From contig SGZL01000012.1 of the NCBI GenBank assembly GCA_004213955.1, positions 1-35,060 on the forward strand: 35,060 bases of DNA, given 5' to 3'. This stretch comes from Gammaproteobacteria bacterium (GTDB lineage: Bacteria; Pseudomonadota; Gammaproteobacteria; Magnimaribacterales; AG-339-G14). The notes below the pieces were generated by a model. The model saw nothing but the letters and a program-made list of their open reading frames with translations, was not told the DNA's origin and ran no database searches. Below, one piece after another: positions 1 to 35,060 of this stretch (positions are counted from its first letter, which is position 1; each line of letters begins with the position of its first letter). A program made the translations under genes and the position numbers.

Positions 1-381
1 TACTGCACCGACGAAATTGATTACGCCTTAAAGCTAGAAGATTTAGGTTGTAGTGCGGTAATGCCGCTTGCTGCTCCAATAGGCTCTGGTTTAGGAATTG
101 TTAATCCTGATGCAATTGCAAAGATCGTAGAAAAAATTTCTTGTCCAGTTCTAGTAGATGCTGGAATTGGAACCGCTTCTGAAGTTTCTCTTGCGATGGA
201 ATTAGGTTGTGATGCTGTATTATTAAATACCGCAATAGCAAGAGCAAAAAATCCTATAATGATGGCCGAAGCCATGAGAGATGCTGCAGTAGCGGGAAGA
301 AAAGCTTTTCTGGCAGGACGGATTCCAAAGAACAATTTAGGCTCACCAAGTTCTCCTGTAAAAGGCAGAGTTAATTCTTGA
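1..381 (+). CDS. thiG: Thiazole synthase ThiG, C-terminal part (5' end outside window)
   Basis: This is the C-terminal ~126 residues of ThiG, which makes the thiazole phosphate moiety of thiamine from deoxyxylulose phosphate, dehydroglycine and ThiS thiocarboxylate. The frame is open from base 1, so the start lies upstream of the window. The family signature [13 protein letters not shown] followed by NP is at bases 61-111, and the barrel-end phosphate-binding segment [12 protein letters not shown] with [14 protein letters not shown] is at about 150-246. The catalytic lysine of the N-terminal half is not visible here. It ends in TGA at 379-381, overlapping the TTG start of trmB by four bases, so the two are probably translationally coupled. 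A thiG-trmB pairing is also known in pseudomonads. Identification is firm; only completeness is unknown. Confidence 0.95.
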
Positions 382-1019
382 AGCAAAGCATCAAAAGTTT
401 TGTAAGAGCCCGTAATCGACTCTCAAAAATAAATAGAAACTTACTTAATCAATCGCCAATAGACTCATTTTGCAGAGTTGAGCATTTTAATGGCTTTGAT
501 TTGAGCCAATCAAAACAAAAGAGAATTTTAGAAATTGGGTTTGGCGATGGTGAAAATTTAATCTTAAGTGCTCTAGATAATCCAGAAGCTTCTTATTACG
601 GTATAGAAGTCTATGAGATGGGGGTTGCCAATATTTTAAAAGCCATTGAATGCAAAGAAATAAGTAATGCAAATATTATTTTAGGCGATGCGATAGAAGT
701 TTTAGAGAAGAATTCTGTAGAGGATTATTTTGATGAAATTCTTATTTTTTTCCCTGACCCATGGCCAAAAAGAAAACATAATAAGAGAAGGCTAATTTCA
801 AAAATTTTTTTATGTGATATAAAAAAAATTTTAAAGAACGATGGAGTGCTAATTATAAAAACTGATTGGCAAGAATATGCAAACGAAATTGAACAGAATT
901 TAAAGAAAACTTTTGAGGGCTATAAAAAGTCTGTTGATAAAAAATCAAATTTAGTTACTAAGTATGAAAAAATCGCTTTGAAAGAAAAGAGACAAATCAC
1001 TCGTTTTGAAACTTTTTGA
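378..1019 (+). CDS. trmB: tRNA (guanine-N7-)-methyltransferase TrmB
   Basis: SAM-dependent enzyme that methylates G46 of tRNA to m7G; 213 residues, slightly short of the E. coli protein (239). The N-terminal [11 protein letters not shown] (residues 7-17) matches the family's conserved RSFVRRxGRLT entry segment, which supports the TTG start at 378. The SAM-binding [10 protein letters not shown] is at 51-60, and the TrmB hallmark [15 protein letters not shown] is at 124-138. The C-terminal TKYE segment near residue 194 is also typical. The start overlaps the thiG stop (TTGA). The last 23 bases overlap the convergent rdgB gene, with no room for a terminator between them. Confidence 0.95.
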
Positions 1020-1587
1020 GCTCCGCCAACATTTTGTTTGTTGATTCTGCTCTGTGACTTACTTTCATTCTTTTCTCAAATGAAATTTGAGCCATCGTTA
1101 TGTTTGTATTTTTTATTTTGAACAGAGGGTCATAACCAAAACCTTGGGCACCTTTTTCTTTTTTTCCGATAGACCCTTTAAGCTCTCCATAGGTATAAAT
1201 CTCTATTTTTTTCTCAGGATCATAAAAAATTAATACCGATACAAACTTTGCATCTCTGTTGGATTCATTTTTTAATTTTGCGAGTAATTTTTCATTATTT
1301 TTCTTATCTGTAACATCATTTCCAGCATATCTTGCAGAAAAAATTCCTGGTTCATTATTTAAACTTTTGACTTCTAAACCTGAATCATCTGCCAAAACAG
1401 GAAGTCCTGAGATTTCAAATGATTTCTTAGCTTTCAAATAAGCATTTTCTTCATAGCTATTTCCTGTTTCGGGAATTTTTATTTTAGAAAATTTACTTAA
1501 AGGAATAACTTCAAAACCTGAATTTTTAAACAAGAAATTAAACTCTTTGATTTTTCCTTTGTTACTAGACGCTAAAACTACTTTCAA
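997..1587 (-). CDS. rdgB: dITP/XTP pyrophosphatase RdgB (Ham1 family)
   Basis: Nucleoside-triphosphate pyrophosphatase that hydrolyses dITP, ITP and XTP to monophosphates, keeping deaminated purines out of nucleic acids. It has 196 residues, normal for the family. The protein opens with VVLASSNKGKIKEF, the family's nucleotide-binding signature (T/S-x-N-x-x-K). ADDSGLEV (residues 66-73), PGIFSARYAG, GFGYDPLF and the C-terminal SHRAE (SHR motif) are all present. It is the last gene of the minus-strand efp-to-rdgB operon, and its ATG overlaps the metW stop by four bases. In many gammaproteobacteria hemW follows rdgB; here the operon instead ends in a tail-to-tail overlap with trmB. Confidence 0.95.
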   Translation of the reverse strand: MKVVLASSNKGKIKEFNFLFKNSGFEVIPLSKFSKIKIPETGNSYEENAYLKAKKSFEISGLPVLADDSGLEVKSLNNEPGIFSARYAGNDVTDKKNNEKLLAKLKNESNRDAKFVSVLIFYDPEKKIEIYTYGELKGSIGKKEKGAQGFGYDPLFKIKNTNITMAQISFEKRMKVSHRAESTNKMLAELKKFQNE

Positions 1588-2171
1588 AGCTTTTGCTTAA
1601 GTTTATAAAGGGCAACCTCAGTAAAAAGGTTAGGAAAAAATTTCATGAAAATTGAATGTTTTCCATCATTTCGAATTAATTTTCTTTCGATGACTTGAAT
1701 GTTTAATTTTTCACATAATGATTCAAAATCTTTTAATGAACATAGGTGTAGATTGGGAGTTGAATACCATTCATGCGGTAAAGCTTTGGAAACAGGCATC
1801 TTACCTGTTAATGCCAGCTGAATTCTACATTTAAGGTTGGCAAAATTTGGAATACTTACAATACACTCACTTCCAATCCTAACTATTTCTTTTAATGCGT
1901 TTTCGGGTTTCTTTAAAGCTTGGATAGATTGACTCATGATTACAATATCAAAGGAGCTATTCATAAAATTATCTAATCCCGCATCAATGTCTTGTTCAAT
2001 AACGTTTAAACCTTTACTCAGGGAGAGTTCAATATTTTTTTCTGAAATATCTACTCCGTAACCTGAAATATCAAGATCGTCTTTAAGGCTTGCAAGAAGG
2101 CTCCCATCACCACAACCTAGATCTAAAACTTCTGAGTTTTTTGGTATCCACGATTTTAAAACATCATTCAT
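1584..2171 (-). CDS. metW: MetW, methyltransferase-fold partner of MetX
   Basis: MetW is a class I methyltransferase-like protein found next to metX and linked to methionine biosynthesis; its biochemical role is less defined than that of MetX. The glycine-rich SAM motif VLDLGCGDGSLL is near residues 15-26, an acidic strand end (GVDISEKN) follows, and the family's VSIPNFANLKCR and MPVSKALPHEWYSTPN segments are present. It has 195 residues, typical for the family. It overlaps metX by four bases upstream and rdgB by four bases downstream, so MetX and MetW are very probably made together. Identification is strong because sequence and context agree. Confidence 0.93.
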   Translation of the reverse strand: MNDVLKSWIPKNSEVLDLGCGDGSLLASLKDDLDISGYGVDISEKNIELSLSKGLNVIEQDIDAGLDNFMNSSFDIVIMSQSIQALKKPENALKEIVRIGSECIVSIPNFANLKCRIQLALTGKMPVSKALPHEWYSTPNLHLCSLKDFESLCEKLNIQVIERKLIRNDGKHSIFMKFFPNLFTEVALYKLKQKL

Positions 2172-3268
2172 TTTTTCAAAAAAGTTTTGATACTTTGTAC
2201 GTATCTTTTGTCAGGAAATAAAAAACCATCATGACCTTGATGACTCTTTATTTCCGCATAACTTACTGATTTTTTAGAGGAGATGAGAGCATTTACAATT
2301 TCTTTTGAGCGCTCTGGAGCAAATCTCCAATCTGAAGAAAAAGATAAAATTAAAAAATCTGATGTGGTTTTTTCAAGTGCTTTATTTAAGTCATTTGCAT
2401 AATCTCGAGAAGGATCAAAATAATCAAGAGCTTTTGTCATAAGTAAATAGGTATGCGCATTAAATTTATCTGAAAATGTATCTGCCTGGTATCTCAAATA
2501 ACTTTCAACTTCAAATTCAACGTCAAACCCATATTCATATTCCTCTTTTTTTAAATCTCTACCAAATTTTTCTTTCATCATTTCTTCTGACAAGTAAGTA
2601 ATATGACCAAGCATTCTTGCCAAACCAAGACCTCTCTTGGGATGAAAGCTGCCTTGATCAAAATCTGGATCAGTAACTATTGCTTGCCTGGCAACTTCAT
2701 TAAAAGCAATATTCTGTGCGCTTAATTTTGGAGCTGCTGCTATGACGATACTTTTCTTAATGCGTCCTCCAAAATCGATAGCCCATTGAAGTGCTTGCAT
2801 GCCCCCAAGACTTCCTCCTGCAACCGCATGCCAAAAATCTAGACCAAGGTGCGAGCGCAATAAATCCTGACTCTTTACCCAATCTTTTACAGTAATAAGT
2901 GGAAAATTTTTACCGAAAGGTTTAGAGGTTTCTGGATCAATTGAGCTAGGACCAGATGAACCATGACATCCTCCAAGATTATTTAACGAAACAATAAAAT
3001 ATTTATTTGTATCGAAGGCTTTATTAGGACCAATTAACTCATTCCACCATCCAGGTTTATCTTGCTCGTCTTGTGAAAAACCCGCGGCGTGGTGATTTCC
3101 GCTTAGTGCATGACATATTAAAACAGCATTAGATTTTTCTTTATTTAATTCACCATAAGTTTCATAAATTATTTCAAAGCCTTTTAAAATCTTTCCAGAT
3201 TCAAGCTCAAAGTTTTCTTTGAATTGAAAGAATTTTGGTTCAACGATCCCTAGACTTTCACTTTCCAT
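2168..3268 (-). CDS. metX: Homoserine O-acyltransferase MetX
   Basis: Alpha/beta-hydrolase-fold enzyme that activates homoserine for methionine synthesis. It has 366 residues. The oxyanion segment HALSGNHHAAG is at 53-63, and the nucleophile elbow GGSLGGMQ puts the catalytic serine at 153. The rest of the triad is Asp313 (in SSDWRFAPERS) and His346 (in HQGHDGFL). MetX was named as an acetyltransferase, but MetX proteins in several gammaproteobacteria use succinyl-CoA instead, so I leave the acyl donor open. It sits between yggT (one shared base) and metW (four-base overlap). Confidence 0.95.
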   Translation of the reverse strand: MESESLGIVEPKFFQFKENFELESGKILKGFEIIYETYGELNKEKSNAVLICHALSGNHHAAGFSQDEQDKPGWWNELIGPNKAFDTNKYFIVSLNNLGGCHGSSGPSSIDPETSKPFGKNFPLITVKDWVKSQDLLRSHLGLDFWHAVAGGSLGGMQALQWAIDFGGRIKKSIVIAAAPKLSAQNIAFNEVARQAIVTDPDFDQGSFHPKRGLGLARMLGHITYLSEEMMKEKFGRDLKKEEYEYGFDVEFEVESYLRYQADTFSDKFNAHTYLLMTKALDYFDPSRDYANDLNKALEKTTSDFLILSFSSDWRFAPERSKEIVNALISSKKSVSYAEIKSHQGHDGFLFPDKRYVQSIKTFLKK

Positions 3269-3822
3269 TAAAACAAACCTGGCAGTTCTAGATAGAATCT
3301 AAAATTATGGATCATTCGATCAATTTGAATCAAAATAAAAAAGACAATGATTGGAGAAAAATCTATCCCACCCATTGCTGTAAACCTTTGAAAAGGTCTC
3401 AAAAGAGGCTGTGTGATGCCATGGCAAATGATTAAAAAAGCATTATTACTTGTCGGAGCAATCCAGCTTCCAATAATAGATATAAATAACGAATATCTTA
3501 AAACTAAAGAAATAGTCAAAAGGACACTTAATACAGACCAAGAAATTGACTCTATTGAATTAGTTTCTAAGGATTGACTTTCAACATAAAGATAAAAGGA
3601 CAGGCCTTTAAAAATAATAGACAAAGCCAAACTTGCAAGATCTACTTTGAAAATGACCGGCAAAATTAATCTAAAAGGCTTTGTAAAAGGCTCTAGAATT
3701 GTAAATGAGTATTTTACTATTGGATTTAAGAAGCTCAATTCAAAAAATCTAAATACAACGTAGACAAGAAAAAGTATCGAGAGCAAGTTAGAAATTACAG
3801 AAGATATAAATAAAGGATCCAT
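3268..3822 (-). CDS. yggT: YggT family inner-membrane protein
   Basis: Integral membrane protein of 184 residues with two YGGT repeats. The first covers roughly residues 10-85 and contains NPIVKYSFTILEPFTKPFR; the second covers about 95-175 and contains FLIICHGITQPLLRPFQR. The pattern of a membrane helix, then P-x-x-x-P-x-R, then another helix is diagnostic, and about four transmembrane segments can be seen. The molecular role of the family is poorly defined. The genomic position after proC and before metX is the usual one in gammaproteobacteria. Its ATG shares a base with the proC stop and its stop shares a base with the metX start. Confidence 0.9.
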   Translation of the reverse strand: MDPLFISSVISNLLSILFLVYVVFRFFELSFLNPIVKYSFTILEPFTKPFRLILPVIFKVDLASLALSIIFKGLSFYLYVESQSLETNSIESISWSVLSVLLTISLVLRYSLFISIIGSWIAPTSNNAFLIICHGITQPLLRPFQRFTAMGGIDFSPIIVFFILIQIDRMIHNFRFYLELPGLF

Positions 3823-4595
3823 TAATTATCTCCTAATTTTTTCGATTGATTGATAGCGTCTTCTATTGCAGATTTCCATATTTCTTCCATTCCAGAAGAT
3901 TCAATTTTCTTAAGGGCTGCTTCAGTAACTCCGCCCTTAGAGGCTACCATACTCTTAATCTCATTAAATGAAGGTTTGTTAGCAGAATTATGTATTTCAT
4001 AAGTCCCCTTTAAAAGTTCTCGAATCAAGGGCTCAGGATCCTCAAATCCATTCGATAAGGCAATTTCTGAAAGTAAATTTCCCAAATAACTTATGTAAGC
4101 TGGACCTGCCCCAAAAATTGACGTGAAAGCGTCAAATTTAGATTCTTCTATTCTAATACACTGCCCCAACTTATTAAGAATCTCTTGACCAGTACTATTT
4201 TCTATTTCTTTTGATGAGCAGAAGGCTATGGGGCTGGCTCCATTGCTAATACCTAAAGTAGGCATGGCCCTAATTACATTATCATTCAACAAGAATGTAT
4301 TGAGTTTTTCTAATGACATTCCTGCAATAAAAGAAATTATTAATTTATTTTTCACTAGATCTTTAATTTCATTTAAAACCTCTTTAGCTTTATTTGGTTT
4401 TATAGTTAGAAAAATTACATCAGAATTTTTACAAAGATCTTCAATCGGTTGATACGAAACACCTAACTCTTTAATTTCCTCGTTTTGAATTGGATCAGAA
4501 GCTATGATGCTGTAAAAGTTTTTTAAACCAAAAATGGCATGTCGACCTAAGTTGCCAACACCGATAAAACCCACGTTTATATTATTGTCTTTCAC
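3822..4595 (-). CDS. proC: Pyrroline-5-carboxylate reductase ProC
   Basis: NAD(P)H-dependent enzyme for the last step of proline synthesis. The N-terminal Rossmann motif NVGFIGVGNLG, the LTIKP segment, the SFIAGMSLEKL strand-turn, the RAMPTLGISNGASP segment (RxMPN-like) and the C-terminal VASKGGVTEAAL signature are all present, giving about 257 residues. I start at the GTG at 4595 because GGGGA lies six bases upstream and this leaves a normal short N-terminus before the Rossmann strand. An upstream TTG at 4613 would add six residues (to 263) and overlap yggS further. Even the chosen start overlaps yggS by 14 bases. Function is certain; the start is likely but not proven. Confidence 0.93.
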   Translation of the reverse strand: MKDNNINVGFIGVGNLGRHAIFGLKNFYSIIASDPIQNEEIKELGVSYQPIEDLCKNSDVIFLTIKPNKAKEVLNEIKDLVKNKLIISFIAGMSLEKLNTFLLNDNVIRAMPTLGISNGASPIAFCSSKEIENSTGQEILNKLGQCIRIEESKFDAFTSIFGAGPAYISYLGNLLSEIALSNGFEDPEPLIRELLKGTYEIHNSANKPSFNEIKSMVASKGGVTEAALKKIESSGMEEIWKSAIEDAINQSKKLGDN

Positions 4596-5253
4596 CAAAA
4601 ATCCCCGTACCAATCCTAATAATAGTTGATCCTTCTTTCAAAGCAATTTTGAAATCCTGTGACATTCCCATTGAAAGTTCAATCTTGTTTTTTTCTGATA
4701 AATAGATTTTATCAGCCAACAAGAAAGCCTCTTTGTATAAAAGGGTTAATTCATTCTCTTTGGCTTCTACACTTGGCATAATCATTAACCCTCTAAAGCT
4801 TAAATTCTCTAATTTTTTTAATTCACATAAAAAGTCATCTAAATTTTCTTTATCTATCCCACCTTTATTTTCGTCATGATCTAGATTAATTTGAATCAAA
4901 GTATTTAATTTTTTCCCTTTGGGAACATATTTATTTAATTTTTCTGCAATCTTCAATCGATCCAAAGTATGTACCCACTCAAAATTTTCTGCAATGTCTT
5001 TACATTTGTTTGACTGTATTTTTCCAATAAAGTGCCAAATTATTTTCTCATCTCTTAGGTTTGCTATTTTCGGTAAGGATTCTTGAAGGTAGTTTTCGCC
5101 GAAGTTTTTTATTCCTAATTTAGCTGCTTTTAAAATTTCGCTGACCGGTTTTTTTTTACTGACCGCGACAAGTTTTACTTTCTGATTTTTATAATTTTTA
5201 GTTATTTCATCAATATCAGTTAAAACCTTTTCAATTTTATTCTTCATTACCAT
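4582..5253 (-). CDS. yggS: YggS/PROSC family PLP-binding protein
   Basis: Pyridoxal-phosphate homeostasis protein of the alanine-racemase-like barrel family. The PLP lysine lies in VAVSKKKP, followed by FGENYLQE, WHFIGKIQSNK (the family's WHFIGxLQxNK), VHTLDRLKIAEKLN, LIQINLDHDENKGG, FRGLMIMPS, and the C-terminal LSMGMSQDFKIALKEGSTIIRIGTGIFG. The start is ambiguous among ATG codons at 5274 (overlapping argS), 5253 and 5247; none has a clear ribosome binding site, and I chose the first one outside argS. As in many bacteria it lies directly upstream of proC. Confidence 0.93.
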   Translation of the reverse strand: MVMKNKIEKVLTDIDEITKNYKNQKVKLVAVSKKKPVSEILKAAKLGIKNFGENYLQESLPKIANLRDEKIIWHFIGKIQSNKCKDIAENFEWVHTLDRLKIAEKLNKYVPKGKKLNTLIQINLDHDENKGGIDKENLDDFLCELKKLENLSFRGLMIMPSVEAKENELTLLYKEAFLLADKIYLSEKNKIELSMGMSQDFKIALKEGSTIIRIGTGIFGERQ

Positions 5254-5254
5254 G

Positions 5255-6964
5255 TCACATTTTTTCTGGCGCATCTATTGATAGAATTTCTAACCCTTGT
5301 TGAAAAACTTTTTTTAAAGCAAAAACTAAAGTGAACTTAGCATCCCTTAAATTCATATCTTCCTCAATAAATTTATTTGAGTTGTAGTAAGAATGAAACT
5401 TCGATGCTACTTCTCTAAGATAGAAGCATAAAGGATGAATTTCTAAATCTTTTTTACATTGCACCAAAACATCTTGAAATCTTTCAATGTCGTTAATGAT
5501 TTCAAGTTCATCTCCCTTAGTAATAAGACTCAAATTATTTAACCCGTTATCTTGATTGATAATAAATTTTCTTTTTTTAGCTTCTTTTTCTAAGCTACAA
5601 ATTCGAGCATGAGCATATTGAATATAGTAAACAGGATTATTTTTATCTTCTTTTTTTGCAAGATCGATATCAAATTCTAGAGCTTGATCACTCTTTCTAG
5701 CCAAAAAGAAAAACCTAGTAGCTTCCACGCCGACTTCATCTATTAGTTCATTTAAAGTTATAAACTCTCCTTTTCTAGTGGACATGCTCACATTTTTTCC
5801 AGATCTAATTAGAGATACGAATTGAATTATTAAGGTTTTGAGTTTCTTTGAATCTAGTTCTAATGCTTCTAAAGCCCCGTTAAGTCTTGGTATATAACCA
5901 TGATGATCAGCGCCCCAAATGTTTATAAGTTGATCAAAATCTCTATCAAATTTAAATTTATGATAAGCAATATCAGAAGCAAAATAAGTAGGATCTTGAT
6001 TGTTTCTTATTAAAACCCTGTCCTTTTCATCATTAAATTCTTTTGATTTAAACCAAAGCGCTTCATCTTGGAAATAAGTAAATTTATTATTCTTTAAGGT
6101 GTTAATTACTTTCTCAAAAAAATTCTCATTGGTTGACTCTTTATAAAGTTCTTTTTCGCTGACCCAATTATTGTGATGAACTTGAAATTTGGAAAGATCA
6201 GTTTTAATTTTTTGCATTTGTGATTCAACACAAAAATCAACAAACTCATTAAATTTTGGAAAAGCTGTGTAGATTTCTTTTATTAAATCAGAAGGATTGG
6301 AATGATTAAAAATTTTAAGGTTTTTTTTGTCTAAAAATTTATCTAAAAATTTTTCTTTTGCCAAAAAAGCACATTCTTTTATATATTCGCCCTGATAACA
6401 CTCTTCAGGAAAAATCACATTTACTTTGAATAATTCTTGGTACCTCAGAAATACGCTTAAAGCCAATATATCGGTTTGCAGACCTCTATCGTTTATGTAG
6501 TATTCTTCAATTACTTCATCTCCCGCAAATCTTAATAAATTAGCTAATGCTGATCCAAAAGCAGCTCCTCTGCCATGGCCAATATGTATGGGACCAGTAG
6601 GATTGCTAGATACGTATTCGATCAAAACTTTTTTTGGCGCTTCATTTTTAAAAAAAGACAGATCATCATTGAAGAAATTTTTTAAAAAATGTGATTGAGC
6701 TTCTTCTGTTAAAAAAAAATTTATAAAACCTGGACCAGCAATTTCAACTTTCTCTAACCATTCTTTTTTTGCAAAAGAATTTACAAGTTTTTCAGCAATA
6801 ATCAATGGTTTCTGTTTCAAAGCTTTTGCCAAAATTAATGCAACATTTGTACTCCAATTTCCATGAGATTTTATTTTTGTTCTGGATATATCAAACTCTA
6901 AATCGCTTCCTTTATAATTTTCTTCGATGGATGTTAAGAGTATTTCTCTGATTTCAGGTTTCAT
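5255..6964 (-). CDS. argS: Arginyl-tRNA synthetase
   Basis: Class I aminoacyl-tRNA synthetase of 569 residues, normal for bacterial ArgRS. An N-terminal Arg-S domain is followed by VSSNPTGPIHIGHGRGAAFG, which contains the HIGH signature (SNPTGPxHxGH is specific to ArgRS). WGADHHGYIPRL comes later, the KMSKS-equivalent loop reads VSMSTRKGEFITL, and the C-terminal anticodon-binding DALR domain contains YYIQYAHARICSLEKE. The ATG overlaps the efp stop (ATGA), so the two are probably coupled. The 3' end lies within bases usable as an alternative start of yggS. Confidence 0.97.
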   Translation of the reverse strand: MKPEIREILLTSIEENYKGSDLEFDISRTKIKSHGNWSTNVALILAKALKQKPLIIAEKLVNSFAKKEWLEKVEIAGPGFINFFLTEEAQSHFLKNFFNDDLSFFKNEAPKKVLIEYVSSNPTGPIHIGHGRGAAFGSALANLLRFAGDEVIEEYYINDRGLQTDILALSVFLRYQELFKVNVIFPEECYQGEYIKECAFLAKEKFLDKFLDKKNLKIFNHSNPSDLIKEIYTAFPKFNEFVDFCVESQMQKIKTDLSKFQVHHNNWVSEKELYKESTNENFFEKVINTLKNNKFTYFQDEALWFKSKEFNDEKDRVLIRNNQDPTYFASDIAYHKFKFDRDFDQLINIWGADHHGYIPRLNGALEALELDSKKLKTLIIQFVSLIRSGKNVSMSTRKGEFITLNELIDEVGVEATRFFFLARKSDQALEFDIDLAKKEDKNNPVYYIQYAHARICSLEKEAKKRKFIINQDNGLNNLSLITKGDELEIINDIERFQDVLVQCKKDLEIHPLCFYLREVASKFHSYYNSNKFIEEDMNLRDAKFTLVFALKKVFQQGLEILSIDAPEKM

Positions 6965-7530
6965 TTATTTACTCTATTTTGATATTCACAACTTCTTGTA
7001 TCTACTTTAACTACATCACCGACTTCAATAAATAGTGGGACTTTTATTTCAATACCGTTTGATAGCATTGCTTCTTTAAGCGTGTTGGTTGAGGTATCAC
7101 CTTTAAAACCTGGCTCAGTTTCAGAAATCTCTATTTCAATAAAATTTTGAATTTCAACGTTAACAATTTTTTCTTCCCACATAGATATTTCATACTCTTC
7201 TCCTTCCTTCATCCATTTAATTTTCTCTTCTATTAGACTTTTTTCTATATTAATTTGTTCGAAAGTATTTGAATTCATGAAAACTAAATCTTTTTCTTCA
7301 GAGTATAAAAATTGCATTTTTGTTATTTCTATATCTGCCTTTTCTATGGACTCCCCAGTTTTGAAAGTTTTATCCAAAACTTGAGAGGTTATGAGGTTTT
7401 TATACTTTACTCTCATGACCGCTTGACCTTTTCCAGGCTTATGAAACTGATGCTCTATAATTTCGCATAAGTTATTTTCAATGATAACCTTCATTCCAGC
7501 TCTAAATTCATTTGTTTGAATTATTGTCAT
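6961..7530 (-). CDS. efp: Elongation factor P
   Basis: EF-P relieves ribosome stalling at consecutive prolines. It has 189 residues in three beta-barrel domains. The tip loop HKPGKGQA places Lys34 where E. coli EF-P carries its beta-lysyl modification; no modifying enzyme (EpmA or EpmB) lies in this window. The C-terminal GVEIKVPLFIEVGDVVKVDT segment corresponds to the EF-P signature (here GIEIKVPLFIEVG, residues 155-167). It is the first gene of the long minus-strand operon. Its upstream region is shared with the divergent TonB operon. Confidence 0.96.
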   Translation of the reverse strand: MTIIQTNEFRAGMKVIIENNLCEIIEHQFHKPGKGQAVMRVKYKNLITSQVLDKTFKTGESIEKADIEITKMQFLYSEEKDLVFMNSNTFEQINIEKSLIEEKIKWMKEGEEYEISMWEEKIVNVEIQNFIEIEISETEPGFKGDTSTNTLKEAMLSNGIEIKVPLFIEVGDVVKVDTRSCEYQNRVNK

Positions 7531-7582
7531 TTTTTAGGTGTAAGTTTAATTTAGTAGTAAAATTTAAAGAAAACTAAAGTAG

Positions 7583-7615
7583 TCATTTTAATTGTTGCAA
7601 GATAAAATGATTTTA
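7583..7615. promoter_or_regulatory. Inverted repeat between efp and the TonB operon; candidate operator
   Basis: TCATTTTA (7583-7590) and TAAAATGA (7603-7610) form an 8-bp inverted repeat separated by 12 bases. The right arm is also part of a perfect 13-bp palindrome, TAAAATGATTTTA (7603-7615). It lies in the divergent region, about 75-105 bases upstream of the DUF3450 start. TonB operons are often iron-controlled through Fur, and AT-rich palindromes of this sort resemble Fur sites loosely, but the match to the classical Fur box is poor. The repeat is what I see; the regulatory role is inference. Confidence 0.3.
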
Positions 7616-7687
7616 CTTAAAGTGAGAGCTGAAAGGGGTAATTTAAATAAATTTTTTATTGATTCCCTTTTTTTTGTAGGTGTAAAA

Positions 7688-8464
7688 ATGAAAATTTTAA
7701 AAAATAATATAACTTTTAAAAAGCTTTTGTCCTTCTTTCTAGTTGTGTCTTCCATAAGTTTATTTTCACAAGTAGATCCAGTTTTACAAGAAAATAAAGA
7801 AAGAGCTGATAATGCGGCTGCTTCTCAAGTCAAAATAGATTCATTTCAAACTAAAACAGACAAGGATGCTTCTGAATATAAAGGTGTGACAAAACAAATT
7901 GAAGGGTTGAAGGTTTATAACGCTCAAAAAAAGAAACAAATAAGAAGACAGATTGCAAGAATGGAAGAAATTGAAGAAACAATGAAATATGCTGCTGTGC
8001 TCCAAAGACAAATTCCACCTTTATCACGAAGAATGCATGAAGGCTTGTCAAATTTTGTTGAATTAGATCTTCCTTTTCGTAAAGGAGAAAGAACAGAAAG
8101 GCTTAAATTTATTAAAGACGCTTTAGATAATCCGACAGTGTCCCCTGCTGAAAAATTAAGACAAGTATTGGAAGGATTTAATGTAGAGGCTGAATATGGA
8201 AGAAAAATCGATACTTATAAAGATACTATAATTCTTGATGGCCAAGATAGGGAGGTGAATATTCTAAGAGTTGGCCGAATGGTTTTGGCTTATCAAACTA
8301 CTGATTTAGACGAAACAGGAATTTGGAATAAAGAAACCAATAGCTGGGAAAGTCTGCCAGGTAGGTATCAAAGACCTGTGAGAGATGGGATCTCAATGGC
8401 AAAGAAACTCAAAACAGTTGATATGCTCGAATTACCTATCCCAGCAGCTGAGGTGATCCAATGA
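7688..8464 (+). CDS. DUF3450 family exported coiled-coil protein, TonB2-operon type
   Basis: Predicted periplasmic protein of 258 residues in the DUF3450 family, found at the head of TonB2-type operons in marine gammaproteobacteria. I start at the ATG at 7688 because TAGGTG lies five bases upstream and the protein then opens with a signal peptide (a basic MKILKNN start, then LLSFFLVVSSISLFSQ). An upstream TTG at 7592 would add 32 residues and bury that signal. A long charged helix follows (residues ~30-115, rich in K, E, Q and R, with LQRQIPPLSRRM), then a beta-rich C-terminal part with NILRVGRMVLAYQTTDL. The stop overlaps the next start (ATGA). Family function is unproven; support of TonB energy transduction is inferred from context. 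Confidence 0.85.
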   Translation: MKILKNNITFKKLLSFFLVVSSISLFSQVDPVLQENKERADNAAASQVKIDSFQTKTDKDASEYKGVTKQIEGLKVYNAQKKKQIRRQIARMEEIEETMKYAAVLQRQIPPLSRRMHEGLSNFVELDLPFRKGERTERLKFIKDALDNPTVSPAEKLRQVLEGFNVEAEYGRKIDTYKDTIILDGQDREVNILRVGRMVLAYQTTDLDETGIWNKETNSWESLPGRYQRPVRDGISMAKKLKTVDMLELPIPAAEVIQ

Positions 8465-9858
8465 AAAAAATAACAAGAATATTCTTAATTTTTTCACTAA
8501 CTTTTTCTGGGATACTTTTCTCTCAGGAAGATACCGAAAAACCAGACAATATTGCTTTAGATCTTGACCAACTTTTAGAGCTAGTGAAACAAGGTAGATT
8601 TGCTGAGTCAGAAGAAGCCGCGGAAAGAGAGGCTAGGTTTACAAGAGAAAAAAATAGACAAGCTACTTTACTTGCTAATGCAAAAGCAGAAAGATCTAGA
8701 CTTGAAGCTGAAGCTTCAAGATTGGAAGCAACCTTTGAAGCAAATGACGCCAAACTCACTCTTTTAGAGGATCAATTGAAAACAAGATTGGGTTCGCTTT
8801 ATGAAACTTTTGGCCACTTACAAGGCGTAGCAACAGACACGCAAGCAACTTTTGAAACTTCTTTAACTTCAGGACAATTTGGTAAAGAACGTGAAGCTTT
8901 TCTTGATGATCTTGCTAAAAAAATGGGAGAAGGAGTAAGTGTTGCAACAATCGAAGAATTAGAAAGGTTGTGGTATGAGCTTTCAAGAGAACTAATTGCA
9001 TCCGGAAGCGTTGAAAGGTTTACAGCTACTGTAATTGATAATAATGGTGACGCTTCGGAAGAGGAAGTCGTTAGAATAGGAAATTTTAACGTTGTAGCAG
9101 AAGGAGAGTATTTAACTTATTTAACAGGACGAGGAGCTTATGAAACTCTTCCGAAACAACCAAGTAGATTTTTAGACGGTTCTTATGACATTTTCGACGA
9201 AGATTCAGGATTTGTGCAATTTGCTGTTGATCCAACTGGACCTCAAGGAGGAGCGCTTCTAGTAAATTTAATTTCTCTTCCGTCATTCTTTGAGCAAATT
9301 CAATATGGAAGGATAACGGGTTACACAATTATCTTATTGTTTTTACTTGCTACAGGAGTATTTGTCTGGAGATTTTATTCCTTGTTCACAATAAATAGTG
9401 CTATAAAAAAAGAGGTAAGCGGTGAAAAATCAAGTGACAATCCTTTGTCTAGAATATTTACAGTTGCTAGAGATAACAAAACCGACACTGAAACATTGGA
9501 ATTGAAACTTGCCGAACAGATTCTTGTTGAAAGACAATCGATTGATCAGTATATATGGGTTGTTAGGCTGATCTCAGTAATTTCGCCTTTATTAGGTTTG
9601 TTTGGAACTATTATTGGAATGATCAATACCTTCCAAGCCATCACTCTTTTCGGAACCGGAGATCCAAAAACAATGGCAGGCGGTATTTCTGAGGCATTAG
9701 TTACAACAATGTTGGGATTAATGAGTGCAATTCCTACAACATTTATGGCAGCAGCCTTGAGCAATTACTCGAAAGGTATTCTTTCAGTTCTTGAAGAACA
9801 GAGCACTGGAATGGTTGCAGCTAGATCAGAAGAAACTCAAGAGACTTCATCCGTCTAA
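8461..9858 (+). CDS. TtpC-like long ExbB/MotA/TolQ proton-channel protein
   Basis: Protein of 465 residues with an ExbB-like C-terminus and a large N-terminal periplasmic extension, the architecture of TtpC from Vibrio TonB2 systems. Order: signal peptide (~1-21); long coiled coil rich in E, A and R (~30-115); globular periplasmic region to ~280; first membrane helix YTIILLFLLATGVFVW (~288-303); cytoplasmic loop; then the MotA/TolQ/ExbB domain with SPLLGLFGTIIGMINTF (~375-391) and the third helix around TTMLGLMSAIPTTFMAA (~414-430). In Vibrio, TtpC is needed for TonB2-dependent uptake. It overlaps the DUF3450 gene by four bases and is followed by a second, short ExbB. Confidence 0.9.
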   Translation: MKKITRIFLIFSLTFSGILFSQEDTEKPDNIALDLDQLLELVKQGRFAESEEAAEREARFTREKNRQATLLANAKAERSRLEAEASRLEATFEANDAKLTLLEDQLKTRLGSLYETFGHLQGVATDTQATFETSLTSGQFGKEREAFLDDLAKKMGEGVSVATIEELERLWYELSRELIASGSVERFTATVIDNNGDASEEEVVRIGNFNVVAEGEYLTYLTGRGAYETLPKQPSRFLDGSYDIFDEDSGFVQFAVDPTGPQGGALLVNLISLPSFFEQIQYGRITGYTIILLFLLATGVFVWRFYSLFTINSAIKKEVSGEKSSDNPLSRIFTVARDNKTDTETLELKLAEQILVERQSIDQYIWVVRLISVISPLLGLFGTIIGMINTFQAITLFGTGDPKTMAGGISEALVTTMLGLMSAIPTTFMAAALSNYSKGILSVLEEQSTGMVAARSEETQETSSV

Positions 9859-9861
9859 GTT

Positions 9862-10386
9862 ATGGCTTGGTTTTACAACCTGCAATCTATCCTTTTCGAA
9901 TTCTTGGAAAAGGGCGGCGGCGTGGTATTGCTTATAGCCTTTCTAATTTTGATAATGTGGTTTTTTATTTTCGAGAGAATTTGGTATTTTCAATTCATTC
10001 ATCCTTCAGTTGAAAGAGATACTATTCAAGAATGGTCAAATGTAAAAAAACATAAATCCTGGGAAGGACATGTAATCAGGGTTATGTTGATTTCAAAAGC
10101 TGAGCAACAAATTAAAAACAATATTGAGTTTATAAGAGTTTGCGTTGCTCTGGCACCTCTGTTCGGATTGCTTGGGACTATAATTGGAATGATTGAAGTA
10201 TTCCATATCTTGGCTGTTACAGGCGGAGGAGACGCTAAAGCAATGGCTGGAGGAGTAGCTAGGTCAACAATACCTGCAATGGCAGGTCTTATGGCAGCTA
10301 TCCCAGCAAGCATTGCTGCTAGATGGCTAGACAGTAATGTAAAAAAGAAAACAGATTTACTTTCAGAACGTTTAACTTACGAATAA
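9862..10386 (+). CDS. exbB: ExbB, TonB-system proton channel
   Basis: Inner-membrane ExbB/TolQ-family protein of 174 residues, the short ExbB2 type. The first helix is near residues 18-37 (GGVVLLIAFLILIMWFFIFE). The cytoplasmic loop leads to APLFGLLGTIIGMIEVFHIL (~93-112), and the third helix contains RSTIPAMAGLMAAIPASIAAR (~134-154). With ExbD it should form the proton-driven motor for TonB. It lies three bases after the TtpC-like gene and six bases before exbD. The pairing of a long and a short ExbB homologue is the normal state of TonB2 operons. Confidence 0.93.
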   Translation: MAWFYNLQSILFEFLEKGGGVVLLIAFLILIMWFFIFERIWYFQFIHPSVERDTIQEWSNVKKHKSWEGHVIRVMLISKAEQQIKNNIEFIRVCVALAPLFGLLGTIIGMIEVFHILAVTGGGDAKAMAGGVARSTIPAMAGLMAAIPASIAARWLDSNVKKKTDLLSERLTYE

Positions 10387-10392
10387 TTTATT

Positions 10393-10803
10393 ATGAGAAG
10401 ATCACTTATTAATCAAGCTGTAGAAGAAACCGAAGAACCAAATATTACACCTATGTTGGATGTAGTATTTATTTTATTAATTTTCTTTATCGTTACTGCT
10501 AACTTTATTAAAGAACCTGGCTTGGAAATTAATCGTCCAGATTCTGAAACTTCTGAGATTACTGAGAACGCTGCAATTCTTATTGCCATAGGCGCAGCAG
10601 GCGAAATATACATGGACGGTAGAAGAATCGACGTCAGACAAGTTAAAGCCAACGTTATAAGACTGATTGCTGAAAACCCTCAAGGCTCTGTCGTTATTCA
10701 AGCCGATATTAAATCAACTGCTGAAAAAATCGTAGCTGTTATGGATGAAGTTAGAGAAGCTGGAGTGGTTGATATTTCAATTGCTTCGGAACCTAATTTT
10801 TAA
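10393..10803 (+). CDS. exbD: ExbD, TonB-system motor subunit
   Basis: ExbD/TolR-family protein of 136 residues. A short cytoplasmic N-terminus leads to NITPMLDVVFILLIFFIVTA (residues 17-36), in which Asp23 is the membrane carboxylate expected to carry protons. A periplasmic ExbD domain follows (ITENAAILIAIGAAGEIYMDGR, then VVIQADIKSTAEKIVAVMD). The family signature N-x-T-P-L/M-x-D is intact. It lies between exbB and tonB; the tonB ATG begins on the base after the exbD stop, which suggests tight coupling. Confidence 0.95.
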   Translation: MRRSLINQAVEETEEPNITPMLDVVFILLIFFIVTANFIKEPGLEINRPDSETSEITENAAILIAIGAAGEIYMDGRRIDVRQVKANVIRLIAENPQGSVVIQADIKSTAEKIVAVMDEVREAGVVDISIASEPNF

Positions 10804-11469
10804 ATGATCAATAAATTTTTAAATACAGATTTAGATAATATTTATCAAAAATATGGTCTTGCTGCAGCTGCAGGGACCACAGTTTCTCTTCTTTCTTTAA
10901 TTCTTATGGCCGTCTTAATTGCAACCGGTGATGTATCTTTAGATGAAGTAAAAACTAGAAAAATTGCTGATATTGTTATGCCCCCTCAAGACTTGGAGCT
11001 CATTGACAGTTTTGAAAGACCAGAAGAGGCAGAACCTGAGCCCGATCAACTCCCTCCTGACGTAGATATAGAAACCGTTGATGATTTTGATGACTCAATG
11101 AGTTTAAATTTTAATTTTAAAGCAAGAAGACAAGGAGTTTTTGCCGATGGTTCTTACGTTCCAATATTTCAAGTTCCTCCTCAATACCCAAGAAGAGCAG
11201 CAGAAAGAGGAATTGAAGGATGTGTTGTATTGGAATACACGGTTACTCCTCTCGGTGCAGTCTCTGAGCCAGTAGTAGTTCAATCTAATCCGCCTGGTAT
11301 TTTTGATAGAGCTGCAACAAGAGCTGCGTTAAGATATAAATATAAACCACTTATTAGGGACGGCGTTGCTGTGGCGGTAGAAGGAGTGAGACAAAGAATT
11401 ACCTTTATATTAGAAGGTGAAGGAAAAGGGCCAGGGTATGTCCCTGAAAACTGTTTGGAGATGATGTAA
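10804..11469 (+). CDS. tonB: TonB, energy transducer (TonB2 type)
   Basis: TonB protein of 221 residues that spans the periplasm and transfers energy to outer-membrane receptors. A single N-terminal membrane anchor lies at ~17-41. A short acidic proline-rich stretch follows (EAEPEPDQLPPDVDIE, ~75-92), much shorter than in E. coli TonB. The C-terminal domain is at ~122-205, with QVPPQYPRRAAERGIEGCVV, then ALRYKYKP and an end strand ITFILEGEG. The YP and G-x-V-x-x-x-Y/F-T-V features are typical. The anchor contains no histidine, unlike E. coli TonB with its His20. The partners would include the two receptors at 26.2 and 31.5 kb (inference). Confidence 0.93.
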   Translation: MINKFLNTDLDNIYQKYGLAAAAGTTVSLLSLILMAVLIATGDVSLDEVKTRKIADIVMPPQDLELIDSFERPEEAEPEPDQLPPDVDIETVDDFDDSMSLNFNFKARRQGVFADGSYVPIFQVPPQYPRRAAERGIEGCVVLEYTVTPLGAVSEPVVVQSNPPGIFDRAATRAALRYKYKPLIRDGVAVAVEGVRQRITFILEGEGKGPGYVPENCLEMM

Positions 11470-12872
11470 TGAACTATTTTAAATTTTTATTTACAGCTTT
11501 AATTATATTTAGTTTAAGTTCTTTGCTAATCAGTCAAGAAAAAGAAGCAAAAGAAGAAAGAGAGTTTAAATTTCCAGGGTATACCTTAAGTAAGTGTTTA
11601 AAGGGATACGATATTGCAAAACAATCCAAGAGAAGAGTAGCAAAGCTTCCTAGTCAAAAAGCTCAAAAATATCTTAAAAGACTTTATCCAGCTTTAGAAG
11701 AAGATAATCTAATTCTTGCGCTTGAAATATTAAATGAAATGAAGGTTGATGAAGCTCTCAATAATGTTGATAAAGCTCAAATGTGGTATTACTTCGCGTA
11801 TGTTCATTTTAGCCAAGATGATTTAAAAAAAGCGGAAAAAGATTACTTTAATTTTCTGAAAATAGAAGAGGCAGATCCAAGACTCAAAGCAAACGTAATT
11901 TTCAGTCTTGCACAGATAGCTTACTCAAGAGAAGATTATCGAAAATCTATTGAAAGGATGAGGGAATGGCTTTCTATTGAATCTAATCCGAGCTCTACTG
12001 GATTCGATATTATGGCAGCAGCTCATTGGCAATTAAATGAGAAAAAAATGGCATTAAAAAATGCGGACACTGCAATGTGTGTAGCAAAAGCTAACAGTTC
12101 TAAACCGAGAGAATCTACTTATAACCTCCTTTTGGCTCTTTATAATGAAGCGCAAAAAACTGATGAAATGCTTCCTCTTTACAAAGAATTAGTAGATTTT
12201 TATCCTAAGAAAAGATATTGGGTTCAACTATCTTCGCTCTACGGAGGCTTGGAGCAAGAAAGCAATCAATTATCGGCCCTGGAAGCGGCACATGATCAAA
12301 GGTTATTGAATAAAGAGTCAGAATACATAGCTTTATATCAACTTCTTATGAGGGCAGAAGCTCCTTATAAAGCGGCTAAAGCTCTGCAATATGGAGTTGA
12401 TGAAGAATTCGTTGAAAGAAAAGAGAAAAATTTAAAAATGCTTGCTCAAGGCTGGCATATGTCTCAAGAATTAAAAAAAGCAGAGCCACTTTATAAGGAA
12501 GCTGCTGAAAAATCTGAAGAAGGGGAGTTGTTTGTTTTCTTAGGCCAATTATATTTAGCAACCGATAGATACGATTTAGCTATGGATGCACTTCAACTCG
12601 GACTCGATAAAGGCAAACTGAAAGACCCCGTAACTGTAAATATCTTGCTTGGACAAGTTTCCTATGAACAACAAAATTTTGACGACGCTACAATTTTTTT
12701 CCGAAAAGCGTTAGATAGATTAACGGATATCCAAATCAAAGATAAGAAACTGAAAGAAAAGAAGCAAGATAAACTAAGAGAGCAGGCATTAACTTGGCTT
12801 ACATTTACTGAGCAAGAAGCTAAAAGAGTTAAAATTCTAGAACAAAGGAAAAAAGATTTAGAAAATAGTTAA
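11469..12872 (+). CDS. Exported TPR-repeat protein of the TonB operon
   Basis: Protein of 467 residues with a signal peptide (NYFKFLFTALIIFSLSSLLIS) and an array of helical tetratricopeptide-like repeats across ~60-430. Visible repeat elements include ADPRLKANVIFSLAQIAYSRED, LFVFLGQLYLATDRYDLAMD and NILLGQVSYEQQNFDDATIFF. The tail is charged and rich in K and E. TPR proteins of this type end TonB2 operons in Vibrio and related bacteria, and a periplasmic scaffold role is plausible but not shown by the sequence. It shares its first base with the tonB stop (TAATG). Its stop overlaps the convergent folA stop in the palindrome TTAA. Confidence 0.85.
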   Translation: MNYFKFLFTALIIFSLSSLLISQEKEAKEEREFKFPGYTLSKCLKGYDIAKQSKRRVAKLPSQKAQKYLKRLYPALEEDNLILALEILNEMKVDEALNNVDKAQMWYYFAYVHFSQDDLKKAEKDYFNFLKIEEADPRLKANVIFSLAQIAYSREDYRKSIERMREWLSIESNPSSTGFDIMAAAHWQLNEKKMALKNADTAMCVAKANSSKPRESTYNLLLALYNEAQKTDEMLPLYKELVDFYPKKRYWVQLSSLYGGLEQESNQLSALEAAHDQRLLNKESEYIALYQLLMRAEAPYKAAKALQYGVDEEFVERKEKNLKMLAQGWHMSQELKKAEPLYKEAAEKSEEGELFVFLGQLYLATDRYDLAMDALQLGLDKGKLKDPVTVNILLGQVSYEQQNFDDATIFFRKALDRLTDIQIKDKKLKEKKQDKLREQALTWLTFTEQEAKRVKILEQRKKDLENS

Positions 12873-13351
12873 GCTTTGTTATAAATTTTTATTTCACACC
12901 TTAATTCACTACTCTCGTCAGTAAATTTTTCAGAAGATACATTATTCCAGTCTTCTAAATTAATAGGAAAAAACGAGTCTCCATCAAATTCTTTTAAAAC
13001 ATGCGTGATAACCAGTCTTGTGCAATAAGGTTCCAAAAGTTTATATATTTCTGAACCTCCTATCACAAAGACTTCACTGTCTAAACCTTCACAATAGTTA
13101 AGTAACTTATCAAGGTTTTTAAAAATCTTTATTTCGTCTGACGACTTATATCCTTTTTGGGTAAGTACAATATTGATTCTATTGGGTAAAGGGCGTCCTA
13201 TGGATTCATATGTTTTTCGCCCCATGATTATTGGACTACCTGAAGTTAAGGCCTTAAATCTTTTTAAATCTTCTGGAATATTCCATGGCAAAGAATTATT
13301 TTTACCTATTACTAAATTTTTAGATACCGCTGCTACTGCTGTAAGTTTCAT
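12869..13351 (-). CDS. folA: Dihydrofolate reductase
   Basis: NADPH-dependent reductase that regenerates tetrahydrofolate; 160 residues, normal for chromosomal DHFR. Landmarks: AAVSKNLVIGKNNSLPWNIP (residues 7-26), the substrate-binding acid in PEDLKRFK (Asp28), IIMGRKTYESIGRPLP, and VIGGSEIYKLLEPYC for cofactor binding. It is the last gene of the minus-strand set tauE-lgt-thyA-folA, sharing one base with the thyA stop. The thyA-folA pairing is functionally sensible, since ThyA makes the dihydrofolate that FolA reduces. Confidence 0.96.
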   Translation of the reverse strand: MKLTAVAAVSKNLVIGKNNSLPWNIPEDLKRFKALTSGSPIIMGRKTYESIGRPLPNRINIVLTQKGYKSSDEIKIFKNLDKLLNYCEGLDSEVFVIGGSEIYKLLEPYCTRLVITHVLKEFDGDSFFPINLEDWNNVSSEKFTDESSELRCEIKIYNKA

Positions 13352-14145
13352 TACACAGCTATAGGAGCTGAAATTAAAGGATGAGATTCATAGTCTACAA
13401 CCTCAATATCATCATATTTAAAATCAAAAATGCTTTTTACGTCTTCATTTAATTTTAATTTTGGCAGTGGTTTAGGTGCTCTTGTAAGTTGTAAGTTGGC
13501 TTGGTCTAAATGATTTAAATATAAATGGGTATCACCAAAAGTATGAACAAATTTGTGAGCTTTTAAATCACAAACTTGTGCAACCATATGGGTCAATAAA
13601 GCATAGGAAGCAATGTTAAAAGGAACGCCTAAGAAGACATCTGCACTGCGTTGGTAAAGTTGGCAAGATAAATTCTTTCCAGCTACATAAAACTGAAACA
13701 GAGTATGACAAGGCGGCAAAGCCATTTCGTCTATTAAAGTCGGATTCCAACCACTAACAATATGCCTTCTTGAATATGGATTCTCTTTAATACCTTTAAT
13801 TAAGTTAGAAATTTGATCTATGGGTTCTTTATCTGGATTAGGCCAAGACCTCCATTGGGCTCCATAGACAGGTCCTAATTCCCCATTTTCATCGGCCCAT
13901 TCATCCCAAATTGAAACACCATTTTCTTTTAAATAAGCGATATTCGTAGAACCTTGAAGAAACCATATCAACTCATGAATTATTGATTTAAGGTGAATTT
14001 TTTTTGTTGTAACTAAAGGGAATCCATCTTCTAAATCAAAGTGCATTTGGTGACCGAATATGCTTTTTGTGCCAGTACCAGTTCGATCAGATCTCTCAAC
14101 TCCCTCATCTAAAATTTTTTGCATTAAATCAAGATATTGTTGCAT
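13351..14145 (-). CDS. thyA: Thymidylate synthase
   Basis: Converts dUMP to dTMP with methylene-tetrahydrofolate. It has 264 residues, the same length as E. coli ThyA. The N-terminus has [16 protein letters not shown]; the catalytic cysteine lies in [14 protein letters not shown] (~Cys146); the dUMP and folate contacts [19 protein letters not shown] and [12 protein letters not shown] are intact. It ends in the normal SAPIAV-type C-terminus. The start overlaps lgt by 17 bases, a longer overlap than elsewhere in this operon, but the N-terminus [15 protein letters not shown] fits the family, so I keep it. Confidence 0.97.
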
Positions 14146-14935
14146 TTTTATTTTCTCTAAAAGCTAATATTATTAAGGTTAAACCTATTAAAATCATGGG
14201 CGTAGATAGAAGTTGTCCCCTTGTAATGATATCAAATAAATCGAAACCAATATGAGAATCAGGAGATCTAAATTGCTCTGTAAAAATTCTAAATATTCCA
14301 TACAACGATAAAAACGAGCCGGACATTGCCATTCTAGGCATGTTCTTTTTTGATAGAAGGTACATAATAAAAAATAAAATCGGCCCCTCTAAAAAAGCTT
14401 GGTAAATTTGAGAAGGATGCCTTGAGAGTTGTAATGGGTCGCTCCAAAAAATTACTCCCCAAGGAAGTTCTGTTGGTCGTCCCAATAATTCACCTCCTAA
14501 AAAATTACCAATCCTAACAATTCCTAAGCCCAGAGGAAAACTTAAGGCGATATGATCTGAAAATTCAAAAAAAGATAGTTTAGTTTTTTTACAAAATAAA
14601 AAAAATGAAAATATAACTCCTATTAAACCACCATGAAAAGATAAACCTCCTTCCCAAACTCGTAAAATAGAAAAAGGATTCTCAATGATTTGATCAAATC
14701 CATAAAATAGCATGTATCCAAATCTCCCACCTATCACCGCTCCTAAAACTCCATAAAATAAGAAGCTTTCTATGTCGTCTTTTGAAAAATTAGCTTTATT
14801 TGACAGGGTTAACTTTGCCACCCAATGGATCGTCAATATAGCCAAAACCCAACTTAAGCCATACCAGTAGATAGGCCACCATCCTACAAAAGGGATGGGG
14901 ATATGAAATGCGACAGGATCAATTATTAAGTTCAT
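14129..14935 (-). CDS. lgt: Prolipoprotein diacylglyceryl transferase
   Basis: Polytopic inner-membrane enzyme that adds diacylglycerol to lipobox cysteines, the first step of lipoprotein maturation. It has 268 residues and about seven membrane helices. Family landmarks: the N-terminal [23 protein letters not shown], the catalytic-region SFHGGLIG (~residues 102-109), the Lgt signature [19 protein letters not shown], and [13 protein letters not shown]. The ATG overlaps the stop of the upstream permease gene by four bases. An lgt-thyA pairing is common in proteobacteria. Confidence 0.96.
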
Positions 14936-15732
14936 ATAAGCGTGTCATAAATAATTCTCGCAGCTGAGATAATCACCACTAAAGCAAAAGCTAATCTTAG
15001 ATTTTTTGAGGAAGTTTTATTTGAAATTTTTGCTCCCATTTTTGCGAAATAAATACTAGATAATCCAACTATTAATACTGCTGGTAAATAAGCTGAGCCA
15101 ATCATCCAATTTATACTTTCCGAACCTTTTGGGGCAAATAATAATCCTCCTATTGAACCGGAGATGGCTATAAAAAAACCCATAACCGAAGATGTGCCAA
15201 TAGCTTCACGCATTGATAAACCTCTGAAAGTAAAATAAGGCACCATTAATATTCCACCCCCAATTCCTACAAGAGAAGTGATTAATCCGATGCCGCACGA
15301 TACAAGCGCTAACTCTACAAAATTTATTTCTGGAGTAATTTTTTTTGGCTTTACATCAACAGCTACTTGGAAAGCTGCTACAACTAAAGAAATAGCAATG
15401 ATCAGTTGAAGCGTCACACTTTCCATTTGCAGCGCAATATATCTAGCAAAAATTGTGAAACAAAAAACAAATACAAACATTTTTTTTACAATCTCTAAAT
15501 TTACATTTGAATTAAAATAATGAGTAAATGCAGCATTTGGTATAACGAGCACCATTGTTGTCATTGATGTTCCGGTAGCTAAAAGAGGAATTATTTCAGC
15601 AGGAAAATTTAAAAAATTAAAAAGAAAAAAATAAGCCGGCACAAGAATAACGCCACTTCCAATACCAAAAAAACCAGACAATAATCCCGCAAAAATTCCT
15701 AGAACAACAAGTAACAAAAAGATCTCAATCAT
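14932..15732 (-). CDS. TauE/SafE (TSUP) family membrane permease
   Basis: Integral membrane protein of 266 residues in the TSUP family, whose members export sulfite or sulfoacetate or move related organosulfur anions. Two internal repeats each carry the family's glycine-rich start: GLLSGFFGIGSGVILVP near residues 16-32, and GLITSLVGIGGGILMVP near 144-160. About eight helices are visible. The substrate cannot be told from sequence. It is the first gene of the operon ahead of lgt. The distance to the sulfatase at 29.3 kb is too large for a functional claim. Confidence 0.88.
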   Translation of the reverse strand: MIEIFLLLVVLGIFAGLLSGFFGIGSGVILVPAYFFLFNFLNFPAEIIPLLATGTSMTTMVLVIPNAAFTHYFNSNVNLEIVKKMFVFVFCFTIFARYIALQMESVTLQLIIAISLVVAAFQVAVDVKPKKITPEINFVELALVSCGIGLITSLVGIGGGILMVPYFTFRGLSMREAIGTSSVMGFFIAISGSIGGLLFAPKGSESINWMIGSAYLPAVLIVGLSSIYFAKMGAKISNKTSSKNLRLAFALVVIISAARIIYDTLI

Positions 15733-15786
15733 TAATTAACATTATCTCTTATCTTTTTGCTCTGATAAACTTTGGTACTTTCTGAT

Positions 15787-16539
15787 ATGTGTTTAATTTT
15801 GGTTTCTAATCCCACCAAGGGAGATTTTAAGTTCATTCTTGCTTCTAATAGAGATGAATTTTATAAGAGAAAAACTAACAATATGTTTTGGTGGAGCGAT
15901 ATTAATGGGTTGCTTGCGGGCCAAGATCTTGAACAAAAGGGAACTTGGTTGGGAATATCTAATAAAGGAAAATTTGCCGCTGTAACTAATGTAAGAGAAT
16001 TTTATAAAGATGAACCTAATGAAAAATTTCTTTCTCGGGGAGATTTAGTCAAAGATTATTTTAATTTTTCTGGTTCTCCTCAAAATTATGTCCAAAATAT
16101 TCAAGCTGAAAAATACATGGGTTTTAATCTAATAGTTTCAAATTTTGAAAGCTCTTCAGTTTTTTCTAGTCAAGGTATAGAAAAGTTTAATTCAGAATTA
16201 ATAGTGATAGGAAATAGGGCGTTAAATACTGAAACTGAAAAACTTAAAAGTGCAGAAGACGATTTTAAAACTATTATTTCCAAAAATTTCAAACATTCAG
16301 ATTTAATTAGTTTGATGCAAAGCCCAAAAAAAAATTACCAATTTGATTTGAAAGAAATTAACAACAATCATGGAAATGAATTCAGTTCAAGATTCATTAC
16401 CTCGGACATTTATGGAACCAGATCCACCACAGTAATAACTATCGATAGACAAAATATGGTTAATGTTTCTGAAGTTATTTACGATGGTTTTGGTGAAAAC
16501 TTAGAATCAAATTCTTTTAATTTCAAAATACGATCTTAA
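15787..16539 (+). CDS. NRDE family (TANGO2-like) protein
   Basis: Protein of 250 residues in the NRDE/TANGO2 family, which has an Ntn-hydrolase-like fold and no firmly settled biochemical role. The motif ASNRDEFY, which gives the family its name, is at ~residues 19-26. I start at the ATG at 15787 so that the protein begins Met-Cys-Leu, which would expose Cys2 as the N-terminal nucleophile-like residue conserved in the family. A TTG at 15772 would add five residues and hide it. WWSDINGLLAGQDLEQKGTWLGIS and the late GTRSTTVITI strand also match. It heads a plus-strand set with rppH, four bases downstream. Confidence 0.85.
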   Translation: MCLILVSNPTKGDFKFILASNRDEFYKRKTNNMFWWSDINGLLAGQDLEQKGTWLGISNKGKFAAVTNVREFYKDEPNEKFLSRGDLVKDYFNFSGSPQNYVQNIQAEKYMGFNLIVSNFESSSVFSSQGIEKFNSELIVIGNRALNTETEKLKSAEDDFKTIISKNFKHSDLISLMQSPKKNYQFDLKEINNNHGNEFSSRFITSDIYGTRSTTVITIDRQNMVNVSEVIYDGFGENLESNSFNFKIRS

Positions 16540-16543
16540 ATCG

Positions 16544-17002
16544 ATGGAAGGTTATAGAAAAAATGTAGCAATGGTGGTTTTAAACGATAAACAAGAGGTT
16601 CTTATTTGCAAAAGAAAAGGAACGGAAAATTGGCAATTTCCTCAAGGTGGAATCGATGAAAATGAATTTATTGAAGATGCTATGTACCGAGAACTCTATG
16701 AGGAAGTAGGTCTCAAAAAAAAGGATGTTTCAATTGTTGGAAAAACTAATCATGAAATTAGATATGATATTCCTAAGACAATTCGATCGAGAGTGTTAGG
16801 TGGCAAATTTAAAGGACAATTACAAACTTGGTATTTATTGAGATTTGAAGATAAAAGCAGCTCTATTAATTTAGATCATGATCCTTCACCTGAGTTTGAT
16901 AAGTTTGATTGGGTGCCTTATTGGCTTCCTTTATCGAAGATTGTAGATTTTAAGAAAGAGGCTTATAGAGAAGCTTTAAACGAACTTAGAAAATTCTTAT
17001 GA
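16544..17002 (+). CDS. rppH: RNA pyrophosphohydrolase RppH (Nudix)
   Basis: Removes pyrophosphate from 5'-triphosphate RNA ends and so starts mRNA decay. It has 152 residues, somewhat shorter than the E. coli enzyme (176) at the C-terminus. The N-terminus GYRKNVAMVV matches RppH (G-Y/F-R-x-N-V). The Nudix box fits G-x5-E-x7-R-E-x2-E-E-x-G, with Gly35, Glu41, Arg49, Glu50, Glu53, Glu54 and Gly56. WQFPQGGID before it and FDKFDWVPYWLPL after it are also RppH-like. Its end overlaps the next gene by four bases (ATGA). Confidence 0.93.
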   Translation: MEGYRKNVAMVVLNDKQEVLICKRKGTENWQFPQGGIDENEFIEDAMYRELYEEVGLKKKDVSIVGKTNHEIRYDIPKTIRSRVLGGKFKGQLQTWYLLRFEDKSSSINLDHDPSPEFDKFDWVPYWLPLSKIVDFKKEAYREALNELRKFL

Positions 17003-17643
17003 AAAGTTTAGCCATATACGACTTAGACGACACATTACTATGTGGAGATAGTGAATTTCATTGGGCAAAATTTACTGTTTCTAAAGGATTCATAAAAAAA
17101 GAAGTTTATTTAAAAAAAATAAAAGCTTTTGAAATCGACTATAGGTCTGGAAATCTTGATTTTGATGAATATTGTTCATTTCTTTTAAATCCTCTTATAG
17201 GAATGGATGTTGACGACTTGGATGAACTAGTTTCAGAATTTATTGAAACTCATAAAGAAAAATTAATTGATCCAATGACTTTTGATTTACTTGAAAGACA
17301 TATAAATGAGTTTAGATTAGTCGCATCTGGTTCACTTGATTTCATTGTCAAAGGATTTACCAACTACTTCAAATTGGATGCTTACCTAGGTTCGTCTTAT
17401 GAAGTTATAGATAATAAAATAACTGGAAAACTTAAGAAGGCAGCTTTTGCGCATGGCAAACTAGAAAAAGTAAGAGAGTGGTGTCAAAAGAATAGTTATA
17501 TTGTTGAAGAATCTTTCTTTTATACTGACTCGATAAATGATTTACCATTAATTAAAGTTTGTCCAAGAAGCATTATAATTTCACCAGATAAGAAATTAGA
17601 ACAATATGCTTTAAAAAATAATATAGAAGTACTGACTAGATAA
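16999..17643 (+). CDS. HAD-superfamily IB phosphatase, SerB-like
   Basis: Predicted phosphatase of 214 residues. HAD motif I is IYDLDDTLL, with Asp8 as nucleophile and Asp10 as acid/base. Motif II is VASGSLDF (Ser near 111). A lysine follows in the KKAAFAHGKLEKV region. Motif IV is FYTDSINDLPLI, with acids coordinating Mg2+. An alpha-helical cap lies between motifs I and II, as in phosphoserine-phosphatase-like subfamily IB. The substrate is unknown; small phosphomonoesters are typical. It overlaps rppH by four bases and precedes an aminotransferase by five bases, so a shared transcript is likely. Confidence 0.88.
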   Translation: MKSLAIYDLDDTLLCGDSEFHWAKFTVSKGFIKKEVYLKKIKAFEIDYRSGNLDFDEYCSFLLNPLIGMDVDDLDELVSEFIETHKEKLIDPMTFDLLERHINEFRLVASGSLDFIVKGFTNYFKLDAYLGSSYEVIDNKITGKLKKAAFAHGKLEKVREWCQKNSYIVEESFFYTDSINDLPLIKVCPRSIIISPDKKLEQYALKNNIEVLTR

Positions 17644-17648
17644 AAAAG

Positions 17649-18851
17649 ATGAAAAAAGCCGAATTAAAAGATATTTATCAAGATATTTTAAAGCAAAAAT
17701 TAAATTTAGACTTAACTAGGGGCCAGCCTTCTAAAGAACAATTAAAACTTTCTGAACCACTTGACCAAATTTTAAATAAAAAATTTATATACGAAGGAGA
17801 AGATTTAAGAAATTATGGATTAATTAAAGGATTAAATTCAGCTCGTAAACTTGGCGGATCATTGTTGGGTGTGAATTATAAAAATGTTATTGCCAATGGC
17901 ACTAGTAGCTTAAATCTTACTTTTATGGTGATTCAAGCTCTTTTTTTTCTGGGTTTAAATGGCGAGCCTTGGAAAAACCTTAGGAAGATATCTTTTTTAT
18001 GTCCAGTACCAGGATATGACAGACACTTTGCTCTTTTGGAGAGTATGGGAATAAAGATGATAAATGTGCCTTTAACTGGAGAAGGCCCTGATATGGACTA
18101 TGTTGAGCACTTGGTATCTAAGGATAAATCTATCAAGGGCATAATCTGCGTTCCAAAACATTCTAATCCAACAGGAGAAATATATTCTCTTAAAGTATTA
18201 GAAAAACTTGCGAAACTTCCAAAAAAAACTTCAAAAGATTTTATGATTTTTTACGATAATGCTTATAGCGTTCATGATTTTAAAAAGTCAAAAAAATTAG
18301 GCAATGTTTTCAATCTATGTAAAAAATTTAAGACTACTAATAATATTGTAATGTTTGCTAGTACAAGCAAAATTACTTTTGCTGGTGCAGGAGTGTCTTT
18401 TTTAGCCGCTTCAGAAAAAGTACTTCTAAATTTTCTTAAATTTTATGAAAAAACTAGAGTTGGTTCTGACAAGATCAATCAAGCCAAGCATGCTAAGTTT
18501 TTCAAAGACAAAAAATCAATTGAAAAGCATATGTCTAAGCACGCTGCCTTGCTTTCTAAAAAATTTGAAATTGTTGAAAAACATCTTTCAAAACTTCCAC
18601 CAGAATTTGGTATCTGGACAAAACCTACTGGAGGATATTTTGTATCTTTTGATTCTAAGCCAGGTAAGGCAAAGAAAATTTTTAAGTTGTGTGATGCGGC
18701 AGGATTAAAGCTTACTAAGGTAGGTGCTACTTTTCCTTACAATAAAGATCCACTTGATCAGAATATAAGAATTTCTCCATCAAAGATAAGCAATTCAGAT
18801 TTAAGAAAAGCAATGGAAGTTTTTGTTATTTCAGTATTACTTGCAGGCTAA
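17649..18851 (+). CDS. PLP-dependent aminotransferase, aspartate-type class Ic (MocR-like fold)
   Basis: Fold-type I aminotransferase of 400 residues. The N-terminal LDLTRGQPSKEQLKLS is the hallmark of the subgroup that includes the aspartate aminotransferase of Corynebacterium (often named class Ic, Pfam Aminotran_MocR). NGTSSLNLTFM binds the cofactor phosphate, ICVPKHSNPTGE (~residues 165-176) is the NPTG strand, FYDNAY holds the pyridine-ring Asp and Tyr, and the Schiff-base Lys241 lies in STSKITFAGAGV. Late RISPS provides the carboxylate-binding arginine. Aspartate-oxoglutarate transamination is the family's known reaction; I infer it here. The stop overlaps the convergent hspQ stop (CTAA). 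Confidence 0.87.
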   Translation: MKKAELKDIYQDILKQKLNLDLTRGQPSKEQLKLSEPLDQILNKKFIYEGEDLRNYGLIKGLNSARKLGGSLLGVNYKNVIANGTSSLNLTFMVIQALFFLGLNGEPWKNLRKISFLCPVPGYDRHFALLESMGIKMINVPLTGEGPDMDYVEHLVSKDKSIKGIICVPKHSNPTGEIYSLKVLEKLAKLPKKTSKDFMIFYDNAYSVHDFKKSKKLGNVFNLCKKFKTTNNIVMFASTSKITFAGAGVSFLAASEKVLLNFLKFYEKTRVGSDKINQAKHAKFFKDKKSIEKHMSKHAALLSKKFEIVEKHLSKLPPEFGIWTKPTGGYFVSFDSKPGKAKKIFKLCDAAGLKLTKVGATFPYNKDPLDQNIRISPSKISNSDLRKAMEVFVISVLLAG

Positions 18852-19180
18852 TTTCTTGCGCCTTGAAGAATCTCATAGACTCTTCCGTTGAAAGGACCAA
18901 AATTTGCAGTTACATCTGGATGCGCAACTGGTTCATTTGATTCATCGATAAGTAAGTTTTGTTGAGATACATAAGCTGTATAAAAAACGTCATCATTTTC
19001 AGCAAACACGTGATAAAAAGGCTGATCTTTGCTAGGTCTAATTTGAGAGGGAATGCTTTGGTACCACTCTTCTGTATTATTAAACTCTGGATCTACGTCG
19101 AAAATAACGCCCCTGAAGTCTAGAAACTTATGCTTAACTACTTGGCCAAGTGAAAAATTTGTCTCTATTACTTCTTTCAT
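18848..19180 (-). CDS. hspQ: Heat shock protein HspQ
   Basis: Small protein of 110 residues in the HspQ/YccV family. In E. coli, HspQ is heat-induced and acts on Lon-dependent proteolysis and on stability of mutant DnaA. Conserved segments are FSLGQVVKHKFLDFRGVIFD, DPEFNNTEEWY, PFYHVFAENDD, YVSQQNLL and HPDVTANFG, which cover nearly the whole family profile. It follows zapE on the same strand with a 48-base gap that contains a possible promoter. No ribosome binding site is evident before the ATG. I see no sigma-32-type promoter. Confidence 0.92.
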   Translation of the reverse strand: MKEVIETNFSLGQVVKHKFLDFRGVIFDVDPEFNNTEEWYQSIPSQIRPSKDQPFYHVFAENDDVFYTAYVSQQNLLIDESNEPVAHPDVTANFGPFNGRVYEILQGARN

Positions 19181-19200
19181 TTATTAATTAATTCTACACT

Positions 19201-19206
19201 ATTATA
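19201..19206 (-). promoter_or_regulatory. Possible -10 box upstream of hspQ
   Basis: On the minus strand TATAAT lies 20 bases before the hspQ ATG, a perfect sigma-70 -10 hexamer. The nearest -35-like hexamer, TTGAAT at 19227-19232, is 20 bases away, too far for a strong promoter. In such AT-rich DNA a chance match is quite possible, but the 48-base gap is unusually large for this compact genome, and an hspQ-specific promoter would fit. Confidence 0.35.
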
Positions 19207-19228
19207 TCTAGTGGCATCTAAAATAAAT

Positions 19229-20215
19229 TCAAGCTTTATGTGCCTCTTTAAGATAGGAAGTTGATTGCATCTCAATTAATCTGCTGATCGTTCTTTTGTA
19301 TTTTTCTTTTAAATTTAAACCTCTATAAATGTTTTTGAAATCTTCTTCTGCGCTTATTATCAACTTAACTTTTCTGTCATAACATTCGTCAATAAGGCTT
19401 ATAAAACGTCTGGCAATATCATCTGATTCCATTTTGAACATGTTTGAAATAATTATTGTCTGAAACTCTTTTGAAATCTCTATGTAATCCATTGAACTTC
19501 TAGGAGATTTACATATTGTGTTAAATTCAAACCACACAACCCCTTTAGAAGACTTTACTGTTGGAATTTTTCTTTGAAGAATTTCAATTTCGTCTAGTTT
19601 CACATTGTTTATACCTATGAGAGATTTAAAAATTTCCTCAAGATTATTCTCTACTTCATTAGAAAGAGGGTAAAAAAATAATTTGTTCTGCTCCAGAGTT
19701 CTAAACCGGTAATCATTCTTTGAATCTAAATTATAAAGCTCACAATTTTGTTCAATTGATTCTATAGCGGGCAAAAAAAGTTTCCTTTGCAACCCCCCTT
19801 CATAAAGTCTTGAAGGTTCTATATTTGAAGTAGTGACAAAGCAGGCATTCGATTTAAAAAATTCCTGCATAAATTTCCCTAAGAGCATTGCGTCCCCAAT
19901 ATCTTCAACAAAAAATTCGTCAAAGCAAAAAAAAGAATATTTTTTTGTAAGTTTTTTTACAATTTTATTGATTGGATCTGTTTGTCCTTTAAGTTGATTT
20001 AAATCATCATGTAAAAGCTGCATAAATCTATGAAAATGTAACCTTAATTTTTTTTTGGATGGGATTTCTTTAAAGAAAAGATCCATCAAAAAAGTTTTTC
20101 CTCTTCCTACCTCCCCATAAATATAGATACTTTTTGGTAGTTTTGAGCGCTTAAAAATTTCTAAAAAATTAGATTTTTTTGTCCAGCTAAGTTTCTCTTC
20201 AAGAGTTTCAATCAA
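19229..20215 (-). CDS. zapE: Cell division ATPase ZapE (AFG1-like)
   Basis: AFG1/ZapE family P-loop ATPase linked to FtsZ-ring function at late division. Visible: Walker A GEVGRGKTFLMDLFF (~residues 34-48), LRLHFHRFM, LKGQTDPI, Walker B FFCFDEFFVEDIGDAMLLG, sensor region VTTSNIEPSRLYEGGLQRKLFLPAI, and late FISLIDECYDRKVKLIISAE. The start given here is a TTG at 20215 (328 residues). The frame stays open upstream to 20281 and there encodes QYYLKAVDDG, which resembles the YLKALNEG of E. coli ZapE. The true start may therefore be a CTG at 20281 overlapping the upstream stop, giving 350 residues. Function is firm; the start is not. Confidence 0.92.
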   Translation of the reverse strand: MIETLEEKLSWTKKSNFLEIFKRSKLPKSIYIYGEVGRGKTFLMDLFFKEIPSKKKLRLHFHRFMQLLHDDLNQLKGQTDPINKIVKKLTKKYSFFCFDEFFVEDIGDAMLLGKFMQEFFKSNACFVTTSNIEPSRLYEGGLQRKLFLPAIESIEQNCELYNLDSKNDYRFRTLEQNKLFFYPLSNEVENNLEEIFKSLIGINNVKLDEIEILQRKIPTVKSSKGVVWFEFNTICKSPRSSMDYIEISKEFQTIIISNMFKMESDDIARRFISLIDECYDRKVKLIISAEEDFKNIYRGLNLKEKYKRTISRLIEMQSTSYLKEAHKA

Positions 20216-20277
20216 AAGAACTTGATTTTCATCAAATTCGATCAGACCGTCATCGACAGCTTTTAAGTAATACTGTT

Positions 20278-20565
20278 TCAGCTTATTAGCTTATGGGTTG
20301 TTATTTCTGGAGCTCCAGCTAAAAAAGGTGCTAATTCCATACCAATAGTTTTGAAATGTTCGGTTTGGGTATGATTTGCATGAGCTGCTTCATCTTCGTA
20401 AACCTCAATCATCATAATCGTTTGTGGGTCAGAAGTTTCATGCATTTGATAATAAACACTTCCTGGCTCGTTGTCAGAAACAGCTTGTACAAGCTTTCTC
20501 ATAACTTCTTTAAACCCCTCTAGTTCGCCATCTTTTATTTTTAGTTTTGCTATTGCTCCAATCAT
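20278..20565 (-). CDS. Antibiotic biosynthesis monooxygenase (ABM) fold protein
   Basis: Small protein of 95 residues with the ABM/YgiN-like dimeric alpha/beta-barrel pattern. MIGAIAKLKIKDGELEGFKE forms the first strand and helix, EPGSVYYQMHE and IMMIEVYEDEAAHANH the central strands, and the C-terminal helix is around HFKTIGMELAPFLAG. Proteins of this fold include quinol monooxygenases and many of unknown role; the substrate cannot be told. An ideal ribosome binding site (AAGGAG) precedes the ATG. It is first in a minus-strand set with zapE and hspQ, an unusual companion for a division ATPase. Confidence 0.85.
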   Translation of the reverse strand: MIGAIAKLKIKDGELEGFKEVMRKLVQAVSDNEPGSVYYQMHETSDPQTIMMIEVYEDEAAHANHTQTEHFKTIGMELAPFLAGAPEITTHKLIS

Positions 20566-20591
20566 AATATTCTCCTTAATAAGTTATAATC

Positions 20592-20620
20592 ATTCTACTT
20601 TTCTAATTTGTTTGATTCAA
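20592..20620 (-). promoter_or_regulatory. Candidate sigma-70 promoter for the ABM-zapE transcript
   Basis: On the minus strand TTGAAT (20620 to 20615) and TAGAAT (20597 to 20592) are separated by exactly 17 bases and match the -35 and -10 consensus at four and five of six positions. They lie about 27-55 bases upstream of the ABM start. A start site near 20585 would give a short leader containing the AAGGAG site. The spacing is right; activity is not tested. Confidence 0.45.
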
Positions 20621-20636
20621 TTCCGAAGGTAATAAT

Positions 20637-21254
20637 ATGATAAAAATATGGGGTACAGAAAGTTCAAGAGCAATGAGACCCATATGGACTGCAGAAGAGA
20701 TGGGAATAGAATACGAACTCGAAATGATGCCGTTTCCTCCAAGAGTATTTATGAAAGAGTATTTAGATGTAAATATGTTGGGAACTATCCCTTACTTAAT
20801 TGATGGTAATGTAAAAATGACAGAATCTGTTGCTATGTCCCAATATTTGGTTGAGAAATATGGACCAACTGACTTAAGAGTCATGCCAAATGAACCTGAT
20901 TATCCAGATTATTTGAATTGGCTTTTTCACTCAGATGCTACTCTAACTTTTCCTCAAACGGTTGTTTTGAGATATAAATTACAAGAGCCAGGCGTCGCTG
21001 ATGCAGCGGTTGATGGTTATAGCAGATGGTTTGTCTCTAGATGTAAATTATTAGAGAAAACTTTAAATGATAGAGAATATTTATGCTCTAACAGGTTTAC
21101 TATTGCAGACATCTGCGTAAGTTACGCTTTTGTGGTTGCTGAGTCCTTAGGTATAGATCAAGCTTTTAAACCTAATATTAAGAGATATACAGAAATGCTT
21201 TTTGATAGAGAAGCTTTTAAAAGGTCAAGATCATATAAGTTTGAAGAAAAATAA
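20637..21254 (+). CDS. Glutathione S-transferase family protein
   Basis: Protein of 205 residues with an N-terminal thioredoxin-fold GST domain and a C-terminal helical domain. The N-terminus WGTESSRAMRPIWTAEEMGI carries a Ser-rich active-site turn (Ser9/Ser10). The cis-proline lies in GTIPYL (~residues 53-58), and the glutathione gamma-glutamyl contact is in ESVAMSQYL. The C-terminal domain has YLCSNRFTIADICVSYAF, the usual N-capping box with aspartate. Class and substrate are not assigned. AGGT precedes the ATG by about nine bases. It is transcribed divergently from the ABM gene. Confidence 0.88.
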   Translation: MIKIWGTESSRAMRPIWTAEEMGIEYELEMMPFPPRVFMKEYLDVNMLGTIPYLIDGNVKMTESVAMSQYLVEKYGPTDLRVMPNEPDYPDYLNWLFHSDATLTFPQTVVLRYKLQEPGVADAAVDGYSRWFVSRCKLLEKTLNDREYLCSNRFTIADICVSYAFVVAESLGIDQAFKPNIKRYTEMLFDREAFKRSRSYKFEEK

Positions 21255-21295
21255 TGCCAATATTAAGTTCTACCCTAATGACGAAAAATTAGTTT

Positions 21296-22165
21296 TTAAT
21301 TTTTTGGTGGAAGTGGAATCAAAACTGAAGTATTTTTAATATAATTTTTATATTCTTCGTTATCCCCCCATCTTTTCATTCCTTGTCTTTCTAGAAGGTT
21401 GATGCCACTGACTTTTGTTAAAAGGAAAATAACAAAAATTGGAGATAACAATGCGAAGTATTGCCAGCTCTCAATCACTGGAAAAGCGATTACTGCTATT
21501 CCAATCCATAAAACTATTTCCCCAAAATAATTAGGATGCCTAGAAAATGACCACAAACCTTCTTGTATAAACTTTCCTTGGTTTAAAGGGTTGCTTTTAA
21601 AATTTGTTTTTTGCTTATCTGAGATAACTTCAATGATAAAGCCAATTAACCATAATAAAGCTCCAATGACAGCAAATGCGTCTAGCCCTAATTTATTTTT
21701 TGAACTTAATGCCGCAAAAGCCATTCCAGCTGTCATTAACACCCAGAGCCCTTGAATCGTCCAGGTCATTAGAAACTGATAAAAATTAGGTTTTATGTGT
21801 ACGAATCTAGTATCTTCTCCAGCATTAGCTACTCTTTTAGATAAAAACAAGCCTAATCTGCTGGCCCAAATAATTATTAGAGAACAGATTAAAACATCTC
21901 TGAAATCAATTTCTTGGGCAAAGAAAATCACAAGCAGGATCGAGGTGATGTAAGTCATAGATCCAGTCAAATCAAAATAATGCTCAGTTTGATTCAGATA
22001 CGACGGTAGGAATACAATCCATTGCAAAATAAAAATATAAAAGGTAACAAAATATAAAATAGGCACATTAGCGAATTCAACTGTATTAGCTGATAGGGCA
22101 TAAGTAAAAAGCAAACCTAATAGAATTGAAATTGCTGTGAAAAAAATTGAAGACAAAGGTTTCAT
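21296..22165 (-). CDS. DUF1295 membrane protein (steroid 5-alpha-reductase-like)
   Basis: Polytopic membrane protein of 289 residues with about seven or eight helices. The C-terminal domain carries the DUF1295/steroid-reductase-like hallmark GLWSFSRHPNYFGEIV (residues 203-218). The earlier ASRLGLFLSKR (101-111) with GEDTRF (116-121) is also typical. Related folds reduce steroids or polyprenols or methylate isoprenylcysteine, and bind NADPH or SAM at this end; bacterial DUF1295 proteins mostly lack an assigned reaction. It stands alone, convergent to the GST gene and divergent from the flavoprotein gene. Confidence 0.87.
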   Translation of the reverse strand: MKPLSSIFFTAISILLGLLFTYALSANTVEFANVPILYFVTFYIFILQWIVFLPSYLNQTEHYFDLTGSMTYITSILLVIFFAQEIDFRDVLICSLIIIWASRLGLFLSKRVANAGEDTRFVHIKPNFYQFLMTWTIQGLWVLMTAGMAFAALSSKNKLGLDAFAVIGALLWLIGFIIEVISDKQKTNFKSNPLNQGKFIQEGLWSFSRHPNYFGEIVLWIGIAVIAFPVIESWQYFALLSPIFVIFLLTKVSGINLLERQGMKRWGDNEEYKNYIKNTSVLIPLPPKN

Positions 22166-22222
22166 TACACTTTTTAGTATAAACTTAATCTAGTTAAATT
22201 TAAAAATTTAAGGAGTATAAAA

Positions 22223-23359
22223 ATGAAATCACCAATTTGTGAAATGTTAGAAATTGAATTTCCTTTGGTTGCTTTTTCACACTGTAGAGATGTCGTTGTT
22301 GCAGTTTCAAAAGCAGGAGGATGTGGAGTTTTGGGAGCAGTAGGGATGTCTCCTGAGCAATTAGAGAAAGAATTAAAATGGATTGATGAGCATATAGATG
22401 GCAAGCCTTACGGTGTTGATGTATTAATTCCAAATAAAATGGTTGGAAAAGATGAAAAGTTCAATCCTGACAAGTTGGCAAAAATGATTCCTCAGGAGTA
22501 TGCAGATTTTAGAACGGATGTATTAGAAAATCATGGAATAGAGGCGCCTGAATTAAGAGAAATAGACACTGCAGGCTCTGGATTTGCTGAGAATACTCAG
22601 TCCGACGGTGCTAAAGCTTTATTAGATGTAGCTTTCAATCATCCTATAAAAATTATTGCTAATGCTTTAGGAGTTCCACCAGATTGGATGATCGAAATGG
22701 GCAAAAAAAATAATTGCAAGGTTGCTGCTTTATTGGGAACAGCTCAACACGCAATAAATCAAGTAAAAGCAGGAGTAGATATTCTAGTGGTTTCTGGTAC
22801 TGAAGCGGGAGGACATTGTGGAAGTGTTTCTACAATGGTTTTGATTCCTGAAGTACATGAGGCTATTCAGCCTTATGGAGATGTCCCTATTTTGGCCGCT
22901 GGCGGAATTGTGACCGGAAAACAAATGGCTGCTGCAATGGCGATGGGTGCATCGGGTGCATGGTGCGGATCGGTGTGGTTAACGACAATTGAATCTGAGG
23001 TAGAGCCAATTATTAAAGAAAAAATGGTTGCTGCAAATTCTAGCCAGACTGTAAGGTCTAGAAGCAGAACTGGAAAACATTCAAGACAATTAGTAACTCC
23101 TTGGACAGAGGCCTGGGAGTCAGAGTCAGCTCCTGAACCTCTTCCAATGCCACTGCAACCAATGGTTGCTGAACCAGCGCTGCAAAAAGTAAATAAGTTA
23201 GCAGCAGGGGGACATGAGGGAGCTAAAGATTTAGCTACTTATTGGGTAGGTCAAGGCGTAGGGCTAATGAATCAAAGCATATCTGCTAGTGACGTTGTTC
23301 AAGAATTCAAAGAAGATTTCATAAATGCTTATGAAAGATTAAACGATTTTGTAAGTTAG
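22223..23359 (+). CDS. NPD/nitronate monooxygenase-like FMN protein
   Basis: TIM-barrel flavoprotein of 378 residues in the 2-nitropropane dioxygenase (NPD) family. An N-terminal MLEIEFPLVAFSHCRDVVVAV stretch is followed by AGGCGVLGAVG (~residues 31-41). The active-site segment VSGTEAGGHCG has His198 at the position of the family's catalytic base. The FMN-phosphate segment ILAAGGIVTGKQMAAAMAMGASG is intact. Known members oxidise nitronates, and relatives (FabK) reduce enoyl-ACP; sequence alone does not decide. A strong site, AAGGAG, precedes the ATG. Its stop lies four bases from the convergent exported ABM-like gene. Confidence 0.88.
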   Translation: MKSPICEMLEIEFPLVAFSHCRDVVVAVSKAGGCGVLGAVGMSPEQLEKELKWIDEHIDGKPYGVDVLIPNKMVGKDEKFNPDKLAKMIPQEYADFRTDVLENHGIEAPELREIDTAGSGFAENTQSDGAKALLDVAFNHPIKIIANALGVPPDWMIEMGKKNNCKVAALLGTAQHAINQVKAGVDILVVSGTEAGGHCGSVSTMVLIPEVHEAIQPYGDVPILAAGGIVTGKQMAAAMAMGASGAWCGSVWLTTIESEVEPIIKEKMVAANSSQTVRSRSRTGKHSRQLVTPWTEAWESESAPEPLPMPLQPMVAEPALQKVNKLAAGGHEGAKDLATYWVGQGVGLMNQSISASDVVQEFKEDFINAYERLNDFVS

Positions 23360-23363
23360 AGCT

Positions 23364-23828
23364 TTATTTAATCTTAGAGATTTCTTCACTGAGTTCACCT
23401 GCAACTCTGTCGAAACCATAAAGATTTCCACGGAAATCCATTGTGTATGGTCCTAATGCCTCTTTAAGTTTTGAATTTGCATTGCCTAAGATCGAAGCAC
23501 TTTTAATAGAAAAATTTTCGACAAATCCAGCTTCCCACTTTGTGCCTGTGAAGTTTTTCATATGAAATAAAGCAGCCTCATTATTTGGATATATTTCCAA
23601 CAAAAAAACTTTGTTTTCTGTATTAGAAAAGTGATATTGGTAGACCAGTGTTTGTGGTTCATTTTTTTTTACGTTATCTGTAATTGTTGAAACAAAACTA
23701 ACCGCACTATTTTCTTTTCCTTCATTAATTTCCAGATCAATGGCAAAGACTATTACATCAAGTTTTGCATGATGCATCCCAAATATTGAAGTGGAAATAA
23801 GTAATAAAAAGAGTGAAATTTTTTTCAT
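23364..23828 (-). CDS. Exported ABM-like small protein, function unknown
   Basis: Protein of 154 residues with a signal peptide (KKISLFLLLISTSIFG then MHHA). The mature part shows a dimeric alpha/beta-barrel pattern. Strand LDVIVFAIDLEI is followed by helix SAVSFVSTITDNVKK; then come LVYQYHFSNTENKVFLLEIY and helix NNEAALFHMKNF, as in ABM/YgiN domains. The tail from ~residue 110 (LKEALGPYTMDFRGNLYGFDRV) is not part of that pattern. I do not recognise a named family, and an exported ABM fold is uncommon. It is the last gene of the minus-strand operon DUF1330, alcohol dehydrogenase, SDR, this gene. Confidence 0.7.
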   Translation of the reverse strand: MKKISLFLLLISTSIFGMHHAKLDVIVFAIDLEINEGKENSAVSFVSTITDNVKKNEPQTLVYQYHFSNTENKVFLLEIYPNNEAALFHMKNFTGTKWEAGFVENFSIKSASILGNANSKLKEALGPYTMDFRGNLYGFDRVAGELSEEISKIK

Positions 23829-23847
23829 AATTTAGTCTCGTTAACAA

Positions 23848-24606
23848 TTAATGATTCCACCAAGCTTGATCTGAAAAAGCTCTGATGTCAATTTCATGAG
23901 TCCAGGTTGATTTTTTTTGTTTAGCAATAAACAAGTAAGTTTCTGCAACTTCTTCTGGCAAGATCATTCCATTTTTTCCTTTTTGCTCTTTAAATTGTTC
24001 GAACAATTCAGGACCCAACATTTTTCCTAAAGTATCAGGAGCATCTACAGCACCGTCAATAATAACGTGTGCGACATGAATTCCATCTTTGGAAAATTCT
24101 GCATTTAGAGACTGACATAACATTCTTCTTCCACCCATTGCAGCAGCATGTGAGTGTTGTCCGCCATTTCCTCTAACAGCTGATGTGGCAGAAGTAACTA
24201 TAATGTTTCCAGTTTGTCTTTCTTTCATTTTGGGAGTGATAACTTGAGCTAGTCTGAACAAACCAAATGTAGCCATTCTCCATCCCATTTCAAAGGCTTT
24301 GTAACTAGTTTCTGCTAAAGCTCTATCACCAATTTGAGCACCAATGTTATAAATCACAGTATCTATGGGCCCAATGTTAGATTCAATTTTATTGACTAAA
24401 TCTTCGATTGAATTTTCTTCAATTACATTTAAGAGTGAACCAGAAGCCTTGCCGCCTGATTCTTTTATTTCTGCAATTAGTTTATTTAAACCATCCTCAT
24501 CGGTTCTTCTGGCTAAGTAAGAATGATAACCATCAGCTGCAAATTTCTTAGCAACAGTTCCTCCTATGCCTGCGCCGGCTCCAATTACTAAACAAACTTT
24601 TTCCAT
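23848..24606 (-). CDS. SDR-family protein with substituted catalytic residues
   Basis: Short-chain dehydrogenase/reductase fold, 252 residues. The dinucleotide motif is GAGAGIGG (residues 9-16), NIGA (87-90) replaces NAG, and a long conserved tail ends in DQAWWNH. Aligned without gaps to FabG through the shared GNGGQ, the catalytic Ser-Tyr-Lys become Ala140, His153 and Met157 in SATSAVRGNGGQHSHAAAMG. The rest of the fold looks well kept (HVIIDGAVDAPD, LPEEVAETYLFIA), so this is not decay. It may bind NAD(P)H with another chemistry or act without catalysis. AAGGAA precedes the ATG. It follows the Fe-type alcohol dehydrogenase by 16 bases. Confidence 0.85.
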   Translation of the reverse strand: MEKVCLVIGAGAGIGGTVAKKFAADGYHSYLARRTDEDGLNKLIAEIKESGGKASGSLLNVIEENSIEDLVNKIESNIGPIDTVIYNIGAQIGDRALAETSYKAFEMGWRMATFGLFRLAQVITPKMKERQTGNIIVTSATSAVRGNGGQHSHAAAMGGRRMLCQSLNAEFSKDGIHVAHVIIDGAVDAPDTLGKMLGPELFEQFKEQKGKNGMILPEEVAETYLFIAKQKKSTWTHEIDIRAFSDQAWWNH

Positions 24607-24622
24607 AACTTTATAAAATTCC

Positions 24623-25753
24623 TTACATTGCCTCTAAAAATAATTTTTCCCATTCTTCTGGAGTAGGTAATCTGGGAGTTGTCATGTTGCTTGGGTCCGT
24701 TATTGAATGAGCAACGAGTTCAGGGATCATTTCTTCAGTCACTCCCATTTCTTTCAACCCACTTGGCAAGCCAATTTTTTCGTTTAATTTTTCAATTTCA
24801 ACTGCTAGATCAACCGATTCGCTTTTTCCCATAGCTCTAGAAATTCTTGGATATTTATCACCTACATGATCATGATTGAACCTGAGAATTGTTGGCAATA
24901 TAACTCCGTTCAAAGTTCCATGATGCAGTCTCAGTTCTCGATTCGCTCCAATTGCATGACTCATGGAATGTACTGCTCCAAGTCCTTTAGAAAATGCCAT
25001 AGCACCTTCGGTAGAGGCCATCATCATATTCCATCGCGCATCTTTATCTTGACCATCTTCACAAGCTCTAATGAGACTCTCTTTTTTAATTATTTTTTCA
25101 ATTCCGTCTAAGCCAACAGCTTCAGCTGGCGGATCGTTGATCGGAGACATAATTGCTTCGATACAATGAGTAAGAGCATCCATTCCCGCCCCAGCTGTTA
25201 AAACAGGAGGTAAAGCTAGAGTTAGTTCTGGATCGCAAATAGCTGCATCAGGTCTTAAATGTTCGCTAGCGAGAATAAGTTTTCTTCCATCATTCATAAT
25301 GATTACTGAGCCAGGAGAAACTTCGCTGCCAGTACCAGAAGTAGTGGGGATAGCTATCATTGGCACGGTTTTATTTATTTTTCCTAAACCTCCTTCATTA
25401 ATGGAATAATCAACTACATTGCCTTCATGATTTGCCATCAACGCAACCGCTTTTCCTAAGTCCATACTTGAGCCTCCTCCAAAACCTATAACGCCATCAC
25501 AGTCATTAGTTTTGTATGTTTCCAAGGCTTCGTTGACAGCCTTTTCAGTAGGATTGGCCGGCGTCTTTTCATAAAAAGTAGGAGAAAGCTCGTTTGACAG
25601 AAGATTTCTTATTTTGTCTGTCATACCAATGGAAGCAAGACCAGGGTCTGTACATATTAAAGGCTTTTTTATTCCATGAGCTTTAAGTATTTCAGATATT
25701 TTTTTTAAAGATCCGTTTTCAAAGTGAGGTTTGTTGAGAAAATTGAGTTGCAT
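24623..25753 (-). CDS. Iron-type (group III) alcohol dehydrogenase
   Basis: Protein of 376 residues in the metal-dependent alcohol dehydrogenase / maleylacetate reductase-like family. The NAD(P) motif GFGGGSSMDLGKA is at 90-102, and PTTSGTGSEVSP is at 136-147. The metal ligands of FucO-type enzymes are all found: Asp192 and His196 (MDALTHCIEA), His262 (GAVHSMSHAIG) and His278 (LRLHHGTLNG). The reaction is therefore a reversible alcohol-aldehyde/ketone conversion with an unknown substrate; reduction of an aromatic-ring-cleavage product is another option in the family. It follows DUF1330 by nine bases and precedes the odd SDR, in an operon divergent from a TonB-dependent receptor. Confidence 0.92.
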   Translation of the reverse strand: MQLNFLNKPHFENGSLKKISEILKAHGIKKPLICTDPGLASIGMTDKIRNLLSNELSPTFYEKTPANPTEKAVNEALETYKTNDCDGVIGFGGGSSMDLGKAVALMANHEGNVVDYSINEGGLGKINKTVPMIAIPTTSGTGSEVSPGSVIIMNDGRKLILASEHLRPDAAICDPELTLALPPVLTAGAGMDALTHCIEAIMSPINDPPAEAVGLDGIEKIIKKESLIRACEDGQDKDARWNMMMASTEGAMAFSKGLGAVHSMSHAIGANRELRLHHGTLNGVILPTILRFNHDHVGDKYPRISRAMGKSESVDLAVEIEKLNEKIGLPSGLKEMGVTEEMIPELVAHSITDPSNMTTPRLPTPEEWEKLFLEAM

Positions 25754-25762
25754 TATAAAAAC

Positions 25763-26065
25763 TTATCCTAAACTTTTGATGACTGATAAATTATGCATTA
25801 CAGAATTTGGATGTCTGTGGTCTTTTGACAACTTCTGATACTCTTCATCGTTGTACCAACTGTCAAATTCATTCTTTGAATTGAATGTCCACATGGCAAC
25901 TCTACCTTTTAGTTCTTCGCCTTCAATTTTTTCTGGAGTGTCATCAAAAGTAATAAATTCTCCACCATGTTTTTTTAAAATACCAAAAAAGCCTTTTTCA
26001 TAATTTCTAAATTCTTCCGAATTACTTATTTCAAAATTTGCTATAACGTAAACCTTATCAGACAT
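25763..26065 (-). CDS. DUF1330 family small protein
   Basis: Protein of 100 residues of the DUF1330 type, a ferredoxin-like dimeric alpha/beta-barrel domain. KVYVIANFEISNSEEFRNYE (first strand and helix), HGGEFITFDDTPEKIEGEEL and VAMWTFNSKNEFDSWYNDEEYQKL fit the family pattern. I start at the ATG at 26065 because GAGGAG lies a few bases upstream; an in-frame TTG at 26077 falls inside that site and is unlikely. Its function is unknown. It is the first gene of the four-gene operon with the alcohol dehydrogenase. Confidence 0.85.
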   Translation of the reverse strand: MSDKVYVIANFEISNSEEFRNYEKGFFGILKKHGGEFITFDDTPEKIEGEELKGRVAMWTFNSKNEFDSWYNDEEYQKLSKDHRHPNSVMHNLSVIKSLG

Positions 26066-26083
26066 ATCTCTCCTCAACTATAT

Positions 26084-26100
26084 GATGAAATTATCTTATC
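26084..26100. promoter_or_regulatory. Imperfect palindrome between the DUF1330 operon and a TonB receptor
   Basis: GATGAAATTATCTTATC is a 17-base imperfect palindrome with both ends GAT...ATC. It lies 19 bases upstream of the DUF1330 start and 118 bases upstream of the receptor start. It resembles a degenerate Fur-type site, and iron control of a TonB-dependent receptor would be usual, but the DNA is AT-rich and chance is possible. Confidence 0.2.
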
Positions 26101-26217
26101 AAAAAATAGTATAAATTTTTTTTATTTTTCTTATCGCCGACTCAAAGACGGGCAAAAAGTCTTTTAATTATATGATTTTAAAAATAAAATTTTAAAAATA
26201 TTCTATAGGGGGAATAA

Positions 26218-28704
26218 ATGAGAAATTTAAAAACGTCTGCAATTGCATTATTTACATGTATTGTCTTTTCAAGCGCTGGAGTAGCTCAAGCTACATTAGA
26301 GGAGCTTGTTGTTACAGCTACTAAATCTGAGTCTACTGTAATGGATACTGCAGCTGCAGTAACTGCAATAAGTGGCGAAGGGCTGCAATCAGCCAGAGCC
26401 AACAATATTGAAGGATTGTCTTTAGTTTCGCCGGATTTAGTCGTTGCTGGGGAAGGAAAGTCTAGAATGAACTTAAGAATTAGAGGAGTTGGTTCATATG
26501 CTTTTGATATTGCTACTGACCCAGGTGTAATTATGGTGATTGACGGAATTGCCCAGCCTAGAATTTCAACCATGACACAAAATTTTAATGACGTTGAACG
26601 TCTAGAAATTCTAAAAGGACCCCAAGGAGCGCTTTATGGAACCAATGCCCTTGGTGGAATAGTTAACATTGTTTCAAAAAAAGCAACTCAAGAGCAAATG
26701 GCAAGATTAAGTATAGGAGCAGGAACTATTGGTTTAGTTAATTCAGATTTGATGATCCAAGGAGGAGTTACTGATTCAGTTTCTGCAAGATTTAATCTTC
26801 AAAAAACTACCGACGATGGCACCATGACTGAAACAACTTATGGTAACAACAATGGGGCGGATGTACAGGTAGCAAAATTACAATTTTACGGTGAAACCGA
26901 TGCCGGCGAGTGGAATGCTTCGTTATCACATACAACTTTAATGCAGGAAGCAGTAATATCTGAACCTGTTTTCTTATGTAATTCTGCTAATCCTCAAGCT
27001 CATTATGTCTTAACTCCTGCAATTCCTGGAAGCACAGATTTCTGTGCATCTCTTCCTGCTGCAAATGTTGATGGAGTTCAAGGTGACAAAAATACCGCTA
27101 ATGCGATTTATGCTGACTCAATTGCAGATCCTCGAGCTCAAGAGTTAACTACGGATGGTTTTAATTTTACTGAAACAATTAATTTTGGATTGAATTATCA
27201 AGTGGATTTTGATGATTATTCTCTTACTACGCTTTTTGGATATCAAAAGGCGAATTCTGGAGAATCAAGAGATTTTGATTCGTTTGTTTCAGACGTAATG
27301 ATTCAAAGTCATGGCGCAGACACTGAAACTATGACATTTGAACTGAGATTAGACTCTGAAACAGATTCTGGAATTGCTTGGTCTGCGGGTCTATATGCGA
27401 TGCAAGATGAAGGAACAAGAAGCGATAACTTCTCTACAGGCCCAGCTGGCTTACCTAGTGCTTTTGTAACACTTTCAGCAGTAGCAATGGTAAATAATGC
27501 TAACGGTACAACATTGAATCCATTGGCAAATCCAGGCGATATGGTAGCAGTTATTCAAGCAGTAAATGCTTGTGCTCAATCTGGGAATTGTATGGCCTAT
27601 GTCCAACCAACTGTCCAAAGAGGAACTAACTTTAACGGCACTACTGACTTAGCTAACTTTAACAATGTTCTTGCAGGTGGAAGGTTTGATAACATCGCCA
27701 CAGTGAGTATTGACACTGAAGTAACGGCAATTTTCGGAAGCGTTAAATTTCCTTTAACTGATGATTTATCTTTGCTTTTAGCAGGAAGATATACCGACCA
27801 TAGTAAACCCTACACTTATTCAGGAGCAACTAATGGTATCGGCGTGATATTAATGCCAGTTCCATTCAATACTGGTGAAATAGTTATTGAAGCAGAAGAA
27901 TTTACTCCAAAGGCTACTTTAGAATATGTATTTGACGATAGCCTAGCTTGGTTCACTTATTCTAATGGTTACAAAATCGGCGCACCAAGTTTTGCACAAT
28001 GGTCTTCAGCTGTCGCGAGTGTTCCGTCAGGAGATGAAGAAATAACTATGATGGAAGCAGGTTATAAAACTACCTTTGGTAATGGCAGCCAGCTAGAGTT
28101 GATTTATTATGATTATGATTACGATAATAAACAAAATTTATTAGTTGCTATGGGACCTACTGGACCATATGGAAAATTAGTATTCGGAGATGCATCAATT
28201 TCTGGACTCGATGTGGCGTTTAGAACTTTACTAGGTCCAGCAACTAAATTGTCTGTCGCTTACGCTTATATTGATGGTGCTTGGGATGATTTTGTTAACG
28301 ACGCAACTTATGGCGCTGGTTCAAGTAATCCTAATGGAAAACAGATGGCAGGATTACCGCTCCCATTTACTGCAGACAACAATCTTTCTTTGAGTTTGGA
28401 ACATGTTCAATCAACAGAATTGGGAGATATTGCTTTCACCGCTTCTTATGCTTACAAAGATAAATATATCTTGTTTGTAGAAGACTATCCTGGAGTAGTG
28501 GATGTTGATCCATACTCTCTATTGAACTTTGACATGACTCTTTCAACTAATGAAGGGTATGATCTTTCACTGTACTGTAAGAATTGTTTAGATGAGCAGT
28601 ATTACAACGTTGCTCTAATGTTGCCAAGACTTTCTGGAGGAGGAGCACGAAACCAACTTGCACAAGGAAGACAGATCGGAGTTCAGTGGACTTCTGAATT
28701 CTAA
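26218..28704 (+). CDS. TonB-dependent outer-membrane receptor
   Basis: Receptor of 828 residues. The signal peptide ends near AGVAQA (~residue 24). The TonB box region LEELVVTATKSE follows, then the plug domain (~40-160) with IRGVGSYAF, VIDGI and RLEILKGPQGALYGTNALGGIVNIVSK. The rest is a 22-strand-type beta-barrel ending in Phe828 (QWTSEF), as outer-membrane proteins do. Several cysteines sit in long loops (LCNSANPQ/FCASLP, CAQSGNC) and late in YCKNCLDEQYYN, a typical C-terminal receptor motif. The substrate is unknown; siderophores and larger organics are both possible. A G-rich site (GGGGGAATAA) precedes the ATG. A strong terminator follows. Confidence 0.93.
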   Translation: MRNLKTSAIALFTCIVFSSAGVAQATLEELVVTATKSESTVMDTAAAVTAISGEGLQSARANNIEGLSLVSPDLVVAGEGKSRMNLRIRGVGSYAFDIATDPGVIMVIDGIAQPRISTMTQNFNDVERLEILKGPQGALYGTNALGGIVNIVSKKATQEQMARLSIGAGTIGLVNSDLMIQGGVTDSVSARFNLQKTTDDGTMTETTYGNNNGADVQVAKLQFYGETDAGEWNASLSHTTLMQEAVISEPVFLCNSANPQAHYVLTPAIPGSTDFCASLPAANVDGVQGDKNTANAIYADSIADPRAQELTTDGFNFTETINFGLNYQVDFDDYSLTTLFGYQKANSGESRDFDSFVSDVMIQSHGADTETMTFELRLDSETDSGIAWSAGLYAMQDEGTRSDNFSTGPAGLPSAFVTLSAVAMVNNANGTTLNPLANPGDMVAVIQAVNACAQSGNCMAYVQPTVQRGTNFNGTTDLANFNNVLAGGRFDNIATVSIDTEVTAIFGSVKFPLTDDLSLLLAGRYTDHSKPYTYSGATNGIGVILMPVPFNTGEIVIEAEEFTPKATLEYVFDDSLAWFTYSNGYKIGAPSFAQWSSAVASVPSGDEEITMMEAGYKTTFGNGSQLELIYYDYDYDNKQNLLVAMGPTGPYGKLVFGDASISGLDVAFRTLLGPATKLSVAYAYIDGAWDDFVNDATYGAGSSNPNGKQMAGLPLPFTADNNLSLSLEHVQSTELGDIAFTASYAYKDKYILFVEDYPGVVDVDPYSLLNFDMTLSTNEGYDLSLYCKNCLDEQYYNVALMLPRLSGGGARNQLAQGRQIGVQWTSEF

Positions 28705-28733
28705 GTTAGAACTTATTGTTTAAGTTTATTCAT

Positions 28734-28765
28734 AAAAAAGCGCCTAATTAGTTAGGCGCTTTTTT
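28734..28765. terminator. Bidirectional rho-independent terminator
   Basis: A perfect 14-bp inverted repeat, AAAAAAGCGCCTAA and TTAGGCGCTTTTTT, with a four-base TTAG loop. A GCGCC core is flanked by an A tract and a T tract, so it can stop transcription from both sides: the receptor from the left and the MarR-like gene from the right. Its right edge overlaps the end of the MarR gene by two bases. Confidence 0.9.
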
Positions 28766-29276
28766 ATTTCGACTCTACAAGTTCAGATATTACCTCGTTG
28801 ATTTGATCTAAGGAAACACCAACTGTCTTTTCAAGGATACTTTTTACGGAAGGCCCAAGTGAATTAGCCAAAACTTGATATATTGAAAGATGCATGGCGA
28901 CCATTGAAAAAGCTTCTTCAGTCGGATGGTACTCGATCACTCTCTTATCTCTGCTAGGAATTTTTTTAAAATAGCCTTGTTTTGTAGCTCTACTAATTAA
29001 TCTCTCAATACTTCTTGTATTTAAATTAGTAGTTCCTACTAAATCACTCATGGTAAAAAATCCTTTGGTTATAAAATTAGAGACCATAATTAATCGAATC
29101 AACTCATATCTGCTGTCATTGACATATACCTGGTTCCAATCAGAAGTTTCTGCAAATTTAGCTATCACTTCGTACTTTTTTAACTCAAAATCAAGCATGG
29201 CTTGTGAAAGCAATTTCAAGCTGGCAAGTTTATCTAATTTATTTTTCATAAAGTTTGAAAATATTAAATGATACAT
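28764..29276 (-). CDS. MarR-like winged-helix transcriptional regulator
   Basis: Protein of 170 residues with a winged-helix domain in the middle. The helix FFTMSDLVGTTNLNTRSIERLISRATKQGYFKKI (~84-117) has the MarR-type recognition helix, and the wing contains SRDKRVIEYHPTEEAFS (D-x-R near residue 121). Helices before and after would form the dimer interface. The ATG may be at 29276 or at 29249 (KNKLDKLASLK start); neither has a good ribosome binding site. It is divergent from the sulfatase gene and convergent to the first receptor, so its own promoter, the sulfatase, or the receptor could be targets (inference). Confidence 0.75.
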   Translation of the reverse strand: MYHLIFSNFMKNKLDKLASLKLLSQAMLDFELKKYEVIAKFAETSDWNQVYVNDSRYELIRLIMVSNFITKGFFTMSDLVGTTNLNTRSIERLISRATKQGYFKKIPSRDKRVIEYHPTEEAFSMVAMHLSIYQVLANSLGPSVKSILEKTVGVSLDQINEVISELVESK

Positions 29277-29336
29277 TTAACTTTGTTAGAATAGCATTTC
29301 CAGGGGAGTATTTCTAAGTCTAGTAAAAACCGATAA

Positions 29337-30896
29337 ATGAAAATTTTTTTTCTTTTAATAATCACTCTTGTGTCGGGTTTCTTAAAAGCCAACGAGAAGC
29401 CCAATATAATAATCATTTTGACTGATGATCTAGGCTGGGGCGATGTTTCTTATCATGGAGGTTACATTCCAACTCCAAACATCGATCAATTGGCTCAAGA
29501 TGGCATGGAAATGAATAGGTTTTATGCCAATCCGGTTTGTAGTCCAACTAGAGCATCTTTATTAACCGGGCTTCACATTTTTAATCACGGTGTCGTGCGA
29601 CCCTTTATGAATCCAGCGGCTGAGCAAACAGGTATGCCGCCAGAATTAAAAATTATGCCACAGTATCTTAAAGAGGCGGGCTACCAAACCGCCTTGTCTG
29701 GAAAATGGCATCTTGGTATGGCTAAAGAGGAATTTTGGCCTACCAATAGAGGTTTTGAGACAAGTTATGGACATATGACTGGCGGCATAGGCTACTTCGA
29801 TCATACAGCTGCAGGTCGATTGGATTGGCACAGAAATGAAAAAACATTAATCGAAGAAGGATATTCAACTGAGTTAATTGCTAACGAAGCGATCAATATC
29901 ATTCAAAATAAAGATACAAATAGACCTTTGTTCTTATATATTGCTTTCAATGCACCACACACTCCCATAGAAGCACCAGATAAAAATATTGAATCTTTTT
30001 CTTTTTTGGAAAATAAAAAAGACAGGGTATACGCTGCAAATGTAAACGCTCTAGATCATGAAATAGGAAGGATAATAAAAGCAATAGAAAATAAAGGAAT
30101 ACTGGAAGAGACAATTATCATTTTCTTTAGCGATAATGGTCCAGTTTTCGATGTGGATCCGATAGTCAAAGTTATTGCTCCAAATCTAGTTAATGCCAGA
30201 GGAAGTACGGCCGGATTGAGAGGCAGTAAAGTTTCAGCTCTGGAAGGAGGTATAAGGGTCCCTGCAGTAATCTGGTGGAAGGGAAAAATAGAAAACTCAA
30301 AATCTGAGCAATTCTTTTTTGTACAAGACTTATTGCCAACTCTATTAACTGCATTAGATATAAAAGTGGATAAAACAGAATTTGACGGCAGAGATAAATG
30401 GAAGAATTTAATCACAAATGAAATAACTCCACCAAATAATGCCTTTGTTGGAGCGAGAGTTATTTCAGATGAAAGAGCTTTATTTGACGGTGAATGGAAG
30501 CTTTATTCGGCAAAACCTCAATTAATTCCCATATCGCCCTCGTATAGTTTGTTCAACATCGTTGAAGATCCTTTTGAAACGAACGATTTATCTAAATATG
30601 AACCTGAGATTTTTGAAAGTATGAAAACAATTCTTACCTCTTTACCAGGTCGAGATGTTGTGGGTGATATGAACCCAGCTCACTCTTATCTTCATGGTGA
30701 TGATAGGCAGGGAGGCACTGAATTAGGCTCTCCGTGGTTAGAAGGCGATTATGAATTACATACTCCACCCTCTACAGTTCTATCAATTCTAATCACAATT
30801 TGGATTTTAATATTAGCTTTTAAAGAATACTTATTGGCTCTATTAATAATCATTTTGATACCAATTATATTTTTTAAATTTGTAAGAAAATCATGA
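29337..30896 (+). CDS. Sulfatase with C-terminal membrane anchor
   Basis: Type I sulfatase of 519 residues. A signal peptide (KIFFLLIITLVSGFLKANE) is followed by IIIILTDDLGWGDVSYHGG, whose acids bind calcium. The formylglycine motif CSPTRASLLTG has Cys68, so it needs a formylglycine-generating enzyme from elsewhere in the genome. GKWHLGM (124-130), FNAPHTPIEAP and FFSDNGP are conserved sulfatase segments. Two hydrophobic helices at ~477-515 end in a basic tail (FVRKS), which suggests a membrane-anchored enzyme facing the periplasm. Substrate unknown. Its end overlaps the next start (ATGA), so it is probably coupled to the VTT-type gene. No clear ribosome binding site precedes the ATG. Confidence 0.92.
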   Translation: MKIFFLLIITLVSGFLKANEKPNIIIILTDDLGWGDVSYHGGYIPTPNIDQLAQDGMEMNRFYANPVCSPTRASLLTGLHIFNHGVVRPFMNPAAEQTGMPPELKIMPQYLKEAGYQTALSGKWHLGMAKEEFWPTNRGFETSYGHMTGGIGYFDHTAAGRLDWHRNEKTLIEEGYSTELIANEAINIIQNKDTNRPLFLYIAFNAPHTPIEAPDKNIESFSFLENKKDRVYAANVNALDHEIGRIIKAIENKGILEETIIIFFSDNGPVFDVDPIVKVIAPNLVNARGSTAGLRGSKVSALEGGIRVPAVIWWKGKIENSKSEQFFFVQDLLPTLLTALDIKVDKTEFDGRDKWKNLITNEITPPNNAFVGARVISDERALFDGEWKLYSAKPQLIPISPSYSLFNIVEDPFETNDLSKYEPEIFESMKTILTSLPGRDVVGDMNPAHSYLHGDDRQGGTELGSPWLEGDYELHTPPSTVLSILITIWILILAFKEYLLALLIIILIPIIFFKFVRKS

Positions 30897-31534
30897 AATT
30901 ACCTTTGTGGTTAAGATGGACTATTTTTGGAGTAATAGTTTTTACTTCTCTTGTCTTGCCCTTAATTATTTTTGAAAGCCCACTTTCGAAATATGGAGAA
31001 ATTGCTTTGAATTGGGCAGGAGATAACGAGTTATTAGTATCTTTTGTTGTGATTATCGCTCTTACAGCTGATGTAATTTTACCGGTACCTAATGGGCTAA
31101 CTAACACCCTAGCCGGAGTTTCTCTTGGCTGGACGGTTGCATCTTTAGTTGTTTGGGTGGGGCTTAATTTAGGAGCCTGTGTAGGCTATTGCCTGGGTCG
31201 TTTTGCAGCTAGGCCATTGGCCCAAAAAATGATTAGTGAAAGTGACTTTAACGAGGCTGAAAAATCCCTTAAAAATTTTAGTACCATAGGCTTGATCCTT
31301 TCTAGACCAGTCCCAGCTTTTGCAGAATTGATAACAATAAGCGCGGGTCTAGCAAGAATGTCTTTTATTAAATTTATCCTAGTAGTTGGAATTGTAAATA
31401 TTGGAGTTGCAGTCGTATTTTCAGGTATTGGCGCCGCAGCTATGGAAGCTAATTCTTCAACTCTAGCATTTATCGGAGTTGCTGTATTACCTGCTTTATT
31501 CTATTGGACTTATATCAAGTTTTATAAAAGATAA
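30893..31534 (+). CDS. VTT-domain (DedA/TVP38-like) membrane protein
   Basis: Integral membrane protein of 213 residues with a VTT-type core. LPVPNGLTNTLAGVSLGWTVASLVVWVG is the family's N-terminal half, GYCLGRFAARP (~101-111) carries the conserved G-R-x-x-x, and the C-terminal half has SRPVPAFAELITISAGLARMSF with the R-P-V-P motif and a following glycine-rich helix (GIGAAAM). Members act as lipid flippases or scramblases or have envelope roles. Overlap with the sulfatase gene suggests linked expression. It is seven bases from the convergent second receptor. Confidence 0.88.
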   Translation: MKLPLWLRWTIFGVIVFTSLVLPLIIFESPLSKYGEIALNWAGDNELLVSFVVIIALTADVILPVPNGLTNTLAGVSLGWTVASLVVWVGLNLGACVGYCLGRFAARPLAQKMISESDFNEAEKSLKNFSTIGLILSRPVPAFAELITISAGLARMSFIKFILVVGIVNIGVAVVFSGIGAAAMEANSSTLAFIGVAVLPALFYWTYIKFYKR

Positions 31535-31541
31535 CTTCAAT

Positions 31542-34028
31542 TTAAAAAGACTGTTGATAAGTCAATTTCCACTCTTCACCAGGTGCATAATAAGTAGTTT
31601 GGATGCTTGCTAGAACGGGATCTCCAAATTGAGCGTAACCATAAAGTTCATCGGTTATATTTTTCCCAACTAAGGTTAAAGTCTGTGAATCAGAAATCTG
31701 CAAACTTGAAGTAAAGTCTAAAGTGGAATAATTATGAAGTTGCGAATAATCATATAATTCCGTAGTCGTAAAATCGTCACCGACGTGAGTCCAACTCAAT
31801 GAAGAAGAAATCGTTCTAGAATTTAAAGAAAAAACATTTAGTAAAGTAATGTTAGTTCTAGACTCAGGACCTTCAGCATCGTAAGTAAATCCAGTTAAAT
31901 CATTTCCATTATCGTCTAGAAACTCTATATATTTACCACCGTAAGCCCCTCTCGAAGCAAGAACTGAAAAATAGTCATTGATGAAAGCTTTAATTTCAAT
32001 TTCGTATCCATCAACTTCTGCTTTTTGAATTGGTACGGTAGCAATAGATGCAGCGCCACTATTCGGATCTATTCTAGCGACACTTCTTTGATTGTTGATG
32101 TAGTCAAACAAAAAGATGTTTGCATTGACTTGTAATTTGCCATCCAAATAAGTTCCTTTCGTTCCAATTTCATAGTTGTCTGCGGTCTCAGCAGGGAAAG
32201 CAGAGACTCTGTCATCGTTGTTAAACCCACCAGAGGCGAATCCTTTTGCATAGGAAGCATAAATAAGAGAGCCATTAGGCAAGATATAATCTAACGCAAA
32301 TCTAAATGAGTCATTCTCAAATTCTTCAGTTCCTATACAGTAAGCATCTTTTTGAAAGGTTCCAAATGGACCAAAGCTAATCGACGTTCCCGCGTTAAAA
32401 GTTTGAGCACAAGTTCCTGCAGCGGGAGATCTTAAACCTCCAAAACCATTACTTAAACCAGGAATAATTGCGTCAGAATAAGTTTTAACCATTTTATCTT
32501 CACTTGTAAATCTGTAACCAAAGGTAACGTTTGTTTTGATATTTATCGCATAAGTTCCTTCAAAAAAGAATGCATCAGACTTATTTTCTGCAAAAGTAGT
32601 TTGTTGGGAGCTAAGAGCTTGCAAACTTTGAACAGTAGAACACAATTGAGCTACAGTAAGACTTGTTCCTGGATTATCACAATCGTTTCCAATTGCAGCA
32701 AAAGTAGCCGCGTGAATTTGATTAGCTCTTGCATTTACCGTAGCTTGAGTCTCGAGTGTGCTTACTCCATCAAAATACATTGTATTTAATTGGTTAATTC
32801 CAGATTCATCAAAAGTATAAGCACCGACAACAAAATCAAGTTTTCCATTTAGTGCTTCACCAGACCACCTTAGTTCTATTTGGTTAGAGGTTGCATCGTT
32901 AACAATATCTCTAGGGTCTAAATAAGACGCCGAAGTTCCTGCCAGAGGAGCATTCGGTCTATTTCCGTTTACACTAATACCAAGACTGCCATTAAGAGAT
33001 TCTAAATCTGAATGATTAAAAATTAATTTAACTTCCCCAAAATTTAATTTATAAGTTGTGTCTATAGTAGTTCTTTTTAAATCGTCATCTACACGAGGAC
33101 TTGTTATTGATGTTCCGCTTATACCAGGGACACTTGAATTACAATTTGTCTGTACGGCAGAGGCAAGTGTAGGGTCAGCAACAAAAGCAAGCCCCATAAA
33201 AGCCGAACCATTAATACCCTGTGCACCTGTTCCATTTAAAGGATGGGCTATCACCTCGCACGCACCAAGAACTCTATTTCCATCTCTGTTGTAATTTACG
33301 TGTGAGAATAAAATATCTATATCATTTGAGAGTTTATAAATTCCTGAAAGCCTAATAGTTTCGGCATCAATTGCTCCTGAGAATTCGTTACGGGTAGTGT
33401 TATATATATAACCGTCTTGTTTTTCTTGACTGTAAGAGAATCTAAGCGCGGTGATGTCTGAAATTGGAAGATTAGCCATTAAAGCTAATTCGTTCCTCGA
33501 ATCTGTTCCTGCTCCAACTCTTACTTTATAGTTTTGGGAATCAAAATTGGGCTTATTATAAAAAAAGGAAACTGCCCCAACGGTTGAGTTCTTTCCAAAC
33601 AAGGTACCTTGCGGACCTTTCAACACTTCGACTCTTTCTAAATCCCAAAGATCTAGAAAATTTCCTTGAGTTCTAGGGACATAAGCCCCGTCAATGTAAG
33701 TTGCCGCTTGCGATTCAGATGTAACAGAGATTCCACTACCACCAACACCTCTAATAGTCACTGCAGCAGTTCCATAAGCTCCATTTTTGACAACCTGCAA
33801 ATTTGGAGAAATACGATCAAGATCCTCATAAGTAAAGATTCCAATTTCCTCAATAGTTTCACCAGAAAATGCAGAAATTGAAATAGGAACAGATTGAGAT
33901 CCTTCCTCTCGTTTTCTTGCGGTGACAATGATTTCTTCAGAAATATTACTAAAAGTGTTTTGAGTAGATTGAGAAAACCCAAAAACAGGATTTAACGAAA
34001 TAATTATTAATAAAATTCTTAAGTGCAC
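31542..34028 (-). CDS. TonB-dependent outer-membrane receptor
   Basis: Receptor of 828 residues (the same length as the first by chance or distant paralogy). The start is a GTG, with a run of six G four bases upstream as an apparent Shine-Dalgarno sequence. The signal peptide is HLRILLIIISLNPVFGFSQ. TonB box region EEIIVTARKREEGSQSVPIS; plug with IRGVGGSGISV, YIDGAYVPR and RVEVLKGPQGTLFGKNS; barrel to a C-terminal Phe828 (YQQSF). Late YASYAKGFASGGFNND and NYEIGTKG are strand motifs common in Caulobacterales/Sphingomonadales-like receptors of organic substrates. The substrate is unknown. Several loop cysteines are present. Confidence 0.93.
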   Translation of the reverse strand: MHLRILLIIISLNPVFGFSQSTQNTFSNISEEIIVTARKREEGSQSVPISISAFSGETIEEIGIFTYEDLDRISPNLQVVKNGAYGTAAVTIRGVGGSGISVTSESQAATYIDGAYVPRTQGNFLDLWDLERVEVLKGPQGTLFGKNSTVGAVSFFYNKPNFDSQNYKVRVGAGTDSRNELALMANLPISDITALRFSYSQEKQDGYIYNTTRNEFSGAIDAETIRLSGIYKLSNDIDILFSHVNYNRDGNRVLGACEVIAHPLNGTGAQGINGSAFMGLAFVADPTLASAVQTNCNSSVPGISGTSITSPRVDDDLKRTTIDTTYKLNFGEVKLIFNHSDLESLNGSLGISVNGNRPNAPLAGTSASYLDPRDIVNDATSNQIELRWSGEALNGKLDFVVGAYTFDESGINQLNTMYFDGVSTLETQATVNARANQIHAATFAAIGNDCDNPGTSLTVAQLCSTVQSLQALSSQQTTFAENKSDAFFFEGTYAINIKTNVTFGYRFTSEDKMVKTYSDAIIPGLSNGFGGLRSPAAGTCAQTFNAGTSISFGPFGTFQKDAYCIGTEEFENDSFRFALDYILPNGSLIYASYAKGFASGGFNNDDRVSAFPAETADNYEIGTKGTYLDGKLQVNANIFLFDYINNQRSVARIDPNSGAASIATVPIQKAEVDGYEIEIKAFINDYFSVLASRGAYGGKYIEFLDDNGNDLTGFTYDAEGPESRTNITLLNVFSLNSRTISSSLSWTHVGDDFTTTELYDYSQLHNYSTLDFTSSLQISDSQTLTLVGKNITDELYGYAQFGDPVLASIQTTYYAPGEEWKLTYQQSF

Positions 34029-34046
34029 TTTCCCCCCGAAAAAATT

Positions 34047-34129
34047 AAATGATAATGTAATTACTCAGCTAATCAACTATTAAATAAAAATTTTAATACT
34101 GGAAAAAAATAAAAAAATAATTATCATTT
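34047..34129. promoter_or_regulatory. Distant inverted repeat in the receptor promoter region
   Basis: AAATGATAAT (34047-34056) and ATTATCATTT (34120-34129) form a perfect 10-bp inverted repeat 63 bases apart, both upstream of the second receptor. Each arm contains GATAAT, the half-site element of Fur boxes. Paired half-sites around a receptor promoter would fit iron control, but full Fur boxes are not seen. The repeat is visible; the role is inferred. Confidence 0.3.
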
Positions 34130-34133
34130 CTTT

Positions 34134-34286
34134 ATGTTAATGAAAGAACAAAATAGGCTCTTGAAAGGCTTAATTGGGCATCTAGATTTTTTGACTTTTG
34201 GAAAAAATGAACCCGCACTTCATCATTATCACAACACTTACAGATACGCTTTGGGTCTGCAAAAATTGTCTTTAATAAAGGTTTAA
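34134..34286 (+). CDS. Possible small ORF, 50 residues, upstream of a GST gene
   Basis: An ATG at 34134 (or in-frame ATG at 34140) opens a 50-codon frame ending TAA two bases before the next gene's ATG. The peptide is basic and carries a His/Tyr-rich patch (EPALHHYHNTYRYALGLQKL). I do not recognise a family. The last codons contain AAGG, which would serve the downstream GST gene, so coupling is possible. No good ribosome binding site precedes it, and a chance frame is quite possible. If it is not real, the 260-base gap holds only receptor and GST promoters. Confidence 0.3.
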   Translation: MLMKEQNRLLKGLIGHLDFLTFGKNEPALHHYHNTYRYALGLQKLSLIKV

Positions 34287-34288
34287 AA

Positions 34289-35023
34289 ATGATCAATTTA
34301 TATTACGCGCCAACTCCTAATGGTTGGAAGATTTCGATAATGCTTGAAGAGTGTGGAATGGATTACAAAGTAGTGTTTGTAAATTTGGGTAACGGCGATC
34401 AATTCAAACCCGATTTTCTAAGGATAAGCCCCAACAATAGAATGCCAGTAATTGTTGATTATGAAAATATTGTTAATGGTGAGCCGATAAGTGTGTTCGA
34501 GTCTGGCGCTATTTTGATGTACCTAGCAGAAAAGTCTGGGAAGTTTTTTCCTCAAACTTCGCCTGAAAGAGAAAGAGTTCTTGAATGGTTATTTTGGCAA
34601 GTAGGCGGTTTAGGCCCAATGGCAGGACAGGTGAGTCATTTTGTAAATTACGCGCCAAATTTTCCTGGCGATCATTCTTACTCTGAAAAAAGATACAAAG
34701 ACGAATACGATCGTCTACTCGGCGTAATGGATCGAGTTTTGGCTGAAAGAGAATATCTTGCTGGAGAGTATTCAATTGCAGATATGGCTTCATTCCCTTG
34801 GGTTACAGCTTACAAGCGATACGAAGTAGATTTGGATTCTTTTGCAAATGTTAGAAGGTGGTTTGATGCCATCAAGTCTAGACCAGCAGTGAGAAAGGGC
34901 ATCGAAGTTGGTAAGGAGGTTAGAAATTTTGGAAAGGGTATATCCAAAGAAAGTCTAAAAACTATGTTCAATCAAGACGCAAAGAGTATTTCAGAAATGG
35001 CAAAAGCTAAAAAAGAGGAATAA
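34289..35023 (+). CDS. YfcG/Nu-class-like glutathione transferase
   Basis: Protein of 244 residues. The N-terminal thioredoxin-fold domain opens LYYAPTPNGWKISIMLEECG; TPNGxK is the start seen in YfcG and Ure2p-like GSTs, which reduce disulfides with glutathione. ISPNNRMPVIVDYE holds the cis-proline, and the insertion NGEPISVFESGAILMYLAEK carries the glutathione-binding ES. The C-terminal domain has FWQVGGLGPMAGQVSHFVNYAP and YSIADMASFPWV, both YfcG-like. A ~35-residue charged tail follows. It is divergent from the second receptor, and 37 bases without a gene remain after its stop. Confidence 0.9.
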   Translation: MINLYYAPTPNGWKISIMLEECGMDYKVVFVNLGNGDQFKPDFLRISPNNRMPVIVDYENIVNGEPISVFESGAILMYLAEKSGKFFPQTSPERERVLEWLFWQVGGLGPMAGQVSHFVNYAPNFPGDHSYSEKRYKDEYDRLLGVMDRVLAEREYLAGEYSIADMASFPWVTAYKRYEVDLDSFANVRRWFDAIKSRPAVRKGIEVGKEVRNFGKGISKESLKTMFNQDAKSISEMAKAKKEE

Positions 35024-35060
35024 TCAAATTAAATTATTTTTTCTATAAGTTGAAGCCGAT

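Follow-up and report, generated by a model that had tools for sequence, protein, structure and literature searches.

Fe-type and Zn-type alcohol dehydrogenases alternate upstream of a non-classical SDR in an operon of SAR86

Host and genes of the locus

SAR86 is an abundant bacterium in the ocean. The window analysed here, a stretch of 35,060 nucleotides which represents one contig of a 1.06 Mb genome, belongs to SAR86, family RedeBAC7D11, and the nearest relatives of the host are SAR86 MAGs and single-cell genomes. AG-339-G14, the GTDB name of this family and also the name of a close relative (L193), corresponds to RedeBAC7D11 in PMC11582366. In the following, this family is referred to as f1 and the remaining SAR86 families as f2, f3 and f4; g1 to g4 are genera inside f1, g1 being the window's own. 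The census of f1 covered its complete set of 40 species genomes, and the window's own sequence is designated WIN in comparisons within g1.

According to the ORF coordinates, four genes on the minus strand, separated by 9, 16 and 19 bases, diverge from the gene of a TonB-dependent receptor (Table 1). This arrangement agrees with the initial annotation, and the DUF1330, Fe-type alcohol dehydrogenase (Fe-ADH), SDR-fold and TonB receptor families named there were each recovered by Pfam matches.

Table 1. Features of the locus and its flanks (positions in the window)
Feature	Position	Strand	Basis
NMO-family protein, conserved flank marking the position across f1	22223..23359	+	PF03060 (171.3 bits)
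Exported 154-aa protein, ferredoxin-like (ABM/MupZ-type) fold	23364..23828	-	AlphaFold model, Foldseek
SDR-fold protein, Tyr replaced by His153, Lys by Met157, Ser139 kept	23848..24606	-	PF00106
Fe-type ADH, position alternating with Zn-type ADH in relatives	24623..25753	-	PF00465
DUF1330 protein, first gene of the operon	25763..26065	-	PF07045
Operator-like inverted repeat CCGNCT-N3-AGNCGG	26137..26151		Conserved in g1
Divergent TonB-dependent receptor	26218..28704	+	PF00593 (barrel), PF07715 (plug)
Small protein, candidate regulator	28764..29276	-	HTH_36 and Penicillinase_R matches below Pfam cut-off

The receptor possesses both the plug (54.6 bits) and the barrel (83.6 bits). The DUF1330 protein scored 68.5 bits against a gathering score of 23, and its start codon is most likely the ATG at 26065 rather than the TTG at 26077. 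The 154-aa protein begins with a signal-peptide-like N terminus and matched no family in Pfam, including ABM (PF03992) above the gathering score. Its AlphaFold model (pLDDT 83) retrieved ferredoxin-like and ABM proteins with Foldseek, MupZ being the best match (6fxd, E 3e-6). Its description as an exported ABM-like protein applies to the N terminus and to the modelled fold, but is not borne out by a sequence match.

Most inverted repeats in the divergent gap, where a palindrome had been noted, belong to the AT-rich background. One repeat, CCGaCTcaaAGaCGG, can be recognised in each of the seven g1 genomes, whatever receptor version or ADH type they carry. In five of them the arms are perfectly paired; L129 has a single mismatch and L193 two. 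This repeat may be an operator. A scan for promoters and terminators gave no excess over shuffled sequences. The small gene beyond the receptor, which is located immediately upstream of the DUF1330 gene in g4, possibly encodes a regulator.

The non-classical SDR

The SDR-fold protein matched PF00106 (adh_short) with 103.3 bits and contains the glycine motif GAGAGIG of NAD(P)-binding Rossmann folds. Its structure model (pLDDT 84, based on 16 sequences) superimposed on FabG structures with a VIA-align Z of about 29. In the alignment, the classical Tyr-x3-Lys pair is replaced by His and Met, and both residues were kept in 75 of 75 homologues (QHSH motif in 73, QISH in two). Many polar residues around the replaced positions are invariant, too. 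Paralogues in SAR86 (33-41% identity) carry Phe and retain the Lys, like 3h7a. Since His and Met are invariant and the paralogues lack the Tyr as well, the protein is not a decayed enzyme, but has a settled alternative site in a Tyr-less branch. The earlier designation as an inactive-site SDR was correct with regard to the missing Tyr and Lys. Probably, the protein represents a separate kind of NAD(P) enzyme based on His. Such an enzyme would bind NAD(P), with His153 and Ser139 substituting for the Tyr-Lys pair, and a related compound with a carbonyl or hydroxyl group might be its substrate.

The best PDB profile match (141 bits) was 3h7a from Rhodopseudomonas palustris, a Tyr-less SDR with which the protein shares an ATA-x-RG region; however, 3h7a possesses Phe and has retained the Lys, where the window's protein has its invariant His and Met. 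Tyr-less SDRs like 3h7a presumably represent the CDD subgroup SDR_c10. Besides SAR86, homologues with 63-70% identity occur in alpha-, gamma- and deltaproteobacterial, Myxococcales and Binatota records. When 299 genomes were sampled evenly over the phylum, only three of them, the host's own included, possessed this SDR, so it is rare, yet widespread over several lineages. No report of the His/Met motif was found in the literature searched.

A role like that of BbsC in BbsCD, i.e. as a catalytically dead subunit which requires an active SDR partner, is possible, but on balance unlikely. Both Tyr and Lys are lost, a title cited in PMC10818641 gives a precedent for inactive pseudoenzyme subunits in the SDR heterotetramer BbsCD, and 7pcs appeared in the structure comparison of the SDR. 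Nevertheless, a scan of the operon and of adjacent genes detected no second SDR, and the invariance of the replaced residues and of the polar residues surrounding them argues against a dead subunit. In addition, the SDR gene has unrelated neighbours in different lineages, varying also among the genomes outside SAR86, and for this reason an enzyme working alone is favoured over a subunit.

Composition of the operon in related genomes

The full set of receptor, DUF1330, Fe-ADH, SDR and exported protein is restricted to g1, and only some members of this genus possess it; L188, for example, has a Zn-type ADH and no exported gene. At the g2 locus a different receptor, with a P450 beyond it, diverges from ADH, SDR and the exported gene, and DUF1330 is missing. 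The g4 locus consists of DUF1330, ADH, SDR and a different downstream gene, without a receptor. The exported gene occurs at this position in g1 and g2 only, and DUF1330 in g1 and g4. In g3 the homologues are dispersed across the genome; on the single contig of G011 they are located at about 628 kb (SDR), 549 kb (ADH), 473 kb (DUF1330) and 124 kb (exported gene). The constant element of the locus is an ADH gene followed directly by the SDR gene, which is kept in three genera of f1. Outside f1, ADH is not adjacent to the SDR, and the link between the two is therefore local.

The receptor proved to be a changeable neighbour. Within g1 its identity is 93-95% in some genomes and 47-48% in others (SDR and Fe-ADH 89-97%), and in g2 it falls to about 30%. 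At synonymous sites, the receptors of WIN and L128, L188 or L190 are less diverged than the neighbouring genes, which points to a recent exchange. For these reasons the receptor is not regarded as a fixed partner of the operon.

Co-occurrence of the five genes was thus observed in several g1 genomes, but not beyond the genus. Homologues in related genomes stand apart from each other or from the receptor, which goes most of the way towards the refutation named in the initial annotation. That annotation had proposed a module dedicated to uptake plus catabolism, with the receptor bringing in the substrate of ADH and SDR; although several g1 genomes hold all parts together with the conserved intergenic repeat, and a divergent receptor is found in g2 too, such a module is improbable in view of a receptor that is missing in g4, about 30% identical in g2 and swapped inside g1, and of the dispersed parts in g3. 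What stands of the proposal is an operon of redox enzymes; a receptor-linked pathway for one compound does not, and a fixed pathway of this kind beyond one genus is not supported. The locus is a lineage-specific operon with ADH and the non-classical SDR as its lasting core, accompanied by DUF1330, the exported ABM-fold protein and the receptor as accessories varying by lineage.

Two further readings were considered and set aside. A recent transfer of the whole cassette was rejected as the cause of the high identity of SDR, ADH and NMO between genera, because fourfold sites are saturated like those of the flanks. The joint absence of ADH and SDR from G031 and G043 was not taken as evidence of linkage, since the NMO flank is missing too and the region may be unassembled.

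The two alcohol dehydrogenases

Iron is not used by all proteins of the Fe-ADH family. In the window's enzyme, the N- and C-terminal domains of PF00465 both scored above the gathering score (158.6 and 124.3 bits), and the Asp-His-His-His metal site (D192, H196, H262, H278) is invariant across 26 sequences. The best NCBIfam match was 4-hydroxybutyrate dehydrogenase (NF058672); this assignment was rejected, as the score of 456.1 bits is under the curated cut-off of 500. Both domains and the four metal-binding residues are shared with other PF00465 enzymes such as NF058672 and the SAR11 family member, for which oxidation of short primary alcohols has been proposed (PMC3160333). Unlike them, the enzyme of the window's type occupies fixed positions in alternation with a Zn-type ADH.

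This Zn-type ADH is an MDR of 348 aa with zinc-binding dehydrogenase domains and is unrelated to the Fe-ADH. Its closest matches are broad NAD-dependent alcohol dehydrogenases, and it has both domains and, as invariant residues, the catalytic and structural zinc ligands of Zn-dependent MDR enzymes (AdhP; the archaeal NAD-dependent 1jvb and 2eer), but reached only 188 bits with the AdhP model (cut-off 344). In every copy examined, the metal-binding residues of either type are intact.

Alternation of Fe-type and Zn-type ADH

At this locus in g1, g2 and g4, the SDR gene is immediately preceded by a gene for either the Fe-ADH or the Zn-type MDR. The 40 genomes of f1 comprise 16 with the Fe-type, 19 with the Zn-type, none with both and five with neither (G031 and G043, without a match to the NMO flank, and G384, G385 and G392, which are 60-71% complete). 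If the genomes were independent, the chance of zero overlap would be 3e-7, a figure which overstates the case, since the genomes are related. A tree of five flanking proteins was built for this reason; it needs seven changes of ADH type, six of which are forced by well-supported branches, and all six independent pairs were opposite in ADH type (sign test p 0.031). Hence, one of two unrelated enzymes occupies the position, never the two together, and at least six switches took place in f1.

How precise the exchange can be is seen in the near relatives L129 (Fe) and L193 (Zn; NMO fourfold divergence 0.09), which share 96% DNA identity from the start of the SDR on and 89% upstream and differ solely in the ADH ORF. 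The NMO flank has 79-100% identity within f1. No remnant of the alternative ADH gene was detected at the loci examined, and intermediates with a tandem arrangement followed by loss were therefore discarded as an explanation.

The alternation extends to four genomic positions in two families, with unchanged neighbours and on the same strand. At the second position (B, in g3), G011, G015 and G075 carry the Fe-type and G023, G059 and G063 the Zn-type between the same neighbours. The third (C, in f3), which adjoins amidohydrolases and a TonB receptor, is occupied by the Fe-type in G002, G006 and G010 and by the Zn-type in G022 and G062; G002, G010, G022 and G062 share one genus. At the fourth (D), beside two acyl-CoA dehydrogenases, G074 has the Fe-type and G038, of the same genus, the Zn-type. 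These acyl-CoA dehydrogenases were not accepted as a tie between this ADH and the SDR of f2, because an identity of only about 35% within the pairs is too weak. The 20 genomes of f3 comprise four with the Fe-type, 15 with the Zn-type and none with both, and the two types do not co-occur at different positions in any genome of f1 or f3. In f2, whose genomes are larger, several possess both types at separate positions.

In the gene trees, each ADH type forms one clade within most genera, apart from transfers: the Fe gene of G074 nests among f2 genes, and the Zn genes of g1 among those of g4. The Zn genes of L188 and L193 share an exchanged tract of mostly 93-97% DNA identity, on either side of which the sequences are less similar.

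Interpretation of the exchange

In situ displacement of genes within operons is known from comparative genomics. At this locus, unrelated genes with the same neighbours occupy one position and exclude each other in the lineage, and we read the alternation as repeated displacement in place by enzymes that are probably functionally equivalent. The Fe-type group III and the Zn-type MDR enzyme would both perform NAD(P)-dependent alcohol oxidation or the reverse reaction. A streamlined genome would then retain a single ADH, because both types would do the same job; the f2 genomes with both types imply that the equivalence may be incomplete. Presumably, a few founding displacements took place, after which the flanking genes common to both versions allowed these to be swapped through homologous recombination. 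The clades per genus, the transfers and the L188/L193 tract fit this course of events. Known cases of displacement in operons likewise involve a gene of similar function that takes over the position of the one it replaces, but here two unrelated families change places in both directions, at four positions, and coexist within genera. A report of such an Fe/Zn ADH exchange was not found in the literature searched.

The ADH position could instead be a hot spot of gene exchange at which enzymes with different substrates exclude each other only because a single position is open. The exchange of the adjacent receptor indicates that the region does recombine often; however, the same two gene types recur at four separate positions with the same strand and neighbours, and no f1 or f3 genome holds both types at different positions, so that this explanation appears rather implausible. 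Taken together, it is somewhat probable that the locus is an operon core of ADH and non-classical SDR with variable accessories, whose ADH has been displaced in place by equivalents.

Which version is retained might speculatively be set by the supply of Fe versus Zn, or by damage of the Fe enzyme through oxygen, and an Fe/Zn economy is a possible driver. The iron demand of SAR86 has been described as high (PMC11582366; the term alcohol dehydrogenase is absent from this article). A metal-economy switch between the two ADHs would be comparable to that of flavodoxin and ferredoxin. The more far-reaching picture, a standing Fe/Zn ADH polymorphism in SAR86, in which recombination exchanges the two versions and metal supply selects between them, beside a widespread His-based SDR subfamily, is doubtful, though conceivable.

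The repeated exchange in place and the conserved non-classical SDR both merit further investigations. With a recurrent and precise two-way swap of unrelated enzymes at the same positions, nature itself tests whether the two are functionally equivalent, and perhaps also tests the metal economy of the ocean; metagenomes already available allow the allele frequencies to be counted. The SDR subfamily, with its invariant replacement of the catalytic pair in several phyla, is a defined target for new SDR chemistry.

In L197/G390, the Fe-ADH gene is broken and the receptor region fragmented; these breaks are likely indel errors of the assembly rather than signs of decay.

Conserved genes beside the operon

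Two neighbours of the operon, the NMO and GST genes, showed 93–95% identity between the window's own genus (g1) and genus g2 of the same SAR86 family (f1), compared with 49–61% for the other flanking genes. Since the synonymous sites of both genes are saturated to the same degree as those of the other flanking genes in this comparison, the high identity indicates an unusually strong constraint on NMO and GST. Also kept across f1 is a cytosolic protein of the ABM family (PF03992, 65 bits), whose gene adjoins that of an AFG1 ATPase.

Features flanking the operon in the window
Feature	Position
Cytosolic ABM-family protein	20278-20565
GST	20637-21254
NMO	22223-23359
Divergent TonB receptor of the operon	26218-28704
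Sulfatase, VTT-domain protein and second TonB receptor, after the operon's receptor	29337-34028

TonB receptors and variation of the locus

At the locus of the divergent receptor, two versions with 47–48% identity were found inside one genus (window 26218-28704; L129, L191), and there are signs that these versions were recently exchanged between lineages. On the far side of the g2 receptor at this locus lie genes for a cytochrome P450 and for a DUF3604 protein (L133:1208-4545 and equivalents). Six g2 genomes (L196, L201, L204, L205, L207, L208) have in common an intergenic palindrome upstream of the ADH gene, GCACTA-N3-TAGTGC, which differs from the g1 palindrome and occurs with either ADH type.

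In family f3, a TonB receptor follows the ADH at the site beside amidohydrolases (L165, L167, L173, L287). The receptors of this cluster possess His-, Asp- and Glu-rich stretches, as seen in L160, a composition that could hint at a metal ligand.

SDR variants

L210 and L211 contain an additional gene of about 321 amino acids between DUF1330 and the Zn-type ADH, and their SDR possesses QISH instead of the QHSH motif. In further SDR branches of SAR86 (L272–L282), Tyr is replaced by Phe and Lys is retained (FASAK or similar); these branches also occur in families without a close copy of the operon's His/Met-type SDR.
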